Program-made: the position numbers and the translations under genes | From: Dehalogenimonas sp. THU2 | Lineage (GTDB): Bacteria > Chloroflexota > Dehalococcoidia > Dehalococcoidales > Dehalococcoidaceae | DNA length: 64,000 nucleotides | NCBI RefSeq assembly: GCF_039749495.1 | Contig: NZ_JBDLLU010000010.1 | Location: 1 to 64,000, forward strand | Reading direction: 5' to 3' | Shown: piece after piece, positions 1-64,000 of the stretch | Layout: each line of letters starts with the position of its first letter | How positions within the stretch are numbered: position 1 is the first letter of the stretch | The notes under the pieces: model-generated | Database searches by the model: none | What the model was told of the DNA's origin: nothing | The model's input: the letters and a program-made list of their open reading frames with translations, nothing else

Positions 1-578
1 GTTTGGTCAAAGTCTTCATACTTGAGATTGGTCAATTCAGAGATACGCAATCCGCTATCAAGCAACACTGAGAGTATTGCTTTATTCCTGACATCGTACA
101 TGGTTTTACCCTCACACGCCTCAAAAAGTCGCTGAATTTCGATTGTGGCAAGTGCTTGTATGACCTTCTTCTCTTGTTTTGGTGGTTTAATGAGGCTGTA
201 GGGGTTGTTTGAGATTAGGTCTTCTCTTTTCAACCAATTGAAGAACGTTTTCATGGAACGATAGTAGATGTGAACCGTTGTAGGGCTTGCCTTGCGCCAC
301 GCTGAGGGGTTAGAACTACCCCAACGGTGCTCTTCACTAGCCAGGTACCAGAGGAATTCCCGAATGTTCGTTGTGGTTATGTTTTGAACCTGAGTGGGAA
401 GGTTTTTATGCTCAAAAAACCAAATTAGGTTATCAAGCACCATTCCGTAAATTTCAATGGTTTTGGGGGATTTGTTCTCGCAGCGACAATTAAGTAGATA
501 ACCTTTAGCCATGGATTGAAGTGAGTCCATTGCGACGAGATGATTGATAGTTAGGGCGTCTACAGTAGTTTGTACCAT
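1..578 (-). CDS. tyrosine recombinase / integrase, C-terminal part beyond window
   Basis: Phage-type tyrosine recombinase that would cut and rejoin DNA at a specific att site. The frame opens with ATG at 578 and stays open to the left edge (192 visible codons). Residues 20-125 look like the SAM-like core-binding domain (for example TVHIYYRSMKTFFNWL), and the catalytic domain begins with SGLRISELTNL, whose Arg at about residue 178 is the first catalytic arginine of the family. The HxxR and Tyr nucleophile lie outside the window, so activity cannot be judged. The gene is visibly AT-richer than the rest of the window, which suggests recent transfer. It points away from the tRNA-Val gene that follows. 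Confident in the family, not in the element it belongs to. Confidence 0.9.
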   Translation of the reverse strand, partial: MVQTTVDALTINHLVAMDSLQSMAKGYLLNCRCENKSPKTIEIYGMVLDNLIWFFEHKNLPTQVQNITTTNIREFLWYLASEEHRWGSSNPSAWRKASPTTVHIYYRSMKTFFNWLKREDLISNNPYSLIKPPKQEKKVIQALATIEIQRLFEACEGKTMYDVRNKAILSVLLDSGLRISELTNLKYEDFDQ

Positions 579-604
579 GTTGTTTTGACATCGGAATTAG
601 CTGA

Positions 605-633
605 TTTACAATGAATTTACGTTCAGTTATAAT
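605..633 (+). promoter_or_regulatory. promoter of tRNA-Val
   Basis: TTTACA at 605-610 and a perfect TATAAT at 628-633 are separated by 17 bases, a textbook housekeeping sigma promoter. Transcription would start near 640, a few bases before the mature tRNA 5' end. Confidence 0.8.
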
Positions 634-644
634 GACTCTTTCAC

Positions 645-718
645 GGGCGGTTAGCTCAGCTGGTTAGAGCGCCTGCTTTACACGCAGGATGTCACAGGTT
701 CGAATCCTGTACTGCCCA
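645..718 (+). tRNA. tRNA-Val (anticodon TAC)
   Basis: The acceptor strands GGGCGGT (645-651) and ACTGCCC (711-717) pair over seven bases with one G-T wobble; the anticodon stem CCTGC/GCAGG encloses loop TTTACAC with anticodon TAC; the T arm has the usual TTCGAAT loop. The discriminator is A718 and CCA is not encoded. It lies between a leftward integrase and a toxin-antitoxin pair, so it is a candidate attachment site, but no second copy of its 3' end was found in the window. Confidence 0.96.
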
Positions 719-759
719 GTTTCCTCTTTTGCGAACTCCTGCACAATAATCGATATCCC

Positions 760-795
760 ATAACGCTTGACGTTTAACGCAAAGCGTTATATAAT
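760..795 (+). promoter_or_regulatory. higBA promoter with overlapping palindromic operator
   Basis: TTGACG (767-772) and TATAAT (790-795) are 17 bases apart. A perfect 9-bp inverted repeat, ATAACGCTT at 760-768 and AAGCGTTAT at 782-790, overlaps both boxes and is the likely binding site for the HigA antitoxin (autorepression is the rule in this family). The -10 ends six bases before the GTG of the toxin, so the mRNA is probably leaderless. Confidence 0.75.
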
Positions 796-801
796 TGGCG
801 C

Positions 802-1083
802 GTGATAAAGACTTTCAAAGACGAGGAAACTGAAAAAGTCTTTTATCGGCAGTTCTCTCGTAAGCTGCCGTCCGATATCCAGCAAGTAGCCCTGCGGAAG
901 TTGCGTATGATTCACAACGCTCATGCGATTATGGATTTGAGCATTCCCCCGGCTAACCAACTGGAAAAACTCAAAGGTCAGAGAGCGGGACAATACAGCA
1001 TTCGCATCAATGATCAATGGCGGATATGTTTCGAGTGGCGAAGCAATACCGCCTACAATGTGGAAATCGCGGATTACCACTAG
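802..1083 (+). CDS. higB: HigB-type toxin of type II TA system
   Basis: A 93-residue protein of the RelE/HigB superfamily; members are ribosome-dependent mRNA endonucleases. The pattern matches the family: MIKTFKDEETEKVF at the start, LEKLKGQRAGQYSIRINDQWRICFEW in pieces across residues 53-77 and a short C-terminal strand ending VEIADYH. It begins at GTG 802 directly after the -10 element, with no ribosome binding site. The antitoxin follows 12 bases downstream, the toxin-first order typical of higBA. Function as a toxin is inferred from family and context. Confidence 0.9.
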   Translation: MIKTFKDEETEKVFYRQFSRKLPSDIQQVALRKLRMIHNAHAIMDLSIPPANQLEKLKGQRAGQYSIRINDQWRICFEWRSNTAYNVEIADYH

Positions 1084-1095
1084 GAGACACGAAAA

Positions 1096-1398
1096 ATGGA
1101 TATGAAATTAGCTCCTGTCCATCCGGGAGAAGTATTACTGGAAGAATTTCTCAAACCTATGGGTATCAGCCAGAATCATCTGGCCCTCAAAATAGGGGTG
1201 CCTGCCCGCCGCATAAATGAAATCGTCCTGGGTAAGCGCCGCATCACTGCGGATACCGCGCTCAGGTTGGCACGGTATTTCGGCACCACTGCAAAATTCT
1301 GGCTGGGGTTGCAGACGGATTATGATTTGGATACCACAGCCGATGAATTAGGTGAGCGTTTGACGCGTGAAGTGGCTTCTTATGCTATCGCCGGATAA
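1096..1398 (+). CDS. higA: HigA-type antitoxin (XRE family)
   Basis: A 100-residue DNA-binding antitoxin. It carries the HigA signature near the start (PVHPGEVLLEEFLKPMG) followed by an XRE helix-turn-helix around residues 24-60 (ISQNHLALKIGVPARRINEI), and FGTTAKFWLGLQ, typical of this family. It would neutralise the toxin encoded just upstream and repress the shared promoter through the palindrome at 760-790. A GGAGA-type ribosome binding site stands before the ATG. The product is near the family's usual length of about 100 residues. Confidence 0.92.
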   Translation: MDMKLAPVHPGEVLLEEFLKPMGISQNHLALKIGVPARRINEIVLGKRRITADTALRLARYFGTTAKFWLGLQTDYDLDTTADELGERLTREVASYAIAG

Positions 1399-1472
1399 CC
1401 GGCTGAACCATCCAGGTGAAGTCTCATCCATCATCGATAACATTCCAGTTCATCGGAGTACACTGTTGATCC

Positions 1473-3458
1473 ATGCTTAGTCCAAACAACATCTCCAAAT
1501 CATTCGGCGCACGTACGCTCTTCAGCGGCGTGAGCTTCCACATAGGCGCCCGCGACCGGACGGCGCTCCTTGGCCCGAACGGCGCCGGTAAAACCACTCT
1601 GTTCGAGATCATCGCCGGGGACGTCATCCCGGACGGCGGCACCGTCACCCGTCCAAAGGATATCACCATCGGCTACCTGCGCCAGGAAGTGGATAACCAT
1701 TCCCCTAAACCCCTGCTGGAACATGTCGTCGCTTCCGCGGTGCATATCGCCTCGCTGGAGCACCGCATCAAGGTCCTTCAAGCGGCGATCGGCGAAGACG
1801 ACGGCGATGTGGATCAGGACGCCCTGCTCCGGGAACTCGGCGAGTTGCAGCACCGGTTCGAGGCCAGCGGCGGTTACGACCTGGAACATGAAGCCGAGGT
1901 CATCCTGACCGGCCTGGGATTCAAGGAAAGCGATTTCAAAAAACCGATGTCCAGTTTCAGCGGTGGCTGGATAATGCGGGCGGAGCTGGGCAAAATACTG
2001 CTTCAAAACCCCGACCTGCTGCTCCTGGACGAACCGACCAACCACCTTGACCTTGAGACCCAGATCTGGTTCGAGAATTACCTCACCCAGTACCAGGGCG
2101 CGGTGCTCCTGACCTCCCATGACCGCGCCTTCCTGAACCGCGTCGTCCGGCGCGTCATCGTGCTGGAGAATGGTGAGGTTTCCGTCTATCCTGGCAACCA
2201 TGATGCCTACGTGCTGGCGCGTCAGCGCGAGATCGAGGCGCTGGAGGCGGCGGCCAGCCGCCAGGCGGTAAAACTGGAAAAAGAAACCCGCTTCATCGAG
2301 CGTTTCCGCTCCAAAGCCACCAAGGCCAGCCAAGTGCAGTCCCGCATCAAGGCATTGGACAAGATCAAGCGCATAGAAGTGCCGCGCCTGGTTAAGAAGA
2401 TAAAATTCTCCTTCCCGGAGCCGCCGCGTTCCGGTGACGAGGTCATCAATCTGACCCACATTCGCAAAGCCTATGGCGATAATGTGGTTTATAACGACCT
2501 GAACCTGTTGCTGCGCCGGGGGGATCGGGCGGCATTGGTGGGACCCAACGGCGCCGGCAAAAGCACTCTTCTCAAGATGCTGGCCGGGGTGTTGCCCTTT
2601 GATAAAGGCGAGCGCCGCCTGGGCCACAACGTGGTCACCGCCTACTACGCCCAGCACCAGCTGGAACTTTTGGACCGGCACAATACCATGTTGGAAGAGT
2701 TGCGGCGGGCGGCGGTTGCGGAGCCGGAGCAACGGCTCAGGGCCATCCTGGGAGGCTTTCTTTTCAGTGGCGATGACGTCAAAAAGAAGGTGTCGGTGCT
2801 CTCCGGCGGTGAAAAGGCCCGCCTGGCCATCGCCAAGATGCTGGCCCAGCCGGCCAACCTGCTGCTCATGGATGAGCCGACCAACCACCTGGACATCGCC
2901 TCACGGGAAGTCCTGGCCGACGCGCTGGACGATTATCACGGCACCTTGTGCTTCATCACCCATGACCGCACCTTGATCCGTCAGGTAGCCAACAAGATTA
3001 TCGAGGTGAAAGACGGCCGGGCTATCGATTACCCCGGCACCTACGACGAATATCTCTACCACCAGGCTTCCGTTACGGCATCAGCGCCGTCCGGAAAAGC
3101 AGCCGCCCAAAAAGCGGCGGCGACATTGTCGTCGGTGGACCAGCGCCAGCGCCGCGCCGCCGCCGTTAATCTCAGAAACGAGTCAAACCGGAAGATCAGC
3201 CCGCTCAAAAAACGAATAGAACAGATCGAGGCTGCTCTGGCTCGCGACGAGGCCGAACTGGCGGCCATCGAGGTCGAATTCACCAGCCCCGATGCCTACG
3301 GCGATTCGCAGGCAGTGGTGGCCCGTATCGACCGCCACAAAACCCTCAAAGACACCATAAAACGCCTGACCGGCGAGTGGGAAAAACTGGCCGCCGAGGA
3401 AGAACAACTTCGCGCTGAGTTAGAAAATGCTCTGGCACGGCTCGAATCTGAAACGTAG
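1473..3458 (+). CDS. ABC-F family ATPase
   Basis: A soluble protein of 661 residues with two ABC cassettes and no membrane segment, hence ABC-F: members act on the ribosome (translation factors, antibiotic protection) rather than in transport. Cassette 1 has Walker [10 protein letters not shown] near residue 34, signature FSGGW and Walker [13 protein letters not shown]; cassette 2 has [19 protein letters not shown] and [12 protein letters not shown]. Between them lies the charged linker of the P-site tRNA interaction motif type (about residues 245-300). The last 100 residues are a predicted coiled coil ([20 protein letters not shown]), as in Uup/YheS-like members. The exact subgroup cannot be settled by eye. 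Confidence 0.93.
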
Positions 3459-3525
3459 GATATCCAGTTAAAATCGAACAATATTCCGATTGTAGCGCTC
3501 CACCCGGTTTTTCAGCAGCACGGCT

Positions 3526-4353
3526 CTAAGATACAGGTACGAGTTCGATCTCGAAAAGCAGCGGCCATAGTTTCCCTGTGACGAGCAGCCTGCCGCCCGC
3601 TGCATCCCAGGCGATGCCGTTCAGCACATCCACCGCCACACCACCGGCCTGCTCGGGTGTCAGTAGTCCGGTTAGGTCTATCCAGCCGGTAACTTCCCCA
3701 TCCGCGGGATTGATGATGACGATCTTATTGGTCTGCCAAATGTTGGCAAAGACCCGGCCTTCGATGTACTCCAGTTCGTTGAGCCGGACCACCGGAGTCC
3801 CGCCGTCATGGACATTGACCTGGCCGAGCACCGCGAATGTCGCCGGATCGAGGAAATACAGCGTCGCCGTGCCGTCGCTCATGATCAGTCGGCTGCCGTC
3901 GTGGGTGAGACCCCAGCCTTCGGTGGTGTAGGCAAAATCGCGCCGCAGGTCAAAGGTATCTTTGTCGTAAACGAAACCGACTTTCGACTGCCAGGTCAGC
4001 TGGATAAGGGAATCCTGCCAAAGCGTCAAACCTTCGCCGAAATACTGCGACGATAGAGAGAATGACTGCAACACCTGGCCAGTGGCAGGATCGACTTTGC
4101 GCACTGATGAACTGCCGTACAACCCGGTGCTTTCATACAGGAAACCGCCGTCATAGACCAACCCTTGAGTGAATGCGGTGCGGTCATGCGGATAGGTGTT
4201 GACGATGCGATAACTGTAATCCCCCTCCGGCGGCGGGGTTGTCTGCGGCGCCTGGGTGGTCTCTGGAGGCGGTTCGCCCTGGCCGCAGGCAACCGGCCCG
4301 ATCGCGATCATAACGGCGATCAGTAAACCCGCGCCGAGGCGATGCCACATCAT
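3526..4353 (-). CDS. glutaminyl-peptide cyclotransferase-like lipoprotein
   Basis: A 275-residue exported lipoprotein: hydrophobic signal with lipobox VACG (Cys 23), a Pro/Thr-rich linker, then a beta-propeller of the plant/bacterial glutamine cyclotransferase family (PF05096). Telling segments are PHDRTAFTQGLVYDGGFLYE, the repeated GLYGSSSVRKVDP, TTEGWGLTHDG, NELEYIEGRVFANIWQTN and LNGIAWDAAGGRLLVTGK. Family members turn N-terminal Gln into pyroglutamate; the physiological substrate here is unknown. The gene stands alone, divergent from hcp. Downstream, the last 65 bases before the ABC-F stop show nothing that I recognise as a strong terminator. Confidence 0.88.
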   Translation of the reverse strand: MMWHRLGAGLLIAVMIAIGPVACGQGEPPPETTQAPQTTPPPEGDYSYRIVNTYPHDRTAFTQGLVYDGGFLYESTGLYGSSSVRKVDPATGQVLQSFSLSSQYFGEGLTLWQDSLIQLTWQSKVGFVYDKDTFDLRRDFAYTTEGWGLTHDGSRLIMSDGTATLYFLDPATFAVLGQVNVHDGGTPVVRLNELEYIEGRVFANIWQTNKIVIINPADGEVTGWIDLTGLLTPEQAGGVAVDVLNGIAWDAAGGRLLVTGKLWPLLFEIELVPVS

Positions 4354-4519
4354 CGATGTCTTTATAACCCGCCTCCGTACTCATATCATAACCCCGAGAA
4401 GCTTAAAACCGGAAATCGTCAACTTGACCCATATCATACTCAAACTGCCGTCCGCTGTAATATACTGGTTACGTCGCGTTCCAGGTGGACGCGAACATTT
4501 TTCAGAGGGAGATTTTCTA

Positions 4520-6082
4520 TTGAGCGAAATGTTTTGTTTCCAGTGTGAACAGGCGGTCGGCGGCAAGGCCTGCACCAAGGTCGGCGCCTGCGGTAAAACC
4601 CCGACAACTTCAGCCCGGCAGGATGAACTGACGGCGGCGCTGATCGATCTGGCGCGGGCGGCGGAAGGCAAAACGCCCGGCTCCGATACCGACCGGCTGG
4701 TGATGCGGGGGCTTTTCGCCACCGTTACCAACGTCAACTTCGACGATACCCGCCTCGATGAACTTACCGCGGAAGTGCGCGCCGGGACCAGCCGCCTGGG
4801 CGGCGTCGAAACGTTCGACGCCTCCACACTATGGCAGGGCGATGCCGATGTGGTTTCATTGCGTTCGACGTTGCTGTTCGGTCTGCGCGGCATGGCCGCC
4901 TACGCCTGGCACGCCTTCGTCCTCGGCAAGACCGACGATGCGGTCACCGCCTGGTTCTACAAGGGTTTGCGGGAGATCGCCGCTGAGCATTCCGTCGCCG
5001 AGTGGCTGGGACTGCTCATGGAATTCGGCCACATCAACCTCAAGTGCATGGAACTGCTGGACGCCGCCAACACCGGCGCTTACGGCCACCCGGTGCCCAC
5101 TAAAGTTACCACCGCCGTCGAGTCCGGTCCGTTCATCGTCATGAGCGGCCATGATCTGCTGGACCTCAAGGAACTCCTGGAGCAGACCGAGGGTAAGGGC
5201 ATCAACATCTACACCCACGGCGAGATGCTGCCGGCCCACGGCTATCCCGGACTGAACAAGTATGCCCACCTCAAAGGCAACTTCGGCACCGCCTGGCAGA
5301 ACCAGCAGAAGGAGTTTGCCGGCGTCCCCGGCGCCTTCGTCTTCAATACCAACTGCCTGATGCCGCCGAAGAGTTCCTATGCCGACAGGGTCTTCACCTC
5401 CGCCGTCGTCGCTTATCCCGGTCTGCGTAACCTGCCCGGTGCCGGTGATCAGATCGACTACGGACCGGCCATCGAAAAAGCATTGGAACTCGGCGGCTAC
5501 AAGGAGCGGCAGGAGTTCACCGGCATCAACGGCGGCCAGGTACTGACCACCGGCTTCGGCCGGGAGGCGGTCATGAGTGTGGCCGGCGCCGTCATCGAGG
5601 CGGTCAAGAGCGGCGCGGTGAAGCACTTCCTGCTGGTCGGCGGTTGCGACGGCGCCCGCCCCGGCCGCAACTACTACACCGAACTGGTCGAGAAATCCCC
5701 CGCCGATACGGTGATCCTGACCCTGGCCTGCGGCAAGTACCGCTTCAACGACCTTGACCTGGGTACCGTCGGCGGGCTGCCGCGGCTCCTGGACGTCGGC
5801 CAGTGCAACGACGCCTATTCGGCAATCAGGATCGCCCTGGCCCTGGCTGATGCCTTCGAATGCGGCGTCAACGACCTGCCCCTGTCGCTGGTGCTGTCAT
5901 GGTACGAGCAGAAAGCGGTCTGCATCCTGCTGACGCTGCTCGCCCTGGGTATCAAGAACATCCGCCTTGGGCCGACGCTGCCGGCCTTCGTCTCGCCAAA
6001 CGTGCTCGGAGTGCTGGTCGAACAGTTCGGCCTGAAGCCCATCTCCACACCGGAAGCCGATCTCGCGGCGATCTTGAGCTAG
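4520..6082 (+). CDS. hcp: hydroxylamine reductase (hybrid-cluster protein)
   Basis: Hybrid-cluster protein, which reduces hydroxylamine and, in current views, NO or S-nitrosothiols in anaerobes. The N-terminus MSEMFCFQCEQ has the cluster motif C-x2-C-x8-C-x5-C, the spacing of the class that binds a [4Fe-4S] cluster. Hybrid-cluster ligands are visible: NTNC, VGGCDG, ACGKYRF and GQCNDAYS. I choose TTG 4520 as the start because GAGGGAG (4505-4511) stands eight bases before it; ATG 4529 is the alternative and open frame further upstream is not family-like. The 520 residues are slightly short of the usual 540-550. The 165-base gap to the divergent gene holds an 11-base palindrome GTCAACTTGAC (4418-4428) that could be an operator. 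Transcription ends at the strong hairpin that follows. Confidence 0.96.
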   Translation: MSEMFCFQCEQAVGGKACTKVGACGKTPTTSARQDELTAALIDLARAAEGKTPGSDTDRLVMRGLFATVTNVNFDDTRLDELTAEVRAGTSRLGGVETFDASTLWQGDADVVSLRSTLLFGLRGMAAYAWHAFVLGKTDDAVTAWFYKGLREIAAEHSVAEWLGLLMEFGHINLKCMELLDAANTGAYGHPVPTKVTTAVESGPFIVMSGHDLLDLKELLEQTEGKGINIYTHGEMLPAHGYPGLNKYAHLKGNFGTAWQNQQKEFAGVPGAFVFNTNCLMPPKSSYADRVFTSAVVAYPGLRNLPGAGDQIDYGPAIEKALELGGYKERQEFTGINGGQVLTTGFGREAVMSVAGAVIEAVKSGAVKHFLLVGGCDGARPGRNYYTELVEKSPADTVILTLACGKYRFNDLDLGTVGGLPRLLDVGQCNDAYSAIRIALALADAFECGVNDLPLSLVLSWYEQKAVCILLTLLALGIKNIRLGPTLPAFVSPNVLGVLVEQFGLKPISTPEADLAAILS

Positions 6083-6085
6083 ACT

Positions 6086-6123
6086 AAAACGAGAGCCCGC
6101 TTTAAAAAGCGGGCTCTCGTTTT
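6086..6123. terminator. bidirectional terminator between hcp and usp gene
   Basis: An almost uninterrupted stem (AAAACGAGAGCCCGCTTT at 6086-6103 against its complement at 6106-6123) with A and T runs on both sides. It serves hcp on the plus strand and the convergent usp gene on the minus strand. Confidence 0.93.
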
Positions 6124-6132
6124 GCTCGACAC

Positions 6133-7122
6133 TTATTCCAACCCCGCCGGCTGCGGCTTGTCCGGCCGCAGCAGCAGCACCGAGGCTTCCACCGAATGGA
6201 GGATGCGGTCGGCTACGCTGCCCATCAGGTAGCGGGAGAGGCCGGTGCGGGCATGGCAGGTCATAACTACCATCGAGGAACCGGTTTCGGCTGCCAGCCG
6301 GGAAATCTCTTCATCCGGTTTGCCAATGCGTACCACATGGCTGACCGCCACGCCTCCGGCTTCGAGTTTTCCGCCAGCCTTCTTCAAATACTCTTCCGCC
6401 TGTTTAAAATACAACTCGGCCTTATCGCCGGCCTTACACCAGGCGGGATCGGCCACGTGCTCCAGAAAATCCGGACTGGGCTCATCTGTGGTGGCCACCC
6501 GGCGCTCCGGCGCCACGTGGATCAGATTCACCTTCATGCCCTGGCCGCACATTTTATCGGCCATTTCTTCAACGACCCGCAAGGCTTTCTCAGCCATCGC
6601 CGAGCCATCCAGCGGCACCACGATATTGCGGCATATTTCGCCGCGCTTTTCAGAGACCCGGGATTCGGGCCTCACGATTAACACCGGCAGCCCGCAACCG
6701 CGCACGATAGCGTCGGTAACGCTGGCAAGCGCCAGGCGACGTAAGCCGGAATGACCGTGACTGGCCATCAGGATCAGGCTCGTACCCTGGGACGCCGCGG
6801 CGCCGACGATATCTCCGGCCGGATGCCCCAGTGTTATCCCCGGCGGCTCCTCACAAACCAGGTCTTCATCCACTTTTTCCCGTACCAGGAGCGGAGTTAC
6901 CGTAACATCAGGTCCGCCGCTTTCCCGGATGCGCCGTTCCAGCGCCCCGGCACGGCCTTCCAGATAACAGCGGTAAAGGTGTTCATAGCGCACGGCGCCA
7001 TAATCAAGCACGCCCAGCAGCGTGATCTGCGAGCCCATCCGCCCCGCTATCTCCTCGGCGCAGGGAAGCACTGTTTCAGCGGTCGGTGATCCATCGAGCG
7101 GAACCAGTATTTTCCTGAACAT
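6133..7122 (-). CDS. tandem universal stress protein (UspA x2)
   Basis: A 329-residue protein made of two Usp domains. Domain 1 begins FRKILVPLDGSPTAE and closes with SHGHSGLRRLALASVTDAIV; domain 2 begins ICRNIVVPLDGSAMAEKAL and closes with HARTGLSRYLMGSVADRIL. Both have the G-x2-G-x9-G-S/T nucleotide loop pattern, so ATP binding is expected. I start at ATG 7122 (MFRKIL), which follows a GGGGGTG ribosome binding site; open frame extends 17 codons upstream without family similarity. The molecular role is not known beyond the family's link to stress and energy limitation. Confidence 0.92.
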   Translation of the reverse strand: MFRKILVPLDGSPTAETVLPCAEEIAGRMGSQITLLGVLDYGAVRYEHLYRCYLEGRAGALERRIRESGGPDVTVTPLLVREKVDEDLVCEEPPGITLGHPAGDIVGAAASQGTSLILMASHGHSGLRRLALASVTDAIVRGCGLPVLIVRPESRVSEKRGEICRNIVVPLDGSAMAEKALRVVEEMADKMCGQGMKVNLIHVAPERRVATTDEPSPDFLEHVADPAWCKAGDKAELYFKQAEEYLKKAGGKLEAGGVAVSHVVRIGKPDEEISRLAAETGSSMVVMTCHARTGLSRYLMGSVADRILHSVEASVLLLRPDKPQPAGLE

Positions 7123-7281
7123 GGTTTTCACCCCCTTATCCGGTTGTGATTCTCCCCATATCAATGATAGCACTGTCGTAAAGAACCCGGGATGCGGGAA
7201 TGGTCACAGGATCATGTCTGCGACTGGAAAATCTCATCAGCCAGGTTTGGCGTTTTGACGGCGAAACCCTATACTGGGTAT

Positions 7282-7887
7282 ATGAATATTAAACTGACTG
7301 TGTTTTCCGACTATATCTGACCGTTCTGCTATATCGGCAAGGGACTTGTCGACAGTTTGCGTGATGAATTCGACATCGAAGATACCTGGCTCGGCTTTGA
7401 GATCCACCCGGAAACGCCGCCGGAAGGGGCTGATGTAAGCGGGAGATACGATCCTGAAGACATTGCCCAAATGAAACTCATGTTGAACCAGCGGGCCGAA
7501 GAACTGGGTCTGCCTTACGATCCGGCGCCTATATTGGCCAATTCCGCCCTGGCGCTGGCCGCGGCGGAATACGCCCGCGATAACAATCGTTTCGAGGAAT
7601 TCCACCGGGAAATGCTGGAAGCGGTCTTCGCCCGGGGACAGAATATCGGACTCCGGGAAGTTATCGCCGACACTGCCCACCGCGCCGGCTTGGACGGCGC
7701 CGATATGTTAAAAGCCATCGATGAGAACCGGTATGAGGAGAGGCTGAAGAAATCGCATGACCTCGGGCGACAGCTCAGGGTCACCGGCGTACCGACCTTT
7801 ATCGTCAACGACAGTTACAAGATCACCGGCGCCCAGCCCCTGGAGACATTTCGGGAGATTTTCCGCAAGGTCGAGAACCGGGAATAG
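7282..7887 (+). CDS. selenocysteine-containing DsbA/FrnE-like oxidoreductase (UPFC)
   Basis: A thioredoxin-fold DsbA-family protein of the FrnE type, 201 residues when TGA 7318-7320 is read as selenocysteine. The start MNIKLTVFSDYI-U-PFCYIGKG matches the family's FSDxxCPFCYIG with Sec13 replacing the first active-site Cys and Cys16 kept. The rest is family-typical: PPEGADVSGRY, a helical insertion, and the cis-Pro region VTGVPTFIVNDSYKITGAQ. Downstream of the TGA there is a selenocysteine-insertion hairpin, and the sel genes lie 5 kb away. A start at 7357 would delete the active site. The start ATG follows a -10 like TATACT (7270-7275) by six bases and has no ribosome binding site. No signal peptide, so probably cytoplasmic. 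Not proven: a read-through test is needed to exclude a nonsense mutation. Confidence 0.87.
7318..7352 (+). promoter_or_regulatory. bSECIS element of the FrnE-like selenoprotein
   Basis: UGA at 7318-7320 is followed by a hairpin with stem 7334-7341 paired to 7345-7352 (eight pairs, one G-U) and loop GGA. The loop lies 22 bases after the UGA and its first two bases are G, both as expected for a bacterial SECIS recognised by SelB. Confidence 0.72.
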
Positions 7888-7929
7888 CGTCCGCCGACCT
7901 CAACGCACTTACTGAACATAACGCTTCTA

Positions 7930-7938
7930 TGGTATAAT
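7930..7938 (+). promoter_or_regulatory. extended -10 promoter of smpB
   Basis: TGGTATAAT (extended -10) ends seven bases before the ATG of smpB, so transcription should start at or next to the start codon. No convincing -35 box is visible. Confidence 0.7.
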
Positions 7939-7945
7939 ATGGCAT

Positions 7946-8401
7946 ATGGCTGAGATAAAGGTCGTCGCCACCAACCAGAAGGCGTACCATAACTACTACA
8001 TCAGCGACCCGCTGGAAGCGGGACTGGTGCTGACCGGCACGGAGATCAAGTCTCTCCGCGGCGGCCGCGTCAATCTGGGAGATGCCTACGTACGGCCGGA
8101 TAACGGCGAGATGTGGCTCCTGAACGCCCACATCGCCCGGTACGACCCGGGCTCTTACATGAGCCACGAGCCGACCCGCCGCCGCAAGCTTCTCATCCAT
8201 AAAAAGCAGATGCGCATGATGCTCTCCCGCATCAAGGAGCAGGGCCTGACCCTGGTGCCGACCAAGATCTACATCAAGGGCAATATCGCCAAGGTGGAAA
8301 TCGCCGTGGGCAAGGGTAAGAAGCTCTACGACAAGCGGGAGGTCATCCAAAAGCGCGAGTCTGACCGCGAGCTCGGCCGGGTCCTTAAGAGCCGGCTCTA
8401 A
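7946..8401 (+). CDS. smpB: SsrA-binding protein SmpB
   Basis: SmpB brings tmRNA to stalled ribosomes in trans-translation. The 151-residue product is full length: AYHNYYISDPLEAGLVLTGTEIKSLR pattern near the start (residues 14-38), GYMSHEP-like segment SYMSHEPTRRRKLL, and the basic tail KRESDRELGRVLKSRL that folds in the decoding centre. It is directly followed by ssrA, its RNA partner, eight bases after the stop, and seems to be a leaderless transcript unit of its own or a read-through into ssrA. Confidence 0.97.
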   Translation: MAEIKVVATNQKAYHNYYISDPLEAGLVLTGTEIKSLRGGRVNLGDAYVRPDNGEMWLLNAHIARYDPGSYMSHEPTRRRKLLIHKKQMRMMLSRIKEQGLTLVPTKIYIKGNIAKVEIAVGKGKKLYDKREVIQKRESDRELGRVLKSRL

Positions 8402-8408
8402 ATAACCT

Positions 8409-8761
8409 GGGGACGCGTGGTTTCGACAGTGGAGGTTAGTTACGGAATTGCAGGTTGAGCTTGTCGCTAAGCTCATTAATCCTGGCGGCAAAAAACAACT
8501 GGCGAACGTGAACTCGTTCTCGCTGGCTAAATAACGCTAGCGCATCCGCCGCGCCTTACCCTGACGGGCGCGAATCGGGTGCCGACAGCCGGGGTGCCGC
8601 TGACCTGATGCCGATATGGGAAGCGAAAGAAAAATCGGCTTGCCCGGCGATATTCCGCCGGTTGAAGCTCAAAGGGCAAGAACAAAGATCCGGCTAAACC
8701 TGTAGCATATTTCGGGCAGTCTTCTCTGGACGGGGAGTTCGACTCTCCCCCGTCTCCACCA
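8409..8761 (+). ncRNA. ssrA: transfer-messenger RNA (tmRNA)
   Basis: The one-piece tmRNA starts GGGGACG (8409-8415), which pairs with CGTCTCC at 8751-8757, followed by A and an encoded CCA (8759-8761). The T-loop GTTCGACTC is present near the 3' end. The tag reading frame ends GERELVLAG at TAA 8528-8530, preceded by the usual resume region; I recall this tag ending from Dehalococcoides. In Dehalococcoides, islands with reductive dehalogenase genes insert at ssrA; here the gene is intact and followed directly by its terminator, so the site seems unoccupied on this side. Confidence 0.96.
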
Positions 8762-8770
8762 GAAATCGAT

Positions 8771-8807
8771 CGAGCCGCCGGGCGAAAAACCCGGCGGCTC
8801 GTTTATT
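8771..8807 (+). terminator. ssrA terminator
   Basis: Twelve-base stem CGAGCCGCCGGG (8771-8782) against CCCGGCGGCTCG (8790-8801), seven-base loop, followed by TTTATT. It sits ten bases after the tmRNA 3' end. Confidence 0.92.
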
Positions 8808-8872
8808 AGTTGGACAACAGCACTTTAGCTGGTTCTCAATCAATCCCCGGGTGATGATAATTAAAATTTGTA

Positions 8873-8901
8873 TTGAATAATCGTTCAAGTAATGATACTA
8901 T
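8873..8901 (+). promoter_or_regulatory. promoter of the gene at 8951
   Basis: TTGAAT (8873-8878) and TACTAT (8896-8901) are spaced by exactly 17 bases. The rest of the gap between the ssrA terminator and the next gene holds nothing else that I recognise. Confidence 0.65.
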
Positions 8902-8950
8902 ATGCGGGCATAACAATTACCCTGGAAATTGACATTATGTGGGGGGATGG

Positions 8951-9520
8951 ATGATCACCAGGCAGGGGGAAATACTTCTTAAGCCGGAGCGGGATGTCGC
9001 CGCGGGCGCCCAGCGCATTGAAGTCTCGGTCTTCACCATAAACGCCCGGTTCAACGGGTATATCCTGTGCAAGCCTCACCAGCGCCTCCTCGACGTTCTC
9101 AATTCGGGTTCAAGCCTGAACACCACATTGAACCGTGACTTCCTGGAGATCAGGGATGTCGATATTTTCGATAACCGTTCCAGCGAGCCTTCCCGGCACC
9201 TGGATATCGGTTACGCCCGCCGGAGCAATATCATTTTCATCGGTGAGAAGCAGTGCATCGACAGTTGCCGGAAGGAACTGACCCACCCGATGCGGGAGAA
9301 GAAACCCATACGCGCCGAGATTAAAATGCCCGGAGTCATCCTCAAAGGAGCCATGTACGCCGAAACTTGGCAGGATTTGCCCGGCGCTCTTCATCGGGAT
9401 GAGATATTCCTGCCCCTGACCGATGTGGAGTTGGATCTAAACACGGGAGACGGTGAGAATCGCTTTGATTTCGGCGCGGTCAACCGGGACCATATCATCT
9501 TCGTCGGCGCAGATCTTTAA
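8951..9520 (+). CDS. protein of unknown function with internal duplication
   Basis: No family recognised with certainty. The 189-residue protein, taken from ATG 8951 behind a GGGGGGA ribosome binding site (GTG 8939 is possible), consists of two related halves of about 80 residues. Half 1 runs RIEVSVFTINARFNGYIL, FLEIRDVDIFD, then NIIFIGE; half 2 runs RAEIKMPGVILKGAMYA, FLPLTDVELDLN, then HIIFVGA. The alternation of short hydrophobic strands suggests a small beta-barrel repeated twice. There is no signal peptide and no membrane segment. It is a single-gene unit between its own promoter (8873-8901) and terminator (9577-9608). Confidence 0.75.
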   Translation: MITRQGEILLKPERDVAAGAQRIEVSVFTINARFNGYILCKPHQRLLDVLNSGSSLNTTLNRDFLEIRDVDIFDNRSSEPSRHLDIGYARRSNIIFIGEKQCIDSCRKELTHPMREKKPIRAEIKMPGVILKGAMYAETWQDLPGALHRDEIFLPLTDVELDLNTGDGENRFDFGAVNRDHIIFVGADL

Positions 9521-9576
9521 CTGACGCCTTTCTTTCCACTCGGCAACCGGACAACGACGAGAGGTGACTACCAATC

Positions 9577-9609
9577 AGCCGCTGGCATTCAGCCAGCGGC
9601 TCGTTTATT
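9577..9609 (+). terminator. terminator after the 8951 gene
   Basis: Ten-base perfect stem AGCCGCTGGC (9577-9586) with GCCAGCGGCT (9592-9601), loop ATTCA, then CGTTTATTATT. The tail is the same as that of the ssrA terminator. Confidence 0.88.
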
Positions 9610-9671
9610 ATTAAGCGGTAATCGGACCGGACCCCGTCGCTCACCAATAGATCGGAGAGAGAGGACCGTAA

Positions 9672-10148
9672 ATGGATTCAGAAACGAGAAAACTAGTCCT
9701 GGATTCCTTTGGCGCCGCGTCTCAGCAACTGCAAGCGGTTCTGGACGCCACTGACCCGGCAAAGTGGCACATGACTCCGGCGCCGAACGAATGGAGCATC
9801 CGCCAGATTATTTTTCATATTGCGGACAGTGAAGCCAACTACTATCTTCGTCTCCGCAAGGCGATAGCCGAACCGGGCGGCGTGGTCGTAGCCTATGATC
9901 AAAACCTGTGGGATAATTCCCTGGCCTACGAGGATCGCAGCACCGATGAGGCTTTGGCACTGTTTCGACTGCTGAGAGCTTCGAGTTATCGGTTGCTGGC
10001 TCAACTGCCTGAAAAAACCTGGTCCAATCCGGTGCAGCATTCCGAGCGGGGCAGGTTGACCCTTGAAGACCTCCTCCTTGGAAGCGTAAGCCATATTGCC
10101 GAGCATATTCAACAGATAGAGTCTAATACCAAATCTTCGAGTCGATAG
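9672..10148 (+). CDS. DinB/YfiT-like four-helix metalloprotein
   Basis: A 158-residue member of the DinB-like superfamily (four-helix bundle binding a divalent metal with three His). Likely metal ligands are His 49 in IIFHIADSEANY and the pair in SVSHIAEHIQQIE near residue 140. The Trp-rich N-terminal motif PAKWHMTPAPNEWSIRQI is typical. Family members include thiol-dependent transferases, but no substrate can be assigned here. This is not the DNA polymerase DinB, which is encoded separately at 47354. The GNAT gene follows after ten bases, so the two are probably co-transcribed. Confidence 0.85.
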   Translation: MDSETRKLVLDSFGAASQQLQAVLDATDPAKWHMTPAPNEWSIRQIIFHIADSEANYYLRLRKAIAEPGGVVVAYDQNLWDNSLAYEDRSTDEALALFRLLRASSYRLLAQLPEKTWSNPVQHSERGRLTLEDLLLGSVSHIAEHIQQIESNTKSSSR

Positions 10149-10158
10149 GACGCCCTTC

Positions 10159-10662
10159 ATGAATCGGGAAATCCTGTTAAGACCGGCTGAAGAGGCTGAC
10201 CTGGAGACCATCAACAGCCTCTATAACCACTACGTCCAGCTCTCTACCTGCACTTACCAGGAGGAACCTGAGACGATAGCGGCCCGGCAACGGTGGTTCG
10301 AGGATCACCAGCCGGAAGTGCACCCGATCATCGTCGCGATCTTGGACGGCAGGGTCGTGGGGTGGGGTTCGCTCTCACCTTATCATGCCCGCTGCGCCTA
10401 TCGCCATACGGTGGAAATTTCCATCTACGTTCATCATGAGTTGCACCGGCAGGGAATAGGCTCGACCATCCTGAATGATCTTATCGCCCGTGCCCAGCGG
10501 ATTGGATACCATGTGATCATTGCCGCTATCGACGGTGATCAGAAACAAAGCATCGCCCTGCATCGAAGGTTTGGCTTCGCCGAGGCCGGTCATTTCCAGC
10601 AGGTCGGCTTTAAGTTCGGGCGATGGTTGGATGTGATCTATATGGAACTGATTCTCTCTTGA
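10159..10662 (+). CDS. GNAT N-acetyltransferase (phosphinothricin acetyltransferase-like)
   Basis: A 167-residue GNAT-fold acetyltransferase using acetyl-CoA. It matches the Pat/YncA-like group: ILLRPAEEADLETINSLYNHYV, then WFEDHQPEVHPIIVA, the acetyl-CoA loop HRQGIGSTILNDLI (Q/R-x-x-G-x-G/A type), IIAAIDGDQKQSIALHRRFGF and a closing FKFGRWLDVIYMEL. Members acetylate phosphinothricin, methionine sulfoximine or similar amino compounds, or unknown amines. It lies ten bases after the DinB-like gene. Confidence 0.9.
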   Translation: MNREILLRPAEEADLETINSLYNHYVQLSTCTYQEEPETIAARQRWFEDHQPEVHPIIVAILDGRVVGWGSLSPYHARCAYRHTVEISIYVHHELHRQGIGSTILNDLIARAQRIGYHVIIAAIDGDQKQSIALHRRFGFAEAGHFQQVGFKFGRWLDVIYMELILS

Positions 10663-10693
10663 AAAACAATAGACCAATTAGGTTATTTCGGGC

Positions 10694-11155
10694 TTAAACT
10701 CCAAGAAACACCAGCGGGATCGCTACCGCTAAAACTCCCATGATCAATACGATGTTTTTATACAACCCATATCTTGACCGGTATCCCTGGACAATGGCCG
10801 GGTCATAATATTTGTCGAGGCCTTCCTCCTGGTACATTTTAACAAGACCTTCAGTCAGCTTGACGCGCCGCTCGACACCTTTCGACAGAGCCTGATAAAC
10901 CAAATAATCAAACACAATTGTGACTCCGAGCAATATCGAAAAAGCTGCGAACAGGCTGAAGTTGAACTCGGTGAACGTAGTAAAGGAACCATCGTTTCGG
11001 TAATCGTAGTTCGTCGACCAGGCCCCGGCGGCAAATGCGATATTAGCAAGAAGAAAGACAATGTTCAAAATAATTGCGACGACAACCGTCGTTTTATCTG
11101 TTTTCGTAGTCTGTTCGAGTTCGGCAGAGATTTCACCATGAAGTCGATCTTTCAT
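10694..11155 (-). CDS. three-helix membrane protein of unknown function
   Basis: Not recognised. The 153-residue protein has three hydrophobic segments at about residues 22-44, 68-90 and 133-152. The loop after helix 2 is charged and helical (LSKGVERRVKLTEGLVKMYQEEG). An AGGAG ribosome binding site stands before the ATG. It is a monocistronic unit between the GNAT gene (convergent) and pheA (same strand, about 95 bases further upstream). Confidence 0.72.
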   Translation of the reverse strand: MKDRLHGEISAELEQTTKTDKTTVVVAIILNIVFLLANIAFAAGAWSTNYDYRNDGSFTTFTEFNFSLFAAFSILLGVTIVFDYLVYQALSKGVERRVKLTEGLVKMYQEEGLDKYYDPAIVQGYRSRYGLYKNIVLIMGVLAVAIPLVFLGV

Positions 11156-11250
11156 AATTCCTCCTGAATTTCACAAATTTTGATGATCCGTCCGCAAATG
11201 AGGATCCCATCGGCAGACGAGAAAAAACCTAAAACTTACGCCCCGTCAGC

Positions 11251-12090
11251 CTACTCCTCGTCCACCTTATCATCCCTTTTATATGTACCCAGCACCTTGA
11301 CCATACTGGTGACCTTCTCCAGTTCCTTCATCGCCCGCTGTGTCGCCGGGACGTTCAAGCCCTTTTCAAAGTCGAGGTAAAAATAATAGTCCCAGGCGCG
11401 CCCGGTGACAATGGGACGGCTTTCGATTTTGGACAGGTTGATATCCTCGTCATTGAAGCATTTCAAGGCCTGATACAGCGCACCGGGGATGTTCTTGCCC
11501 CGGATGACCAGGGAGGTCTTATCAGCGGCTAGATCATACGGAGTGTCGGGCCGGGCGATGATCAGGAAGCGGGTGTAATTCCGTTTTTCCGTCTCAATGT
11601 CCTTGGCCAGTATCTTCAAACCGTAGATCTCCGCCGCCAGCGCCGATCCGATGGCCGCGGCGGTATGCATGTCGTCCTCTTTGATGAGCCGGACGGCGGC
11701 GGCGGTGTCGTCGGTCTCGATGCGCCGCATCTTCGGATGCTTCTCCAGGAATTCCTCGGACTGGTTCATGGCCATGGGGTGGGTATAGACGTCGGTGATA
11801 TTATCGATCTTGGTATTTGGCAGGGCGATGAGGTTCAGCACGATTCGCAGGTATTCCTCACCAACGATGCGTGTATCGTATTTAAGCAGATGATCATAGT
11901 TCTCCAGGAACGAGCCGTAATTGGAGTTCTCGATAGCCACCACGCCGTAATCCGAGACTCCCTTGTGCACGTCCTCGAAGACCTGTTTGAAAGTCTCGCT
12001 TTCGATGATCTCCGAATCGCCGGGAAATTTCTTCCGAGCAACGATATCATGAAAGGACCCTCGAGAACCCTGGATTGAGATCTTATACAT
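11251..12090 (-). CDS. pheA: prephenate dehydratase
   Basis: Converts prephenate to phenylpyruvate, the committed step of phenylalanine synthesis, in the cytoplasm. The 279 residues hold a periplasmic-binding-like catalytic domain (start YKISIQGSRGSFHDIVA, VAIENSNYGSF, and the diagnostic TRFLII motif with its catalytic Thr) and a C-terminal ACT domain with GALYQAL and ESRPI, the phenylalanine-binding elements, so feedback inhibition by Phe is expected. There is no chorismate mutase domain. No other aromatic genes are adjacent. Confidence 0.95.
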   Translation of the reverse strand: MYKISIQGSRGSFHDIVARKKFPGDSEIIESETFKQVFEDVHKGVSDYGVVAIENSNYGSFLENYDHLLKYDTRIVGEEYLRIVLNLIALPNTKIDNITDVYTHPMAMNQSEEFLEKHPKMRRIETDDTAAAVRLIKEDDMHTAAAIGSALAAEIYGLKILAKDIETEKRNYTRFLIIARPDTPYDLAADKTSLVIRGKNIPGALYQALKCFNDEDINLSKIESRPIVTGRAWDYYFYLDFEKGLNVPATQRAMKELEKVTSMVKVLGTYKRDDKVDEE

Positions 12091-12284
12091 GGACCAGCCT
12101 CCCTGGAAGTATTCAAATAGTCGAGATTTGTTTTAATGATAGCTGTAAACCGGCCCAATGGCAACAGTTTTTCTCCTCGCCACAATTCGCGTCTCTCCCT
12201 TTCGCAAAAGGGAGATTATGAGGGATTTTCACCGGGTCCAGCCCGCTGGCGTTAATCACCGGCCGCCCCCGAATTTTATTTTGA
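12091..12284. other. intergenic stretch upstream of pheA
   Basis: About 195 bases with no gene. It must hold the pheA promoter on the minus strand, but I see no clear box and no riboswitch or T-box architecture. Confidence 0.5.
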
Positions 12285-12356
12285 AAATCCCCCAAAACCC
12301 GCCAAACTCCTATTGACAGCCCACGAGTGGCGTCGTGGTAAGATATGCTCTCCTCG
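12285..12356 (+). promoter_or_regulatory. conserved promoter-like box, copy A
   Basis: This stretch is nearly repeated at 52104-52175. Shared words are TATTTTGAAAA, CCCGCCAAA, ATTGACAGCCCACGAGT and ATATG-TCTCC. TTGACA (12313-12318) and an extended -10 TGGTAAGAT (12336-12344) are 20 bases apart, the same as in the other copy. It would drive a short transcript over 12351-12464 rather than a protein gene. Confidence 0.62.
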
Positions 12357-12464
12357 ATAATTATTTAGCCTTACCCTTAACATGGGTTCTAATATGTCAA
12401 TCGCAACTGACAGCTGAAAAAAGGGTTCGTTTCTGCACTTTGGGAAACGAATAGAATTATTTTT
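12351..12464 (+). ncRNA. candidate small RNA ending in a hairpin
   Basis: No open frame of note. Downstream of the promoter-like box lies CTGACAGCTGAAAA (12407-12420), then a stem TTCGTTTC (12426-12433) with GAAACGAA (12444-12451) followed by TTATTTTT, which could be a terminator. A similar word order (CTGACAGCTTAAAA then a GTTTC hairpin) follows copy B at 52399. Speculative; it could also be the leader of the selC transcript. Confidence 0.35.
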
Positions 12465-12538
12465 CACCGAAACATCTACGTATCACTCATATTTCTAACA
12501 AAAAGACGCGGAAAACTGGAGCCAATCGCAATCTCTTA

Positions 12539-12547
12539 TGCTATAAT
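12539..12547 (+). promoter_or_regulatory. extended -10 promoter of selC
   Basis: TGCTATAAT ends eleven bases before the tRNA-Sec 5' end. There is no good -35 box, which an extended -10 does not need. Confidence 0.65.
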
Positions 12548-12558
12548 ACCCCTCTAGT

Positions 12559-12653
12559 GGAGGCGGATAGGCTCTGGTGGGCCTCGCGGTCTTCAAAACC
12601 GTAGGCGGCGGCGCAAACCGTCGCGGGGGGTTCGATTCCCTCCCCCTCCGCCA
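12559..12653 (+). tRNA. selC: selenocysteine tRNA (anticodon TCA)
   Basis: Anticodon loop CTTCAAA with TCA, a long extra arm (GGCGGCGGCGCAAACCGTCGC region), an eight-pair acceptor stem (GGAGGCGG with CCCCCTCC, one C-C mismatch), discriminator G12650 and encoded CCA (12651-12653). The 95-base length and 8-bp acceptor are the marks of bacterial tRNA-Sec. It heads the selC-selD-selA-selB locus. Confidence 0.95.
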
Positions 12654-12654
12654 C

Positions 12655-12822
12655 TTTTAAAAATTCAAAATCCGAATGCCTGTCCCCCCGGCGGCGGGGA
12701 TCGAAATTCGAGCCAAAAATGCGAATGACCGAAACATGAAAGCCTGAATAATTTTTTGGACATTCGAAATTTTTTAATTTTTTCGGATTTCGGATTTCGT
12801 GCTTCGGATTTCCCGGCAATCC
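12655..12822. repeat. degenerate AT-rich intergenic repeat with TTTCGGATTTCGGATTT words
   Basis: Between selC and selD lies non-coding, low-complexity sequence: AAAATTCAAAATCCGAATG, then ACATTCGAAATTTTTTAATTTTTTC and the tandem words TTTCGGATTTCGGATTTCG. It resembles other AT-rich spacers in this window but is not clearly one family with them. Confidence 0.4.
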
Positions 12823-12853
12823 GCAGGTTGCCGGGCGGAAGGTGGTGAGCCGC

Positions 12854-13900
12854 ATGACAGAAAAACGCCTGACCGAATACTCCGCGTACTCCGGCTGAGC
12901 AGCCAAGATAGGTCCGGGTGACCTGGCTAAAGCGCTCTGCGGCTTGCCCGTCAAAGCTTACCCTGAGGTATTGGTCGGTCTGGAAAAGGCCGATGACGCC
13001 GGGGTCTACCAGCTCACGCCCGAAATCGCCCTGGTGCAAACGATCGACGTCATAACCCCGGTTATCGACGACCCCTTCGCCTTCGGCCAGGTAGCCGCAG
13101 CCAATTCCCTTTCCGATGTTTATGCCATGGGCGGGCGCCCGGTAACGGCCATGAGCTTCGTGGGTTTTCCCATGGGCGAGATCGACGTGGAAGTGCTGCG
13201 ACTGATGCTGGCAGGGGCTTTGAACAAGCTTGACGAAGCCGGTTGCGCCCTGGTGGGCGGCCACTCCGTCAAGGATGTCGAGATCAAGTTCGGCCTGTCG
13301 GTCACCGGTATCATTCACCCCGATAAGGTGCTGACCAAGGGCGGCGCCCGGGTGGGGGACCGGCTGATACTGACCAAGCCCCTGGGCACCGGCATTTTGA
13401 ACACCGCCCTCAAGGCCGACCTGCTGGAACCGGCGGCGGTGCAGATGGTCATCGGCCAGATGACGGCCCTGAACAAGGCCGCCGCCGAAGTCATGACCGA
13501 ACTTGGCGCTCACGCCGCCACCGACATCACCGGCTTCGGGCTGATAGGCCACGCCGCCGAGATGGCTGGGCTGGGCGAGGTCAGCTTCAAGATGAGTTTT
13601 AAAGCGATACCGCTGATGGATGGGGCGCGGCAATGGGCGGAGGCGGGGCTGGTACCCGGCGGCGCCTATTCCAACCGCGGGTACCGCGAGGATATACTGG
13701 ATATGGACCTGCCGCTGGTCGAGGACTGGATGCTGGATGTCATCTTCGACCCGCAGACCTCGGGCGGCCTGCTCATCGCTGCTCCGGAGAATGTCGCCAA
13801 CGAGATGGTCGAGCGCATCCGGCAGCGCGGTTTTCCGGCGGCCGCCGTCATCGGCGAGGTGCTGGCTGAACCGGCCGGGCGTATAATCATCACCGAATAA
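12854..13900 (+). CDS. selD: selenophosphate synthetase, itself a selenoprotein
   Basis: SelD makes selenophosphate from selenide and ATP, the Se donor for Sec-tRNA. With TGA 12896-12898 read as Sec, the protein has 348 residues and begins MTEKRLTEYSAYSG-U-AAKIGP, where Sec15 takes the place of the catalytic Cys seen in other SelDs. Further motifs: DDAGVYQL, TIDVITPVIDDPFAFGQVAA in pieces, the Gly-rich VGGHSVKD, TDITGFGLIGHA and DPQTSGGLL. The ATG at 12854 has AAGGTGG upstream. A start at 12944 would miss the active-site loop. The tRNA-Sec gene is upstream; selA follows after 11 bases. Confidence 0.94.
12896..12928 (+). promoter_or_regulatory. bSECIS element of selD
   Basis: After UGA 12896-12898: AGCCA (12901-12905) pairs with TGGCT (12924-12928), and GGTC (12911-12914) with GACC (12920-12923) around loop CGGGT; AGATA forms a one-sided internal bulge. 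The apical loop lies about 17 bases after the UGA and contains G residues, as SelB requires. Confidence 0.7.
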
Positions 13901-13911
13901 AGGCGGTAAAA

Positions 13912-15291
13912 ATGGCTAACGAGACGCAGAACGAACTCCGTAAACTGCCCGCCGTGGAGAAAGTGCTCTCCGACCCGGCGCTAACGGCAGCCATCGAACG
14001 TTTCTCTCACCCGGTCGTCACCGAGGCGGTCCGGGCGGTTGTCGAAGAACTCCGCCAGGGTGTCGCCGCCGGGGGCACGGTGCCGGCCTTCGAAGGCATC
14101 ATCGATACTGTGAAAACCCGCCTGGCCGAAGATTGGCCGGGCTTCCTCCAGCCGGTCATCAACGCCACCGGCATCATCCTGCACACCAATCTCGGCCGGT
14201 CGCCGCTTTCGGCGGAAGTGGTTTCGACGCTGGCGGGCATACTGGGCGGCTATTACGCCCTGGAACTGGACCTCAACACCGGCGAGCGCGGCGTGCGTGC
14301 CCGGGAGATGGAAAAGCTGCTGCGGCTGGTCACCGGCGCCGAGAGCGCCCTCGTAGTCAACAATAACGCCGCCGCAGTGCTGCTGGTGTTGTCCGCGCTG
14401 GCTCACGGACGGGAAGTCATCGTCTCACGCTCTGAACTGGTGCAGATCGGCGGCGGTTTCCGGGTGCCGGAGGTCATGGCCCAGTCCGGCGCCATCATGC
14501 GAGAAGTGGGCACCACTAACCAGACCTTCGCCCGCGATTTCGAACAGGCGGTGAACGACAACACGGCCATGATCATGGCCGTCCACCGCTCCAACTTCGC
14601 CCTGCGCGGCTTCACCCACGACGCCTCACTGGCCGAACTCAGGGAAGTAACCAATAACTTCGGCCTGCCGCTGGTTTACGACCTGGGCAGCGGGGCTTTG
14701 ACCGATACCGCCGCTTACGGTATGTGCCACGAGCCGACGGTGGGGGAGGCTCTGGAGGCCGGCGCCGACATCGTCTGCGTCTCCGGCGACAAGCTGCTGG
14801 GCGGGCCGCAGTGCGGCATCATCCTGGGTAAGAAGGTCTGGCTCGACCAGCTCCGGAAACACCCGCTGCTGCGGGCTGTGCGGGTGGACAAGTACGCCGC
14901 TATCGCCCTGTCGGCCACTCTTTTACATTATCTCAAGAGCGATACCGCCGGACTGCCGGTTTATGCCATGATGCAAACCTCTGTCGAGAGCCTCGAAGAG
15001 CGGGGCAAGGCCATGGCGGCGCGGCTAGCCGCATCCGGCATCGAAGCCGAGGTCATCGACGGAGAAAGCCTGGCTGGCGGCGGCTCGCTGCCTGATGAAA
15101 CGCTGCCGACGAAACTGGTCGCCATGAACGTTAAAGGACATATCGAAGATTTCTGCCGCCGCCTGCGGCTGGGAACGCCGCCGGTGCTGGGCCGAGTAAA
15201 CGAGGGGCGCTTCGTCATTGACCTCAGGACGGTATTCCCGGCGCAGGACGGCAACCTGGCGATGGCTGTCATTGCGGCTTTGAGGTCCTAA
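13912..15291 (+). CDS. selA: L-seryl-tRNA(Sec) selenium transferase
   Basis: PLP enzyme that converts seryl-tRNA(Sec) to selenocysteyl-tRNA(Sec) with selenophosphate. The 459 residues are full length: N-terminal tRNA-binding helices ([12 protein letters not shown]), [28 protein letters not shown], and the PLP lysine at about residue 294 in [22 protein letters not shown]-type closing strand [14 protein letters not shown] is present. It is eleven bases after selD and three bases before selB, one operon. Confidence 0.97.
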
Positions 15292-15294
15292 CCC

Positions 15295-17175
15295 ATGATC
15301 ACCCTCGGCACTGCCGGCCATATCGACCACGGTAAATCGAGCGTGGTCAAGGCTCTCACTTCGATCGACCCCGACCGTCTGCCCGAAGAAAAAGAGCGCG
15401 GCATGACCATCGACCTCGGCTTCGCCTGGTTCGCTCTGCCGAACGGCGAAAAAGTGGGACTGGTGGACGTACCTGGGCATCAACACTTCGTTCGCAACGT
15501 CATCCCCGGCCTGACCGGCATCGACGCCGTCATGCTGATCATTGCCGTCGACGACGGCTGGATGCCCCAGACCGAGGAGCACCTTCAGATCATCGACCTT
15601 TTGGGTATTTCGAAGGGTATCATCGTCCTCAACAAGATCGACCTGGTGGAGGCCGACTGGCGGGAAATGGTCAAGGCCGATATCGCCGAACACCTGACCG
15701 GAACGGCCCTGGCCGACGCCCCAATTATCGACGTCAGCGCTAAGAGCGGCCTGGGCATCGATGACCTTAAAACGGCCATCGGCAGGCTGGTGGCCGGCGC
15801 TGGGCAGACCGATACCGGCAAACCGCGACTGCCCATCGACCGCGTCTTCACCATCAAGGGCGCCGGCACGGTCATCACCGGCACGCTACATCACGGCACG
15901 CTCTCCGTCGGTGACGAGGTGACCATCCTGCCCGGAGGCGCCCGGGCGCAGGTCCGCGGCATAGAAAGCTATAAAGAACACCTTGCCCGGGCGCGTCCCG
16001 GTTCCCGGGTGGCTTTGAACCTGCCCGGGGTCAAGAAAGAAGACCTGGAACGCGGCGATGTCATCGTTACCCGAGGCGCGGAGACGCCGCTGTCCCGTTA
16101 CCTGGACGCCGAACTGCGCCTCCTGCCGGCGTTGAAACAACCGCTTAAAACCGGCACCGAACTGACGCTGTTCTTTGAGACGACCGAGTTGCCGGCGCGG
16201 GTAATCGCTCTGTCCGGCCGGGAAATTGCCCCGGAGGAGGGTCCGGCGCTGGTGCAGTTCCGGCTTCCCGGCGAAGTGGCCGCCTTTATCGGCGAGCGTT
16301 TCATCGTGCGCCGCGCTGCCACGGAGACCATCGGCGGCGGGAAAATCCTCGACCCGGCAGCGGAACGCTACCAGCTCAAAAACGCCGCGCGTCAGATCGA
16401 GCGCCTGGAAAAACGGAGGGATCTGACTCTGGAAAGCCTGATCGCCACCGAGCTCGATAAGACAGGGTTTTCGGCCAGGCGAGGCTTTTTACAGGCCAGC
16501 CCCTTCGGCACGGCGGCTATAACTAAAAAAATCGAGACCATGTCCAAAAGTGGCGCCCTGGTCATCACCGGCGAATGGCTGATCGATGCCGGTTTCTGGC
16601 TAGAACGGACTAAATCGCTTCTTGATCAACTTGCGGCGGAACACAAGGCGCAGCCGCTGAAAAAAGGCGTCCCGCAAGCTGAAGCCGCGGCCAAATTAAA
16701 ACTACCCTCTGAATTATTCACAGCCCTGATCGAGGAATTCATCCGGAACAAGAAAATCACCCGCACCGAGGATATCCTGGCCTTGTCTTCCCACAAGCCC
16801 CAGCTCTCCGGCGGCCAGGCGGAACTGGAAAGCAGGATTATCGCCGCCGTCATGAAAAATCCAGCAGCTCCACCAACCCGGTCAGAGCTGCTGCAATCGG
16901 TGCCGGGCGCCACGAACGTCCTGCGCTATATGCTGGAACAGGGTAAGCTGGTAGAGCTGCCTGAAGGTATCGTCCTGACCGCGGCACAGTACCGCGAGAT
17001 CCGGCAAAAGGTCATCGATATCCTTAAGAGCCAGGGGCAGATCGCCATCCAGGATGTGAGCGCCGCCACCGGCTTTTCCCGCAAGTACAGCATCCCCTTC
17101 CTCACCCGTTTGGACCAGGAAGGTATCACCCGCCGGCAGGAGAACGTCCGGGTACCGGCCCGAAACCTGGATTGA
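15295..17175 (+). CDS. selB: selenocysteine-specific elongation factor
   Basis: GTPase that delivers Sec-tRNA to UGA codons flagged by a SECIS hairpin. G motifs: GHIDHGKSS (residues 8-16), [15 protein letters not shown] and SAKSG. The EF-Tu-like domains 2 and 3 follow, and residues from about 370 to 626 form the winged-helix repeats that bind SECIS RNA (last one: [19 protein letters not shown]-like region). Length 626 is normal. It closes the selC-D-A-B locus, so the organism has the full Sec pathway except for SerRS, which is encoded elsewhere. Confidence 0.97.
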
Positions 17176-17256
17176 TGTGTCCGGGATCGGAATTTAACCA
17201 CGTCGCTCGATAGCCGAGCCGATATATAAAGATTTCGTTTGATCGGCTGTTTGCGG

Positions 17257-18288
17257 TTATCCTTGGCTGATCGCGGTTGCGTAGAATCCGCTGGTAGCGT
17301 GGCTCTGCATTCCTTTATCGATGAGCATCGCTTCAATACCGGGCAACTTTTCAAAAAGGGCAATGGCATCAGTCACTCCCAGCACCATGGCAGCCGTAGC
17401 CATCGCATCAGCATAAGCCGTATCCGGGGCGATGACCGTAGCCGAAGCCACCTCCCGCGGGGAATGTCCCAGGCGGGGATCGATGATATGGTGCCACGAA
17501 TAATCCGCAGTGAAGGCGTTTTCGTAATCGCCGGAAGTAGCAATGCAATCATTGGACGTCTGCAACACTTCATAGTAGCCGGCCAGCGCCCGCGGGTGGG
17601 TCAGGCCGATCTTCCAAGGCTGGCCGTCCTGCCGCATGCCGCGAAGTGACATGTCGCCACCGGCTTCCACCAGGACCTGGGTAAGTCCGCGCGCCTTAAG
17701 CAGCGCCGCTGCCTGGTCGATGACATACCCCTTGGCGATGCCGTCGAGCGTCAGTCCCATGCCGGGTGCCGGGAGGCTGATAGTACGGCCGTTTACCCCG
17801 ATGTGGCGGTAATCGACCAGTTCCCTGGCGGTATCGATCGCCCGTTCGGAGGGCGGCTGGCCGCCGTCGGCGAAGGAGTCTCCGTAAAGCGTCAGCAGCG
17901 GCAGCACGCTAACATCAAAAGCACCGCCGGTTAGCTCGGAAAAGGCGATGGCTTTCTGCACTACGCCAGCCAGTTCCGGTGAAGCGTTGGCGATGAACCC
18001 GGTCCTGTTCAATATGGATAATTCACTGGCCGGGTCGTGGCGGGACAGCACCGCTGAGAGGCGCTCTATTTCCGCAAAAGCATCTTCAATCGCTGCTTTT
18101 GCCCGGTCCGTTTCGGTATCGATGAGCTTAATGGTGATGAAGGTGCCGAGAAGTGCCCGCGTCTCGGCGACTTCCTGAACCCCACCGGACTCGATGAGTT
18201 CTTTGACTCCCAGTCCTCCGAGGGCCAATACCCCGGCGCCGATAGCGCTGAGGCGCACAAAATCACGGCGGTTCATTTTGTTGGTCAT
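17257..18288 (-). CDS. apbE: FAD:protein FMN transferase with Tat signal
   Basis: ApbE attaches FMN through a phosphoester to Thr/Ser of extracytoplasmic flavoproteins. The 343-residue protein starts with a Tat signal, MNRRDFVRLSAIGAGVLALG, so it should be exported by the Tat system encoded 5 kb away. Family motifs: ETRALLGTFITIKL, LSRHDPASELSILN, GLTLDGIAKGYVIDQ, LVEAGGDMSLRG, ATSGDYENAF and HHIIDPRLGHSP. It is the last gene of the minus-strand operon; its likely targets are the two FMN-domain proteins at 20116 and 21508. Twenty-two bases separate it from the FeS flavoprotein gene. Confidence 0.94.
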   Translation of the reverse strand: MTNKMNRRDFVRLSAIGAGVLALGGLGVKELIESGGVQEVAETRALLGTFITIKLIDTETDRAKAAIEDAFAEIERLSAVLSRHDPASELSILNRTGFIANASPELAGVVQKAIAFSELTGGAFDVSVLPLLTLYGDSFADGGQPPSERAIDTARELVDYRHIGVNGRTISLPAPGMGLTLDGIAKGYVIDQAAALLKARGLTQVLVEAGGDMSLRGMRQDGQPWKIGLTHPRALAGYYEVLQTSNDCIATSGDYENAFTADYSWHHIIDPRLGHSPREVASATVIAPDTAYADAMATAAMVLGVTDAIALFEKLPGIEAMLIDKGMQSHATSGFYATAISQG

Positions 18289-18310
18289 ATCATTTTCCCT
18301 TTTTTCACGA

Positions 18311-20095
18311 TTACAGTTCGCCCAGCTTTGACAGCAGGACCGCCGCGATCAGCACTACCCCCACGGCTACGAGGGCGGTCAGTACCGTGGCGTAGCGCTT
18401 GCCGCCGGCATCTTTGATCTCGGCCGCTTTTTTGGCTGTTTCATATCCCGCGCCCGGTGTGATGGCGTTCCAATAACAAGTCTCGATGCAGCGGCCGCAG
18501 AACACGCAGACGCCGGTATCGAGCCGGTAGTCCTTCAACTCGTAGGTCAGATCGCATTTCAGACAGCGCCCGGCGTCGGCCACGGCCGCGGTGGCCGGCA
18601 GCGTCTGCTCGGAAGCCGCCAGGCTGCCGTCGTCCGCCCGGATCTGTTTGACCGGGACGGCGGGCGGGAATTTGCTCCGGAACTCCCGGATCGGCGTAAG
18701 CGCCCTGGCTGATTCCGGCGGTGCCAATCGCTGGTCTAAATCGCCACTCCCGCCAAAGTATCTGTCCATGGCGGCGGCAACCCAGCGGGCAGCGGCAATG
18801 GACTCGACCACTGAGCGCTGCTCGTTGACCGCATCGCCGGCAGCGAAAACGCTGGGACCGACTTCCATGGGACCTACCGGCGCACCATCGGCTCCCAGGG
18901 CCGAAACGACGTAGTCAGCGGTAAAAACTTCTTCGGCAGCGGGCAACGGATCGTAATCCAGTTCACCTTCCGCATCATAACCCAGAGCACGTATCTTACG
19001 TGCCCCCACCCCCAAGACCCGACCTTCCCCGGCGATCACCCGGTAGAATAGCGATGAAGAGTGGGTGATGACGCCTTCAGCCAGGGCTTCGTCGATCTCC
19101 CACGGATCGGCTTCGGCGCCGCCGGTATGTTCCTGGCCGAAAATATGGACCTCGCCGGCACCGCTGTGTACCGCGGCAAGTGCCGCTTTGAAAGCCACGG
19201 AACCGCCGCCGAGTACAGCGACCCGTTTGCCGGTTTCGATCTTCCATCCGGTCTCGATGTTCTTAATGAATGATTCTCCGTCGATGACCCCTTCGCTCCG
19301 GGCACCGGGGATCGGCAGCTTGAGCGATTTACCCCAGCCCTTTACACCAATAGCCAAAGCTATGCCATCAAAACCTTCACCCAAGAGAGCCGCGACCGAT
19401 TCGACTGTCGAGTTGGTTCTGATCTCGACGCCCAGGCTTTCGATGATGTTGATCTCAGCAGTTACCACATCCTTGGGCAACTGGTAGTACGGTATGCTGG
19501 ACAGCATCTTGCCGCCTTTGTCCGGCAAGGCTTCGAAAACGGTGACCTGGTGACCGAGCAGCGTCAGGTAATAGGCGATGGAAAGTCCGGCCGGTCCGGA
19601 CCCAATGACCGCCGCTCTCTTACCGGTAGGCGGAGCAATTTGAAGCTGCTGCCGCCATAGGCCCGAGTCGTTGGCCGCGGCAAATCGCTTGAGTGCCCGC
19701 AGAAGGAGCGACCCCTCGTACTTGCCCCGCTGGCATTCGGACTCACAGGGGCGCCGGCAGACATGCCCCAGCACCAGGGGGAACGGCACCCGCTCACGCA
19801 TCACCGCTGCGGCTTCGGCAAATTTCCCTTCGGCGATGAAGCGGACGTAACGGGAAGCGTCGAGACCCGCAGGGCAGGCTTGTGAGCAGGGGGCGGCTCG
19901 CATCCTTTTGGTCAGTTCCATGGTTCGGTCAAGGGTGATGGCGTCGACCGGGCAAATGCGGCTGCAACGCCCGCAGGCTGTACATTTAGCTTCCGACCAG
20001 TTGAATTCCTCATGACGGCCGAAACTGTGCGTCCGGCGTCCGACCCGGGCTTCCGGAACTATCACGGCGGCGGTTTTGGTATCTATCTTGGCCAT
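18311..20095 (-). CDS. GltD-like FAD/NAD(P) FeS oxidoreductase with C-terminal membrane anchor
   Basis: A 594-residue modular redox protein. Order: ferredoxin-like CTACGRCSRICP (about residues 38-49); the GltD-type cluster region CSQACP, then CRRPCESECQRG; the FAD motif GSGPAGLSIAYYL and a NAD(P) site VLGGGSVAFKAA; AAGDAV with the FAD-closing element; then GRCLKCD and CVFCGRCIETCYW, a second cluster motif; finally a hydrophobic helix of about 20 residues (TVLTALVAVGVVLIAAVLL) at the very C-terminus. It should sit on the inner face of the membrane and pass electrons between NAD(P)H or ferredoxin and a membrane partner. Its neighbours are two FMN/CX3CP membrane proteins and ApbE, with spacings of about 20 bases. 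The exact donor and acceptor are unknown. Confidence 0.87.
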   Translation of the reverse strand: MAKIDTKTAAVIVPEARVGRRTHSFGRHEEFNWSEAKCTACGRCSRICPVDAITLDRTMELTKRMRAAPCSQACPAGLDASRYVRFIAEGKFAEAAAVMRERVPFPLVLGHVCRRPCESECQRGKYEGSLLLRALKRFAAANDSGLWRQQLQIAPPTGKRAAVIGSGPAGLSIAYYLTLLGHQVTVFEALPDKGGKMLSSIPYYQLPKDVVTAEINIIESLGVEIRTNSTVESVAALLGEGFDGIALAIGVKGWGKSLKLPIPGARSEGVIDGESFIKNIETGWKIETGKRVAVLGGGSVAFKAALAAVHSGAGEVHIFGQEHTGGAEADPWEIDEALAEGVITHSSSLFYRVIAGEGRVLGVGARKIRALGYDAEGELDYDPLPAAEEVFTADYVVSALGADGAPVGPMEVGPSVFAAGDAVNEQRSVVESIAAARWVAAAMDRYFGGSGDLDQRLAPPESARALTPIREFRSKFPPAVPVKQIRADDGSLAASEQTLPATAAVADAGRCLKCDLTYELKDYRLDTGVCVFCGRCIETCYWNAITPGAGYETAKKAAEIKDAGGKRYATVLTALVAVGVVLIAAVLLSKLGEL

Positions 20096-20115
20096 TGATT
20101 CTCCTTCGCGGCAGC

Positions 20116-21309
20116 CTAACGTGCCGTCAACCGTCCGAATATGCCGGCAAACCAGGCCCTTATTTTAAGTATTACGTCCATGGTGGCGCCCACCGGACAG
20201 AGATAATGGCACCAGAAATCATGAATGAACATTGCTATTCCCAGCATTGCGACAACCAATAACCACTGAACAAGATTACCCTCGAGACTGAACAGGGTAT
20301 TCCATGGTTCAAACACAGAGAGCTGCGGCTGGCGGAAAACGAGCACCAGTATCACCACCGCCCACAGGATAACGTACCGAGTGTTGCGTAGCGCCAGTTG
20401 TCGCCGGGTCACCGGACGAACTTTACCGCCAGCGATAAAATAAGCACCTTCCTGGAGAGCGCAGAACGGGCATATCCAGAAACACCAGAAGTTTTTGGCA
20501 AAGATCAGTGCCAGCCCGATGATACCGAAAACCAGGATATAGAGATACAGGTTGGTTACCGGTGAGGGTGCGTAGCCGATAGGGAATACGACAAAGTTAA
20601 TCAGAGACAGCATACCCTTGAGTGCGATACCGAAGATGATAAGACCGAACCAAAGCATTGCGTTACGTGGCCACCGCATCTTTCTAAGTCCTGGTATTAT
20701 TCTCAAAGCCACCACTAAACTGAGACCGATGAGGAGGAGATACTCCGGCGGTCCGAGCTTGATCTGTTCTTTTTGGCCGACGAATGGTTGACCCAGATGT
20801 TCGGCCAACAACAAACGGCCATCATACACACCCTGGGCAATCCCGCGGGCTGAACGGGTAGCTCCGGCGACGCTATCGATATCTTCACCAAGAGTAAAGG
20901 GATCGGTAAATGTCCGGCCGATATACTGGCTGAAATAATCGTTATCGAAGATACGCGCGTACCAACTAGGTGTCTCCTGATCTTCTGGCACAAGTATGTT
21001 TAAAATAGTTCCATCGTTATCCCACGCTGCCGTCACCAGCATCGGGCCTCCGTAACCCTGACCTTGGCCGGCAGTGATATAGCCGATCTGGGAACCATTG
21101 GCTAAGGCGGAAAATAGATACTGATTATCGGCAGGCCGGCTTGAGATAAGCTCAAAAGAGCTTGCCTCCGGCATTGTCTCTGGCAGATAGGTTTCAACAT
21201 CCGTTGAGAGAGTTAGTTCACCGAACAACCATGCACCGAGGAAACTAAAAATCACACCGGCGACGAGGAGTTTTTTCCCATGGAGTGTCCAGAAATCGTT
21301 CCGCGCCAA
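20116..21309 (-). CDS. RdhC/NosR-like FMN-binding membrane protein, paralog 2
   Basis: A 397-residue membrane flavoprotein. An N-terminal helix (about 13-31) precedes an exoplasmic FMN-binding domain with YGGPMLV and the attachment motif DSVAGATRS, Thr 151 being the predicted site of covalent FMN. Five or so membrane helices follow, with two CX3CP motifs, CFWICP (Cys 276, 280) and CHYLCP (Cys 367, 371), as in NosR and in RdhC/PceC of organohalide-respiring bacteria. Such proteins are thought to carry electrons across the membrane. Its closest relative in the window is the gene at 21508. No rdhA/rdhB or nos gene is adjacent, so its acceptor is open. Confidence 0.88.
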   Translation of the reverse strand: MARNDFWTLHGKKLLVAGVIFSFLGAWLFGELTLSTDVETYLPETMPEASSFELISSRPADNQYLFSALANGSQIGYITAGQGQGYGGPMLVTAAWDNDGTILNILVPEDQETPSWYARIFDNDYFSQYIGRTFTDPFTLGEDIDSVAGATRSARGIAQGVYDGRLLLAEHLGQPFVGQKEQIKLGPPEYLLLIGLSLVVALRIIPGLRKMRWPRNAMLWFGLIIFGIALKGMLSLINFVVFPIGYAPSPVTNLYLYILVFGIIGLALIFAKNFWCFWICPFCALQEGAYFIAGGKVRPVTRRQLALRNTRYVILWAVVILVLVFRQPQLSVFEPWNTLFSLEGNLVQWLLVVAMLGIAMFIHDFWCHYLCPVGATMDVILKIRAWFAGIFGRLTAR

Positions 21310-21433
21310 CTCAAACCCTCTCTTTTATGCCCCGGATAACCCCGCCATGTCCGAGGAAAATACCACTGTAATCTGCCATTACAATACTGGTTAAGAAGGA
21401 TAGCACTGGCCTCCTCCGGAGTCAAACCCGCCT

Positions 21434-21565
21434 CTACCCCAGCACGACCGCCACTTTATTGAAAATAACGTAGAGCGCTATCACGAACCCCGTACCGGCT
21501 AATAGTGCTACGAAGATGTTCGCGGTGCGTCGTGGCTTGCCGCGGATTTGTTGTTTTTGTGCCAT
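21434..21565 (-). CDS. possible 43-residue single-helix membrane protein
   Basis: Unrecognised. From ATG 21565 (GGGGGG about ten bases upstream) it gives a basic N-terminus (MAQKQQIRGKPRRTAN) and one hydrophobic helix (IFVALLAGTGFVIALYVIF). It overlaps the 3' end of the upstream flavoprotein gene by 58 bases in another frame, and is followed by 124 bases before the next gene. The topology (positive inside, one helix) would suit a small subunit of the membrane complex. It could be a chance frame. Confidence 0.45.
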   Translation of the reverse strand: MAQKQQIRGKPRRTANIFVALLAGTGFVIALYVIFNKVAVVLG

Positions 21566-22737
21566 AGTTCGATAACCCCCCGGCGGACTCTTAAAATGAT
21601 ATCCATGACCGCGCCGATCGGACAGAGATAATGACACCAAAAGTCATAGATAAAGATAGCGGCACCTAGGGCGAAAATCATCAACACCCATTGATCGGCG
21701 GTACCTTTCAAACTAAAGAGCACGTTCCATGGTTCAAAAACCGATACCGACGGATTCTTCAGTGCCAGGACCAGGAACAGAGCGATGAACAAGAGCAGAT
21801 AACGCGCGTTCCGCAGAAATTTGAACCACTTGACGTCGGGCTGGATTCTTACACGGAATATGGAATGTATCAATTCCTGAACTGCTACATATGGACAAAG
21901 CCAGAAACAATAAAAATTCTTGCCCAGTACGACCGCCAGACCTAATATACCGAAGACAATGATGTATATCATGATGAACGTTTCCACAGGAGGTGCGTAA
22001 CCCACCAGCCATGCGGCGATGTTGGTCAGACTCAGGGGTACTGAAAGCCAGATACCGAAAACCACCAGGCTGTAGGCAAGCATGGTACCCCGCGCCCATG
22101 TGAGTCGCCTGAACAGGGGTATGGTCCGCAGTAACACAACCGATAAGATGCCCGCGATAACGGCGATCTCCGGCGTCCCGAACTGGATGGGGTCACCCGG
22201 TCCTGTGAAAGGTTGACCCAGGTGACTGGCCAAAACGCCGCGACCGGCACGCACCCCTACCGCGACGCCGTTGGAGGAGACAGTTGAGCCAGTGGCGGCG
22301 TCGATATCTTCGTTCAGCCGTAACGGTTCGATGAAACCGCGCCCGTTGTACTGTTGAAAAAAGCCTCGCTGTTCCAACGCGCGCCACCAGGGAATATCCT
22401 CGTGGTGTTCCGGAACCGTGACGCCGGTAATGACGCCGTCCAGGGTCCAGTTGACCAGCACCGTCATCGGCCCACCGTAACCGGGTCCCTCTGCGGCGGT
22501 GACATAACTCAGATCCTGTCCATCGGCGTCCCTTGCCACGAACAAGACTGTGCCACCGCTGGAGCGCAAGGCATTAAAAGTTACGGCGCCGGGTACGCTG
22601 TCCGGTAAAAAAGGTTCGAAGCCGGATAAACCGTGACTGAACTGCCCATAAATGGCGGCGCCCAGCAGCGCCACCACCGCCAGAGCGAAGACTGCCCTGG
22701 AGACATGACGTTTGAACAAGCTACCGGTTGGCACCAT
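21508..22737 (-). CDS. RdhC/NosR-like FMN-binding membrane protein, paralog 1
   Basis: The 409-residue paralog of the 20116 gene and first gene of the operon. N-terminal helix (about 14-30), exoplasmic FMN domain with YGGPMTVLV and the motif DAATGSTVSS (Thr 152 is the predicted FMN site; GST instead of the usual GAT), then membrane helices with CFWLCP (Cys 277, 281) and CHYLCP (Cys 368, 372). VFEPWNVLFSLKG before the last helices is shared almost exactly with the paralog. A basic, Ser-rich C-terminus is unique to this copy. Two copies in one operon may form a heterodimer or two parallel routes. Confidence 0.88.
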   Translation of the reverse strand: MVPTGSLFKRHVSRAVFALAVVALLGAAIYGQFSHGLSGFEPFLPDSVPGAVTFNALRSSGGTVLFVARDADGQDLSYVTAAEGPGYGGPMTVLVNWTLDGVITGVTVPEHHEDIPWWRALEQRGFFQQYNGRGFIEPLRLNEDIDAATGSTVSSNGVAVGVRAGRGVLASHLGQPFTGPGDPIQFGTPEIAVIAGILSVVLLRTIPLFRRLTWARGTMLAYSLVVFGIWLSVPLSLTNIAAWLVGYAPPVETFIMIYIIVFGILGLAVVLGKNFYCFWLCPYVAVQELIHSIFRVRIQPDVKWFKFLRNARYLLLFIALFLVLALKNPSVSVFEPWNVLFSLKGTADQWVLMIFALGAAIFIYDFWCHYLCPIGAVMDIILRVRRGVIELWHKNNKSAASHDAPRTSS

Positions 22738-22763
22738 CGTCTCGTTCGAGTAATTTTAGTATT

Positions 22764-22826
22764 GAGGGAAGTCCCTCGAATCCGTCTGTCATGCTCATCA
22801 GTAATTAGTAAGGTGTAAATTATTTA
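22764..22826 (-). promoter_or_regulatory. palindromes upstream of the flavoprotein operon
   Basis: Between the tat terminator and the first flavoprotein gene lie GTAAATTATTTAC (22814-22826, perfect 13-base palindrome) and GAGGGA-AG-TCCCTC (22764-22777). Either could be an operator; I see no clean -35/-10 pair. Confidence 0.4.
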
Positions 22827-22844
22827 CCGGTTACCAGTAGTAGC

Positions 22845-22868
22845 AAAAAACCCGACTTTCCGTCGGGT
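22845..22868 (-). terminator. terminator of the tat operon
   Basis: Stem ACCCGAC (22850-22856) with GTCGGGT (22862-22868) and, on the minus strand, a run of six T (22845-22850). It follows the tatC stop codon at 22923 by 55 bases. Confidence 0.85.
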
Positions 22869-22922
22869 AATGGCTGGGGGAAAACCGCCGCTATTATATG
22901 CCTACACCCAGGAGGTTACAAA

Positions 22923-23690
22923 TCAGGCAGCCGTAGCCGGTTTTCGCCGACCGATGATACGGGTGAGCCAGATGGAAATTTCGTACAAAACGATTAACGG
23001 AGCAGCGATCAATGTCTGGGTGATGGGGTCCAGGGTTGGCGTTATGAAAGCGGAGAGGACGAACGCCAAAACAAACCATATCTTGCGCTTCGAAGCCAGC
23101 CATTTTGAACTTACAATGCCGACCACCGACAGGGTACCTAAAATGATCGGCATTTCAAAGGCTAGCCCAATAGCAACTAAGAGCCTTAGTACCAGATCGA
23201 TATATGTGCTGATGCGGGGTGCTACCGTAACAATATCACTGCCAAATTCAAAGAGAAAGAACATAGTGACCGGCAGCGCCAAAAAATAAGCGAATGCGAC
23301 GCCGGCAAGAAATAGACTGACGATAAATGGGAAAGTGGTAAAAATTATCTTTTTTTCTTTAGGAGTGAAGGCTGGCGACAGGAAAGCAAAAAATTGGTAT
23401 AGCACCCAAGGCATGGCTATGATAAAACCGGCAGTCAGGGCGACCCGGAAATAGACGCTGATATATTCGAGAACGTCGATTGACTGAACGTTATCGGCAA
23501 GTTCACCTGCAGGCTCCAGCAACATGAGGACAAGCTGGTCGCCGAAGAACATGGCGATAACCGTACCTGCCACTATACCGCCGATGGAGCGGAAAAAGCG
23601 CTGTCGCATCTCGGTGAAATGTTGGGTGATGGGCAGACGCTTTTCTTGGTCGGTCATATTATCGGTATGGCCCTTCTTAATTTCAGGCAA
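22923..23690 (-). CDS. tatC: twin-arginine translocase subunit TatC
   Basis: Core receptor of the Tat pathway for folded proteins. The 255-residue protein has six predicted helices and family motifs: LPITQHFTEMRQRFFRS at residues 20-36, FLSPAFTPKEKK, PFIVSLFLAGVAFAYF and the helix-3/4 region with FEFGSDIV. It begins at ATG 23690, one base after the stop of the tatB-like gene. Substrates in this window include the ApbE protein. Confidence 0.96.
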   Translation of the reverse strand: MPEIKKGHTDNMTDQEKRLPITQHFTEMRQRFFRSIGGIVAGTVIAMFFGDQLVLMLLEPAGELADNVQSIDVLEYISVYFRVALTAGFIIAMPWVLYQFFAFLSPAFTPKEKKIIFTTFPFIVSLFLAGVAFAYFLALPVTMFFLFEFGSDIVTVAPRISTYIDLVLRLLVAIGLAFEMPIILGTLSVVGIVSSKWLASKRKIWFVLAFVLSAFITPTLDPITQTLIAAPLIVLYEISIWLTRIIGRRKPATAA

Positions 23691-23951
23691 TTATTTTTTA
23701 TCGCTGCCGCTCAGGAATTTATCGAGGCTAGGGCTTGAGGAGGTACTTGGAGCCTTACCGGTGGACTTGGTCGGGGAGCTGTCGATTGCCTTTGTAAACT
23801 CCTTAGTCATCTCAGTGGTGATCTTGCGAAAACTACGTACGAACTCACCGGCTTTTTTGGCGAACTCGGGTATCCTGTTAGGCCCGAAAACAAGTGTGGC
23901 GATGACGAGGATCGTAATGATCTCGAATGTGCCCATGCCAAAAAAATTCAT
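23691..23951 (-). CDS. Sec-independent translocase TatA/TatB-like protein
   Basis: An 86-residue single-helix protein: MNFFGMGTFEIITILVIATL, then FGPNRIPEFAKKAGEFVRSF, an amphipathic helix and a Ser/Lys-rich tail. The conserved FGP after the helix, the long amphipathic segment and the position directly before tatC favour a TatB-like role, but TatA and TatB cannot be separated safely by eye. Confidence 0.88.
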   Translation of the reverse strand: MNFFGMGTFEIITILVIATLVFGPNRIPEFAKKAGEFVRSFRKITTEMTKEFTKAIDSSPTKSTGKAPSTSSSPSLDKFLSGSDKK

Positions 23952-23992
23952 CTAGCCACCTATGCCTTATCGCTCAAGAATGATCCGGCGCC

Positions 23993-24235
23993 TTAGCCGG
24001 TCTTCGTGCCTTCTTTACTATCCCGAGCCCTGCGGTTGACCTCTTTGGCGGCAATGCCGTCTTCCAGTTTGGTCACCACCTTGGTTTTTTCGGTTTTGTC
24101 TTCGCCGCCGACCGCGCTCCGCAACTGGCGGACGCCTTTGCCCAGAGTTCTGCCCACCGCCGGGACGAAGGCCGCCCCGGTGATCAGCAATATAATAACA
24201 ATGATCAGTATAATTTCAAAAGGTCCGAATCGCAT
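23993..24235 (-). CDS. TatA-family protein, divergent copy
   Basis: An 80-residue TatA/E relative: MRFGPFEIILIIVIILLITG followed by AAFVPAVGRTLGKGVRQLR. It keeps the helix plus amphipathic arrangement but has TGAAFVP where TatA proteins usually have FG-x-x-K-LP. Between two other tat genes on the same strand, with gaps of 41 and 63 bases. Three TatA/B-like genes in one operon is more than the minimal set. Confidence 0.85.
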   Translation of the reverse strand: MRFGPFEIILIIVIILLITGAAFVPAVGRTLGKGVRQLRSAVGGEDKTEKTKVVTKLEDGIAAKEVNRRARDSKEGTKTG

Positions 24236-24298
24236 GGCGATCCCCCTCCGGGAGTGTGTCCCCCGTAATGGCTGAGGCGCTCCAGCGCCTTTCCGGTA

Positions 24299-24553
24299 TT
24301 ATGCCTTATCGGCGGTTTCGGTCTTGGGTTTTTCCTCGGTTTCCGGTTTGACGGCTACGATCTCGGTCTTAGCTTCGACCGGCTCTTCCTTCTTCTCTTC
24401 CTTAACTTCTTCCTCATCCTCACCGGATGAAGCCTTTTGGAAGGACTTCAGGCCTTTGCCCAGGGCTTCGCCGACCTGCGGTAACTTGCCGACACCAAAG
24501 ATTAGAAGAACGATCACCAGGATTATGACTAACTCCATTGGTCCTAAGCGCAT
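24299..24553 (-). CDS. tatA: Sec-independent translocase TatA
   Basis: Pore-forming Tat subunit, 84 residues: [20 protein letters not shown], then [21 protein letters not shown] and an acidic/Lys-rich tail ([16 protein letters not shown]). The FG at the helix end and [12 protein letters not shown] are canonical. First gene of the tat operon, with an AGGAGG ribosome binding site before the ATG. Confidence 0.93.
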
Positions 24554-24868
24554 TTGATACCTCCTGAATTTCGGTGCAGGTAATTTCCACTAACTTAATA
24601 GATGTTACTACGCCGTGCTCGGATTTGTCAATCCTCACTAGACATAATATTGTTAAAATGCATCATAAATTAGCAAACTCTTACTTTGTTTGCTAATTTC
24701 AATTTTCCGACATCGTCCACGCCGTCGACAAACCCATTCTAACGGTCATAGGAATCTAAACACATTGAGTGTCCGCCGCTGCTGGTGCAATCTCCAACCT
24801 CCCACTCACGGCAGGATCGATAGACCTTGGAGCGACCAGAAAATAACCTGCCATTCACCTGCTATACC
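24554..24868. other. tat-recA divergent intergenic region
   Basis: About 315 bases without a gene. It contains a 12-base perfect inverted repeat (24667-24699, listed separately) and must hold the tat promoter on the minus strand. I see nothing else. Confidence 0.6.
24667..24699. repeat. 12-base inverted repeat
   Basis: AAATTAGCAAAC (24667-24678) and its exact complement GTTTGCTAATTT (24688-24699), spacer TCTTACTTT. It is AT-rich, so a weak terminator; an operator for the tat promoter is as likely. Confidence 0.6.
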
Positions 24869-24905
24869 AGAACACTTGTGTAAATAGCCGGGCATATGGT
24901 ATCAT
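24869..24905 (+). promoter_or_regulatory. recA promoter with possible damage-response box
   Basis: TTGTGT (24876-24881) and TATCAT (24900-24905) with an 18-base spacer. AGAACACTTGTGT (24869-24881) over the -35 partly resembles the Gram-positive LexA box GAAC-N4-GTTC, with mismatches in the second half, so the SOS assignment is weak. Confidence 0.5.
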
Positions 24906-24933
24906 AACCGCGGATAATTAAGGAACGGTGAAC

Positions 24934-25959
24934 ATGAATACAGAGAAAACTACTGAAAAACAAAAATCATTGGAAATCGCCCTCGGCATGATCGAGAAAC
25001 AGTTCGGCAAGGGCGCCATCATGAAACTCTCTGACGCCGCCTCGACCGTCGCCGTCGAGGTCATTCCCACGGGCTCGCTGGCTCTGGACCTCGCCCTGGG
25101 TGTGGGCGGCTTGCCCCGCGGCCGCGTCACCGAGATCTACGGCCCGGAAGGCTCCGGCAAGACAACGCTGGCTCAACACGTCATCGCCGAGTGCCAGAAA
25201 CGCGGCGGCAAAGCCTTCTATATCGACGTGGAGCACGCCTTCGACCCAAAGTATGCCAAGACCTGCGGCATCAACCTCGATGAGCTTTATATCGCCCAGC
25301 CCAACGCCGGCGAGGAAGCCCTGGACATCTGTGAAAAACTGGTTCGCAGCGGTGGCGCCGACTTGGTCGTAGTAGACAGCGTGGCCGCCCTGGTGCCCAA
25401 AGCAGAACTCGAAGGCGACATGGGAGACTCACATGTCGGTCTCCAGGCCCGTCTGATGAGCCAGGCCTTGCGCAAACTCACCGCTGCCATCGGCAATACC
25501 GGCACCGCCGTCATCTTCATCAACCAGCTCCGGGAGAAAGTCGGCGTCATGTTCGGCAACCCGGAGGTCACTCCCGGTGGCCGCGCGCTCAAGTTCTATT
25601 CCTCTGTGCGCCTGGACCTGCGGCGGGTGGAGACATTGAAATCCGGCACCGTCGCCATCGGCAGCCATGTTAAAGCGCGAGTAGTTAAGAACAAGGTCGC
25701 CCCACCCTTCCGCGTCGCCGAATTCGATATTTTGTTCGATTCCGGTATCTCCCGTGAGGGCAACCTCATCGACCTGGGCGTGGAGGCCGGCGTCATCAAA
25801 AAATCCGGTTCCTTTTTCTCTTATGGCGACCTGCGCCTGGGACAGGGACGGGAAGCAGCCCGGACGTTCCTCGTTGAGCGAGAGGATATCGCCGACGCCA
25901 TCGAAGCCGATATCCGTGGCGCCTCAGGATCCGTCCAGAGCGCCGTCGAATCTGATTGA
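24934..25959 (+). CDS. recA: recombinase RecA
   Basis: ATP-dependent strand-exchange protein for homologous recombination. The 341 residues show [19 protein letters not shown], Walker [10 protein letters not shown], the MAW-like region replaced by the usual [20 protein letters not shown] (Walker B), [16 protein letters not shown] and the L2 loop [17 protein letters not shown] 24934 is chosen over GTG 24928 because AAGGA is better spaced from it. recX lies 77 bases downstream on the same strand. Confidence 0.98.
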
Positions 25960-26036
25960 TTATGGTCGCAATGCCCTGATCCGGCTGACGTTGCCGGGCC
26001 TATACCGAAAAGTGTCTTAAACAAAGGAAACATCAT

Positions 26037-26621
26037 ATGACGGAGCGGCTGACAGGAGCCAAGCCGCTTGACGACGGCGACGAGACCGGTGAACTGCCAT
26101 CCGGACCGCCGTCCGCGGCGCGGTCAACCGAAAGCGGGATAGGCGTCTGCTACCAGGCGGCATTGAGACTCCTGGATTACCGGGCGCGCACCGAGACCGA
26201 GATGCGACAGCGGCTCGCCCGCAAGGGATTTGAAGCCGTCGACATCGATACGGTGCTCGCGCGTTTGAAAACATCCGGGCTGATCGATGATGCCGCCTTC
26301 GCCCGGGCCTGGAGCGACAGCCGTGCCGCTTCCTCGCCGCGGTCCGCCTTCGTCATTAAGCGTGAACTCCGGGGCAAAGGCGTCACCGGAGATACCGCCG
26401 AAGAAGCCGTGGCCGGCCTCGATGACGCCGAGGCAGCCTATCGCGCCGCAATCCCGCGTGCCACCCGGCTGGCTAAACTGCCGCCGGAAGAAGCCCGGCG
26501 CAAGCTGGGCGATTTTCTCAGAAGGCGGGGCTTCAGTTGGGGCGTGGCGGAAGAGACGATGAACCGCCTCAAGGATGAGGGCATCGGCTTTGAGGTTGAC
26601 ACTAATGAGGCAACACCTTAG
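26037..26621 (+). CDS. recX: RecA regulator RecX
   Basis: RecX binds RecA filaments and modulates their activity. The 194-residue protein shows the three-helix tandem repeats of the family: ALRLLDYRARTETEMRQRL with RKGFEAVDIDTVLARLK, then GLIDDAAFARAWSD and KRELRGKGV. The first 35 residues (TGAKPLDDGDETGELPSG part) are polar and probably disordered. The position directly after recA supports the call. Confidence 0.93.
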   Translation: MTERLTGAKPLDDGDETGELPSGPPSAARSTESGIGVCYQAALRLLDYRARTETEMRQRLARKGFEAVDIDTVLARLKTSGLIDDAAFARAWSDSRAASSPRSAFVIKRELRGKGVTGDTAEEAVAGLDDAEAAYRAAIPRATRLAKLPPEEARRKLGDFLRRRGFSWGVAEETMNRLKDEGIGFEVDTNEATP

Positions 26622-26685
26622 TATAAGCCGTTACCCCCAAGTAACAGCTGCCAACTAAATATATAATCGGGGGTTTTTAAATATA

Positions 26686-28224
26686 ATGGGTCTTGACAAC
26701 GTACTAGCCATCTTTTTCAGTTTCGTCATCGGCGCCATCTTCGGCGGTATGGCCATTTTCATCTCCCGCGGCGCCATGATCTCCCGCCAGTTGAAGGTCG
26801 CTCAGCGAAAAGCCTCTCACACCATCGCCGAATCCAGGATTGAAGCCCGCAATATCACCCAGGAAGCCCGGGACGAGGCCGACAAGGTCCGTATGGCCGC
26901 CGAGACCGAACTCCGGGAACGCCGCGCCGAGCTTGGACGGCAGGAAAACCGTGTCACCCAAAAGGTAGAGACTCTGGAACGCAAGCTGGAGACACTCGAC
27001 CAGCGCGAACGCGCCCTGCTGACCCGCGAGAAGTCGATCGAAGAAGAACTCGAGAGGGTCGAGGGTCTCCGCGGCCAGGAGCAGCAGAAGCTCGAAGCCG
27101 TGGCCGGCCTGACCACCCAGGAAGCCAAGGATCACCTGCTGGAGATCGTCGAGTCCGAGATGCAGCAGGAAACCTCCCGCCGCGTCCGCCAGTGGGAGCA
27201 AAAGATTAAAGAAGAGGCCGATGAGAAGGCGCGGGAGATCATCATCCACGCCATCCAGCGATGCGCTTCCGATGTGGTCGTCGAGACTACCGTCAGCGTG
27301 GTGCCCATCCCGTCCGACGAGATGAAGGGCCGCCTGATCGGCCGCGAAGGCCGCAACATCCGCGCCCTGGAACAGGCCACCGGCGTCGATCTCATCATCG
27401 ACGATACGCCGGAGGCGGTCACCGTCAGCAGCTTCGACCCGGTGCGGCGCGAGATCGCACGCCTGGCTTTAACCAAGCTGGTGATCGACGGCCGTATCCA
27501 CCCGGCCCGCATTGAAGAAGTGGTGGTCAAAGCCAAGGAAGATGTCGATGCCGCCATCCAGACCGCCGGCGAGCAGGCTGCCTATTCTGCCGGTGTTCAC
27601 GGGTTGCGTCCTGAACTTATCAAGATCATGGGCCGCCTGAAATATCGCACCAGTTACGGTCAGAACGTGCTGCAGCACAGCGTGGAAGTCGCCCAGTTGT
27701 GCGGCATGATCGCCACTGACCTGGGCGTCAACGTCAATATCGCCAAGCGCGCCGGTTTCCTGCACGACATCGGCAAGGCTGTCGATCGCGAGGTCGAGGG
27801 CACCCATGCCGCCATCGGCGCCGACCTGGTCAAGCAGTGGGATAAATCCGCCGACGTGGTCCGCGGTGTGGCCGAGCATCACTTTGATCAGCCGGAAACC
27901 TCCATCTGGGGCTTCATCGTCTCCGCCGCCGATGCCATCTCCAGCGCCCGCCCCGGCGCCCGCCGTGAATCCCTTGAGAACTACATCAAGCGCCTGAAAG
28001 CCCTGGAGGAGATCGCCAACAGCTTCGAAGGCGTCGAACGCTCTTATGCCATCCAGGCCGGCCGCGAGGTCCGCATCATGGTCAAGCCGGAGGTCGTGGA
28101 CGACCTGGGCGCCATGCGCCTGGCCCGCGACATCGTCAAGAAGATCGAAGACGGCCTGGACTACCCCGGCCAGATCAAGGTGACGGTGCTGCGAGAGACC
28201 CGAGCTACGGATTACGCCCGGTAG
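26686..28224 (+). CDS. rny: ribonuclease Y
   Basis: Membrane-anchored endoribonuclease that starts mRNA decay. The 512 residues are in the family order: N-terminal helix ([17 protein letters not shown]), long coiled coil (about 35-200), KH domain with [18 protein letters not shown], and HD domain with [12 protein letters not shown] (catalytic His-Asp). RNA turnover at the inner membrane is established for the family. It stands alone downstream of recX (64 bases) and ends at a strong terminator. Confidence 0.97.
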
Positions 28225-28242
28225 AAATTCGCTTTTAGTTTG

Positions 28243-28273
28243 AAAAGGGAGAGGCTTTGGCCTCTCCCTTTTT
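28243..28273 (+). terminator. rny terminator
   Basis: Thirteen-base stem AAAAGGGAGAGGC (28243-28255) with GCCTCTCCCTTTT (28260-28272) and a T run, ending about 20 bases after the rny stop. Confidence 0.93.
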
Positions 28274-28329
28274 CTTTCCGAATCTTTGGATACCCCTTGA
28301 CCCCACCCCTCACTCCCCTATACAATCTC

Positions 28330-28367
28330 TTATTGCAAAGAGTCGCAATAACTATGAGTTGCAATAA
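28330..28367 (+). promoter_or_regulatory. putative Fur-family operator at the regulator's own start
   Basis: TTATTGC (28330-28336) and GCAATAA (28345-28351) form a 7+8+7 palindrome directly before the ATG, and a third GCAATAA half lies at 28361-28367 inside the gene. TTGCAA-type half-sites are reminiscent of the Nur box of Streptomyces. Autoregulation is inferred. Confidence 0.55.
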
Positions 28368-28767
28368 CATACTAAAAGCCAAGGGCTACCGCTTGACGCC
28401 GCAGCGTCGGGTCATCTTGGACATCCTCCACGGCGAAGGGGCGCACCTGACCGCCGACGCCATTTACGAGCAGGTGAAGGCCAAAGTAGCCGGTGTCAAC
28501 CGCTCCACGGTGTACCGCACCCTCGAACTGCTGGAGAGCCTCGGACTTACCGTCAAAGCCGAGCTTCGCGGCTCCCACGTCTATCACCACGCCGAGGAAG
28601 GCCACCACCATCACCTGAAATGCCGGATCTGCGGCCGGGTCTCGGAACTGCCGGAAGAACTCCTGGCGCCACTCAGTACAAGCCTCTTGGAAAAGCATGG
28701 CTTTGCCGCCGACTTGAATCATCACGTGATTACCGGACTGTGCCAAGATTGCCGCGAGCGGGTATAG
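28354..28767 (+). CDS. Fur-family metalloregulator
   Basis: A 137-residue Fur-type repressor. The winged helix occupies residues 5-75 (GYRLTPQRRVILDIL, NRSTVYRTLELLESLGL); the dimerisation part has a His cluster (YHHAEEGHHHHLKC) with CRIC and CQDC, the two CxxC pairs of a structural zinc. Which metal is sensed cannot be read from the sequence; the Ni/Co ECF transporter genes start 65 bases downstream on the same strand, so nickel or cobalt sensing is a reasonable guess. I start at ATG 28354: open frame upstream crosses the rny terminator and the palindrome. Confidence 0.92.
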   Translation: MSCNNILKAKGYRLTPQRRVILDILHGEGAHLTADAIYEQVKAKVAGVNRSTVYRTLELLESLGLTVKAELRGSHVYHHAEEGHHHHLKCRICGRVSELPEELLAPLSTSLLEKHGFAADLNHHVITGLCQDCRERV

Positions 28768-28769
28768 TT

Positions 28770-28828
28770 TTGAGCCTTTGAGATTTTAGCATTTGAATTT
28801 GTTTAGACATTAGACATTAGGATTTGAT
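28770..28828 (+). repeat. AT-rich dispersed intergenic element
   Basis: TTTGAATTTGTTTAG, then ACATTAGACATTAGGATTTGA. Closely similar word order at 38045-38085 (ACTTGTTTAGTGCTTAGAAATTAGGATTTAG region) and looser copies at 29846-29904 and 31571-31616. No gene or regulator is implied. Confidence 0.5.
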
Positions 28829-28831
28829 ACC

Positions 28832-29470
28832 GTGCACATTCCCGACGGTTTCCTGAACATGACCACACTTGCTGCCACCGGCATCGCCTCGGCCGGTGGG
28901 CTGGGCGCGGCCGTGAAAGTGGCAGCCAACAAGATCGGTGAGAAACAGGTACCTCTCATGGGCATACTGGCGGCCTTCATCTTCGCCGCCCAGATGCTCA
29001 ATTTCCCCGTGGCCGGGGGCACCAGCGGGCACCTCATCGGCGCGGCGTTGTGCGCCATCCTGATCGGACCATGGGCCGGGGTGATCATCATGTCCGCCGT
29101 GCTCATCGCCCAGTCGCTTATCTTTCAGGACGGCGGACTGCTGGCGTTGGGCGCCAATATCTTCAACATGGGCATCGTAGCGGTTTTCGGCGCCTTCCTG
29201 GTGTATAAACTGGTAATCGCCGTCTTTGGCAACGACCGCCGCGGTCAACTTACTGGCGCCGCCCTTGCCGGCTGGGCTTCAGTCATGCTGGCCTCCTTCG
29301 CCGCCGCCGCCGAACTGGCCTTCTCAGGCGCCTCGCCGTTTGCCGTGGTGACACCGGCCATGCTGGGCGTACACGCCCTGATCGGCGTCGGTGAGGGATT
29401 GATAACCGTATTCATCCTCCAGGCTGTGTTGGCCACCCGGGCTGATATCCTGCGATTGGAGAGGGTTTGA
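28832..29470 (+). CDS. cbiM: ECF transporter substrate-binding membrane protein CbiM
   Basis: S component of the Ni2+/Co2+ energy-coupling-factor transporter. The GTG start at 28832 is fixed by the family's invariant N-terminus MHIPDGFLN, whose amino group and His2 bind the metal. The 212 residues then form about six or seven helices, with ALGANIFNMGIVAVFGAF as the conserved Asn motif and GVHALIGVGEGLIT near the end. Feeding cobalt for cobamide synthesis or nickel for hydrogenases both suit a Dehalococcoidia host. The next gene overlaps by four bases. Confidence 0.94.
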   Translation: MHIPDGFLNMTTLAATGIASAGGLGAAVKVAANKIGEKQVPLMGILAAFIFAAQMLNFPVAGGTSGHLIGAALCAILIGPWAGVIIMSAVLIAQSLIFQDGGLLALGANIFNMGIVAVFGAFLVYKLVIAVFGNDRRGQLTGAALAGWASVMLASFAAAAELAFSGASPFAVVTPAMLGVHALIGVGEGLITVFILQAVLATRADILRLERV

Positions 29471-29793
29471 CCGTGAACGGTTATAAGAAATGGTGGCTGA
29501 TAGCCCTGGGATTGGCGCTTCTCATGGTTACCGTATCACCTCTAGCTTCCGGCTCCCCAGACGGCCTGGAAAAAGTGGCCGAACAGCAGGGTTTCGCCGA
29601 AACCACCCGGGCGGCGCCATTTCAAGTGATCGCCGATTATATCTTCCCCGGTGTGGAGAACAAGGCGCTAGCGACGATACTGGCGGGTTGGATCGGGGTG
29701 CTGACCCTATTCGGAGCCGTTTACACGCTGAGTTGGCTTCTAGCCCGGCACCGAAACAATCAAGCTCCAAGAGGCAATAACCATTCATGGTGA
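29467..29793 (+). CDS. CbiN-like PDGLE-domain membrane protein
   Basis: A 108-residue auxiliary subunit with two helices (about 10-28 and 66-92) and the extracellular SPDGLEKVAEQQGF motif that names the PDGLE/NikN domain. In related systems this part stimulates metal uptake through CbiM. It starts GTG/ATG-overlapping the cbiM stop. Confidence 0.88.
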   Translation: MTVNGYKKWWLIALGLALLMVTVSPLASGSPDGLEKVAEQQGFAETTRAAPFQVIADYIFPGVENKALATILAGWIGVLTLFGAVYTLSWLLARHRNNQAPRGNNHSW

Positions 29794-29845
29794 GTTATTC
29801 ACGGTGAACCAAAGTCCGATCACCAAAACTGGATAAGCTTGATCA

Positions 29846-29904
29846 TTGAATATTGAGGTTTGGAATTTGTTTGTAACTTGTATCTTGGTTATTGGAATTT
29901 GACT
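29846..29904 (+). repeat. AT-rich dispersed intergenic element
   Basis: TTGAATATTGAGG, TTTGGAATTTGTTTG, then TTGGTTATTGGAATTTGAC. This is the same style of spacer as at 28770 and 31571, again just upstream of a transporter gene. Confidence 0.45.
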
Positions 29905-29906
29905 CG

Positions 29907-30686
29907 ATGCGTCACAGCTTTTTAGACCAATACAGCCATCTGTCCAGCCCAGTCCACCGGCGCGACCCGCGGCTGAAGTTCCTGCTGTCTTTACTCTTTA
30001 TCCTCGCGGTGGTACTGACCCAGGCCGGAAGCTGGCTGGCCTTCGCCGCTTACTTCGGCATCCTCGCCTCAATTTTCGGTCTATCGAGATTGCCTCTAGG
30101 CTACGTCCTCAAGCGCTCGCTGATCATCCTGCCCTTCGTCCTGCTGCTGGGCATCATCAACGTCTTCACCCGCCCCGGCGCCGAGCTGTTCGGTCTGAAT
30201 TTCGGCGACTGGCACCTCGGCGTCACCGACGGCGGGCTGGTCTTCATCGCCACGCTGCTTGCCCGAAGCTGGCTGTCAGTGCTGGCGCTTATCCTGCTCT
30301 CCTCGACGACGCCACTGCCCGGCCTTCTCAAAGGCATCGAGCGCCTGGGCGCGCCCAGGGTACTGGTGATGATCCTGTCCTTCATGTACCGCTACCTCTT
30401 CCTGCTGGTCGATGAGGTGCTGCGGATGAAGCAGGGACGGGATTCGCGGACGGTGGGACGATTATCTAACGCCTTCCAGGCCAAAACCGTCGGCGGCATG
30501 ATCGGCGCTCTCTTCATCCGCTCCTTCGAGCGCGGCGAACGGGTCTATGCCGCCATGGTAGCCCGTGGCTTCGACGGCAGTTCCCGTACCCTCAACGATC
30601 TAACCTTCGACCGGGCCGATGTCCTCATCGGCATAACTCTGTCGCTCTTGCTGATATTACCCGTAACCCTGAGCCTGCTGTCATGA
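29907..30686 (+). CDS. cbiQ: ECF transporter transmembrane component CbiQ
   Basis: T component that couples the ATPase to CbiM. About 259 residues with five helices; family signatures are the HRRDPRLKFLLSLLFIL start, SRLPLGYVLKRSLIILPF and the two coupling motifs with Ala-Arg-Gly: AMVARGFDG near residue 220 and FMYRYLFLLVDEVLRMKQGR before it. I use ATG 29907; a few extra codons upstream are open but not family-like. Confidence 0.93.
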   Translation: MRHSFLDQYSHLSSPVHRRDPRLKFLLSLLFILAVVLTQAGSWLAFAAYFGILASIFGLSRLPLGYVLKRSLIILPFVLLLGIINVFTRPGAELFGLNFGDWHLGVTDGGLVFIATLLARSWLSVLALILLSSTTPLPGLLKGIERLGAPRVLVMILSFMYRYLFLLVDEVLRMKQGRDSRTVGRLSNAFQAKTVGGMIGALFIRSFERGERVYAAMVARGFDGSSRTLNDLTFDRADVLIGITLSLLLILPVTLSLLS

Positions 30687-30721
30687 AATACGACAACAAA
30701 TCATTTTATCCTCAATTCAAA

Positions 30722-30763
30722 ATCCCTCTCCCCCACGGGGAGAGGTTAGGTGAGGGGGCACCT
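30722..30763 (+). repeat. REP-like palindrome
   Basis: CCCTCTCCCCCACGGGGAGAGG followed in sequence by TTAGGTGAGGGGGCACCTC: CTCTCCC pairs with GGGAGAG. A second copy at 53763 carries an insertion. Non-coding, between cbiQ and cbiO. Confidence 0.7.
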
Positions 30764-30771
30764 CAAGCACT

Positions 30772-31497
30772 ATGACCGATCCCCCCGTCATCCACCTGGA
30801 CAACCTCCATTACGCCTATCCGGACGGCCGTAAAGCCCTCGACGGCGTAAGGCTGTCGATTGCGCGCGGTGAATCCGTAGCCCTAGCCGGGGCTAACGGA
30901 GCCGGTAAATCGACGCTCCTGCTCCACCTGAACGGTATCATCCACGGTGCAAACGGGGCGGTGAAGATCTCCGGCCTCCCGGTGACCATCGCCAACCTGA
31001 AAACAATACGGAAAAAAGTCGGCGTCGTCTTTCAGAATCCGGACGACCAGCTCTTCTGCCCGGAGGTCTTCGACGATGTGGCTTTCGGACCGATCAACAT
31101 GGGACTCCCGGAGCCGGAAGTGAAACAGCGTGTCGCCGGCGCCCTCCAAGCCGTCGGCCTGGCCGGTTTCGAGCGCCGCTCGTCACACCACCTGAGCCTG
31201 GGCGAAAAAAAGCGGGTAGCGCTGGCCAGCGTCCTCACCATGTCACCGGACGTGCTGGCTTTGGACGAGCCGTCCAGTAACCTGGACCCGTCCGCCAAGT
31301 GGGGACTGATCGAACTGCTGCGTTCACTGAACATCACCATGATTATCGTCTCGCACGACCTGGAACTCATCGAAGCCCTCTGCCCGCGCCTCGTCATCAT
31401 GAAACAGGGCAGGGTCCTTGCCGATGGCTTGACGGTGGAGATTATGGCTGATCGGGGGTTATTGGTGGCCGGGGGTCTAGCGGCTCCGTTACGTTAA
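30772..31497 (+). CDS. cbiO: ECF transporter ATPase CbiO
   Basis: ATPase of the Ni/Co ECF transporter. In 241 residues: Walker A GANGAGKST (about 40-48), Q loop VVFQNPDDQLF, signature HHLSLGEKKRVALA (LSLGE, a common ECF variant of LSGGQ), Walker B VLALDEPSSNLDP and switch His in IIVSHDLELIEAL. With cbiM, the PDGLE gene and cbiQ it completes a one-strand transporter operon. Confidence 0.95.
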   Translation: MTDPPVIHLDNLHYAYPDGRKALDGVRLSIARGESVALAGANGAGKSTLLLHLNGIIHGANGAVKISGLPVTIANLKTIRKKVGVVFQNPDDQLFCPEVFDDVAFGPINMGLPEPEVKQRVAGALQAVGLAGFERRSSHHLSLGEKKRVALASVLTMSPDVLALDEPSSNLDPSAKWGLIELLRSLNITMIIVSHDLELIEALCPRLVIMKQGRVLADGLTVEIMADRGLLVAGGLAAPLR

Positions 31498-31570
31498 GCG
31501 CCCTGCGCTTGCATTGTTTCCTTGCTCCTCGAACAATCGATCCAGGAACTTCCGGACGAATGAGTTTCGA

Positions 31571-31616
31571 ACCTTCAAATTTGGGTATTACTTAGAATTT
31601 AGATATTGGAATTTCC
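31571..31616 (+). repeat. AT-rich dispersed intergenic element
   Basis: ACCTTCAAATTTGGG, then TTAGAATTTAGATATTGGAATTT, overlapping the nadD 3' end. Same style as the spacers at 28770, 29846 and 38020. Confidence 0.4.
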
Positions 31617-32222
31617 CACCTTACGCCGGTATAACCCCCTGGCGGAAATATACTCCGCCACCCCCGGCGGCACCAGGTGATCGATGGGCTGGCCCAGCTC
31701 CACCCGCTGCCGGATGGCCGTGGCGGACACGTCGATCTCCGGTTCGGTCAGGATCACCGTCCGTTGCCCGATGCCGGGGACGGCGGCTTCGAGGGCTTTG
31801 AGGTCGGGACGCGGAGAACCCACCCGCGGCGCCGCAGCCAGGCAGGCGGCGGCGATGATGCGCTCCGGTTTATGCCACTTGGGCAGCGCCGTCAGGTTGT
31901 CCCAGCCCAGGATAAAATACAGTTCGTCGCCGGGGTAAGACCGGTGCAACTCGTCGAGGGTTTCCCAGGTGTACGACGGTCCGGGGCGCCTGACCTCCGT
32001 GTCGCTGACGCTGAAATATGGGCGGCCGACCACCGCCAGTTTGACCATCTCCAGCCGTTCCGCCGCCGGGCTGACTTTCTGCGAGGCCTTGACCCACGGC
32101 TCACCGGCGGGGATGAAAATGACCTCGCCGAGGCGAAGATGTCGCCTGACCTCCTCCGCCATCATCAGGTGGCCGATGTGCGGCGGGTCGAAGGTGCCGC
32201 CCATGATGCCGATTTTTACCAA
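31599..32222 (-). CDS. nadD: nicotinate-nucleotide adenylyltransferase
   Basis: Adenylates nicotinate mononucleotide in NAD synthesis. The 207 residues start KIGIMGGTFDPPHIGHLMMA with the HxGH nucleotide motif (PPHIGH), then YFILGWDNLTALPKW and the C-terminal SATAIRQRVELGQ (ISSTxIR type). It starts inside the end of obgE (seven-base overlap), the usual obg-nadD coupling. Confidence 0.95.
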   Translation of the reverse strand: MVKIGIMGGTFDPPHIGHLMMAEEVRRHLRLGEVIFIPAGEPWVKASQKVSPAAERLEMVKLAVVGRPYFSVSDTEVRRPGPSYTWETLDELHRSYPGDELYFILGWDNLTALPKWHKPERIIAAACLAAAPRVGSPRPDLKALEAAVPGIGQRTVILTEPEIDVSATAIRQRVELGQPIDHLVPPGVAEYISARGLYRRKVGNSNI

Positions 32223-33472
32223 TAGAACTCCATGTTGCCGATATAGAACTTGTCGCCCGGTTTCAGCTTGGCCGCCCGGAGGGCTCGTTCGACGCCCCAG
32301 CGCCAGAGTTCACCGAATAGCTGCCGTCTGACCTCGGAATCCCCGGTTTCGGACCCCGCCACCAGGCGTTCGAATTCATCCGAATACACGTGCCAGCCGT
32401 CGACGTTACGCTCTACGACAACCTTTTCCCTAGTAGGTGAAGGCCTGAAGACCTTCATTCCGTCCTCGGATTCCACTACCTTCTCTTCGGCCTTTTCCTG
32501 GAGCAGGCGGTCGAGTTCCGCGAGTAACCCATCGACGCCCTCGCCGGTGGCCGCGGAGATGAATAAGATTTTGATACCCGCCGCTTCAAAGGTATCCCTG
32601 AGTTCCGGCATCCGGTCCCGCACCAGCGGCAGGTCGATCTTGTTCACGGCAACCACCTGGGGCTTCTGGCCCAGCAGGGGATCGTAGAGCGTCAGCTCGG
32701 TATTGATCTTGACCATGTCGTTGACCGGCTCCGCCGCCGACCCGTCGATGAGGTGCACCAGCACTCGGGTCCGGGCCACGTGCCGCAGGAACTGGTGCCC
32801 CAGCCCCTTGCCCAGGTGGGCATCCTCGATAAGCCCCGGCACGTCGGCCACCACCCACCGCCGCCCCGCCGCCTCGACGAGACCGAGGATCGGTTCCAGG
32901 GTGGTGAAGGGGTAAGCCGCCACCTTCGGCCGGGCCGCAGAGATCGCGGTTAACAGCGAAGATTTGCCGGCGTTGGGCAGGCCGATGATACCCGCGTCGG
33001 CGATGAGTTTCAGTTCCAGCGTCAGCGTCCTGGTTTCACCCGGAACACCCGTCTGGGCCAGTTTCGGCGCCTGGTTGGTGGATGTGGCGAAGTGGGTGTT
33101 GCCCAGCCCCCCTTTGCCCCCACGCGCGGCCACAACCCGGTCGCCGTGGCGGGACAGGTCGGCTACGATCTCTCCGGTTTCCTTATCCCGGATCACGGTA
33201 CCCACCGGCACCCCGACGACGATATCCGCGCCGCTCTTGCCGGAACACCGCTGCCCGGCGCCGCGGGCGCCGTCGCCAGCCTTGAAATGCCGTTGATGAC
33301 GGTACTTCATCAGGCTGCCCATGTCCTTGTCGGCTTCGAGGATGACATCGCCGCCGCGTCCGCCGTCGCCCCCATCCGGTCCGCCACGCGGCACGAATTT
33401 CTCCCGCCGGAATCCGGACGAACCCCGGCCGCCGTCGCCGCTCTTGATTTGTATTTCTGCCTGGTCGATCAC
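32216..33472 (-). CDS. obgE: GTPase ObgE/CgtA
   Basis: Essential ribosome-associated GTPase. The 418 residues are in order: Gly-rich Obg fold (EIQIKSGDGGRGSSGFRREK), G domain with GLPNAGKSSLL, DVPGL, NKIDLP and SAATGEG, then a C-terminal OCT domain (about 335-400). It starts at GTG 33472. L21/L27 genes, often upstream, are not here. nadD is downstream. Confidence 0.96.
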   Translation of the reverse strand: MIDQAEIQIKSGDGGRGSSGFRREKFVPRGGPDGGDGGRGGDVILEADKDMGSLMKYRHQRHFKAGDGARGAGQRCSGKSGADIVVGVPVGTVIRDKETGEIVADLSRHGDRVVAARGGKGGLGNTHFATSTNQAPKLAQTGVPGETRTLTLELKLIADAGIIGLPNAGKSSLLTAISAARPKVAAYPFTTLEPILGLVEAAGRRWVVADVPGLIEDAHLGKGLGHQFLRHVARTRVLVHLIDGSAAEPVNDMVKINTELTLYDPLLGQKPQVVAVNKIDLPLVRDRMPELRDTFEAAGIKILFISAATGEGVDGLLAELDRLLQEKAEEKVVESEDGMKVFRPSPTREKVVVERNVDGWHVYSDEFERLVAGSETGDSEVRRQLFGELWRWGVERALRAAKLKPGDKFYIGNMEFYW

Positions 33473-33733
33473 TGTTTACACCCTTTTCCCGGGAAACGCT
33501 CCCCGGTGACTTATCGAACTTATATTGGTATCTATCAAAACAGTATATCAAAATTAGAAGGCTTTAACAGTTATAGTAATAAGAGAAGGCTGGTCTCCAT
33601 CGTGGACTCTTCACGGGATGGTGTTTTCAATCGTAAGCTTGTCTCCGGTTATCGAAAGCCCCCGCCGGTTGTCTAATACTTGTTAGGGTTTGCATCTAAT
33701 TCCGGTACCCGATTTTCAAAACTGACAGCTTGT
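33473..33733. other. intergenic stretch upstream of obgE
   Basis: No gene that I can support. Must contain the obgE promoter on the minus strand. Near the right end lies a CTGACAGCT word (33722-33730), also seen at 12407 and 52399. Confidence 0.5.
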
Positions 33734-33776
33734 TGTAAAACAGTTTACAGACTTCCTCTCGCTGCTCATTCATAAT
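33734..33776 (+). promoter_or_regulatory. promoter with Crp/Fnr-type operator
   Basis: TGTAAA-ACAG-TTTACA (33734-33749) is a perfect 6+4+6 palindrome with Fnr-type geometry. CATAAT (33771-33776) is a likely -10; the palindrome centre (33741.5) then lies about 41 bases before the expected start, the class II activation position. The Crp/Fnr gene at 34415 is an obvious candidate regulator. Confidence 0.58.
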
Positions 33777-33804
33777 GGTCTCAATATCGAATTAAGGAGG
33801 TCAT

Positions 33805-33975
33805 ATGTCACTGGTCACCTGGAGCGCCGTGTTCATCATCGCCGCCGGTATCTGCGCCTTCACTCTGAAAGCGCCGCAGAACCCGGTGAAGGGATTCATC
33901 ACCCCTAAATTGTTCTTCGTCCACATACTTCTGGGACTGACTGCCATCGTCCTGGCTGTAGCCGCCGCCGTTTAG
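33805..33975 (+). CDS. 56-residue two-helix membrane protein
   Basis: Small protein of unknown function with two hydrophobic helices (LVTWSAVFIIAAGICAF and FFVHILLGLTAIVLAVAAAV) and a short loop with KAPQNPVKGFITP. AAGGAGG stands four bases before the ATG. It is followed after 33 bases by the AhpD-like gene, probably one transcript from the operator-bearing promoter. Confidence 0.78.
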   Translation: MSLVTWSAVFIIAAGICAFTLKAPQNPVKGFITPKLFFVHILLGLTAIVLAVAAAV

Positions 33976-34008
33976 TTATTGAAAGGATTTTACCGTCGTT
34001 AGATAACC

Positions 34009-34407
34009 ATGAATAATAACTTGAATAACGTACAAACCGAATTCGCAACCCCGATCCTTGAAGAAATCCGACAGACCTTTGGTATGGTACCCAATTTCTT
34101 TCAAGCCCAGGCTGATGCCGACCCGGAGTGGTTGGCGCTGAATTGGAGTCGGGAGAAAGCCATCATGCTGTCGCCTGGAGCTCTCGACCGCAAGACCAAA
34201 GAACTTATCGCTCTGACCGTATCGCTGGTCAATCGTTGTCAGTATTGCTCGCTGGCTCACGAAACTATGGCATTGATGACCGGTGCCACCCGGAAAGAGA
34301 TTGTCGAGTTGAAAAAGGTAGTGGAGCTGTTTTCCAGCTTCAACGCGATTGCCGACAGCCTGCAGATACCGTGTGATATCACCCCGAAAATGGCTGGCGG
34401 GCAGTAA
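34009..34407 (+). CDS. carboxymuconolactone decarboxylase/AhpD-like protein
   Basis: A 132-residue member of the CMD/AhpD fold. The redox motif CQYCSLAHE (Cys-x-x-Cys with following His) is that of alkylhydroperoxidase D-like proteins, so a thiol peroxidase or disulfide relay role is plausible. The N-terminus PILEEIRQTFGMVPNFFQAQ is typical for the subgroup. Substrate unknown. Cotranscribed with the small membrane protein upstream; convergent with the Crp/Fnr gene. Confidence 0.9.
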   Translation: MNNNLNNVQTEFATPILEEIRQTFGMVPNFFQAQADADPEWLALNWSREKAIMLSPGALDRKTKELIALTVSLVNRCQYCSLAHETMALMTGATRKEIVELKKVVELFSSFNAIADSLQIPCDITPKMAGGQ

Positions 34408-34414
34408 CGTTTTG

Positions 34415-35152
34415 TCAGACGGTTTCAGTAAAGCACAGACAGCGCCGGGACAATAGCTCCGGCGCTGTCTGTGCTTCAATATCCAACAGGTGGGGCGCCA
34501 CTACTAAGCGCCTCATTTCGTTGTCGGTGGTAACCAAACCCTCTTCCCGGAGCGATTTGAGGACATTAGTCACCGTGACCCGGGAGGTACCGATCATCGC
34601 CCCCAGATCGTCATGAGTCAGGCGGAAACCAAGTCGAATTCCGTTTGGTATTATTTCGCCGTTATTGCGGGCTAACCGGCCCAGTGTCCGCAAAATCCGG
34701 TCGCGGGCATCATAAATCGCAACATCGGCCAGGTGCTCGGTCAATTGCGAGAGTTTATCGGCCATAACCTTGATGACCCGGGTAGCCATGGCCGGATGCC
34801 CGGACAGCATCGCTTCCAGTTCCTTCTTAAAACAGGCGCAAACCCGGGTGTCTTCCACCGCTTCGGCGTTGAAGGTGCGACGATTTTCGGCAAACAGGAT
34901 TTCCTCACCGAAGAGGTCGTTCAACCCCAGGTAACCCAGGGTAATCTCCCGGCCGTCTTCAGATATTTTGAAAAGCCTGATCCGTCCGGCGGTAACCAGA
35001 AATACGGCTTCGGCGGCATCACCTTCATTGAAAAGGCAATCGCCGCGCCGGTATTCCAGTCGCCGTACCGCGGAACGTTGAAGTTCCGCCCGCTCTTCAT
35101 TGGACAAGGCTGCGAAGAGCCACATATCGGTCATGCAGCCGAGTCTGGTCAT
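34415..35152 (-). CDS. Crp/Fnr-family transcription regulator
   Basis: A 245-residue regulator: cyclic-nucleotide-binding-like domain (RRLEYRRGDCLFNEGD, FLVTAGRIRLF, LGLNDLFGEEILF), a dimer helix (MADKLSQLTEHLADV) and a C-terminal winged helix with LTHDDLGAMIGTSRVTVTNV. There is no Fnr-type N-terminal Cys cluster. The last about 15 residues (ELLSRRCLCFTETV region) are encoded by an 18-bp perfect hairpin that probably also serves as terminator. It starts eight bases after the peptidase gene, so the two are probably one transcript. Confidence 0.92.
   Translation of the reverse strand: MTRLGCMTDMWLFAALSNEERAELQRSAVRRLEYRRGDCLFNEGDAAEAVFLVTAGRIRLFKISEDGREITLGYLGLNDLFGEEILFAENRRTFNAEAVEDTRVCACFKKELEAMLSGHPAMATRVIKVMADKLSQLTEHLADVAIYDARDRILRTLGRLARNNGEIIPNGIRLGFRLTHDDLGAMIGTSRVTVTNVLKSLREEGLVTTDNEMRRLVVAPHLLDIEAQTAPELLSRRCLCFTETV
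34431..34476. terminator. 18-bp perfect hairpin overlapping the Crp/Fnr stop region
   Basis: AAGCACAGACAGCGCCGG (34431-34448) pairs without mismatch to 34459-34476; loop of ten. It lies between two convergent genes and inside the end of one of them. There is no long T run, so its efficiency is uncertain. Confidence 0.65.
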
Positions 35153-35160
35153 CGGCCCGC

Positions 35161-35835
35161 CTAGCGTCTTCCGCCTACCAGCAGCATCACGAAGTACAAC
35201 AGTTGCATCACTGCCTGCAGCATGGCCGCCACGTAGGTCAGGGCCGCCGCGGACAATACCGCTGAGGCGCCGCTGGCTTCGGAAACCGAGACCAGGCCGG
35301 TGGAGCGCAGCATCGTTCGGGCCCGGGTGGAGGCGTTGAACTCCACCGGCAGGGTGATGACCGAGAAGAGCACGGCGGCGCCGAACAGAGCCACGCCGGC
35401 CCAGGCGAGATTCGTAATGGAGAGGATCAGGCCGACGAATACCAGGAGGAAGCCGAATTTGGAGCCCAGGCTGGCTACCGGGTACATGGCGTTGCGTACT
35501 TTGAGCGGGGCATAGGCGGTAGCATGCTGTACGGCGTGTCCCACCTCGTGAGCTACGATACCCAGTGCCGCCACCGAGGCCTTATTAGCGACATCAGGCG
35601 ACAATCTCAATACCTTGCTTCGGGGATCGTAGTGGTCGGACAGTTTACCCTTGGACAGTTCCACCTGGACGTTTTGCAGGTTATGCTGGTCCAGCAGCCA
35701 CCGAGCCGCGGCCAAGCCGGTCATACCCCGGTCGTTGGCCACCTTGCTGTATTTGCCGAAGGTCGAGGAAACCCGCCACTGGGCATAAAGCATCAGCAGC
35801 AGCGGGGGGATGATAAAGGCTAGATAAAGACCCAT
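35161..35835 (-). CDS. neutral zinc metallopeptidase, YugP family
   Basis: A 224-residue membrane peptidase of PF04298: N-terminal helix, GMTGLAAARWLLDQHNL, SDHYDPRSKVLRLSPDVA, the zinc site IVAHEVGHAVQHA (HExxH) and further helices (about 120-160 and 190-215). Physiological substrates are not known. Its mRNA seems to continue into the Crp/Fnr gene. Confidence 0.93.
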   Translation of the reverse strand: MGLYLAFIIPPLLLMLYAQWRVSSTFGKYSKVANDRGMTGLAAARWLLDQHNLQNVQVELSKGKLSDHYDPRSKVLRLSPDVANKASVAALGIVAHEVGHAVQHATAYAPLKVRNAMYPVASLGSKFGFLLVFVGLILSITNLAWAGVALFGAAVLFSVITLPVEFNASTRARTMLRSTGLVSVSEASGASAVLSAAALTYVAAMLQAVMQLLYFVMLLVGGRR

Positions 35836-35942
35836 CGCATCCTCCTGTTAGACATAACGATGTATCAGTATTATACCAGACTACTCGTGAAGGCTCAATC
35901 GGGGCTTTTTAATCAGTCATCGCCACGAAAACCGACCGTTTT

Positions 35943-35972
35943 TGTAGGGGCCGATCTCAGATCGGCCCTGGG
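35943..35972. repeat. TGTAGGGGC palindromic repeat
   Basis: TTTGTAGGGG CCGATCTCAG-type unit: GGGGCCGATC with GATCGGCCC around TCA. A similar TGTAGGGGC palindrome lies at 45741. The 285-base gap (35836-36121) holds no gene. Confidence 0.6.
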
Positions 35973-36121
35973 GTGGGGCGATCGCCGAAAAACTGCTGGT
36001 TACGGTTGTCCTGTCGCACGTTGTCAACGGGTCATCAAGTTGCTGCATCACAACTGACCGGCATCAATGTGTCATGCGCTGTCCAGGGGTTATGCCTTTA
36101 GAAATTACTTCGACAGTGATC

Positions 36122-37996
36122 CTACTCCCGACTTCGCCGTGCCAGCGTTTCCTCGCACTCAGCCACCAGGTTATGCAAACCGCAGGCCAGGCAGGGATTA
36201 TCGTGACAGTCTCCGGTGGCTTCCTCCGCCAGGGCGCGCCGGTACTCCCGCTTTAGATAGGTCTCGCTTACCCCGCTTTCGATATGCGACCATGGGAAAA
36301 CTTCTTCCAGGGGCCGCATCCGCTGGGCATAGAAGGCCGGGTCCAGGCTGGCCTCGGCGAAGGCCTCCGCCCAGCGTTCCCAGCTGAAGAACTCCGTCCA
36401 GCCGTCCAGGCTGCTGCCCCGCCGCCAGGCGCCGTGGATGACCCGGGACATTCTCCGGTCGCCGCGGGCAATGGCCGCTTCCAAGAAACTGGCTTTGGGT
36501 TCAGACCATGACATGCGGATGCCCTTGTTCTTCACCCGGTCAAGGAGGTGGCGCTGTTTGGCGATGATGGTCTCTTCATCGTCCTGCGCGGCCCATTGGA
36601 ATGGAGTATGAGGTTTGGGAATGAAGGTGGCCAGGCTGACGCGGAGGGCTGGACGGCGCCCCGGAGCCCCTCTGCCCAGGCTATACACCCGGTGCAGCAT
36701 TTCGGCCATGGCCGTGAGGTCGTCCAGCGATTCTGTTGGCAGTCCCAGCATGTAGTACAGTTTTAGCGTTGTCCAGCCCCGCTCGAAAGCGGCGCCGACG
36801 GTGTCCAGTATCTCTTCCTCAGGGATGACCTTATTGATCACCCGCCCCAGTCGGGGGCTGGCAGCTTCCGGAGCAAAAGTCAGGCCACTCCGGCGCTTCT
36901 CCGGCAGGCTTTCCACCAGGGCTACGGAGCCGGGGGTAACGCGCAGGCTGGGCAGGGAGATGGCGATATGCCGCTCTTTTTGGCGCTCCGCCAGCCTGGC
37001 CACCAGTTCTTCGATGCCGTCGTAATCCGATGTCGATAACGACAGGAGCGATATCTCGTCATAACCGGTATTGCGGATGATGGCGTCGGCAGCGTCCAGC
37101 ACTTCCTGGTGAGGGCGCTGGCGAGCCGGCCGATAGACCACCCCGGCGTGGCAGAAACGGCAACCCCGGACACAGCCGCGGGAGATCTCGATAACCCCCC
37201 GATCCTGCACCGCTTCCACATAGGGAACCACCGGCTTGACCACGGGCGGCGGCAATTTCTGGATGATGCGCCGCTTGATCTTCGCCGGCGCGACGGGATT
37301 ATTCGGTTCTACTGCGGCCACCGTACCGTCGTCGTTATAGCTCACGTTATAGAACGAAGGGATATAGATGCCGTCGATAGCGGCCAACCGGCGCAGCAGA
37401 TCGGTTTTGCCGTCCGGTTTGCCTTCACCCTGCCATCCGGCGAAGATGTCGAGGAATTCCGATATCGAGTCTTCGGCGTCGCCGACGAAGATAACGTCGA
37501 TGAAATCAGCCACCGGCTCCGGATTGAAGACCGAGGTGCCGCCGGCGATAACCAGAGGGGCATTTTCATCCCGCTCGGACGCCCAGGCCGGTATGCCGGA
37601 CAGGTCCAGCATCTCCAGCATGGTGGTGAACGACAGTTCCGCCCCCAATGAGAAGCCGACGATATCGAATTCTTTCACCGGGCGGTGGTTTTCCAGGGTA
37701 AGCAGGCTCAGGCCCTGTTCCCGTATCGCCGTGGCCATATCTGACCACGGCATATAAACACGTTCGGCCAGGGCATCGGCGCGGCGGCCTATGATTTCGT
37801 ATAGAATCGGCAGTGATAGGTTGGCCATGCCCACTTCGTAAAGATCTGGAAAGGCCAGCGCCACCTTTACGGGTGTCTGCCTGAAGTCTTTGATGACGGC
37901 GTTCCACTCCCCACCGGTGTAGCGGGCTGGTTTTTGAACCTTATTTAAGATAGCGTCGGGATAACCCAAAATTGTCTCCTCGTTGTTTAAATCCAA
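36122..37996 (-). CDS. radical SAM protein with B12-binding-like domain (TIGR03960 type)
   Basis: A 624-residue radical SAM protein. The N-terminal part (about 40-160) is the B12-binding-like Rossmann domain (VALAFPDLYEVGMANLSLPI, VIAGGTSVFNPEP). The [4Fe-4S]/SAM site is GCVRGCRFCHAG near residue 275 (C-x3-C-x2-C). A short CHDNPCLACG cluster near the C-terminus could bind metal. Start is TTG 37996, with no better codon nearby. In many Gram-positives this family stands near rplU-rpmA-obgE, and obgE is 3 kb away here. The reaction is not known. Confidence 0.88.
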   Translation of the reverse strand: MDLNNEETILGYPDAILNKVQKPARYTGGEWNAVIKDFRQTPVKVALAFPDLYEVGMANLSLPILYEIIGRRADALAERVYMPWSDMATAIREQGLSLLTLENHRPVKEFDIVGFSLGAELSFTTMLEMLDLSGIPAWASERDENAPLVIAGGTSVFNPEPVADFIDVIFVGDAEDSISEFLDIFAGWQGEGKPDGKTDLLRRLAAIDGIYIPSFYNVSYNDDGTVAAVEPNNPVAPAKIKRRIIQKLPPPVVKPVVPYVEAVQDRGVIEISRGCVRGCRFCHAGVVYRPARQRPHQEVLDAADAIIRNTGYDEISLLSLSTSDYDGIEELVARLAERQKERHIAISLPSLRVTPGSVALVESLPEKRRSGLTFAPEAASPRLGRVINKVIPEEEILDTVGAAFERGWTTLKLYYMLGLPTESLDDLTAMAEMLHRVYSLGRGAPGRRPALRVSLATFIPKPHTPFQWAAQDDEETIIAKQRHLLDRVKNKGIRMSWSEPKASFLEAAIARGDRRMSRVIHGAWRRGSSLDGWTEFFSWERWAEAFAEASLDPAFYAQRMRPLEEVFPWSHIESGVSETYLKREYRRALAEEATGDCHDNPCLACGLHNLVAECEETLARRSRE

Positions 37997-38019
37997 AGCG
38001 CCGATCTTAAAAACAGTTT

Positions 38020-38085
38020 TAGATTTTGCATTTTGGTCATTTAAACTTGTTTAGTGCTTAGAAATTAGGATTTAGTATTTTTATC
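38020..38085 (+). repeat. AT-rich dispersed intergenic element
   Basis: TTTTAGATTTTGCATTTTGG, then AACTTGTTTAGTGC and TTAGAAATTAGGATTTAG. Best match is the spacer at 28770. It lies between two convergent-free minus-strand genes and overlaps the end of the MBL gene. Confidence 0.5.
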
Positions 38086-38862
38086 AAGTTCACTGAGCTG
38101 GAACACCATTCCATCCCTCGCGGCGATGACCTTAATTCCCGTCCTGTTCGTCATCCCCTCCGCCGCTTCCCACGGATGCGCGCGCCAGACGTTCATGCCG
38201 AAGTGGGTCAGGATAGCCGCTTTTGGTTTGATTCCGGCGATGATCTTCTCGGCGTCATCCAGCGTCAGGTGGTCCACGGTCGGCCTGGGTTCGGTCAGTA
38301 CCACGTTGATGATCAGCAGGTCGGCTTTATAGGTGTCGATCAGCCCATCGAAGTACCGGGTGTCGGTGATATAGGCGATCGATTTGCCCCCCGCGTGAAA
38401 CACCAGGCCGTAGGTTTCCACCGGATGCCGGTGACGCAGCGGTGTTTCGAATTTCAGTCCTTCAAGGTCGTATTTGCCGCCTTCTTCGAGCGTGATCACC
38501 TCGTCCAGGAATTTCCGCAGGTAGGAGAACATCACCGGCTCGGGCCCGAAGGCGTCGGCGGGGGCATAGAATTTGCCCTTGCCGCGGAAGCCGCCGCCGG
38601 TCATGGCCTCGATCATGACGTTGACGTCGCCGGAGTGGTCCAGGTGGCGGTGGGATAGCATGACGGCGTCCAGTGTTTCCGCCCGCAGCTTGCGCTTGTT
38701 TACCTGGACGATGCAGCCGGGTCCCGGATCGACCAGGACGTTTTTCCCATCGAGAGACAGCCACAGCCCGCCGGAGGCCAGTATCTGGTGAGCCACCATG
38801 ATGCGGGCGCCGCCGGTGCCAAGGAACGTTATCGTGTTATCTGCTCTAACGGATTCAGACAT
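38065..38862 (-). CDS. metallo-beta-lactamase-fold hydrolase
   Basis: A 265-residue MBL-fold protein with ITFLGTGGARIM at the start, VDPGPGCIV, metal motif HRHLDHSGD (HxHxDH), then LRHRHPVETYG and ILTHFGMN. It resembles RNase Z-like or phosphodiesterase-like hydrolases; the substrate cannot be read. On the minus strand, TATACT lies about nine bases before the ATG, so the leader is very short. Confidence 0.9.
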   Translation of the reverse strand: MSESVRADNTITFLGTGGARIMVAHQILASGGLWLSLDGKNVLVDPGPGCIVQVNKRKLRAETLDAVMLSHRHLDHSGDVNVMIEAMTGGGFRGKGKFYAPADAFGPEPVMFSYLRKFLDEVITLEEGGKYDLEGLKFETPLRHRHPVETYGLVFHAGGKSIAYITDTRYFDGLIDTYKADLLIINVVLTEPRPTVDHLTLDDAEKIIAGIKPKAAILTHFGMNVWRAHPWEAAEGMTNRTGIKVIAARDGMVFQLSELDKNTKS

Positions 38863-38965
38863 AACCGTCCAAGTATAGCGGGATTCCGGTACCGACGCTA
38901 TTCAGTATTTACTCTCCGCCGTGCTATTATCTAGGCATTATGAAAGATGTCGAATGGAGGCAGGC

Positions 38966-39709
38966 ATGAACGACCGTCGATTTCTAGTGATCGCCGGCAT
39001 CCTCGCGGTAGCGCTATCGGTTGTGCTGTACGCGCTCCACTACGTCATCTTCGCTGACGCCCACCACATCTTCATCTTTACGCTTCACGATATCGCTTTT
39101 CTCCCTCTCGAGGTATTTCTGGTCGTCGTCGTCATTGAGCGCCTGCTGGCGCAGCGAGAGAAGAAGGCTCTCAATTCCAAGCTCAATATGGTCGTCGGAG
39201 TCTTTTTCATGGCGGTGGGCAACCGGTTGCTGGCTGAACTCCTGACCGATTTTTGCGAGCGGGAAACGCTCTATGGCCATTTCCAGATAAGCAAGGAGTG
39301 GCAGCCTCAGGATTTCCGGCGTGCCCGCGCTGAGGCGCTCAAGATACGGCTGGAGGTGGACTTCGATCGCATTGACCTTAATGGCATTAAAGTATTCCTG
39401 GGCGAGCAGCGGCCTTTCCTGATGAGCCTGATGGAAAATCCCAGCCTGCTCGAACGCGAAGGTTTCACTGATCTCCTGTGGGCGATAACTCATCTGGAAG
39501 AGGAGCTGGAGGCCAGGGATAACCTCTCAGCGCTGCCGGAGTCCGATCTCAAGCACCTAGAAGGCGATATCAACCGTTTTTATGACCGGCTGGTGGCCGA
39601 GTGGTTGATCTATGCCGAACACCTGAAAGCCCATTACCCTTATTTTTATTCCCTGCTGCTGCGAACCCATCCGTTCCAGAAGGAGCCGTCGGTAATCGTC
39701 AGGAATTGA
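38966..39709 (+). CDS. two-helix membrane protein with helical cytoplasmic tail
   Basis: Not recognised. From ATG 38966 (GGAGG before it) it has 247 residues: two hydrophobic segments (about 5-25 and 37-58), a third weaker one near 75-90, then a charged, mostly helical domain ending YFYSLLLRTHPFQKEP. TLHDIAFLPLEVFLVVVVIERLL between the helices is unusual in its His/Asp content. Alone in its transcription unit. Confidence 0.75.
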   Translation: MNDRRFLVIAGILAVALSVVLYALHYVIFADAHHIFIFTLHDIAFLPLEVFLVVVVIERLLAQREKKALNSKLNMVVGVFFMAVGNRLLAELLTDFCERETLYGHFQISKEWQPQDFRRARAEALKIRLEVDFDRIDLNGIKVFLGEQRPFLMSLMENPSLLEREGFTDLLWAITHLEEELEARDNLSALPESDLKHLEGDINRFYDRLVAEWLIYAEHLKAHYPYFYSLLLRTHPFQKEPSVIVRN

Positions 39710-39733
39710 GGCGATTACCGAAGATCGTTCGGG

Positions 39734-41023
39734 TTAAACCCCGGATCGAACCGCACCCAGGAGGGGATCGGGTTCGGCCTCCTCCTCGAGGGGCGTCAGT
39801 GTCAGCAGCCGCCTGGCGGTATGGGGATAGCGGGCGATGAAAAGCAGTTCGTCCTCGACGAGCGGCTTATGTGACAACACGTTGGCATAGCGCACCAGCT
39901 CCAGCACCTGCTGCGCTTCTTCCTTGTCCTTGAAACGCCAGGACATGCGCTCGCCCATGATATGGGAGAAACCGGAGATGCCGGAGTATTCGCCGGCGCA
40001 GATTTCGCGTCCGGTATCGACATATTCCGGTTCGCCGCGGCCCAGTTCCTCGCAGCCGTACAGTTCGTAGTTATGCGGGTCCTTGAGGATGCCGTCGGCG
40101 TGGATGCCGGACTCGTGAGCGAAAGCGTTGGCGCCGACGCCGGGCTGGTTGATGGGAATGGGTACGCCAAATGCGTAAGAAGCGAACTTGGCGATCTTCC
40201 AGCTCTTGGACATATCGATATGGTTGCCCAGTTCGTATTTGCCGGCAAAACTCTTGCTCTTGGTCAGGGCCAGCACCGTGGCGATGAGGTCGGCGTTGCC
40301 GGCCCGTTCGCCGATGCCGTTCAGGGTGGTGTTGATGTAGGCATCCTGGCCGCCGTCTATAACGCCGCGGGCGCCGGCTACCGAGCAGGCTACCGCCATG
40401 CCCAGGTCGCCGTGGCAATGGAGTTCGATAGGCATACCCACCTGTTCCGCCAGCGCGCGGCTGGTTTGATAAATGGAAAACGGGTCGTCGTAACCCAGCG
40501 TATCGCAATACCGCAGCCTGACCGCCCCGTGCGCCTTGGCCGCCAGGCCGTATTCGACCAGGAATTCAACGTCGGTGCGGGAGGCGTCCTCGGCGTTAAC
40601 ACCGACGCTCTCGGCCCCCAGCTTATGTGCGGCGTCTACCGCCGCGGTCATATCCTTAATGACATCCTGGCGCGTCTTTTTGCCCTTGAACTTGCCGTTG
40701 ATCATCTGCGCCGAGGTGGACATGGACAGGTTGACGTGTTTCAGTTCCGGCACCATTTTAAACGCCAGTTCCACGTCGGCGGTGATAGCCCGCAGCCAGC
40801 CCTCGAGGCGGATCGGGGCAATGACGCCCAGTTCGGCCAGTCTCAGGTTAGCCCGCAGGTAGTGGGTTTCATGTTTAGTGGTGGGGAAGCCGAACTCCGA
40901 CTGGAAGACGCCCATCTCCGAGAGGTAGAGGTTGATCATGGTCTTTTCCAGCTTGGACAGCCCCAGGCGCGCAGTCTGCACGCCGTCGCGGTTCGTAACG
41001 TCGATAATATATATCTTGGGCAT
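39734..41023 (-). CDS. Re-citrate synthase candidate (NifV/LeuA family)
   Basis: A 429-residue DRE-TIM metallolyase of the homocitrate/isopropylmalate synthase family: IIDVTNRDGVQTARLGLS (Asp ligand region), LHCHGDLGMAVACS with the H-x-H ligands, TLNGIGERAGNADL. The subgroup with this N-terminus (MPKIYIIDVTNRDGVQ) includes the Dehalococcoides enzyme characterised as Re-citrate synthase, which makes citrate from oxaloacetate and acetyl-CoA. No LeuB, NifV operon or LeuCD is adjacent, so homocitrate or isopropylmalate synthase is less likely but not excluded. Confidence 0.82.
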   Translation of the reverse strand: MPKIYIIDVTNRDGVQTARLGLSKLEKTMINLYLSEMGVFQSEFGFPTTKHETHYLRANLRLAELGVIAPIRLEGWLRAITADVELAFKMVPELKHVNLSMSTSAQMINGKFKGKKTRQDVIKDMTAAVDAAHKLGAESVGVNAEDASRTDVEFLVEYGLAAKAHGAVRLRYCDTLGYDDPFSIYQTSRALAEQVGMPIELHCHGDLGMAVACSVAGARGVIDGGQDAYINTTLNGIGERAGNADLIATVLALTKSKSFAGKYELGNHIDMSKSWKIAKFASYAFGVPIPINQPGVGANAFAHESGIHADGILKDPHNYELYGCEELGRGEPEYVDTGREICAGEYSGISGFSHIMGERMSWRFKDKEEAQQVLELVRYANVLSHKPLVEDELLFIARYPHTARRLLTLTPLEEEAEPDPLLGAVRSGV

Positions 41024-41259
41024 ATTTCACCTCGATGAAGCACTTGTATGAAGGGGGAATAACGTATTATGGTAACACAACATGACGCTTTGGGGCAATG
41101 ACCGGGTACCTGATTCCTAATCTCCCATGGAAAGTTTTCATTGTCCGGGCTTAACGACTGCTCTTTCCGCGACTCCGCAGGCTGACCACTTATACCGGCA
41201 CTTTACCTCCCGCCTGCTGATTGGTATATTGGGAACAAATTTACCGGAGGAGCGAAACC

Positions 41260-41610
41260 ATGCTTGAGAACCTGCCCGTCACGACCGTCGAGGCCATGCT
41301 GGATACCTTGCCCATCGACCTGACCTTCATGGATGCCGGGAACCGCATCCGCTGGTTCTCAGCCCACCGCATCTTCAACCGTCCACCCGAGTGTCTTGGA
41401 CAGAACGTCCGGGAGTGCCACCAGGAGTCTAGCTGGCCTGCCATCGACCGGATGGTGGCGGACTTCAAGTCCGGCGCCTGCGACTTGGAGGAACACGTCA
41501 TAGATAAAAGCGACGGGCGAAAGATCCGCATCCTCTATCTGGCCGTCCGTGACGCCTCACAGCAATACCTGGGGCTGGTAGAGATGGCGGAGGAGATCGA
41601 AAAGACCTAA
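41260..41610 (+). CDS. single PAS-domain protein
   Basis: A 116-residue stand-alone PAS domain similar to the C-terminal part of DUF438 proteins: LPVTTVEAMLDTLPIDLTFM, NRIRWFS, IFNRPPECLGQNVRECH, FKSGACDLEEHV and ILYLAVRDASQQYLGLVEMA. A cofactor (heme or flavin) is possible but no ligand is certain. I use ATG 41260 after CGGAGGAG rather than codons further upstream. No output domain is attached. Confidence 0.85.
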   Translation: MLENLPVTTVEAMLDTLPIDLTFMDAGNRIRWFSAHRIFNRPPECLGQNVRECHQESSWPAIDRMVADFKSGACDLEEHVIDKSDGRKIRILYLAVRDASQQYLGLVEMAEEIEKT

Positions 41611-41742
41611 CGCCAGCCCCGGACAACCGCAACACATTCTTTACGTATGGTTGCGGAACCAAAATACGTATCTTTACGGATTGCCCATCATACGTCGAGC
41701 GTGCCAAGATTTACCCCGATGAACGTCGCGGGGGGGATGAAA

Positions 41743-42180
41743 ATGCCGACACAGAACCGATACCGGGAACCGTTCCTGGAATTTATACCTTATCTAAGCA
41801 AGCTCGATATGCCAACGGAAATTGTTGACCGGTGTCGGAGTGTTTTCGAGCGCTGTTCCGCTATGTCGCCGGAACCGGTGGCCGAAATTTTCATTTCCGA
41901 AACTCTGACGGACGGGAAACGCAAATACGACGACTTGATGTGCTTCTCTGCCAACTACTGCGTAACTGCCAAGGATTTTACCCGGCAAATCGATATCTTT
42001 CTGCTACCGATCACCAAAAGGTTTACCAACTATCCCTTTGTTGACGGTGATTACGTTTACAATGAGGTGCGCTGCGATCCCGGTTTCGTTTTATTATTTA
42101 AAGCCGTAGGATATAACTTTGAGTGCATGACCCGTATTTTTAACAAGTATATCGAGCCCAATCTGGCTCCGCCGGAATAA
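41743..42180 (+). CDS. protein of unknown function
   Basis: Not recognised. 145 residues from ATG 41743, just after a G-run that can act as ribosome binding site (ATG 41719 or 41737 are alternatives). It is rich in aromatic residues with Cys-Cys spacing (FERCSAMSPEP, MCFSANYCVTAKDF, EVRCDPGF, NFECMTRIF) and no signal or helix. Monocistronic. Confidence 0.65.
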   Translation: MPTQNRYREPFLEFIPYLSKLDMPTEIVDRCRSVFERCSAMSPEPVAEIFISETLTDGKRKYDDLMCFSANYCVTAKDFTRQIDIFLLPITKRFTNYPFVDGDYVYNEVRCDPGFVLLFKAVGYNFECMTRIFNKYIEPNLAPPE

Positions 42181-42181
42181 G

Positions 42182-42316
42182 CTACATAGGGCAGTTCCCG
42201 GTAAACCGGGCGCCGCAGACCTCGTTGAGACAACACTTGACCTCGAAAGGGGTTTCGGCCGGCCACCATTCCTGGGGCTCGTAGCACTTAAAGAGCCGCC
42301 GGTACACCGCCTTCAA
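42182..42316 (-). pseudogene. truncated endonuclease III-like N-terminus (44 residues)
   Basis: Starting with TTG 42316, which overlaps the trmO stop (TTGA), a 44-residue frame reads MKAVYRRLFKCYEPQEWWPA-ETPFEV and then KCCLNEVCGARFTGNCPM before TAG. The first 26 residues match the N-terminus of endonuclease III-related HhH-GPD proteins (YxPQxWWPAETPFEV), but the rest of that enzyme is missing, so this looks like the remnant of a deletion. A small functional Cys-rich protein cannot be ruled out, given the coupled start. Confidence 0.5.
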
Positions 42317-42783
42317 TTTTTGCGCTGGTGCCTAGTCGTCCATTCCGGCGCCGTCGCGCCTCCTTCCGGTGAATCGTAGCCGGGGATGAAGGGCTTGATG
42401 TCCAGCACCGGCGTGCCGTCTATGGCGTCCAGCCCCTGCACCACCAGTACATTGTCCCGCCGCTCCAGCAGCCGCACCGTGGCCCGGCCCAGGGAATTCG
42501 GCCGGTACGGGCTCCGGGAGGCAAAGACGCCCACCGGCGGCAAGTCTTTGCGTCCGCGCGGGAAAACCTTGAGCGCCATCTTGGCCTTGTCGGTAGCCCG
42601 GTGCATCCACCAGTAAACCATGATGTGGGAAAAATCCGTCAAGCCGTCCAGCCCCTCGGCCAGGGCGGGATCGATCTCTATCTCCGCCACGACCTCACGC
42701 CAGTCGAAGCCGTCGGCGGGTTTTTCCGTGACCGGGCTTTTAATCCGCCCGATAGGTCTAAGTTCCATGGTGAGTTCTGTCAT
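42313..42783 (-). CDS. trmO: tRNA N6-methyltransferase TrmO (TsaA family)
   Basis: TrmO methylates the t6A37 of tRNA-Thr. The 156-residue protein has the TsaA fold signature: ELRPIGRIKSPVTEKP, LTDFSHIMVYWWMHRA, GVFASRSPYRPNSLGRATVRL (RSPxRPNxIG motif) and GTPVLDIKPFIPGYD. fmt is upstream on the same strand with a 63-base gap; the two are both tRNA-related. Confidence 0.93.
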   Translation of the reverse strand: MTELTMELRPIGRIKSPVTEKPADGFDWREVVAEIEIDPALAEGLDGLTDFSHIMVYWWMHRATDKAKMALKVFPRGRKDLPPVGVFASRSPYRPNSLGRATVRLLERRDNVLVVQGLDAIDGTPVLDIKPFIPGYDSPEGGATAPEWTTRHQRKN

Positions 42784-42846
42784 CGCATTCCCGTTCGCGT
42801 GGTCAGCCGTGAGATCCCACGAATTTTTTCACCGATGTTGACCGGC

Positions 42847-43785
42847 TCAGCCCAGCATCGAACCGATGAAGTCGCGCTGGCCGCGGAGGAATTCCGCCGC
42901 CGCCGCCGGGCGCTTGCCCTCGAGTTGCAGGCTGAGGATGCCCAGCACCCCGCCGCCGGTGGCTACCCCGAACGGAACCGCCGGCGCGTTTGGGACCTGG
43001 ACCACCGTGCCCGGTTCGGCTTTGGTATCTATGTCGACCGGTCTCGTCTCGATAAGTTTCAGGGTTTTACCTTGCCAGGCGGTATAAGCCCCCGGCCATG
43101 GCTGAAAAGCCCGCGATTGGCGCCAGATCATATCGGCCGATTGCCGCCAGTCGATGCGGCCGGCTTCTTTGGCTAGCATCGGGGCATAGGTAGAGCCTTC
43201 CACCGGCTGGGGAACCGCGTCGATGGTACCGCGTTCGACCTGGGGCAGGACATCGATGAGGCTCATGGCCCCGATGATCGCCAGGCGCCCGGACAGGCTG
43301 CCGGTAGTGTCCCAATCGAAAACCGGTATCATGGCGCGGGAATAAACGGCGCCGGTGTCGATGCCCGCGTCCATACGCATGATGCTGACTCCGGTGAACC
43401 GGTCGCCGGCGGCGATGGCGGCGGCGATGGGCGCCGCGCCCCGGTGTCTCGGCAACAGGGAGGCGTGGACGTTCAGGCAACCCAGCCGGGGAATGTCCAG
43501 CACCGCCTGCGGCAGTATCAGGCCGTAGGCGGCAACCACGATTACGTCGGGTTCAAGTTCCCGCAGTTCCGCCTGGGCTTCCGGCTTGCGGAGGGTACCG
43601 GGCTGAATAACGGTGAGGCCGTGTTGTTCCGCCATCTGTTTTACCGGGGAAGCGGTCAGCGTTTTGCCGCGACCGGAGGGGGCGTCCCGGCGCGTGTATA
43701 CAGCGGCCACCTTATAGCCTTCGCCGGCGAGGGCTTCAAGCACCGGCACGGCAAACTCCGGCGTACCCATAAAGACAATTTTCAT
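42847..43785 (-). CDS. fmt: methionyl-tRNA formyltransferase
   Basis: Formylates initiator Met-tRNA using 10-formyl-THF. In 312 residues: KIVFMGTPEFAVPVLEAL, the hydrolase-like catalytic Asn/His region GCLNVHASLLPRHRGAAPI with SLLPRHRG, MDAGIDTGAVYS and a C-terminal OB-like part. ATG 43785 is clear. No def gene is next to it. Confidence 0.96.
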   Translation of the reverse strand: MKIVFMGTPEFAVPVLEALAGEGYKVAAVYTRRDAPSGRGKTLTASPVKQMAEQHGLTVIQPGTLRKPEAQAELRELEPDVIVVAAYGLILPQAVLDIPRLGCLNVHASLLPRHRGAAPIAAAIAAGDRFTGVSIMRMDAGIDTGAVYSRAMIPVFDWDTTGSLSGRLAIIGAMSLIDVLPQVERGTIDAVPQPVEGSTYAPMLAKEAGRIDWRQSADMIWRQSRAFQPWPGAYTAWQGKTLKLIETRPVDIDTKAEPGTVVQVPNAPAVPFGVATGGGVLGILSLQLEGKRPAAAAEFLRGQRDFIGSMLG

Positions 43786-43941
43786 TTTAATAGTACCTTT
43801 TTCCTATGCGCGATTGTAGCACCATTTTTTTATTTTTCCCAATAGCTTTACGGTGGTTACGCCGGGGCAATATAGAGAGCTCTGAAGAGCTTGAAAGAGT
43901 AATCCGTTGCGGCTATACGGCGGAGCGGGCGGTACAGGCGC
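43786..43941. other. fmt-dnaA intergenic region
   Basis: No gene seen. It carries the dnaA promoter to the right (43942-43971) and the fmt promoter on the other strand. I find no classical TTATCCACA-type DnaA boxes here. Confidence 0.55.
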
Positions 43942-43971
43942 TTGCCCCGGTTATAGGCGGGCTGGTACTAT
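43942..43971 (+). promoter_or_regulatory. possible dnaA promoter
   Basis: TTGCCC (43942-43947) and TACTAT (43966-43971) with an 18-base spacer; the TG one base before the -10 makes it an extended -10. It implies a leader of about 110 bases before dnaA, with small hairpins and a T run near 44070. Confidence 0.5.
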
Positions 43972-44091
43972 GAATAAGGTTTTCACGACGGCATGCGCCG
44001 GGCTGAGAACAAACCCTGAAAAGACGCCGGGCCGGGTATTTTATTACCCATGGGGCATGTCCCTTTTTTAAATAGTTTGGAGACATCACGC

Positions 44092-45447
44092 TTGCCGACC
44101 GAAGAAATACAATCTGCCACTGACGCCGGTAAGATCTGGGAAACCGCGCTTGGGGAACTGGAATGTTCCCTGAACCGTCCCAATTTCCGCACATGGTACG
44201 CCCGCACCACCGGCCTCGGCTTCGAGGACGGGCGCTTCATCATCGGCGTGCCCAACTCTTTCGTCGCCGAGTACCTGGAGCAGAACCAGCGCTCACTGAT
44301 TGCCAAGACGCTGATCAAGCTCACCGGCCGGGACAATCTGCAACTTGGTTTCAAGGTGACGGCGGGGGGCAAAACGGGCGCCGTCCGCCCCGCACCCGGC
44401 GATACGTCCGCCCGTTCCGAGGGCTGCCGCTTTAATCCGCGCTATGACTTCGACGCCTTCATCGTCGGCAACGCCAACCGGCTGGCCCACGCCGCGGCGC
44501 TATCCGCCGCCCAGAAACCGGGTGAAGGCTACAACCCCCTCTTCATCCACGGTTCGAGCGGCCTGGGCAAGACCCACCTGCTCCAGGCCATCGGCCAGAC
44601 TGCGGAGCGCGCCGGTAAAACCGTGCGTTACGTCTCCGGGGAGCAGTTCACCTCGGAATTCGTGTCCGCCATCAGGGAAAGGCGCGGCGATGAGTTCCGG
44701 GAACGCTATCGCAACGTAGACCTGCTGCTCCTGGACGACGTCCAGTTCCTGGCAGGCAAGTCACAGACCGAGGAAAGCTTTTTTCATACCTTCAACGAAC
44801 TGCACAATTCCGGCAAGCAGATCGTGCTTTCCGCGGATTCGCCCCCGAAGGCTATCGCCCAGCTCGAAGACCGTCTGCGTTCCCGTTTCGAGTGGGGTCT
44901 GACCGCCGAGATATCGCCGCCGGATGAAAAGATGCGCCTGTCTATCCTGCGCTCCCGCGCCGAGCAGGCCGGGGCGGAGCTTACCCCGGACGTCCTGGAC
45001 TACATGGCCTCTGAGGTCATCCGCAATATCCGGGAGCTGGAGGGCAATCTGAACCGGGTGCTGGCCTACTCCCGTCTGCTGCGTTCGGCCGTCACCCCGG
45101 ACCTGGCCCGGCGGGCGCTTAAAAACCTGGCCGCCGAGCCTGTCGAGAACAAGCCGGAGACGGGACCGGAACTCCTGCTCGATACCGTGGCGGCATGCTT
45201 CGAGATCACCCCGGAAGATCTCCTGGGCCGCCGCCGGGACAAGGAAATTGCCACCGCCCGGCAAGTTGCCATGTACGTCCTTAAGAGCCAGAATCTGTGG
45301 TCCCTGGGTGAGATCGGCCGCCTGGTCGGCGACCGCACCGCAGCCACCGTCAGCCACTCCTGCGACAAGATCGGCCGGGAGCTAGAGTTCAATCCCCTGC
45401 TGAAGCGCAAACTAATCGACATCGAAAACCGCCTCGGCGGCAAGTAG
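44092..45447 (+). CDS. dnaA: chromosomal replication initiator DnaA, divergent DNA-recognition motif
   Basis: DnaA opens the origin. The AAA+ domain is intact: Walker A GSSGLGKTHLLQAI, Walker B LLLLDDVQFL, arginine finger RLRSRFEWGL. In domain IV the usual GGRDHTTVLHACRKI reads GDRTAATVSHSCDKI: Arg and His remain, but the Asp-His-Thr that contact the box are replaced by Thr-Ala-Ala. TTG 44092 with GGAG upstream fits the N-terminus (MPTEEIQSATDAGKIWETA); ATG 44050 is possible. It may be the only DnaA or a paralog; dnaN and gyrB are not adjacent. Confidence 0.92.
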   Translation: MPTEEIQSATDAGKIWETALGELECSLNRPNFRTWYARTTGLGFEDGRFIIGVPNSFVAEYLEQNQRSLIAKTLIKLTGRDNLQLGFKVTAGGKTGAVRPAPGDTSARSEGCRFNPRYDFDAFIVGNANRLAHAAALSAAQKPGEGYNPLFIHGSSGLGKTHLLQAIGQTAERAGKTVRYVSGEQFTSEFVSAIRERRGDEFRERYRNVDLLLLDDVQFLAGKSQTEESFFHTFNELHNSGKQIVLSADSPPKAIAQLEDRLRSRFEWGLTAEISPPDEKMRLSILRSRAEQAGAELTPDVLDYMASEVIRNIRELEGNLNRVLAYSRLLRSAVTPDLARRALKNLAAEPVENKPETGPELLLDTVAACFEITPEDLLGRRRDKEIATARQVAMYVLKSQNLWSLGEIGRLVGDRTAATVSHSCDKIGRELEFNPLLKRKLIDIENRLGGK

Positions 45448-45848
45448 TCCCGCCGTTCCTCGTCCTGTAAGGGCGATGGCAACGCCTCGCCCTCGGGGCG
45501 GCGGCCGTTCCAAATAGCACCCCCCATGGGCGACGCGTCGCGTAGTTCAAGTAAACCCGACATCACACCTTTGCGGTATTGGTGACCGGTCTAAAAGGTC
45601 TCAACAGGAGAAAATTGTCTTTCTGAGCGTGGCGAAGAATCTCAATTCTACGTTCAGCGAGAGTGAATGTTTATCGTCCGCTTCTTCAAAATCACGATTA
45701 TGCGGTAGTCTCCATGCCGTGTCCTCCTCGTTCATCGTCGTGTAGGGGCGACCGGCCGGTCGCCCTCCCGGTGGCTACTATGGTTCACGTTCGCCCGGCA
45801 TCGACAATCCCGTGCGTTCAACGGATGGAATTTCAGACAAAAAAGAAA
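45448..45848. repeat. repeat-rich intergenic region after dnaA
   Basis: About 400 non-coding bases. It holds a TTTCTGAGCGTGGCGAAGAATCT element at 45622-45644 and a TGTAGGGGCGACCGGCCGGTCGCCC palindrome (45741-45766), both common kinds of short dispersed repeat. I see no AT-rich unwinding element or DnaA-box cluster. Confidence 0.6.
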
Positions 45849-45870
45849 AGAGGGGTTATTACACCCCTCT
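45849..45870 (-). terminator. rpsT terminator
   Basis: AGAGGGGT (45849-45856) and ACCCCTCT (45863-45870) form an eight-base stem; on the minus strand a TTTTCTTTTTTG tract follows. About 25 bases after the rpsT stop. Confidence 0.88.
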
Positions 45871-45893
45871 CTGATTTCGGCTTTAGAGATTTC

Positions 45894-46157
45894 TTACTTG
45901 GCGGCGGCGTTGAGCTTCTTGGCCATGCGGCTCTTGCGGCGGGCCGCGTTGTTGGCGTGGATGAGGCCTTTCTTGGCGGCGACATCCAGCGCGCTCTGGC
46001 TGGCGACCACGGCTACTTTGGCCTCGTCGCTGCCGGCGGTGATGGCTTTTTCAGCCTTGCGGATGGTGGTCCGGAGACTGCTCATGGCGGATTTATTGCG
46101 CAGCGTTTTCTTCGCTGAAGTAAGAATATCTTTCTTGGAACTCTTGGTATTGGCCAA
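45894..46157 (-). CDS. rpsT: 30S ribosomal protein S20
   Basis: Primary 16S rRNA-binding protein, 87 residues, almost wholly helical and basic: MANTKSSKKDILTSAKKTL, NKSAMSSLRTTIRKAEKA, KGLIHANNAARRKSRMAKKL. The KGxIHxNxAARxKSRL motif is diagnostic. AGGAGGC before the ATG is the ribosome binding site. Monocistronic, as is usual. Confidence 0.97.
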   Translation of the reverse strand: MANTKSSKKDILTSAKKTLRNKSAMSSLRTTIRKAEKAITAGSDEAKVAVVASQSALDVAAKKGLIHANNAARRKSRMAKKLNAAAK

Positions 46158-46262
46158 CGGACGCCTCCTGAAATATTAACCTGATGACAAGGTACAAATT
46201 ATACACGATACTTGACTTCGGGTGCAACATGAGATTTTCCCGTATTCCGGCAAAAGTACCCC

Positions 46263-46291
46263 TTGTCCGGGGCGTGACATCCTGTTAACAT
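46263..46291 (+). promoter_or_regulatory. pyrF promoter giving a leaderless mRNA
   Basis: TTGTCC (46263-46268), 17 bases, TAACAT (46286-46291), then six bases to the ATG at 46298. There is no ribosome binding site between. Confidence 0.6.
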
Positions 46292-46297
46292 TAATCG

Positions 46298-47095
46298 ATG
46301 AACTTTCTTTCCAAACTGACCGGAGCCAGCCGCCACAACCGCAGCCTGCTGTGCGTCGGGTTGGACCCGGAACCGGAGAAGCTGCCGCCGGGTGTCGGCG
46401 TGCTGGAGTTCTGCCGTTCGATCATCGAGTCTACCTACGACCTGGTCTGCGCTTATAAGCCCAACGCCGCCTTCTTCGAGGCGCTGGGGGCCGAGGGCTG
46501 GGGCACGCTGAAGGCGACCATCGAGGCGGTGCCCAAGAACATCCCGGTCATTCTCGACGCCAAGCGCGGTGATATCGGCAACACGGCCCGGGCTTACGCC
46601 CGCGCTACTTTCGAAGAGTTGGGCGCCAGCGCGGTGACGGTCAATCCCTATATGGGTTACGACTCCCTCGAACCGTTCATCGAATACAAGAATAAAGGTA
46701 TTTTCGTCCTGTGCCGCACCTCCAATCCCGGTTCGGCCGATTTCCAATCGCTTGAATGCGGCGGCGAACCGCTATACAGAAGCGTCGCCAGGCGGGTCGG
46801 GGAATGGAACCACCACGGCAACCTCGGCCTGGTAGTCGGCGCCACCCAGCCGGAAGAACTGAAAGCCATCCGGGAAGCGCACCCCTTCTTGCCCATCCTC
46901 ATCCCCGGCGTCGGGGCGCAGGGCGGCAGCCTGGAACTGGCGGTCAGGTACGGCACCGATGCCGCCGGCGAACTGGCGATCATCAGCAGCTCCCGCCAGA
47001 TCCTCTACGCCTCATCGGGCGCGGACTACGTCGCCGCCGCGCGCCGGGCCGCCCAGGCGCTCCGGGATGAGATGAACCGGTACCGGCCGGTATAA
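46298..47095 (+). CDS. pyrF: orotidine 5'-phosphate decarboxylase
   Basis: Makes UMP from OMP. The 265-residue enzyme is of the longer bacterial group: LLCVGLDPEPEKL, the catalytic DAKRGDIGNTARAYA (Lys-x-Asp-x2-x-D/N type), TVNPYMGYDSLEPF, VGATQPEELKAIREA and IPGVGAQGGSLE. No other pyr gene is adjacent. An ATG seven bases after its -10 suggests a leaderless mRNA. Confidence 0.95.
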   Translation: MNFLSKLTGASRHNRSLLCVGLDPEPEKLPPGVGVLEFCRSIIESTYDLVCAYKPNAAFFEALGAEGWGTLKATIEAVPKNIPVILDAKRGDIGNTARAYARATFEELGASAVTVNPYMGYDSLEPFIEYKNKGIFVLCRTSNPGSADFQSLECGGEPLYRSVARRVGEWNHHGNLGLVVGATQPEELKAIREAHPFLPILIPGVGAQGGSLELAVRYGTDAAGELAIISSSRQILYASSGADYVAAARRAAQALRDEMNRYRPV

Positions 47096-47165
47096 CCGGC
47101 AAATTCCAAGTTACAAGATACAATAACCAAACAGGTCGGGGATCCGGCATTCGGGATTTTTAACG

Positions 47166-47354
47166 ATGATCGACTTTCGTCTCAACGACACCCTCCGCCT
47201 CCGCAAGCCTCATGCCTGCGGCGGTTACGAATGGAAGGTGTACCGGCTGGGCGGCGATATCGGCATCATCTGCCTCACCTGCCAGCGTCGCCTGCTGGTC
47301 CCGCGCTCCGACCTGGAGAAGCGCCTCAAGACCTTCGTCTCCAGGGGCGAGTGA
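47166..47354 (+). CDS. DUF951 family small protein
   Basis: A 62-residue protein of the DUF951 family: LRKPHACGGYEWKVYRLGGD and ICLTCQRRLLVPRSDLEKR. The two Cys (Cys 18, and CLTC near 38-41) and a His suggest a zinc site. It is widespread in Gram-positives next to DNA-related genes but has no function assigned. It overlaps the start of dinB by one base, so the two are coupled. Confidence 0.9.
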   Translation: MIDFRLNDTLRLRKPHACGGYEWKVYRLGGDIGIICLTCQRRLLVPRSDLEKRLKTFVSRGE

Positions 47355-48604
47355 TGACCCGGCGCATCATGCACATCGACCTGGACGCTTTCTTCGTGTC
47401 GGTGGAGCAGGTTTTCGACCCTTCGCTCAAGGGCAAACCGGTCGCCGTCGGCGGCATACCGGGGCATGGCCGGGGCGTGGTGGCCGCCGCCTCCTACGAG
47501 GCCCGCCAGTTCGGCGTCCATTCCGGCATGCCGCTCAGGGAAGCCGAACGCCGCTGTCCGAAATGCATCTTCCTCTCCGGCCACTTCGAGCGCTACCGGG
47601 ATGCATCGAGGAAGTTCATGGCCATCCTGGCCGATTTCTCACCCTTCCTGGAGCCGGTGGGCATCGACGAGGCCTACCTCGAGGTGACCGGGTTCGAGTC
47701 CCTCCACGGCACCCTCAAGGCCATGGGTGAAAAGATCCGGCGGCACATCCGCGACGAGATCGGCATCGGCGCTTCCATCGGGCTGGCGTCCGCAAAGATC
47801 GTGGCCAAGGTGGCCTCCAAGTCCGCCAAACCCGACGGCATCGTCGAGGTGCCGGACGGTGCGGAGGCCGCTTTCCTGGCGCCCCTGCCTATCGGCCGGC
47901 TGCCGGGTATCGGGGAGCAGACGGAAAAAGCCCTGCACGGCCTGGGCATCCACACCCTGGGCGAACTGGCGCGCCTGCCCCGGAGCACCCTCGCCGACCG
48001 CTTCGGCAAGTACGGCGAGGTGCTGCACGATCACGCCCGCGGCATCGACCGCCGCCCCGTCGAACGCCCGGCTGAGGCCAAGTCCGTCAGCTACGAGACG
48101 ACCCTCAACGAGGACACCCGCGACCGCGATTTCCTGGAAGCCACCCTGCGCTACCTGTCGGAAAAGACCGGGGCCCGCCTCCGGCGCTACGGTCAGAAGG
48201 GTGGCGTGATACACATCCGCCTGCGCTTCTCCGATTTCACCACCATCACCCGGCAGCGCAGCCTGGGCTTCGCCACCGACGCCAACGAGATCATCTACGA
48301 GGAAGCGCTGAAACTATTTGCTAAAGCCCTCGACCACAGCCGGCTGCCGGTACGCCTCCTGGGCGTCGGCGTGGGAGATTTGGGCGGCGTGGAAACGCAA
48401 CTACCGCTCTCGGGCGCCGGCGCCGCCGGATTTGCCGCCATCGACCGGGCGCTGGACCGCATCCGCAAAAAGTACGGCTTCTCATCCATCCAGACCGGGC
48501 GGGTGATGACCCTGGGCCGGGGCTCCGGTGAAGGGCATGAGAGCCACGGCTTTTCCGGCCGGATCATGGATCAGCACAAAGGCCGTTCCGCCGACCCCCT
48601 TTAG
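47354..48604 (+). CDS. dinB: DNA polymerase IV
   Basis: Y-family translesion polymerase, 416 residues. Catalytic residues in MHIDLDAFFVSVEQ and SIDEAYLE-type PVGIDEAYLEVTG; the YEARxFGVxxGM motif appears as SYEARQFGVHSGM. HhH elements GRLPGIGEQTEKALHGLG; the little-finger domain follows (LRRYGQKGGVIHIRLRF). The C-terminus (MTLGRGSGEGHESHGFSGR) has no clear clamp-binding peptide that I can point to. ATG 47354 overlaps the DUF951 stop. Confidence 0.95.
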   Translation: MTRRIMHIDLDAFFVSVEQVFDPSLKGKPVAVGGIPGHGRGVVAAASYEARQFGVHSGMPLREAERRCPKCIFLSGHFERYRDASRKFMAILADFSPFLEPVGIDEAYLEVTGFESLHGTLKAMGEKIRRHIRDEIGIGASIGLASAKIVAKVASKSAKPDGIVEVPDGAEAAFLAPLPIGRLPGIGEQTEKALHGLGIHTLGELARLPRSTLADRFGKYGEVLHDHARGIDRRPVERPAEAKSVSYETTLNEDTRDRDFLEATLRYLSEKTGARLRRYGQKGGVIHIRLRFSDFTTITRQRSLGFATDANEIIYEEALKLFAKALDHSRLPVRLLGVGVGDLGGVETQLPLSGAGAAGFAAIDRALDRIRKKYGFSSIQTGRVMTLGRGSGEGHESHGFSGRIMDQHKGRSADPL

Positions 48605-48643
48605 TTCTAACCCCGCCAACCCTGTGCTATGATAATGACATAA

Positions 48644-49498
48644 ATGAACACCCATAACATCTCCCCCCCGCCCCCCAACCGCATCGGCGGAACCGTGTTC
48701 CGCTGGGGGGAGCGCACCTTCATCATGGGCATCTTGAACGTCACCCCGGATTCCTTCTCCGGCGACGGTCTGGCCAATGATATCGACGCCGCCGTGGAAC
48801 AGGCCCGGCGCATGGTCGATGAGGGGGCCGACATCATCGACATTGGCGGTGAGTCCACCCGCCCCGGGGCGCCGGAGGTCTCCGCCGAAGCTGAGATCTC
48901 CCGGGTTGTCCCGGTCATCGAGCGCCTGGCTGCCGAACTAATTGTTCCCATCAGCATCGATACCTACAAAGCAGAAGTGGCCGAAGCCGCCGTCCAGGCC
49001 GGGGCCAGCCTCTTAAACGACGTCTGGGGTCTGAAACGCGATCCCCGGCTGGCCGTGATCGCCGCGCGGCACCGGCTGCCGATCGTCATCTCCTCCAGCC
49101 AGCGGGACGCGCCGGTAGAAGATATCGTGCCGGCGGTCATCGACAGTCTCAAATGGGCTATCGAGCAGGCCGGGGCGGCGGGCGTCGCCCCGGAAAACAT
49201 CATCGTCGATCCAGGTTTCGGCTTCGGCAAGACGCCGGGTCAGAACCTCGAAATACTGCGGCGGCTCAGTGAACTCCGGGTACTCGGCAAACCGGTACTA
49301 CTGGGCGTCTCCCGCAAGTCCACCATCGGCAGGGTGCTTGGCGACGCGTCCGTCGAAGACCGCCTGAGCGGCAGCCTGGCCGGGGCGGTCATCGGCATCA
49401 TGGGCGGTGCCGACATCATCCGCGCGCATGACGTAAAAGAGACGGTCCGGGCGGCCCGCATGACCGACGCCGTGACCCGAGGCTGGCAAGATGAATAA
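48644..49498 (+). CDS. folP: dihydropteroate synthase
   Basis: Joins p-aminobenzoate and the pterin pyrophosphate in folate synthesis. 284 residues with FIMGILNVTPDSFSGDG, DIIDIGGESTRPGAP, SIDTYKAEVAEAA and ISRKSTIG-like LLGVSRKSTIGRVLG. The first 20 residues are Pro-rich. TGCTATGAT (48625-48633) gives a very short leader. folK overlaps its end by eight bases. Confidence 0.95.
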   Translation: MNTHNISPPPPNRIGGTVFRWGERTFIMGILNVTPDSFSGDGLANDIDAAVEQARRMVDEGADIIDIGGESTRPGAPEVSAEAEISRVVPVIERLAAELIVPISIDTYKAEVAEAAVQAGASLLNDVWGLKRDPRLAVIAARHRLPIVISSSQRDAPVEDIVPAVIDSLKWAIEQAGAAGVAPENIIVDPGFGFGKTPGQNLEILRRLSELRVLGKPVLLGVSRKSTIGRVLGDASVEDRLSGSLAGAVIGIMGGADIIRAHDVKETVRAARMTDAVTRGWQDE

Positions 49499-50015
49499 CG
49501 ACAACGAACTGGTTCTGACTTCCGCCACCACCCTGTACCTGGGCCTGGGCTCCAACCTGGGCGACCGCACCGCCAACCTGGAGCGGGCCATCAACCTGCT
49601 GAACCGGCCGCTCAAGATCACGCGGCGCTCCCCCGTCTACGAGACCGAGCCGGTGGGCGTCCCGGAGCAGCCCAAGTTCCTGAACATGGTGGTCGAGGCG
49701 CAGACCCATATCGCCCCGGCGGACCTTTTGAAACTCATAAAAGGGATTGAGCAGATACTCGGCCGCGGCAAGGCCGGTTCTGACGCGCCGCGCGTTATCG
49801 ACATCGACATCCTTTTCTACGGTAATCTCAAGTTAGCCACCGATACGCTGACCATCCCCCACCCCCGCATGAACCGCCGCGCCTTCGTGCTTAAGCCGCT
49901 GGCTGATCTGGCGCCGAAGCTGAAGCACCCCGGCAACAAGAAGACCGTCGAGGAGATGCTCTCTGCCCTGGGACCGGTCAAAGGCGTCGAACCCTACCCG
50001 GAGACGCCGGCGTGA
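49491..50015 (+). CDS. folK: 2-amino-4-hydroxy-6-hydroxymethyldihydropteridine diphosphokinase
   Basis: HPPK transfers pyrophosphate to the pterin, the step before FolP. 174 residues: TLYLGLGSNLGDRTANLERA, SPVYETEPVGVPEQPKFLNM and PRVIDIDILFYGNL, LTIPHPRMNRRAFVLKPL. All three family signatures are present. It overlaps both neighbours and is clearly in the folP operon. Confidence 0.96.
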   Translation: MNNDNELVLTSATTLYLGLGSNLGDRTANLERAINLLNRPLKITRRSPVYETEPVGVPEQPKFLNMVVEAQTHIAPADLLKLIKGIEQILGRGKAGSDAPRVIDIDILFYGNLKLATDTLTIPHPRMNRRAFVLKPLADLAPKLKHPGNKKTVEEMLSALGPVKGVEPYPETPA

Positions 50016-50821
50016 AGCTGGGACTGGCCCTGTCAGGCGGCGCGGCACGGGGGCTGGCGCATGTCGGCGTCATCGAGGTGCTGGAGCGAGAGGGCGTCCA
50101 GATCGACATGGTAGCTGGCACCAGCATGGGCGCCATCATCGGCGCCGCCTACGCTCGCGGCCTGTCCGCCGAAGATATTAAAACTGAAGCTCACGACGTG
50201 GGCTGGCGCAAGCTGGTGCCACTGGTGGATCTCAACCCGCTGCAACCATCAGGCCTCATAGGCGCCCGGCGCATCCGCAGACGGCTGGTGGACTTCATCG
50301 GCGACCTCGATTTTTCCGAGCTGAAGAAGCCTTTCGCCTGCGTCGCCACCGACATCTACACCGGCGAGGCGGTGGTTTTCACCCGAGGCTCGGTGCTTGA
50401 CGCCGTAATCGCCAGCATGACACTGCCCTTGGTTTTCAAGGTACCGCGAGTCGGCCGCCGCTACCTGGTGGACGGCGGACTTTCCGACCCGCTGCCGGTA
50501 GAACCCTTGAAGCACCTCGGGGCGGACAAGGTCATCGCGGTCAATGTCCTCAAGAACCTGGGCCTCACCCCGCCGCACCGCAGCCGTGAGCACCCGCTGC
50601 CGAGACACGCGCCAAACATTCTTCAGGTAGCTACCCAGGTAATCTATATAGCCTCTGCACACCTGGCTGAGGCTTGCATGAAGGGGGCCGACGTGGCCAT
50701 AGAGCCGGACATGACCGGCATCCATTTGGCGGACTTCAACTTGGCCGGGGAGGCCATCCAGTGCGGCGAAAAAGCGGCGAGAAAGGCCATGCCGCAGATT
50801 AGGGAACTTCTAGCCCAATAA
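50012..50821 (+). CDS. patatin-like phospholipase
   Basis: A 269-residue patatin-fold lipid acyl hydrolase of the RssA/YchK type. Oxyanion hole LSGGAARGLAHVGV, nucleophile elbow GTSMGAI (Ser), catalytic Asp in VDGGLSDP. No signal or membrane helix, so it acts in the cytoplasm on membrane lipids. It overlaps folK by four bases (ATGA). The role in this operon is unknown. Confidence 0.93.
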   Translation: MKLGLALSGGAARGLAHVGVIEVLEREGVQIDMVAGTSMGAIIGAAYARGLSAEDIKTEAHDVGWRKLVPLVDLNPLQPSGLIGARRIRRRLVDFIGDLDFSELKKPFACVATDIYTGEAVVFTRGSVLDAVIASMTLPLVFKVPRVGRRYLVDGGLSDPLPVEPLKHLGADKVIAVNVLKNLGLTPPHRSREHPLPRHAPNILQVATQVIYIASAHLAEACMKGADVAIEPDMTGIHLADFNLAGEAIQCGEKAARKAMPQIRELLAQ

Positions 50822-50925
50822 TCAGTCATTGCGCGGCTGCCACCGAAGCAATCCAATGCCGCAATAAACAGAATGAAGCATGGCTGAAAAGGTATAATTG
50901 GTGATTTTCAAAAAAACGTTCGCAC

Positions 50926-50951
50926 TGAGCCTGTCGAAGGGTCATCCTCTT
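50926..50951. repeat. CTGAGCCTGTCGAAGG dispersed repeat
   Basis: CGCACTGAGCCTGTCGAAGG between the patatin gene and the Vps62-like gene. Related words occur at 53795 (CCTGTCCTGAGCGAAGTCG) and 45625. Short repeats of this type are scattered in many bacterial genomes. Confidence 0.5.
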
Positions 50952-50958
50952 CACCCCG

Positions 50959-52041
50959 CTACCTATCCAACTCCCACCAACCTTGATACGCCAGCCCGTA
51001 AGGCCCGGTGGTAAAACTCACCGTCCCGATCTCCCCCCAATGCCCGGAATACTGTATCCACACAGCGTTTCCAGATGGGAATTCCTTCTCACCCAAGTTC
51101 ACCACCGATACTCCGCAGTCCCAAACCGGACCATTGCCAGAGGTGAAATCATCGGGCAGGTTGTTCCTCACCCACGTTCCCGCCCACGGGTACGACGCGT
51201 GAGAATCGATGGAGGAATACGCCACCGGCCTGCCGTCTGCGCTCAAACTGTAACCATCCCGCGCCCCCGCCGAGGTCGCCTGGCCGTACCACTTTCCCTC
51301 GGTGTCATGGGCGGAATAGAATATCCGGTAAATCGTACTTCCGCCGCGCTCCAACCGGACGGTGATATGCTCGAAGTCCGCCTCGTGTGCACTCTCTAAC
51401 TGGTCGGTTGGGGCAAGGTCGCCGTTATAGGGATAGAAGAAGATATACTGGACGTCGATCATCCCCGTCATGCCCGGTGCAGGCCTCACGTGTACGTAGC
51501 ACTCCCAGCCCGCCGCCGCTGTGCCGCTCCGCGTCTGGCTCCGGAAAGCGTCGAGGTTGTCACCTCCGCTCGCATCCGTCTGCTCCAGGAAGAAATCGGT
51601 CCGTGCCGGTGAAAGTCCTGACGAAAACCCCTTTGTAGCCTGAGAAACCAGGGATGTGATATTTACCTGCCCCAAGTTCAGCAATTGTTCGTCAATCCCC
51701 ATCCTGACATCGAACCTCATCCTCACCCGTTCCAGGTACCAGGAGATATCGCCCGGTCGGTACGCGTCGTCAGGATGCAGCATCACCACCGGCGCGAATT
51801 TCGAAGCCAGTTCTGCTTCGATATGATCGGGGATGCCGTCCCTGTCGCTGTCGATACCCGTTGCGGTGGTAGGTGGAGGCGGCGTGGAGATGGGTGGTGA
51901 AGATGTTGGAGGTGATGTGGTTGGGATGCTGGTTGTTGGGGGCGGGGGCTGCTTCCCATCGTCCGGGCGGGAGACTTCCGTACATCCGGTAAACAGGATC
52001 AATATCGCCGACAGTACGAAGGCAATTAACTGTCTTTGCAT
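50959..52041 (-). CDS. Vps62-like exported lipoprotein
   Basis: A 360-residue lipoprotein: signal with lipobox LFTGC (Cys 20), a Pro/Thr/Ser-rich tether (about 25-60), a SDRDGIPDHIE calcium-like motif, then a domain resembling Vps62/DUF946: LASKFAPVVMLHPDDAYRPGD, ESAHEADFEHITVRL, FYSAHDTEGKWY, AYSSIDSHASYPWAGT. Such domains are found in bacterial surface proteins with unknown role. Monocistronic; its promoter region borders the conserved box at 52104. Confidence 0.82.
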   Translation of the reverse strand: MQRQLIAFVLSAILILFTGCTEVSRPDDGKQPPPPTTSIPTTSPPTSSPPISTPPPPTTATGIDSDRDGIPDHIEAELASKFAPVVMLHPDDAYRPGDISWYLERVRMRFDVRMGIDEQLLNLGQVNITSLVSQATKGFSSGLSPARTDFFLEQTDASGGDNLDAFRSQTRSGTAAAGWECYVHVRPAPGMTGMIDVQYIFFYPYNGDLAPTDQLESAHEADFEHITVRLERGGSTIYRIFYSAHDTEGKWYGQATSAGARDGYSLSADGRPVAYSSIDSHASYPWAGTWVRNNLPDDFTSGNGPVWDCGVSVVNLGEKEFPSGNAVWIQYSGHWGEIGTVSFTTGPYGLAYQGWWELDR

Positions 52042-52103
52042 GGCAATACCAGTGTAATTTCCGATTGAAGAACTGTCAAACGTGATGAATTACCCCCCCC
52101 AAT

Positions 52104-52175
52104 AAATATTTTGAAAACCCGCCAAAGTCCCATTGACAGCCCACGAGTACCGGTGTGTTATCATATGTTCTCCCC
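52104..52175 (+). promoter_or_regulatory. conserved promoter-like box, copy B
   Basis: Second copy of the box at 12285. TTGACA at 52133-52138 and extended -10 TGTTATCAT (52156-52164), again with a 20-base gap. It should drive transcription rightwards from about 52171 into the hairpin-rich stretch. Confidence 0.62.
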
Positions 52176-52800
52176 GTCAGACTAAGGCTCAAGCCATGCT
52201 CTCCCGCATCGCGAGAGCAACCGTCAGGGCAGATCATGTGGGAGAAAAGGAACGCATTGTTGGAATCCGTGATCCGGAATACCCCAGGTTTTGTCGCCAT
52301 TGACGCGGCATGGGATTCGTTTCATTCGTTTCCGGACAGCACACGTATCTCCCGCCAGGCGGTCCGTAAACTGAAACCTGACGGCTGATGGCTGACCGCT
52401 GACAGCTTAAAAGGTGAATTGTTTCAATTGTTTTCGCCTTGAAGAACAATTCCCGCATGTTGGCCGGAGACTGCCCCCGCACGCCCCGGACCGGACCTTG
52501 AAAACTGCATATGTCGGCTTTGCGGGAACAACCTCTGCCGGCCCGTCCGGCGATCAAAAAAGGGCTGGGAAGAGGTCTCGGCGGCATTTGTTTTGTCGAA
52601 AAACAACCCTTTTCAATTAATTGTTTTCGCGTGAGTTGCCCGCAGCACCAGCGGGCAGAGGGATTGTTTCATTTGAGTTATTTGTTTCTTCCAAATAATC
52701 CCACGATTGGAGCGCCGGTTCCCAATCGTGAAAAATTGGGATTGTTTCTCGAAAGAAGCACTGCGGGAGAAACAATCCCCCGCTCCGTTACCCGGTCAAT
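52171..52800 (+). ncRNA. candidate structured non-coding RNA
   Basis: About 630 bases with no supported gene and many hairpins: TGCTCTC/GAGAGCA (52197-52219), GAATTGTT/AACAATTC (52416-52452, extended by TTCAA/TTGAA), TTGTTTT/AAAACAA (about 52589-52607), TGCCCGC/GCGGGCA (about 52636-52656), GGGATT/AATCCC with ATTTG/CAAAT (about 52662-52703), CACGATTGG/CCAATCGTG (about 52703-52731) and a 13-base pair set GGGATTGTTTCTC/GAGAAACAATCCC (about 52738-52780). Some pairings exclude each other, as in switches or attenuators. It stands behind a conserved box and ends before the separate promoter at 52807. No known RNA family is recognised. Confidence 0.45.
52371..52407 (+). repeat. CTGAnnG heptamer tandem repeat
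   Basis: Five consecutive units CTGAAAC, CTGACGG, CTGATGG, CTGACCG, CTGACAG. Typical of degenerate intergenic filler repeats in anaerobes; the last unit contains the CTGACAGCT word also seen at 12407 and 33722. Confidence 0.6.
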
Positions 52801-52806
52801 GGCCGG

Positions 52807-52836
52807 TTGGCCGGATGGCCCGGAGAGTAATATAAT
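52807..52836 (+). promoter_or_regulatory. promoter of the DUF4256 gene
   Basis: TTGGCC (52807-52812), 18 bases, TATAAT (52831-52836). It gives a leader of about 43 bases and shows that the gene does not depend on the upstream hairpin region. Confidence 0.65.
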
Positions 52837-52885
52837 CGTAAGTTGTAAGGTAAACGCCGTCTGACCCGGAAAGGACACAAAGATC

Positions 52886-53452
52886 ATGAGTGAACATAAA
52901 AACGAGTTGCCACAGGAGCGAAGGGCAGAACTGCTCGGCGTACTGAAGGCCCGTTTTGAGAAAAACATGGACCGCCATAAAGGTCTCGAATGGGCTGAAG
53001 TGCAGCTCAAGCTGGAAGACAATCCGGAAAAATTGCGGTCGCTCAATGAGATGGAGCGGACCGGCGGCGAACCGGATGTTGTCGGCCGGGACAAGCAGAC
53101 CGGCGAATATATTTTTTATGATTGTTCGGCGGAAAGCCCCGACGGCCGCAGAAACGTTTGTTACGACCGTGCGGCGCTGGAGTCGCGGAAAGAGCACAAA
53201 CCGGCAAATAGCGCTATCGATATGGCCGCCGATATGGGCATCGAGCTGTTGACCGAGGCACAATACCGGGAGTTGCAGCAAAAGGGGAAATTCGACCTGA
53301 AAACGTCGAGCTGGGTGAAAACACCTGCCAATATCAGAAAACTCGGCGGCGCCCTCTTTTGCGATCGCCGCTACGATACTGTCTTCGTGTATCACAACGG
53401 GGCGGACTCATACTATGGCGCCAGGGGATTTCGGGGCTCGCTTAGCGTTTAA
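52886..53452 (+). CDS. DUF4256 family protein
   Basis: A 188-residue protein of the DUF4256 family: ERRAELLGVLKARFEKNMDRHKGLEW, MERTGGEPDVVGRDKQTGEYIFYD, ESPDGRRNVCYDRAALESR, and the closing GGALFCDRRYDTVFVYHNGA. Small cytoplasmic protein of unknown role, found in scattered bacteria. The zinc-ribbon gene follows 52 bases later. Confidence 0.9.
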   Translation: MSEHKNELPQERRAELLGVLKARFEKNMDRHKGLEWAEVQLKLEDNPEKLRSLNEMERTGGEPDVVGRDKQTGEYIFYDCSAESPDGRRNVCYDRAALESRKEHKPANSAIDMAADMGIELLTEAQYRELQQKGKFDLKTSSWVKTPANIRKLGGALFCDRRYDTVFVYHNGADSYYGARGFRGSLSV

Positions 53453-53504
53453 CCCGACTCATTTACAAATAAACACTGATAACACAATAATAAGGAGATC
53501 ATAC

Positions 53505-53726
53505 GTGGCAGATATTACCGGGGTACTCATCGACGAACCGGCGCCGAATACGCGGCGAACAATTTTAAGCTCCCAGACCCCGCCGGTATTCAAAAGCAAC
53601 GGCCAGATCAACGTGCTTTGCGGCAACTGTAAAACAGTCTTATGCGAAGGTTTGGCTGACGAGAAAATCGAGAATATCGTGATAAGGTGCCCGCATTGCC
53701 GTGGTTTGAACAATGTGACGATCTGA
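53505..53726 (+). CDS. small zinc-ribbon protein
   Basis: A 73-residue protein from GTG 53505 (GGAG about eight bases upstream). The C-terminal half has LCGNCKTVLCEGL and IRCPHCRGLNNVTI: two CxxC pairs 25 residues apart, a zinc ribbon. The N-terminal part is unrecognised. Probably co-transcribed with the DUF4256 gene. Confidence 0.75.
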   Translation: MADITGVLIDEPAPNTRRTILSSQTPPVFKSNGQINVLCGNCKTVLCEGLADEKIENIVIRCPHCRGLNNVTI

Positions 53727-53762
53727 GCGTCTATTGTCTATCGATGGATATCGCGTAATTTC

Positions 53763-53826
53763 CTCTCCCCAACGGGGAGAGGATTAAAGCCTGTCCTGAG
53801 CGAAGTCGAAGGAGTGAGGGGGTACC
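53763..53826. repeat. REP-like palindrome with a second repeat inserted
   Basis: CCTCTCCCCAACGGGGAGAGG, then CCTGTCCTGAGCGAAGTCG, then GTGAGGGGG. Compared with the copy at 30722 (GAGAGGTTAGGTGAGGGGG), about 25 bases of the CCTGTCCTGAGC element sit between the palindrome and the GTGAGGGGG tail. Confidence 0.65.
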
Positions 53827-53856
53827 TTCGATTCCTTCGCCACTCGAACGCGGGTG

Positions 53857-54003
53857 TCAGACTCTCCCAATCTTCTTTATCAACCAGACGATTATCAGTA
53901 TCAGGGCTAGAGCCAGGGCGATATTGACCAGCGCCCCCAGGCTGAAGGCGAAGAGACCCAGGGCCCACAGGATAACCAGGATGATGGCGATAGTCAGTAA
54001 CAT
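53857..54003 (-). CDS. lmo0937-like two-helix membrane peptide
   Basis: A 48-residue membrane peptide: MLLTIAIILVILWALGLFAF, then SLGALVNIALALALILII and VWLIKKIGRV. The pattern WALGLF near the first helix and a basic end is typical of the lmo0937/DUF5670 family, often stress-induced and of unknown function. A short SD stands before the ATG at 54003. Confidence 0.82.
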   Translation of the reverse strand: MLLTIAIILVILWALGLFAFSLGALVNIALALALILIIVWLIKKIGRV

Positions 54004-54092
54004 GGCGATCTCCTTTTTTCCGCTCAATCCTTTATATAACAGGATTTTGGTTAGCGCAAGGCGACGGGGCAGGTCAACTGAGGGGATACCGT

Positions 54093-54521
54093 ATGGACAT
54101 CGATCCTGACAACCCGGTAGTTAAATTGTGCGCCGAATGCATCCAGGCGGAAATGGAAGGCCGGACGGGGGAGGCTATGAAACTGTGCGTCCGGGCATGG
54201 GAAATCCGGAAGGACAGCTTTGAGGAGTGTATCGCCGCGCATTACCTGGCCAGGTACCAGGAAACCGCATCCGATGCGATGCTCTGGAACCGGCGGGCAC
54301 TGGAAGCAGCCGAGGCGGCCGGGGATGCGCGGGTTTTCAGTTTCTATCCCTCTTTATATCTGAATCTGGGCAAATCCTGTGAAGATATGGGAGATATTCA
54401 GGAGGCCGGGCGATATTACCACCTGGCCTCCTCCACCCTTGACCGGGTCGGGTCGGGTGATTACCGGGAGACGCTGAGAAGTGGGGTCGAAGCCGCTCTC
54501 GGGCGCATCGGCGGCTTGTAA
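54093..54521 (+). CDS. TPR-like protein of unknown function
   Basis: A 142-residue helical protein resembling short TPR stretches: AECIQAEMEGRTGEAMKLCV, FEECIAAHYLARYQ, ALEAAEAAGDARVFSFYPSL and YLNLGKSCEDMGDIQEAGRYY. This suggests a scaffold or binding role; no partner is visible. Similar small TPR proteins are common next to stress genes. It is not coupled to its neighbours. Confidence 0.75.
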   Translation: MDIDPDNPVVKLCAECIQAEMEGRTGEAMKLCVRAWEIRKDSFEECIAAHYLARYQETASDAMLWNRRALEAAEAAGDARVFSFYPSLYLNLGKSCEDMGDIQEAGRYYHLASSTLDRVGSGDYRETLRSGVEAALGRIGGL

Positions 54522-54535
54522 CGGGATCAACCAGT

Positions 54536-54943
54536 TCAGCTAATGGCGCGTCCGGCCATGAAACCCGCTACAGATACGATGCCACTGATGAACATACCCC
54601 ACAGCAGGTCAGCGACAACGACGGTCATCGGCCAGCCCTTCAAGGTGGCCAGATTGCTCAAATCATAGGTGGCATAGGCGACCAGACCGAAAAGAACGCC
54701 GAGGCCGGCGGCCCGGAGTAAAGAATCGGCATCGATAGCCGGAATGATCACAAATACCATCAAACCCACGATATAGATGAAGTAGAAGATCAGCGCAGGG
54801 GCCAGGTTGAAGGAATCCTTGAGCAGGTTGCCCAGGTGTTCCCGGTAGAAGTTTTTGGAGATCACCGCCAGCCAGAGGAAATCGATTCCCAGGAAGATCA
54901 CCAAAGTGATGACGTAAAGCAGGGCGATTTTTATAAAACTCAT
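54536..54943 (-). CDS. DUF2177 family membrane protein
   Basis: A 135-residue protein with four helices: LLYVITLVIFLGIDFLWLAV, LAPALIFYFIYIVGLMVFVI, AAGLGVLFGLVAYATYDLSN and a last one ending VAGFMAGRAIS. FLGIDFLWL and YATYDLSNLATLKGWP are family marks. In many bacteria DUF2177 is encoded with DUF1295, cyclopropane fatty acid synthase or photolyase genes in light- or singlet-oxygen-induced clusters. Here it is the last gene behind DUF1295, 46 bases away. Confidence 0.9.
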   Translation of the reverse strand: MSFIKIALLYVITLVIFLGIDFLWLAVISKNFYREHLGNLLKDSFNLAPALIFYFIYIVGLMVFVIIPAIDADSLLRAAGLGVLFGLVAYATYDLSNLATLKGWPMTVVVADLLWGMFISGIVSVAGFMAGRAIS

Positions 54944-54989
54944 GCGGCCTCCTCAACTTCTGAGTGGGTGTTACATAAGATCTAAATGA

Positions 54990-55766
54990 TTATTGCTTGG
55001 GCGGCAAGGGTATAAATACGCTGGTACGGCTGGCATACTCCCGAAACTCCGGGTTCCGGCGCATGGATTTTTCCAGGAGCGGAACTCCGGAGACGAACAG
55101 AATCAGCCATGTGATGGTGAGCGGGCCGGCGATGGTCCACCAGGCGCCCGGGATACTTAGGGCGATAAGGAAGATGCCCCACCACTGGAACACTTCACCG
55201 AAGTAGTTGGGGTGCCTGGAATAACGCCAAAGTCCGCTTTGTAAGATCTTGCCCCGGTTGGTCTCGTCACTCAAGAAATTGTCCAGCTGCCGGTCAGCGA
55301 CCGCTTCAAAAAGGAAACCCATGAGCCACACCAGGCCGCCCAAGAGGTCCGGCCATCCCAGCGAGTCTGATGAGACAGCCATGATAACGACGACAGGCAG
55401 GGATATCAGCCACATGAAAAAGCCCTGGAGAAGGAATACCTGAAGATAGCTTCTCAACATCCAGCTGGAACCCCATTCCTCGCGCCATTGCTGATATCTG
55501 GGATCCTCTCCTTTGCCGCGGTTGCGCCGGTAGATGCGTGATGCCAGCCGGAGACCCCAAACTGTTACCGTGCCCAACACCAAAGCCTGCCTGACCAGGT
55601 AATCTTCGGCGACGATGAACGCGGCGCCGGCGACTAGTATAAAACCGGGGCCCCAGGCGATGTCGGCGACCGAATTGTCCCGACGCTGAACCGCTACGGT
55701 GAACATGGCGGTCATGTAAAGGAAGATGATCACGCCGGAGAGTATGAGGGCGTTAGCGATATCCAT
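54990..55766 (-). CDS. DUF1295 membrane protein (steroid reductase / isoprenylcysteine methyltransferase-like)
   Basis: A 258-residue integral membrane protein of the DUF1295 family, related to steroid 5-alpha reductase and ICMT-like enzymes. Marks: DIAWGPGFILVAGA, RLASRIYRRNRGKGEDPRYQ, the conserved LWRYSRHPNYFGEVFQWWG and PLLEKSMRRNPEFREYASRT. A lipid- or isoprenoid-modifying role using NAD(P)H or SAM is likely but unknown. It starts three bases after the DegV stop, so both are translated from one mRNA. Confidence 0.92.
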   Translation of the reverse strand: MDIANALILSGVIIFLYMTAMFTVAVQRRDNSVADIAWGPGFILVAGAAFIVAEDYLVRQALVLGTVTVWGLRLASRIYRRNRGKGEDPRYQQWREEWGSSWMLRSYLQVFLLQGFFMWLISLPVVVIMAVSSDSLGWPDLLGGLVWLMGFLFEAVADRQLDNFLSDETNRGKILQSGLWRYSRHPNYFGEVFQWWGIFLIALSIPGAWWTIAGPLTITWLILFVSGVPLLEKSMRRNPEFREYASRTSVFIPLPPKQ

Positions 55767-55769
55767 ATA

Positions 55770-56618
55770 TCATTCCTGACTGCCGCCGGTCCTGACAGCC
55801 ACCAGCAGGACACCCGGACCACCGTGAACCCCAAGCCCGGCGCCCATTTCCGAGACCGTTATCAGCTTATCTTCGATGAACTCGGTCAACCGTTGTTTCA
55901 ATCGGGCAGCTTCATCAGGAACCTGACTGTGAACGATGGACAGTTCGGTAACCGGGAGATTATGCCTGACGAAATCGATGATTCGGTCTATGCCGCGGCT
56001 GAGACTGCGTACGAGGCCGGCCCGGGTGATCTCTCCGTCATGGAAGGTGAGCAGGGGCATAACGTTAAGAAAATGCGAAGCGGCAGCAATGGTTTTATTG
56101 ACCCGCCCGCTGCGAGCCAGATACTTCATGGTTTTGAATAGGCCGAACATCTTCGTTTCTGCTATCGCCCGCTCGGCCTCTGCGACAACTTCAGCGAAGG
56201 AACCTCCTGCCTTAGCCTTGCGGGCGGCGGACCGCACGACCAGGCCTAACCCGGCGGAGTTGAATTTGGAATCGATAACTACGATGGGGAAACTACTGTC
56301 AAGCGATTTGCGGGCCATGGACGCTGAGTTGAAGGTGCCGCTGATCTTCGAGGAGATATGGATCGAGACGATGCCTTCGGCGTCTCCGGAGTGTTTTCGG
56401 AAAACCGTGATGAAGTCTTCCGGATTGGGCTGGGAGGTAGCAGGGTGCGCCTCGGTGGTGGTCAGCCGGGAATAAAGCTGGCCTGGGCTGATATCGAGAC
56501 CGTCGCGGAAAGTTTCCTGACCGAAGCGTACGTAAATCGGGACAACGGCGATGTCCAGTTCATCGGCGAGCGCCTCTGGGATATCCGAGGTGCTGTCGGT
56601 GATCACTTTTACCGGCAT
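55770..56618 (-). CDS. DegV-family fatty acid-binding protein
   Basis: A 282-residue DegV protein; members (such as FakB) hold a fatty acid and can pass it to a fatty acid kinase. Marks: VKVITDSTSDIPEALADELD, TSQPNPEDF (TxSQPS-like), SIHISSKISGTFNSA with the carboxylate-binding SGT, and VVIDSKFNSAGLG. No kinase gene (fakA/DAK type) is adjacent. Its start lies 30 bases after the heliorhodopsin stop, with one shared direction. Confidence 0.93.
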   Translation of the reverse strand: MPVKVITDSTSDIPEALADELDIAVVPIYVRFGQETFRDGLDISPGQLYSRLTTTEAHPATSQPNPEDFITVFRKHSGDAEGIVSIHISSKISGTFNSASMARKSLDSSFPIVVIDSKFNSAGLGLVVRSAARKAKAGGSFAEVVAEAERAIAETKMFGLFKTMKYLARSGRVNKTIAAASHFLNVMPLLTFHDGEITRAGLVRSLSRGIDRIIDFVRHNLPVTELSIVHSQVPDEAARLKQRLTEFIEDKLITVSEMGAGLGVHGGPGVLLVAVRTGGSQE

Positions 56619-56648
56619 CTCGACCTCCTTGTAAAAAGGCTTTTAACG

Positions 56649-57416
56649 CTAGGCTGGGAGCAATACCGGGAAGAATACCTGCCAGGCCAGGAGGGCTTTG
56701 GCCGTGAGGCTCAGGAGGATATACACTTTTTCGCCGTGCAGGTAATCGCGCCAGGGACCGATTTTCCGGTACTGGAGGATCATGTTGACGGCGAAGCAGT
56801 TGAAGAAGACGAACAGGGAAATGATGATACCGTATACGAATCCAGGCGGCGAGGCGGCGAGACCGGGCGCCCAGACATAGATGACGATAGCCAGCCAGGG
56901 GATGATGCCCGCAAAGCTGCCGAACCAGAAGGGCAGCAACCCCGGCCTGCCTGGTTGCTCATATTTTTCTTGTAACAGACCGAAAAGGATCATAGCGGCA
57001 TTGACGCCGAAAATGGCCAGCAGGGCGGCGATATCGCTGATGCCGGTGATCTGGGCTATGAGGACGATCATGATGGAAGAGCTGAAGAAGTACTCTATCC
57101 ATCGGCCGTAGTTACGGTTTTGGAGGAGGTTGCGTTTGTACCAGGGGAAGACCCAGGGCGAAGCCATGAGCAGTAGGGCGCCGGACGAGATAGCCAGAAA
57201 AGTGAAAACACCCCAGCCTGTGAGGATATCGAACAGGCGGTGAAGCTCAGGAGCCGTGCCAGGGGGACCGCTCATGAAGGTGGCGGTCACCGGTAGAGCG
57301 AAGTCGTTGGTAAGGATGGCAATGGCAATCGCCTGCGTCGCGAGGATTAGCCCGACCACGATGTTCCAACGGCGCAACCGGTCAATTCTTTGTTCGGCGG
57401 ATAAATCAACGGTCAT
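56649..57416 (-). CDS. heliorhodopsin
   Basis: A 255-residue seven-helix retinal protein of the heliorhodopsin family (PF18761 type; N-terminus cytoplasmic, opposite to type 1 rhodopsins). Diagnostic blocks: NDFALPVTATFMSGPPGT, GRWIEYFFSSSIMIVLIAQ (Arg 105, counterion Glu 108), ALLAIFGVNAAMILFGLLQE (Glu 150), PGFVYGIIISLFVFFN and EKVYILLSLTAKALLAWQVF with the retinal lysine at residue 240. Compared with the well-known 48C12 protein, the positions of His 23 and His 80 are Leu here. First gene of an operon with DegV, DUF1295 and DUF2177 genes; GGAG ribosome binding site. Known members have slow photocycles and no pumping, so a sensor or lipid-related regulator role is inferred. Retinal source in this organism is unknown. 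Confidence 0.93.
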   Translation of the reverse strand: MTVDLSAEQRIDRLRRWNIVVGLILATQAIAIAILTNDFALPVTATFMSGPPGTAPELHRLFDILTGWGVFTFLAISSGALLLMASPWVFPWYKRNLLQNRNYGRWIEYFFSSSIMIVLIAQITGISDIAALLAIFGVNAAMILFGLLQEKYEQPGRPGLLPFWFGSFAGIIPWLAIVIYVWAPGLAASPPGFVYGIIISLFVFFNCFAVNMILQYRKIGPWRDYLHGEKVYILLSLTAKALLAWQVFFPVLLPA

Positions 57417-57511
57417 ATCATGACTCCTTCAACAACCGATAAATCCATCACTGGTCATTCTATGCGGCAGCGGCGCTATTGACTTGTTAAATACATATGC
57501 TTTAGATTTAT

Positions 57512-57540
57512 ATTATATATACCCTCAGGCTTAAAGACAA
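57512..57540 (-). promoter_or_regulatory. promoter of the heliorhodopsin operon
   Basis: On the minus strand TTGTCT (57540-57535), 17 bases, TATAAT (57517-57512). The leader to the ATG is about 90 bases and contains a GAAGGAG ribosome binding site near its end. No light-regulator box can be named. Confidence 0.75.
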
Positions 57541-57572
57541 TACATTCCTCAAAAATACTCGCTTTTCCCCCA

Positions 57573-57601
57573 TTGTAGCCGCCCCTGCCACCTGTTACAC
57601 T
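57573..57601 (+). promoter_or_regulatory. promoter of the amidohydrolase operon, leaderless
   Basis: TTGTAG (57573-57578), 17 bases, extended -10 TGTTACACT (TACACT 57596-57601), then six bases to the ATG at 57608. No ribosome binding site. Confidence 0.65.
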
Positions 57602-57607
57602 TTAAAA

Positions 57608-58456
57608 ATGATAATCGATTTTCATACTCATGTCTTTTCCCCGACGCTGATCGCCCGGCGGCGGGAATACGCCGATGCCGACCCGTGTTTCGGTATGCTC
57701 TACTGCGACACCAAGGCGAAGCTGCGGACGGCGGACGAACTCATCGCAGAGATGGACTCAAGCGGCGTCAATAAGGCCGTCATCCAGAACATCGGCTGGA
57801 CTTCAAATGAACGCTGCGTGGAGACCAACGATTACCTGCTGGAAGCAGCGCAACAATACCCCGAGCGCCTCATCCCCTTCATCTGCGTGCAGCCGCTGGC
57901 GGGTGACGCAGCCATCGAGGAGATCCGGCGCTGCGCCGCGGCGGGGGCGCGGGGCGTGGGGGAACTGCGGCCGGACGTCCAGGGGTTCGACCTCGCCGAC
58001 CAGGCGGTCATGACCCCCCTGGTCAAAACTCTTATGGCTAACAACCTGGTGCTCTCGTGTCACGCCGACGAGCCAGTGGGGCACCGTTACCCCGGCAAGG
58101 GTGCGGTGACGCCGCAAGTCCTTTTGCCTTTTATCGAACGATACCCCAGGCTGAAGCTGGTGCTGGCCCATTGGGGCGGCGGGTTGCCGTTCTACGCCCT
58201 CATGCCCGAGGTGAAAGAAGCCTTGCAGAACACCTGGTTTGACAGCGCGGCTACCCCCTTTTTGTATCGGCCGGACGTCTATGAACGGGCGGCGGATCTG
58301 GTGGGGGAGTATAAGATACTCTTCGGCTCCGACTGGCCGCTCTTAGGCCAGCGGCGGTGCCTGGATGAACTGAAGACGCTTAGCCTATCCACGCATACCC
58401 TGAAAGCCATGCTGGGCGGCAATGCGATAACTCTGCTGGGCAACATCGATGACTGA
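57608..58456 (+). CDS. amidohydrolase (TIM-barrel metal-dependent hydrolase)
   Basis: A 282-residue protein of the amidohydrolase 2 (ACMSD-like) family: metal motif IDFHTHVFS, KAVIQNIGW, AAGARGVGELRPDVQGF, LVLSCHADEPVGH, LVLAHWGGGLPF and ILFGSDWPLLG with the catalytic Asp. Decarboxylase or hydrolase activity; substrate unknown. The ThpR gene overlaps its end by eight bases. Confidence 0.9.
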   Translation: MIIDFHTHVFSPTLIARRREYADADPCFGMLYCDTKAKLRTADELIAEMDSSGVNKAVIQNIGWTSNERCVETNDYLLEAAQQYPERLIPFICVQPLAGDAAIEEIRRCAAAGARGVGELRPDVQGFDLADQAVMTPLVKTLMANNLVLSCHADEPVGHRYPGKGAVTPQVLLPFIERYPRLKLVLAHWGGGLPFYALMPEVKEALQNTWFDSAATPFLYRPDVYERAADLVGEYKILFGSDWPLLGQRRCLDELKTLSLSTHTLKAMLGGNAITLLGNIDD

Positions 58457-59048
58457 TGAACAACCCATCCGCGCCTTCATCGCCGTGGAGCTGCCAGAGG
58501 CGGTAAAACGGGAGATCGGGGCGCTGCAAAAGAAACTGGCGGTCGAACCGGCCGGCGGCATCAAGTGGGTGGCGCCGGGAAGCGTTCACCTGACGCTCAA
58601 ATTCCTGGGCTGGGTGGTGCCGGAGCGCATCGATGAAGTGAAAAACACCATCGCCCGGGCGGTCGAGGGCATCGCCCCGTTCGAGCTGGGGATGGCGGGG
58701 GTGGGGGCTTTTCCCAACCTGAAGCGGCTGAACGTGGTCTGGTGTGGCCTCACCGGAGACTTGGAGAGCTTGGAACAAGTGCAAAAGGCGGTCGAAGAAC
58801 AGGTTTCTCCGCTGGGCTTCCCGACCGAGAAACGCGCTTTCTCACCCCACCTGACCCTGGCGCGGTTGAGGGAAGATGTTAGTCCTGAGGCGCGCTCGGC
58901 GCTGGCCGAAAAGCTGGCGGCGATAAAATACGAACCCGGCCTGGCCATACCGGTGGCATCGGTCAGCCTGATGCAGAGCCGGTTGCTGCCAGACGGGGCG
59001 GTTTACACCCGGTTGGGGGAGTTCCCCTTAACGCGCGATACCGGTTAA
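58449..59048 (+). CDS. thpR: RNA 2',3'-cyclic phosphodiesterase
   Basis: A 199-residue 2H phosphoesterase (LigT/ThpR). The two catalytic HxT motifs are HLTLKFLG (about residue 47) and HLTLARLR (about 136). IRAFIAVELPEAVKREIGAL is the family start. It opens 2',3'-cyclic phosphates on RNA ends; the biological substrate is unclear. Coupled to the amidohydrolase gene. Confidence 0.93.
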   Translation: MTDEQPIRAFIAVELPEAVKREIGALQKKLAVEPAGGIKWVAPGSVHLTLKFLGWVVPERIDEVKNTIARAVEGIAPFELGMAGVGAFPNLKRLNVVWCGLTGDLESLEQVQKAVEEQVSPLGFPTEKRAFSPHLTLARLREDVSPEARSALAEKLAAIKYEPGLAIPVASVSLMQSRLLPDGAVYTRLGEFPLTRDTG

Positions 59049-59179
59049 CGCCCTGAATATCACGTAGCGCAGGCCGGTAAGTTAGGTGTCCATCGCCTAT
59101 AAATTACGTAGTAATACGAATGCCCCCACGGCCGGATGCCGGTGATAATTACCTGGTATCACCCAACCGGAGGAAGAAA

Positions 59180-59593
59180 ATGAAATACCAGGAATTCAGT
59201 GGCCGCGTGCAGGAGCTTATCGGCGAGACATCGGCGCGGGACGCCAAACGGATCACCGAAGTGATTTTGGAAATCCTGGGCGGCCGGCTTACCCGGATCC
59301 ATCGCAAACACCTGGCGGCCCAGCTGCCGGGAGAACTGACCTTCCCCATCGTCGAAGACGAACCGGCGCAGCAGTTCCCACTAGAGGAGTTCTACAACCG
59401 GGTAGCTTCCCGGCTGGAGTTGAACTTCCATGAGGCTATCGTTACCAGTCGCAGGGTGATAGGGGCTGTGGTGGAAGCGGTATCAGAGGGGGAGATCGAG
59501 GATATCGTGGCCGGGCTGCCCGCAGAGTTCGCCGAGCTGTTCGAGCGGGAGCCGCTGGAAAAATCCGCCATCGACGTCCATTCCCTGCGTTAG
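59180..59593 (+). CDS. DUF2267 family protein
   Basis: A 137-residue all-helical protein of DUF2267: MKYQEFSGRVQELIGETSAR, VILEILGGRLTRIHRKHLAAQL-like segments, EFYNRVASRLEL and AVVEAVSEGEIEDIVAGLPAEFAELF. ATG 59180 follows GGAGGAAGAAA. Often in stress or transfer contexts; unknown function. Confidence 0.9.
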   Translation: MKYQEFSGRVQELIGETSARDAKRITEVILEILGGRLTRIHRKHLAAQLPGELTFPIVEDEPAQQFPLEEFYNRVASRLELNFHEAIVTSRRVIGAVVEAVSEGEIEDIVAGLPAEFAELFEREPLEKSAIDVHSLR

Positions 59594-59636
59594 GGGGCTA
59601 TTGAGACTGGTTCGTCGTTTCCATTGCGGTCGAAGA

Positions 59637-60278
59637 TTATTTGGTACCCGGGACTTTTATGAAGACGCCCGATTCCGGCTGATATTCCAGGAGTTCGCCG
59701 GCGGTCAGATCGAAATACCAGCCGTGGAGCGACAGGGTACCCGCGGCGACGCGTTGGTCGATGAAGGGGAAGGTCCGCAGGTTTTCCACCGACAGTAGAA
59801 TTGCGGCCTGTTCCGCGGCGCGGTGCTGTAAGGCAGCGTCCTTGCCCGGCAGCGACATCATGACCTGCTCCCGCGCCAGCGCAGCGATGGACATCCAGCG
59901 GCCGATGAAGCCCGCCCCCTCCGCGCTGCAGTCGCCGGTCATTAGCGCTCCGATGCCGCCGCATTGAGAGTGTCCCAGCACGATGATGCGTTCCACCCCC
60001 AGGCGGCAGACGGCGAACTCCAGCGCGGCGGACACGCCGTGATAGCCGCCGTTTTCCTCGTATGGGGGCACCAGGTTGGCGACGTTGCGGACCGTGAAGA
60101 TGTCCCCGGGCTGGCAGTTGGTCAGGATGGCCGGATCCACCCGGGAATCTGAGCAGCCGATGATCATGGTGGAGGGGTTTTGGCCGTGCTTGAGGATATC
60201 AAACTGCGAGCCTTCAGGTCCGAAGTAGTTTTTCTGGAAGGCACGGAAGCCGGCGATGAAACGTTCGATATCTTGCAT
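59637..60278 (-). CDS. beta-carbonic anhydrase
   Basis: Hydrates CO2 to bicarbonate. 213 residues with the zinc ligands in IIGCSDSRVDPAIL (Cys, and Asp/Arg dyad) and IIVLGHSQCGGIGAL (His, Cys), plus VRNVANLVPPYEENGGYHG. It may feed carboxylases; organism-level role not shown. AGGAG stands before the ATG. Confidence 0.94.
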   Translation of the reverse strand: MQDIERFIAGFRAFQKNYFGPEGSQFDILKHGQNPSTMIIGCSDSRVDPAILTNCQPGDIFTVRNVANLVPPYEENGGYHGVSAALEFAVCRLGVERIIVLGHSQCGGIGALMTGDCSAEGAGFIGRWMSIAALAREQVMMSLPGKDAALQHRAAEQAAILLSVENLRTFPFIDQRVAAGTLSLHGWYFDLTAGELLEYQPESGVFIKVPGTK

Positions 60279-60332
60279 ATCGTCTCCTAATCTTGTATAG
60301 AGGCGGTCATCGGCAATCGACGAACCGGCCCC

Positions 60333-61016
60333 CTACGATGATTTTCGATCGATGGTGAGGTTACGCCAGCCGATGACGGTGAGGGTGATCGTTACACTAA
60401 GGATTATGACGTCGACGAAGATCATGGCGTCCCGCCAGAAGCCGCCGGGGAACATCATGATGAGGTAATCCGTGCGCGGGTTCAGCAGCCAGAAGTCGTT
60501 GGCGAAGCTCAGGAGGTGGAACTGGGTGAAAAAGGCGTTGAAATCGGCGATGGCCATGGCCGCCCTGACGATGACGAGAGCCAGGGTGAACACCCCGCCC
60601 CAGAAAAGCGGCGCCGCCAGGCGTTTCGGTTCCCGGCGATAGAGCGTTATCCCCGCCACCAGCGCCGTGTAGATGAAACTCACCGCCAGCACCCCGTAGT
60701 CCAACTGGATCAGCCCCTTCACATCATATAGGTGGATGACCTCACGCTCGTTGAAAAGAGTAAAAGACTGACCGTCCTTGATGACGGTGACGTCGATGAG
60801 CTCGTCGCCGGAATTGAAATAGCCGATCAGGCCGCGGGCGGCTTTGGATAGCTCAGCATCGTCAAGGCCGGTGGTAGCGCCGACGTCGTAACGGTCGAAG
60901 CCGTATTCATACAACGGCTGGAAATTGACGGCGAAGGCGATGACGGCGCTGGTGATGAGGAGCGGCATAACCAGCACCAGACCCCAGCGAGCGGCTTTCA
61001 AGAGCCGTTTACCCAT
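60333..61016 (-). CDS. TIGR01906/DUF1461 membrane protein
   Basis: An approximately 227-residue integral membrane protein of the TIGR01906 (DUF1461) family: N-terminal helix, then the exoplasmic YGFDRYDVGATTGLDDAELS, GYFNSGDELIDVTV, FNEREVIHLYDVKGLI and three or four helices. I take ATG 61016, which overlaps the DUF2007-like stop; ATG 61028 or 61058 are possible and would lengthen the basic N-terminus. Function unknown. Confidence 0.85.
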   Translation of the reverse strand: MGKRLLKAARWGLVLVMPLLITSAVIAFAVNFQPLYEYGFDRYDVGATTGLDDAELSKAARGLIGYFNSGDELIDVTVIKDGQSFTLFNEREVIHLYDVKGLIQLDYGVLAVSFIYTALVAGITLYRREPKRLAAPLFWGGVFTLALVIVRAAMAIADFNAFFTQFHLLSFANDFWLLNPRTDYLIMMFPGGFWRDAMIFVDVIILSVTITLTVIGWRNLTIDRKSS

Positions 61017-61263
61017 CGAGCGGTTCATCGGACGGCGCCTTATCCACCTCTTCCACATCGGCCAGAATAGCTTTAGCCTCGGCCAGGTGTTCCGGGGCCA
61101 CCATCACCCGCATGGGCATCAGGGCCGAGGCTACCTGGAGGAAGGTGGCGGTGCCGGCCGATTCGATATAAGCCGGTATACCCGAGTCAACCAGTATGTC
61201 GCGCCACAGCGTGGCGGCGAACTCGTTGGATGCGGTGGCGGCGGGTTCCCATTTAGTGTCCAT
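61009..61263 (-). CDS. DUF2007-like small protein
   Basis: An 84-residue protein from ATG 61263: TASNEFAATLWRDILVDSGIP, AYIESAGTATFLQ, and MRVMVAPEHLAEAKAILADV. The pattern (short alpha/beta, EHLAEAKAIL end) resembles putative signal-transducing DUF2007 proteins. It overlaps dnaE (11 bases) and the following membrane protein gene, so is expressed with them. Confidence 0.8.
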   Translation of the reverse strand: MDTKWEPAATASNEFAATLWRDILVDSGIPAYIESAGTATFLQVASALMPMRVMVAPEHLAEAKAILADVEEVDKAPSDEPLDG

Positions 61264-64000
61264 TGCTCTCATACCTCGCACTGCCGGCGCTCCCAAGGAG
61301 CGTTTCCAGCTCGTTCAGGAGTTCATCGTTGCAGGTCACCCGGACCTGCGGCATTTTGAGATGGTACACACGGCCGGGGCAAGCCACCTGCAAAGCGATG
61401 TTTTCCGGTCCGGGATAGATGCTCAGGACATCTAAAACACGGTTGAACAACTTCAGGTCGGCGTCCGGGTTTTCAGTCTGGGATAGTATGATACTCAAAC
61501 GGCGGGACATAGCTCGCGGTGTTTCCTTCTCTGGTTGAGTTTGAGTCTGAACGGCCGCGGCCGCCGCTACGGCACCAGCCGCGGCCGGGGCGGTTTTGGG
61601 TTTGGCGGCGGTGGTCTTTTTGGCCGGGGGAGGGCCATTGAACTGCCGGGGTGGGAAACCGCCGCGGTTGTTGAAGCCGTTGCCGCTGGCGGGCTTGACT
61701 CTTACCATTTGGCCGGCCTCGATATCCTCGCCGGCGCCGGGCTGGTAGAGGCGTACCGCATCGACATGAATCGTACCGCTGTCGCCGCGGAAGACGGCCT
61801 TGCCCTCGACGAGCAGCACATTGCCTTCCTGCCAGTGGTCTTTGGTCTGGGCGTAGAGACGGGGCCAGGCCACGACCTCGATCCGGCCGTTGAGGTCTTC
61901 CAGTTCCGCGGTGGCGAAGGTGTTGCCGTCGCGAGTTTGCGAGGTGCGCGCCGATACTACCATGCCGGCCAGGGTGACCACCTGGCCTTCCAGCTCCTCG
62001 GTCACGTCGCCGCAAAGCGCCGTGGTGTCGTTGCCGACCTTGGCGGCGAAACGGCTGTATGGGTGGGCTGAGATATATATGCCCAGGAGGTCCTTCTCCC
62101 ATGTTAAAAGCTCGCTTTCAGCCACGCTGCTTCGTTCCAGTTCCAGCGGCATGGTGGCGACCTCGGCGACACCGCCGAAGAGGTCGAACAGGGTGCCCTG
62201 GCCGGATTCTTTGATCTTGCGCTCTCGGTCGGCGAAGTCCAGTACCCGGCCTACATTATGCAGCAGGGTGGCGCGGTCGCCCAAAGAATCGAAGGCGCCC
62301 GCCTTGATGAGGCTTTCCAGGACGCGCCGGTTCATGCCGGCGGCGTCGGCGCGGCGGCAGAAATCTTTGATACCGCGGTACGGGCCGTTCCTGAGCCGTT
62401 CCTCGACAAAGGGGGCTACTGCCTGCTCGCCGACGTTCTTGACTGCGGCCAGTCCGAAGCGGATGGCAGGACCGCTCTCGCCTTCCTCGATGGTGAAATT
62501 GACTTCGGAGGCGTTGACGTCCGGCCTCAGCAGTTCGATACCCAGGCGGCGGCATTCGGCGGCGGCGGCGGAGACCTTCTCCGCCACGTCGCGCTGGGTG
62601 GCCAGGAAGGCGGTCATATATTCTACGGTGTAATTGGCCTTGAGGTAGGCCGTCTGGTAGGCGATCAGGGCGTAGCTGACGGCGTGGGCCTTGTTGAAAG
62701 CGTAACCGGCGAAAGGCAGGATGAGGCCGAAGATCTCCTCTGCCAGCTCCTCGGTGTAGCCGTTCTTGAGCGCGCCGGCGATGAAGTTCTGCTTCTGCTT
62801 CTTCATCACCTCCGCGTTCTTCTTGCCCATGGCCTTCCGGAGGATGTCCGCCTGGCCGAGCGAATAGCCGGAGAAAGCCCGGGCGATGAACAGCACCTGT
62901 TCCTGGTAGACGATGACGCCGTAGGTCTCCTTGAGGATATCCTCCAGAGCGGGGTGGGGGTAGGTGATGGGCTCCTCACCGTGCTTTGAGCGGATGAAGC
63001 GGGGGATCTGCTCCATGGGGCCGGGGCGATACAAGGCCACCATGGCGGCGATATCGGTAAAATGGGTCGGTTGGAGTTCCTTGATGTAGCGCCTCATGCC
63101 GACGCTTTCCAGCTGGAAGACACCCATGGTCTCACCGGCGGCCAGGAGATCGAAGGTTTTGGGGTCGTCGAGGGGTATATGGTGGACGTCCAGCGGTACG
63201 CCAGTGCGCTTGCCGATGATCTGCTGCGCCCGCGACAGGATGGTGAGGTTGGCCAGGCCCAGGAAGTCCATCTTGAGCAGGCCGATAAGGCCGATGTCCT
63301 CCATGGGGAACTGGGTCATGACCAGGTCCGCCTTGCCGCCGGTGGAGGACTCCCGGTTCAGGCGCTGAAGCGGCGCGTGAAGCGCCAGCGGGTCCTTGGA
63401 GATGACCACGCCGGCGGCGTGGGTGCTGGCGTGGCGCGACAGCCCCGAGACTTGGCGGGCGGTATCGATCAGTTTCTGCACCGTGCCATCGTTAGCCACG
63501 GCCTCGCGCAGCTCGGCGGTTTCATCGAGGGCCTTTTCCAGTGTCATGTTGGGGCCGAAAGGCACCAGCCGGGCGACCTTATCGACATCGGGCAGGTTCA
63601 TGCCGAGGGCACGGCCGACGTCACGGATGGCGGCGCGGGCGCCCAGTGTCCCGAAGGTGATGATCTGGGCTACATGGTCCAGGCCGTATTTGCCCGAGAC
63701 GTACTCGATGACCTCGTCGCGGCGGTCGTCCTGGAAATCCATGTCGATATCCGGCATTTCCTTGCGTTCGATGTTCAGGAAGCGCTCGAATACAAGGGAA
63801 TACTCCAGGGGATCGACCTCGGTGATGCCCAGGCAGCGCAGCACGATGGAGGCGGCGGCCGAGCCGCGAACGCCGAAGTAGATGCCGCGTTCGCCAACGA
63901 AGCGGATGATGTCCCAGACAACCAGGAAATAGTCGGCGAACTGGGTCTGTTCGATGACGTCCAGTTCATAAGCCAGCCGCTCCCTGACCGCATCGGAGGC
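61253..64000 (-). CDS. dnaE: DNA polymerase III subunit alpha, N-terminal part beyond window
   Basis: Replicative DNA polymerase (C family). 915 codons are visible, open at the right edge in frame. Landmarks from the edge: FADYFLVVWDIIRFVGERGI, VRGSAAASIV, the catalytic MPDIDMDFQDDRRDEVIEYV, GAGRAAIRDVGRALG-like GARAAIRDVGRALG, AFNKAHAVSYALIAYQTAYL, HhH region, OB fold (VVTLAGMVVSARTSQTRDG) and a Lys/Ala-rich C-terminal region. The PHP domain is outside the window. DUF2007 and DUF1461 genes follow, overlapping. Confidence 0.96.
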   Translation of the reverse strand, partial: ASDAVRERLAYELDVIEQTQFADYFLVVWDIIRFVGERGIYFGVRGSAAASIVLRCLGITEVDPLEYSLVFERFLNIERKEMPDIDMDFQDDRRDEVIEYVSGKYGLDHVAQIITFGTLGARAAIRDVGRALGMNLPDVDKVARLVPFGPNMTLEKALDETAELREAVANDGTVQKLIDTARQVSGLSRHASTHAAGVVISKDPLALHAPLQRLNRESSTGGKADLVMTQFPMEDIGLIGLLKMDFLGLANLTILSRAQQIIGKRTGVPLDVHHIPLDDPKTFDLLAAGETMGVFQLESVGMRRYIKELQPTHFTDIAAMVALYRPGPMEQIPRFIRSKHGEEPITYPHPALEDILKETYGVIVYQEQVLFIARAFSGYSLGQADILRKAMGKKNAEVMKKQKQNFIAGALKNGYTEELAEEIFGLILPFAGYAFNKAHAVSYALIAYQTAYLKANYTVEYMTAFLATQRDVAEKVSAAAAECRRLGIELLRPDVNASEVNFTIEEGESGPAIRFGLAAVKNVGEQAVAPFVEERLRNGPYRGIKDFCRRADAAGMNRRVLESLIKAGAFDSLGDRATLLHNVGRVLDFADRERKIKESGQGTLFDLFGGVAEVATMPLELERSSVAESELLTWEKDLLGIYISAHPYSRFAAKVGNDTTALCGDVTEELEGQVVTLAGMVVSARTSQTRDGNTFATAELEDLNGRIEVVAWPRLYAQTKDHWQEGNVLLVEGKAVFRGDSGTIHVDAVRLYQPGAGEDIEAGQMVRVKPASGNGFNNRGGFPPRQFNGPPPAKKTTAAKPKTAPAAAGAVAAAAAVQTQTQPEKETPRAMSRRLSIILSQTENPDADLKLFNRVLDVLSIYPGPENIALQVACPGRVYHLKMPQVRVTCNDELLNELETLLGSAGSARYESNGH

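Follow-up and report, generated by a model that had tools for sequence, protein, structure and literature searches.

A gene of Dehalogenimonas sp. THU2 that looks interrupted by a stop codon is almost certainly that of a selenium-containing redox enzyme

The stretch of DNA analysed here, hereafter the window, comprises 64,000 nucleotides (positions 1 to 64,000 of contig NZ_JBDLLU010000010.1, assembly GCF_039749495.1) of Dehalogenimonas sp. THU2. On its forward strand, a frame of 201 codons (7282-7887) has as its sole interruption a TGA codon at 7318-7320. With this TGA read as selenocysteine (Sec), the product is a protein of 201 amino acids that begins with MNIKLTVFSDYIUPFCYIG and carries Sec at residue 13, within the putative active-site motif UPFC (Sec13/Cys16). 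Cys16 is the only cysteine of the protein besides the Sec position, and Sec13/Cys16 would therefore be its only redox pair. Under the standard code (table 11), the first start past the TGA is TTG 7357, 75 bases downstream of position 7282, so that a standard gene caller loses the active site, and the mechanically listed open reading frame does begin late in the way that the initial annotation of this DNA had described. Several genes of the window, among them selB and recA, terminate with TGA, and this codon is therefore still a stop in the organism and has not been reassigned.

The gene is adjoined by smpB (at 7946), and a tmRNA gene (8409-8761, forward strand; tag GERELVLAG) lies directly after smpB. 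Further downstream on the same strand, the window encodes a tRNA-Sec (selC, 12558-12652; RF01852, 70.3 bits), selD (12854-13900), the selenocysteine synthase gene selA (13912-15291) and selB, coding for the Sec-specific elongation factor (15295-17175; TIGR00475, 343.9 bits), selD and selA being named by sequence and position. The tRNA-Sec gene starts 4.7 kb past the end of the TGA-containing gene and is followed by selD, selA and selB, which agrees with the distance of about 5 kb first given for the sel operon. selD is itself a selenoprotein gene (TGA 12896-12898, in SGUAAKIGPGDL); its listed open reading frame begins late, at TTG 12944, and the hairpin that follows this TGA is unremarkable when taken alone (z 0.32). 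The genome of strain THU2 thus encodes tRNA-Sec, SelA, SelB and SelD, and a survey of the genus reports selCDAB in all the Dehalogenimonas genomes that it analysed (PMC13390414). SelD and formate dehydrogenase selenoproteins have been described in Dehalogenimonas alkenigignens (PMC4918011). Elsewhere, the reverse strand of the window codes for a glutamine cyclotransferase family protein (PF05096; 3526-4353) and for a tandem pair of proteins, possibly respiratory, that contain FMN_bind and 4Fe-4S (Fer4_5) domains (20116-22737), and the genome as a whole has 23 matches, some of them partial, to the reductive dehalogenase family.

The protein encoded at 7282-7887 belongs to the Pfam family DSBA (PF01323, E 2.7e-36); no NCBIfam model scored above its cut-off. 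By sequence, its closest relative of solved structure is FrnE of Deinococcus radiodurans (E 5e-19). The structure predicted from the protein together with 43 Cys-containing homologs has a mean pLDDT of 94 and matches FrnE best (5cp1; Z 26.3, rmsd 1.9 A over 201 residues), followed by SCO1869 of Streptomyces and then by HCCA isomerase and kappa-class glutathione transferase (Z 21-22). Foldseek likewise ranked FrnE and SCO1869 first, with HCCA isomerase and kappa-class glutathione transferase also in its list. Most homologs carry UPWC or UPFC at the active site. In the predicted structure the first strand begins at residue 3, which would leave no room for a signal peptide. By analogy with FrnE, the protein most likely acts in the cytosol as a disulfide reductase or isomerase; the direction of the reaction, the recycling partner and the substrate are ones that we infer. 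Clustering of the neighbouring genes over the scanned loci gave no constant partner that would point to a substrate, and several of the clusters look like spurious reverse-strand frames.

The identity of codon 13 was followed across the class. Homologs at E 1e-15 or better were present in 151 of 393 genomes, and the site was read in the best 150 matches listed (to about E 1e-23) and in two loci from a further genome of the order. The 157 rows read were reduced to 152 distinct loci after removal of one with a gap at the site (L105) and of four duplicates (L082, L083, L084, L087). Among these listed loci the active-site codon is TGA in 113, TGC in 29 and TGT in 10, with no other codon in any of them, and this confirms that the TGA sits at the position of the first active-site Cys. 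Upstream of the TGA, the codons show conservation at the protein level across the class loci. In other phyla, the site was a Cys codon at all 80 loci, which were collected with six peptide patterns, one of them spanning the active site and unable to match TGA. Replacement of the TGA by a sense codon other than Cys, named at the outset as evidence that would speak against a selenoprotein, was thus found at none of the 152 listed class loci and at none of the 80 loci of other phyla. Within the genus (eight genomes), the gene is carried by the window genome and by three of the seven others, and the four carriers all have TGA at the same codon. Among the genus carriers, most differences are at third codon positions (25, 14 and 92 at positions one, two and three, respectively, against the nearest relative), and the third-position bias extends upstream of the TGA. 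The gene is missing from the other four genomes of the genus, all of which encode SelB; these have different DNA upstream of smpB, where no gene remnant was found, and in G005, one of these four, the only homolog is distant and partial and is located elsewhere. On the best tree of the class loci about 20 switches between Sec and Cys are counted, at least nine of them required by well-supported branches, this being a quick tree with SH-aLRT support only, on which parsimony cannot separate gain from loss. Furthermore, four genomes (G013, G127, G146, G390) each hold a TGA copy and a Cys copy of the gene, forming natural Sec/Cys paralog pairs.

A predicted bacterial SECIS element follows the TGA on the forward strand. 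Its stem of 8 bp (7334-7341 and 7345-7352; TCGGCAAG/CTTGTCGA) closes a GGA loop (7342-7344) and its spacing from the UGA is 21 nt. Published rules for bacterial SECIS elements give a loop of 3-9 nt, a stem of 4-16 bp, a G within the first two loop positions, a spacing of 16-37 nt and a minimum free energy at or below -7.5 (PMC13188914), and the hairpin agrees with those on loop, stem, G and spacing. As for energy, the identical 19-nt core (locus L104) gives -8.0, within the limit of -7.5, and the extended form of the window gives -6.1. Taken alone, the stability of the hairpin is ordinary (z about -0.5; 53 of 200 shuffles fold as well or better), and its rank among synonymous recodings is 0.07. 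As the single hairpin has no excess stability, a comparison across homologs was used. In a fixed register, 708 of 816 cells are paired in 102 TGA sequences versus 199 of 312 in 39 Cys sequences, and seven of the eight pairs show changes on both sides among the aligned TGA homologs. The set consisted of 102 TGA sequences distinct over 40 nt, which gave 100 distinct rows in the covariation alignment. In this alignment 86.5% of the cells are paired and the covariation score reaches 0.317, whereas shuffling gives 0.121 on average (none of 500 shuffles reaches 0.317) and slid registers give at most 0.122. A recoding test on 150 sequences distinct over 54 nt pointed the same way: the best SECIS-like hairpin averages -9.35 kcal/mol in 111 TGA genes versus -5.25 kcal/mol after synonymous recoding (Wilcoxon p 1.5e-19), and -4.47 versus -4.41 in 39 Cys genes (p 0.77), these p-values being overstated because they ignore relatedness. 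By the scoring rule, the hairpin is weak or displaced at six TGA loci (L131, L169, L177, L183, L246, L250). The description of this element as a good SECIS hairpin in the initial annotation therefore holds by the published rules and by covariation in the class but not for the single sequence, which is statistically unremarkable, and the check proposed there, a search for the hairpin in related genomes, came out in its favour, with covariation in seven of eight pairs over the 102 TGA homologs.

The TGA form of the gene also tracks SelB. The tRNA-Sec family search lacked specificity, with hits in all 61 genomes and in all 14 controls, and was applied to the window only, and a SelB family search, in which three candidates were scored per genome, was confounded by EF-Tu-like matches and was replaced by protein searches with the SelB of the window as query (E 1e-45). 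SelB was detected in 101 of 111 TGA-bearing genomes (72 of 80 plus 29 of 31) versus 10 of 34 Cys-only genomes (Fisher p 4.5e-12, overstated because the class loci are non-independent). When the count is restricted to the better genomes (completeness of 90% or more, contamination of 5% or less), the corresponding figures are 55 of 58 and 7 of 20. Eight tree-independent pairs (starred branches) could be formed from 148 rows, the four Cys paralogs in TGA-holding genomes and 10 rows from other phyla being left out, and in these pairs SelB changed in the same direction 6.2 times and in the opposite direction 0.1 times on average (median p 0.031). SelB was not found by this search in 10 TGA-bearing genomes (G100, G103, G152, G205, G306, G322, G327, G380, G407, G410), most of them fragmented or incomplete drafts, with three among the 58 better ones. 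It was also absent from all three genomes of the search set that represent the other genus of the family.

From this comparative evidence (homology, the predicted fold, exchange of Sec and Cys, a covarying SECIS and co-occurrence with SelB) we infer the insertion of Sec, and residue 13 is very probably Sec. The locus at 7282-7887, apparently broken by a stop codon, is almost certainly the gene of a selenium-containing redox enzyme. To the fuller reading, that the product is a cytosolic thiol-disulfide oxidoreductase of FrnE type and that the UGA at codon 13 is decoded as Sec by means of tRNA-Sec and SelB, we give a probability of roughly 0.9. A selenoprotein of DsbA/FrnE type with UPFC, as originally proposed for this locus, is thus upheld by the Pfam DSBA and FrnE matches as well as by the same comparative evidence.

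Other explanations were weighed against this reading. The TGA might be a true stop. It would then end a short peptide encoded upstream, or the gene would be a truncated one with its start at TTG 7357 and no active site. This is exactly what the standard code yields, and the hairpin alone is not significant; however, the coding stretch ahead of the TGA shows protein-level conservation across the class loci, the -10 box discussed below lies 6 nt ahead of ATG 7282 in all four genus carriers, and among the listed loci the TGA is exchanged only with Cys codons and tracks SelB, all of which make a true stop highly improbable. Readthrough of the UGA with Cys or another standard residue instead of Sec would fit the occurrence of Cys as the other residue found there, and 10 TGA-bearing genomes have no detected SelB. 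The covariation of the SECIS, the tRNA-Sec and selDAB operon close by and the association of the TGA form with SelB, together with the fragmented or incomplete state of most of the SelB-negative genomes, argue against such readthrough, which we regard as very unlikely, if slightly less so than a true stop. As to a sequencing or assembly error at 7318-7320, the initial annotation had named such an error as a reason to abandon the selenoprotein, and it is practically excluded because the identical TGA is shared by three separate genomes of the genus and by 113 of the 152 listed class loci.

A further alternative accepts the selenoprotein and assigns it to the HCCA isomerase and kappa-class glutathione transferase branch of the fold, as a glutathione-transferase-like or isomerase enzyme. 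The structures that come after FrnE and SCO1869 in the comparison and in Foldseek are of this kind (Z 21-22), but FrnE is clearly nearer (Z 26.3; E 5e-19) and UPFC retains the two-residue redox motif of FrnE-type enzymes (PMC8945050). This assignment is therefore unlikely, though less so than the other alternatives, and the FrnE-type selenoprotein is the reading followed below.

Sec-containing DsbA-like proteins are already known, and what is added here is a class-wide set, the covariation of the SECIS and the tracking of SelB. COG2761, to which some of the known proteins have been assigned, is presumably the COG of FrnE. Nine Sec-containing DsbA-like sequences (COG2761, UxxC) were predicted in 2005 from the Sargasso Sea (PMC1088965), and others were reported in Anaeromyxobacter, Desulfovibrio desulfuricans and Desulfotomaculum (PMC1794560) and in Asgard archaea (PMC11227280), with a further listing in PMC9312934. 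DsbA-like selenoproteins were catalogued in 2026 as forms 1 and 2 (PMC13188914). The window protein matches, by description, the family and motif of form 1 (UxxC, PF01323; published accession NIP15863.1); the hosts named for this form in the accessible text of the published sources are Deltaproteobacteria, Desulfotomaculum, a marine metagenome and Asgard archaea, without Dehalococcoidia among them. Form 2 (a crotonase/enoyl-CoA hydratase family protein; DxxUP, PF01323) with the published accession MDP6049977.1 is also matched, again by description, by D-Y-I-U-P of the window protein, and a crotonase-like neighbour occurs at 21 of the neighbour-scanned loci (a cluster named by eye from sequence); however, the window gene differs from form 2 in being adjoined by smpB and tmRNA and by no crotonase. 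The FrnE of D. radiodurans (DR_0659; 5cp1/5cnw) has CP(W/F)C in the same place, with Cys where the window protein has Sec. It is predicted to be cytosolic, is reported to be stress-induced and to reduce DTNB with thioredoxin reductase, and has a C-terminal CXXXXC that aids its regeneration (PMC8945050). This CXXXXC is missing in the window protein, in which Cys16 is the only Cys; some FrnE proteins likewise have no CXXXXC (PMC8945050), which is therefore not defining for the whole family. A literature search, by listings and the passages cited here, found no paper naming a DsbA/FrnE-like selenoprotein in Dehalogenimonas.

In the proposed mechanism, the UGA at codon 13 would be decoded by tRNA-Sec and SelB under the direction of the stem-loop, with 21 nt between the UGA and the apical loop that follows it. 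The selenolate of Sec13 would then attack, as nucleophile, a disulfide of a cytosolic substrate, Cys16 would resolve the intermediate between Sec13 and the substrate, and an outside thiol reductase would re-reduce the resulting Sec-Cys bond.

The start of the message was also considered. A promoter-like element (TTGGCG-17-TATACT; 7247-7275, forward strand) has a -10 box (7270-7275) that ends 6 nt before the ATG, and each of the four genus carriers has a -10 box (TATACT or TATAAT) with this same spacing from its ATG. Likewise, smpB has a -10 box 6-8 nt ahead of its start codon, conserved in the genus. Over the class, a -10 box placed 5-8 nt ahead of a candidate start occurs at 38 of 152 loci versus 1.9 expected at random upstream positions, with related loci counted singly, at most three starts per locus in both the observed and the control set, and the start-proximal composition unmatched. 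The placement of the box supports ATG 7282 as the start; it suggests that the message of the Sec gene is leaderless, and the smpB message is probably leaderless too. The SECIS of the window ends 71 nt from the A of the ATG. Compared with E. coli-type SECIS/SelB decoding, the UGA would here lie at codon 13 of a probably leaderless message. A search of the literature for leaderless messages with Sec returned nothing by title. Tentatively, and with less than even odds, we propose that the Sec enzyme of this class is often made from leaderless messages, with the start at the 5' end, the SECIS within the first 70-odd nt and the UGA near codon 13-22, and that gains and losses of SelB went along with repeated exchange of Sec and Cys in the gene, on at least 9 and probably about 20 occasions.

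Since callers that use the standard code truncate the gene just past the active site, its redox chemistry is likely to be missed in annotation. The 113 Sec and 39 Cys forms among the matches listed, related by many switches, constitute matched natural variants in which the benefit of Sec to a disulfide enzyme can be studied. Should the leaderless-looking start prove real, it would be relevant to decoding by SelB near the 5' end of a message. If the tentative proposal for the class is true, Sec insertion must work right after leaderless initiation, and the clade would be a natural laboratory for why Sec is kept.

Follow-up and report, generated by a model that had tools for sequence, protein, structure and literature searches.

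The RdhC proteins (PceC, VcrC, CprC and TmrC) combine an N-terminal extracytoplasmic FMN domain, with a conserved threonine, and a six-helix membrane part that carries two CX3CP motifs and is followed by no C-terminal ferredoxin. PceC, the best studied of them, bears covalent FMN on the outer face, and an RdhC FMN motif reading [S/T]G[A/S]TX[S/T] has been published in work that already catalogued nine Dehalogenimonas clusters for RdhC (PMC5928378). The NosR/NapH-like flavinylation systems (eLife 2021, PMC8238504) likewise join a PF12801 membrane module to FMN_bind and ApbE, and this class has been proposed to take electrons across the membrane.

We report the analysis of a 64,000-nucleotide stretch of DNA (the window) from Dehalogenimonas sp. 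THU2, whose genome is 1.84 Mb in size and 99.8% complete. Unlike the described members of the RdhC family, the RdhC-type proteins found here form a paralogue pair in a fixed, tat-linked core cluster with a GltD-like protein and apbE, have no dedicated rdhABC operon and are accompanied by a small helix protein.

Gene content of the cluster and its flavoproteins

The cluster lies at 17257–22737 of the window and is transcribed from the minus strand in the order flv1, small ORF, flv2, GltD-like gene, apbE. A preliminary description of this DNA had proposed a four-gene anatomy, and we confirm it at these coordinates, with all four genes on the minus strand and with matching Pfam domains. Chance can be excluded as an explanation for the arrangement, since the cluster is conserved across 11 complete genomes of the family.

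The conserved neighbour upstream of flv1 is a set of Tat genes, tatA1, tatA2, tatB and tatC (22923–24553, minus strand). A terminator-like hairpin between tatC and flv1 (22850–22868, minus strand; ACCCGACGGAAAGTCGGGT then TTTTT), identified as a consensus match, suggests that flv1–apbE is a separate transcription unit; it is suggestive only, because such matches are equally frequent in shuffled sequence and their count in the region is not above chance. Downstream of apbE, selD, selA and selB lie in the opposite orientation, and we found no evidence of a selenoprotein within the flv1–apbE operon. SelD itself (12854–13900, plus strand) is probably a selenoprotein, because an in-frame TGA (MTEKRLTEYSAYSG-U-AAKIGPGDL) follows its apparent start at 12854, the listed ORF beginning only past the TGA. 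A tRNA-Sec gene is found at 12558 and a tmRNA gene at 8409–8761 (plus strand); the tmRNA gene of Dehalococcoides is described as the integration site of vcrABC islands (PMC3146451).

Flv1 (21508–22737, minus strand) and Flv2 (20116–21309, minus strand) each contain FMN_bind (PF04205) and two Fer4_5 matches (PF12801), and Pfam detects no other Fer4 domain in either. Their hydropathy profiles show about six helices, the first and second being separated by a loop of 150 residues; in Flv1 the N-terminal helix is followed by the FMN domain and then by about five further helices. The CX3CP motifs lie at residues 277 and 368 of Flv1 (CFWLCP/CHYLCP) and 276 and 367 of Flv2 (CFWICP/CHYLCP), and all four of their cysteines per protein are invariant in the 23 sequences compared. 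So too, among 23 aligned homologues, is the threonine predicted to carry covalent FMN, which is Thr152 in Flv1 (codon 22282–22284, minus strand) and Thr151 in Flv2 (codon 20857–20859, minus strand). The surrounding TGSTVS of Flv1 fits the published RdhC motif and the AGATRS of Flv2 fits it except at the first position. AlphaFold gave a confident model of Flv1 for the FMN domain only, with low confidence in the membrane part; the modelled domain matches RnfG structures and sequence searching agrees.

Judged by these sequence features, Flv1 and Flv2 are members of the known RdhC family, that is, RdhC/NapH-like proteins with an FMN domain. The RdhC-type half of the 'RdhC/NosR-like' label given to them earlier thus stands, and the NosR half holds only in part: unlike NosR, neither protein has a C-terminal 2x[4Fe-4S] ferredoxin, a putative cytoplasmic GltD-like input replaces quinol, and NosZ is lacking. 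No nitrous oxide reductase had been noted nearby, and nosZ is in fact absent from the whole genome, on which ground a role in N2O reduction was rejected. Membership of an Rnf or Nqr complex was rejected as well; RnfG and NqrC share the fold of the FMN domain, but such an Rnf or Nqr complex is absent from the genome, whose only two FMN_bind proteins are Flv1 and Flv2. Two further Fer4_5 membrane proteins, without an FMN domain, are found at G000:C3:38639-39175 (L096 6049-7440) and G000:C2:104958 (L097 6743-7609), the latter near a Tat-signalled protein resembling multicopper oxidases.

In a maximum-likelihood tree, the Flv1 proteins of Dehalogenimonas group with the first tat-linked copy of Dehalococcoides (support 87/90), and the Flv2 proteins with the second such copy and with sequences of other families (a 13-row clade, 100/99). 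The duplication therefore predates the split of Dehalogenimonas from Dehalococcoides, and both copies have been retained.

The last gene, apbE (17257–18288, minus strand), encodes a putative FAD:protein FMN transferase that matches PF02424 over its full length (1-266/266, E = 1e-75). It opens with a Tat signal, NRRDFVRLS, scoring 18.6 bits against the NCBIfam cut-off of 16.7 bits, which bears out the earlier proposal of a Tat-exported ApbE, and it is the sole ApbE of the genome. An ApbE adjoining an rnf-like operon in a related genome (L103) starts, by our reading of the sequence, with a lipoprotein-type signal. In several sister species apbE is followed by a short one-helix protein with a Thr/Pro-rich tail (L050 3761-3997, L051 2995-3306, L055 5175-5408), which was not seen in the window.

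The GltD-like protein and a shared helix

The GltD-like Fe-S flavoprotein (18311–20095, minus strand) gives Pfam matches to Fer4, Fer4_20 and Pyr_redox_2. Its residues 68–516 align to the structures of NfnA, NfnL and GltD and its C-terminal ferredoxin motif aligns to NuoI. It shares Fer4_20 and the FAD/NAD core with FAD-Fe-S oxidoreductases of the NfnL/GltD/DPD type and differs from them in the NuoI-type ferredoxin motifs that flank this core, in a strongly hydrophobic C-terminal membrane helix (residues 570–588; 18332–18388, minus strand) and in the loss of the NADPH arginine pair. An AlphaFold model of the protein built with three sequences was poor (mean pLDDT 40.6) and was set aside. The protein keeps every Fe-S cysteine, the FAD motif and the glycines of the dinucleotide site. 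The Arg-Arg motif for NADPH is not kept: this protein and its tail-anchored orthologues across the genus read FGQEH, in contrast to YRR in the GltD domain of a formate dehydrogenase and in L104. NADH or ferredoxin is more likely than NADPH to be the donor, because the arginine pair for the 2'-phosphate is lost; the earlier proposal of NAD(P)H or ferredoxin as the source of electrons thus loses its NADPH part.

A paralogue of this protein with a NuoI-like N-terminus is encoded in the nuo operon of other Dehalococcoidales, between genes that we read as NuoH-like and NuoJ-like. These NuoI-GltD hybrids, at the NuoI position (L103 5910-7820, L104 6758-8680), have the same domain order as the GltD-like protein and about 41% identity to it over the core, but the nuo-linked form has the NuoI-like N-terminus and no C-terminal helix. 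In a complex I that lacks NuoEFG, such a hybrid may act as the subunit through which electrons enter.

Between flv1 and flv2 lies a small ORF (21434–21565, minus strand) that the preliminary description had overlooked and that, as far as the literature shows, has gone unremarked. Its product of 43 amino acids has a basic N-terminus and a single helix, and the first 58 nt of the ORF coincide with the 3' end of flv1. Each of the nine flv1 copies of Dehalogenimonas is accompanied by an intact ORF of this kind (40–44 residues), which starts within flv1, 52–61 nt ahead of its 3' end. Outside the overlap its pN/pS is 0.53, compared with 0.89 and 1.14 in the shifted frames, and its third codon positions are the most variable (0.36, 0.30, 0.56). 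A second flv1 copy of one species (G031; L063 7985-8847) is split into two frames and its small helix ORF is intact. Similar small ORFs follow the first tat-linked copy in Dehalococcoides, copies in L004 and L005, and most of the rdhAB-linked RdhC genes of Dehalococcoides.

A set of 5,234 ORFs, of which 715 have a strong hydrophobic window, was searched with a profile of the small proteins, which recovered its own family first and then the C-terminal tails of the GltD-like proteins; the reverse search, with a profile of these tails, recovered the small proteins (best E = 6e-6). In neither direction did any of 400 permutations of the helix columns reach the observed score, the means being 12.4 against 1.2 (s.d. 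1.1) and 6.5 against -0.8 (s.d. 1.1). Alignment of the two profiles by hhalign gave E = 7e-7, although a hydrophobic match this short is not enough on its own to tell common descent from convergence. It follows from this match that RdhC genes here, as a rule, precede a gene with the helix, which is free after Flv1-type genes and fused to GltD after flv2. Two cases break this rule: the second tat-linked copy of Dehalococcoides, where the GltD gene lies elsewhere, and a copy in L093 that is fused to a diphthamide-synthase domain. This Dehalococcoides fusion (G027; L093 6876-8594) carries a domain of the Diphthami_syn_2 type, and a similar protein is encoded by the next gene in L092 and L095.

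The simplest reading would be that the shared helix serves as a docking helix for RdhC. The anchored protein had been put forward as the input on the cytoplasmic side; this is supported as its likely role, and the match between its anchor and the RdhC-linked small protein lends independent support to a physical pairing with RdhC.

Synteny and association with rdhA

The order flv2–GltD–apbE is conserved in all eight Dehalogenimonas species (the apbE frame of L051 is displaced by overlapping ORFs in the map, the gene being found by search) and every one of the eight retains both flv1 and flv2. In six of them flv1 follows tatC; it has been relocated in G031 and G032. Dehalococcoides has the arrangement tat-flv1-flv2-apbE, with the GltD-like gene elsewhere, and other families show tat-flv-GltD-apbE (G155), tat-flv-apbE (G003) or flv-flv-GltD-apbE (L004). 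Tied as it is to the tat genes in both Dehalogenimonas and Dehalococcoides, the module therefore looks like one shared core RdhC module.

The THU2 genome holds 16 distinct rdhA genes (23 domain matches merged by gene), none of those listed being on the contig of the window. A search for the operon with and without rdhA, as the preliminary description had suggested, found rdhA between flv1 and flv2 in five of the seven sister species (three genes in G033, two in G035 and one each in G034, G036 and G030) and none at the THU2 site, where the interval (21310–21433, minus strand) is empty. The chance expectation is 0.02–0.05 rdhA per gap, with the qualification that the five occupied gaps are not independent, owing to shared descent. 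No relic of rdhA was seen in the THU2 gap, and a second small ORF within it (21314–21406) is conserved in no relative.

The rdhA genes of the gap form one group of two (G033a/G034, 88% identical) and another of four (G035a/G035b/G036/G030, 62–81% identical), with about 34% identity between the groups, and two more lineages occur in G033. Genus-wide searches showed the closest relatives of the second group to be confined to the flv1/flv2 gap and, in the THU2 genome, detected nothing close to either group. Different rdhA genes, of at least two unrelated lineages, have therefore reached the same site more than once. Some of these genes are opposite in orientation to flv1 and flv2, so that co-transcription with them is not general. 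The gap rdhA of G030 (530 amino acids, 82% identical to a gap rdhA of G035) fits DEALK_04890, reported as 530 amino acids long with 81% identity to DGWBC_1769 in a paper that also describes the Tat operon DEALK_04830-04860 (PMC4918011). The words rdhC, FMN and flavin do not occur in the text of that paper, nor do flavin, RdhC and Tat in that of a 2026 comparison of Dehalogenimonas respiratory modules (PMC13390414).

Full-length relatives are present in 15 of the 156 genomes of the order. Thirteen of these 15 have rdhA, against 21 of the 141 others; at genus level, rdhA is found in 4 of the 5 genera with the module and in 19 of 85 overall (p = 0.008). The two genomes with the module in which rdhA was not detected are MAGs, G003 (93% complete, 8% contaminated) and G072 (87% complete). 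A class-wide sample of 393 genomes yielded no further relatives at E <= 1e-40, and within this sample the operon was confined to a few lineages of the order.

The earlier remark that no dehalogenase is nearby is thus correct for the window and incomplete for the genome and its sister species. Synteny goes far towards identifying RdhA as the final acceptor, then described as unknown, and the pathway proposed at that time is plausible.

Proposed function and its alternatives

On balance, and with moderate confidence, we favour the interpretation that the cluster is a shared core RdhC module supplying electrons from the inside to the outside of the membrane, to Tat-exported RdhA, more probably for activation or reduction than for the main flux. 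Its parts would be two ancient RdhC paralogues, the enzyme that transfers FMN to them, and an electron-input protein tethered to the membrane on the cytoplasmic side. We infer the order, and even the direction, of electron flow: a donor in the cytoplasm (NADH or ferredoxin, with NADPH unlikely) would reduce the GltD-like protein, whose Fe-S clusters would pass the electrons on to Flv2 at its CX3CP region, where the C-terminal helix of the GltD-like protein would dock, and from there they would reach covalent FMN outside. The small protein would be a free-standing copy of the docking helix, acting for Flv1. The recipients would be the Tat-exported RdhA enzymes, the service being divided among the 16 rdhA products, and activation or re-reduction of their corrinoid and Fe-S centres seems likelier than the main respiratory flux.

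This interpretation draws on the domains and motifs, the sole FMN_bind pair and sole ApbE beside 16 rdhA genes, the occupied gaps in five of seven sister species with at least two unrelated rdhA lineages, the tat linkage, RdhA being a Tat substrate (PMC4918011, PMC7918482), the genus-level association, the reciprocal helix match, the duplication older than the genus split and the small ORF beside rdhAB-linked RdhC in Dehalococcoides. Against it stand the lack of an adjacent rdhA here, the partly reversed orientation of those in the sister gaps, the two MAGs with the module and no rdhA, some 20 genomes with rdhA and no module, the unlinked GltD gene in Dehalococcoides, the silence of the Dehalococcoides complexome paper (PMC6005880) on any flavoprotein or RdhC, the deviation of Flv2 at the first motif position and the poor AlphaFold models of the membrane part and the GltD-like protein.

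The same proteins might instead form a true respiratory branch, in which cytoplasmic NADH or ferredoxin would provide RdhA, in stoichiometric amounts, with electrons that are energy-conserving or of low potential. The protein at the input has a paralogue among the subunits of complex I (NuoI-type), and Dehalococcoidia, which use no quinones, need a protein relay (PMC5928378). However, Firmicutes contain about 50-fold less PceC than PceA (PMC10624902), which fits activation better than stoichiometric respiration, and so does one RdhC pair for 16 RdhAs, adjoining the Tat genes. Furthermore, in the known Dehalococcoides chain electrons pass from hydrogenase to RdhA by way of HupX and OmeA (PMC6005880), the main flux in the group being thought to follow this Hup-Ome-Rdh route on the outer face, and that complexome paper names no flavoprotein (FMN, flavo and RdhC do not occur in it); we consider the branch unlikely.

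We hold it similarly improbable that the recipient is some other Tat-exported or extracytoplasmic partner (an FdnG/OmeA enzyme, metals, or the redox upkeep of exported Fe-S proteins) and that rdhA merely integrates at the site. The varied orientation of the gap genes and the MAGs without detected rdhA would agree with this, as would the established mobility of rdhA genes in the group (PMC3146451), but published RdhC genes sit in rdh operons, as do the further Dehalococcoides copies here, and the association with rdhA at genus level also argues for RdhA. That the THU2 cluster is a remnant which has lost both rdhA and function, as its empty interval might suggest, is very improbable, given intact frames, fully conserved motifs, about 70% identity with the closest orthologues in sister species, retention of the only ApbE of the genome and of both flv genes in all eight species.

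The proteins belong to known families. As far as the literature shows, no earlier description exists of the tat-linked module that the RdhAs would share, of the paralogue of the NuoI-GltD hybrid or of the protein with the putative docking helix. What RdhC contributes to organohalide respiration has yet to be settled, and nothing so far explains where the quinone-free Dehalococcoidia obtain the low-potential electrons needed to reduce corrinoid. A core RdhC module that has an input protein of its own, is common to many RdhAs and is tied to Tat would offer concrete candidate partners (the GltD-like protein, the small helix protein, Flv1, Flv2 and ApbE) and could bear on the difficulty of obtaining active RdhA from Dehalococcoidia elsewhere. 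More tentatively, and as a possibility on which we would not yet rely, a complex I-derived NuoI-GltD chimera that gained a docking helix may drive electrons from NADH or ferredoxin through RdhC to the exported dehalogenases, the free 42-residue helix adapting the other RdhC to a donor of its own. If true, this would represent a new inside-out electron route in quinone-free bacteria and a general redox service for the whole dehalogenase set.

Follow-up and report, generated by a model that had tools for sequence, protein, structure and literature searches.

What heliorhodopsins do has yet to be settled. In the signalling state, the Schiff-base proton is reported to sit on His80/His23 (residues numbered as in 48C12; PMC9726877). 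Another structure paper regards this pair as non-essential, since single mutants retain pigment (PMC6951262), and mutants without one or both histidines are still pigmented (PMC6951262, PMC9726877). TaHeR of a Thermoplasmatales archaeon (PDB 6IS6) also has the histidine pair, and because its host makes no retinal, capture of retinal via a fenestration has been proposed (PMC9385722). Heliorhodopsins of strictly anaerobic Firmicutes have been published (PMC8612252), and a heliorhodopsin of Dehalogenimonas alkenigignens, called DaHeR in PMC9385722, absorbs at 539 nm when expressed with retinal (PMC7807009). Heliorhodopsin genes adjoining DegV (Chazan 2022, cited in PMC9385722) and adjoining DUF2177 together with an alpha/beta hydrolase (PMC11109279) are already known.

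The window analysed here is a stretch of 64,000 nucleotides from Dehalogenimonas sp. THU2. The original prediction placed a heliorhodopsin gene at 56649-57416 and gave no strand. These coordinates hold, with the gene on the minus strand; the plus strand of the same interval has stops. A Shine-Dalgarno-like AAGGAG, read directly from the sequence, closely precedes the ATG. That prediction had tied itself to a profile match and to the alignment of Lys240 with the Schiff-base lysine. The window protein matches PF18761 over its full length (314.5 bits, E 5e-94, cut-off 26.7), and S236 and K240, which form the SxxxK of TM7, and the TM3 counterion E108 align with Ser237, Lys241 and Glu107 of 48C12, so the identification holds on both counts. 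The NCBIfam equivalog NF038020 'HeR' scores 313.8 bits (cut-off 100), and phmmer retrieves 48C12 (6SU3, E 3e-76) and TaHeR (6IS6, E 1e-50). The residues and motifs listed in advance (R105, E108, E150, S236, K240, ALLAIFGVNA and PGFVYGIII) were all found in their places. A structure model has seven long helices and a loop at approximately residues 37-65 (pLDDT 68, moderate confidence); its ten top structural matches are all heliorhodopsins, with a TM score of ~0.8 to 48C12. The window protein is thus a heliorhodopsin, modelled with seven helices and a long A-B loop, and homology predicts an inverted topology with the N terminus inside.

Across 124 aligned heliorhodopsins, K240, E108, S236, S112, E150, E229, R105, Y93 and N18 are invariant. 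Compared with 48C12 (PDB 6SU3/6UH3), to which it is ~50% identical over its full length, the window protein retains the GPPG loop motif and the network formed by Lys, Glu, Arg, Ser and Glu, whereas it has Leu for His23 and His80, Phe for Ser109 and Phe for Ala70. Identity to TaHeR is ~40%. In TM6, all compared window-like sequences have Phe at F202, F204, F205 and F208, so the protein does not appear to be of the proton-transporting viral V2HeR3 type, which has a TM6 Trp for a conserved Phe together with E191 (numbering is that of the window protein and is not matched to V2HeR3). A virus-borne origin was also considered and rejected, as a scan of viral contigs with the window protein, sensitive to close relatives only, returned no relative.

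Table 1. Coordinates of the heliorhodopsin gene, its key codons and its neighbours in the window.
Feature	Position	Strand	Basis
Heliorhodopsin gene, 255 aa, complete	56649..57416	-	PF18761, NF038020, solved relatives, fold
Lys240 codon, Schiff-base lysine (48C12 Lys241)	56697..56699	-	Invariant in 124 heliorhodopsins
Glu108 codon, counterion (48C12 Glu107)	57093..57095	-	Invariant in 124 heliorhodopsins
Leu81 codon, replaces 48C12 His80	57174..57176	-	Leu in 38/38 clade members, His in 86/86 others
Leu25 codon, replaces 48C12 His23	57342..57344	-	Leu in 38/38 clade members, His in 86/86 others
Sigma-70-like promoter match TTGTCT-17-TATAAT, upstream of heliorhodopsin gene	57512..57540	-	Consensus scan, 10/12 positions; function not implied
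DegV-family fatty-acid-binding protein, next gene downstream of heliorhodopsin, gap 30 bp	55770..56618	-	PF02645 240 bits, TIGR00762 271 bits
DUF1295 membrane protein (steroid 5-alpha-reductase/ICMT-like), follows degV, gap 3 bp	54990..55766	-	PF06966 254 bits
DUF2177 membrane protein, follows DUF1295 and ends the run, gap 46 bp	54536..54943	-	PF09945 153 bits

Although every residue named beforehand was present, the absence of two otherwise conserved histidines had been overlooked. The Schiff-base-cavity pair is His/His in 86 of the 124 aligned heliorhodopsins, Leu/Leu in 38 and mixed in none; the protein of genome G109 was left out of this scoring as a near-copy of that of G075. Among the Leu/Leu rows are those of four Dehalogenimonas genomes, many Dehalococcoidia MAG sequences retrieved by similarity to the window protein, and some sequences from Actinomycetota MAGs with labels such as bog and palsa. 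In a tree built without the two histidine columns, which included 35 of the 38, the Leu/Leu rows form a single group with support 100/100, corresponding to one change. The H23/H80 pair is not a defining trait of heliorhodopsins, and the window protein falls outside the His-pair type. Further clade-wide changes (A70 to F, S109 to F, L24 to A, Y/F15 to W) lie mostly in TM1-TM3, which suggests a repacked and less polar cavity; none of them touches Lys, Glu, Ser or the Arg/Glu/Tyr network. With Leu at both cavity positions, the published step in which the proton is parked on His80/His23 cannot work as described. In this clade, both residues that underpin the current signalling model are naturally mutated, so a single purified protein would test that model. 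Judged from alignments, the replacement of both histidines throughout a clade of 38 sequences appears to be novel; no remark on a histidine-less subfamily was found in the literature searched, and Kovalev 2020 and Chazan 2022 may mention such members. The Leu/Leu heliorhodopsins of Actinomycetota/Thermoleophilia-labelled MAGs (L015, L018, L022, L026, L027 and L033) nest within the Dehalococcoidia clade, reflecting either inter-phylum transfer or wrong binning.

The original prediction called a retinal protein unexpected in such a lineage, but neither comparison with other genomes nor the published anaerobe heliorhodopsins support an isolated oddity. In the order, 47 of 151 genomes carry the gene, and in the class 60 of 294, so heliorhodopsin is a trait of the group and not of one genome. 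It occurs in the window's genome (G000; 1.84 Mb, 99.8% complete, one heliorhodopsin match), in six of the seven other genomes of the genus, and in all three genomes of a Dehalococcoides-like genus. Four Dehalogenimonas proteins are of the Leu/Leu type (G000, G064, G116 and G123). The other three (G075, G109 and G102) lie near those of Dehalococcoides and near TaHeR and are 47-49% identical to the window protein. A single origin of all Dehalogenimonas heliorhodopsins was rejected by the AU test (p=2e-54, for a group defined after an earlier tree had been seen); the genus thus holds two unrelated lineages. DaHeR comes from a strict anaerobe of the same genus as the window host, and G075 and G109, tied to it by genus and loop motif and not by accession, are likely genomes of its type. 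Their heliorhodopsins belong, unlike the window protein, to the other lineage, with ~47% identity to it, a polar loop motif and His/His where aligned. In both lineages, Dehalococcoides included, dN/dS was 0.03-0.14 in pairs with finite dS (several of the dS estimates lie above 1 and are approximate). Ratios so far below 1 indicate purifying selection, and the protein is kept for a function. Selection strongly preserves the protein in these strictly anaerobic organohalide respirers.

The host was expected to be an organohalide-respiring anaerobe, and its genome agrees, with ~20 reductive-dehalogenase matches and no COX1 found, COX1 being the oxygen-respiration gene that the search covered. One other Dehalogenimonas genome, in a group described as strictly anaerobic, has a COX1-family match of 267 bits in a 940-aa open frame (G123:C1:1027107-1028366). 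The genome also pairs a retinal protein with no known pathway for making retinal. Of the carotenoid and retinal genes proposed for a genome-wide search, phytoene synthase and Blh were looked for in G000 and neither was detected, nor was a carotenoid oxygenase. Blh was above cut-off in 0/151 genomes of the order and 0/294 of the class (the class search had no within-class positive control), carotenoid oxygenase was found in 0/151 of the order, and phytoene synthase was above cut-off in 3/151, G000 not among them. As a positive control, the search was run on 20 genomes, mostly actinobacterial, that carry other heliorhodopsin loci, and it detected Blh in 4 of them. Most carriers among those 20 genomes also lack Blh, so heliorhodopsin without Blh is common. 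Some carriers are cultured and genome-sequenced (Dehalogenimonas, Dehalococcoides), with no known retinal pathway found in them, and offer a test bed for retinal scavenging and for the role of the protein.

In the window the heliorhodopsin gene is followed by degV, DUF1295 and DUF2177 in an operon-like run with small gaps (Table 1), and G123 has the identical gene order. In G075 and G109, the order is DUF2177, heliorhodopsin, degV, a membrane protein of a 178-aa type, and DUF1295; the two lineages therefore sit in one kind of cassette, with DegV adjoining heliorhodopsin in both. The window's DegV belongs to the wider DegV family and scores 121.9 bits against the FakB1 equivalog, below its cut-off of 350. 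DegV lies no more than two genes from heliorhodopsin in 14 loci (15 cases) versus one case at a distance of three to five genes (p 2e-5). For no other family is proximity to heliorhodopsin significant against the local background (DUF2177, p 0.07). Heliorhodopsin is present in 13 of 16 genomes with DUF2177 versus 34 of the 135 without it (p 1.8e-5, with ancestry not corrected for), and the two genes lie within ~2.2 kb of each other in eight genomes of the order. The Dehalococcoides-like genomes show the arrangement of DUF2177 and alpha/beta hydrolase described in PMC11109279. The window has the same neighbour families as the DUF2177 and DegV groups of heliorhodopsin operons in PMC11109279 and in Chazan 2022 (via PMC9385722), whereas the accessible portions of these sources do not name DUF1295 or a TspO-like neighbour and do not discuss the Dehalococcoidia or a histidine-less clade.

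A link between these families and photo-oxidative stress comes from Chlamydomonas, in which DUF2177, DUF1295, SOUL and MsrA genes are SAK1-dependent and induced by singlet oxygen (PMC4067076). Genes for SOUL, TspO and Staygreen proteins occur near heliorhodopsins in related loci, as do MsrA-like genes, recognised by reading and not by a profile. In fen MAGs, SOUL heme-binding proteins are encoded closely downstream of heliorhodopsin (gene +2 in L007, gene +1 in L029). L006 and L010 have a TspO-type protein immediately downstream on the same strand (PF03073 tested on the L010 copy). Staygreen homologues, of the chlorophyll Mg-dechelatase family, are the first or second gene downstream in the Dehalococcoidales MAGs L012 and L030 (PF12638 tested on the L012 copy). 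The 178-aa neighbour of related loci had no match in a Pfam profile search. The top structural neighbours of its model are TSPO proteins (Z 11.8, below the 13 advised for helical bundles; rmsd 3.7; 146 of 178 residues), which is suggestive of a TspO. A connection to furan fatty acids, given the furan lipids of Dehalococcoides, was weighed and set aside, with no cfa-type gene noticed beside heliorhodopsin.

We give a probability of about 0.48 to the reading in which the window heliorhodopsin is a light sensor that uses scavenged retinal, has an altered photocycle and modulates an operon for lipids and photo-oxidative stress. Retinal would bind at Lys240 and the protein would act as a slow light sensor; as the cell has no known route to retinal, it would have to scavenge it from outside. 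The heliorhodopsin gene is probably cotranscribed with degV, DUF1295 and DUF2177, and absorbed light would modulate this membrane-lipid and photo-oxidative-stress module when a normally dark anaerobe is exposed. Without the histidines, the proton may stay near Glu108, Glu229 and water, or may never leave the Schiff base. Invariance of the Schiff-base residues in 124 sequences is expected only if the Schiff base is in use, and the D. alkenigignens protein binds added retinal (PMC7807009), both of which favour a light sensor. Against it, the photolyase/cryptochrome FAD domain (PF03441) was found in 0/151 genomes of the order, which is odd for cells that often meet light, many relatives lack all of these neighbours, and the singlet-oxygen link that supports a stress module derives from an alga. 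Operators of bioremediation cultures would want to know if light affects these cells. A broader proposal, which we hold only tentatively, is of a subfamily mainly of Dehalococcoidia with a histidine-free and probably drier cavity, which would signal without proton transfer to a histidine, or sense a stimulus other than light, and would control the membrane-lipid stress module of an anaerobe with scavenged retinal.

The same cavity could instead belong to a protein that does not need light, with an apo-opsin, or another aldehyde at Lys240, serving as a membrane or lipid sensor or as a scaffold for its operon partners. Such a role would suit strict anaerobes of groundwater and sediment that have neither retinal genes nor photolyase, and a whole clade that lacks the cavity histidines and has turned cavity residues hydrophobic. 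However, Lys240, Glu108, Ser236, Ser112 and Glu229, not needed without light, are invariant; this strict conservation of the Schiff-base Lys, Glu and Ser argues against a light-independent role, and the retinal-binding pigment from the same genus (PMC7807009) also makes it unlikely. Alternatively, the protein may regulate a distant partner, in the way that other heliorhodopsins regulate glutamine synthetase, photolyase or an ABC transporter, and the DegV operon would then be incidental. Published partners do vary by host (PMC9529153, PMC9769723, PMC11109279), and in many relatives DegV is not near heliorhodopsin, but both DegV and DUF2177 accompany heliorhodopsins of the two unrelated lineages, and we consider a distant partner improbable. 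A photolyase-helper role as in Trichococcus was rejected for this order, in which none of the 151 genomes has a photolyase. Synthesis of retinal by the cell itself, through an unknown oxygen-independent enzyme, would explain how an order with no known retinal genes can have a common and conserved heliorhodopsin, yet phytoene synthase is absent from G000 and nearly all relatives, so that even the carotenoid precursor is missing and this explanation is very hard to sustain. Finally, patchy distribution and degraded copies in the order (G046, G146) might hint at a contaminant, a chance ORF, a pseudogene or a recent useless acquisition, an idea that can be dismissed given the PF18761 match, the location of the sole genome copy next to dnaE and folK on a contig of 81 kb, the presence of the gene in six other single-contig genomes of the genus, a GC content of 56.6% versus 58.0% for the whole window, and the low dN/dS.

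Heliorhodopsin genes were also observed on plasmid records, namely NZ_CP141705.1:4149-4928, from a 10.5-kb Lactococcus petauri plasmid, and CP069395.1:72588-73343, from a 180-kb Chloroflexota record in a plasmid collection.
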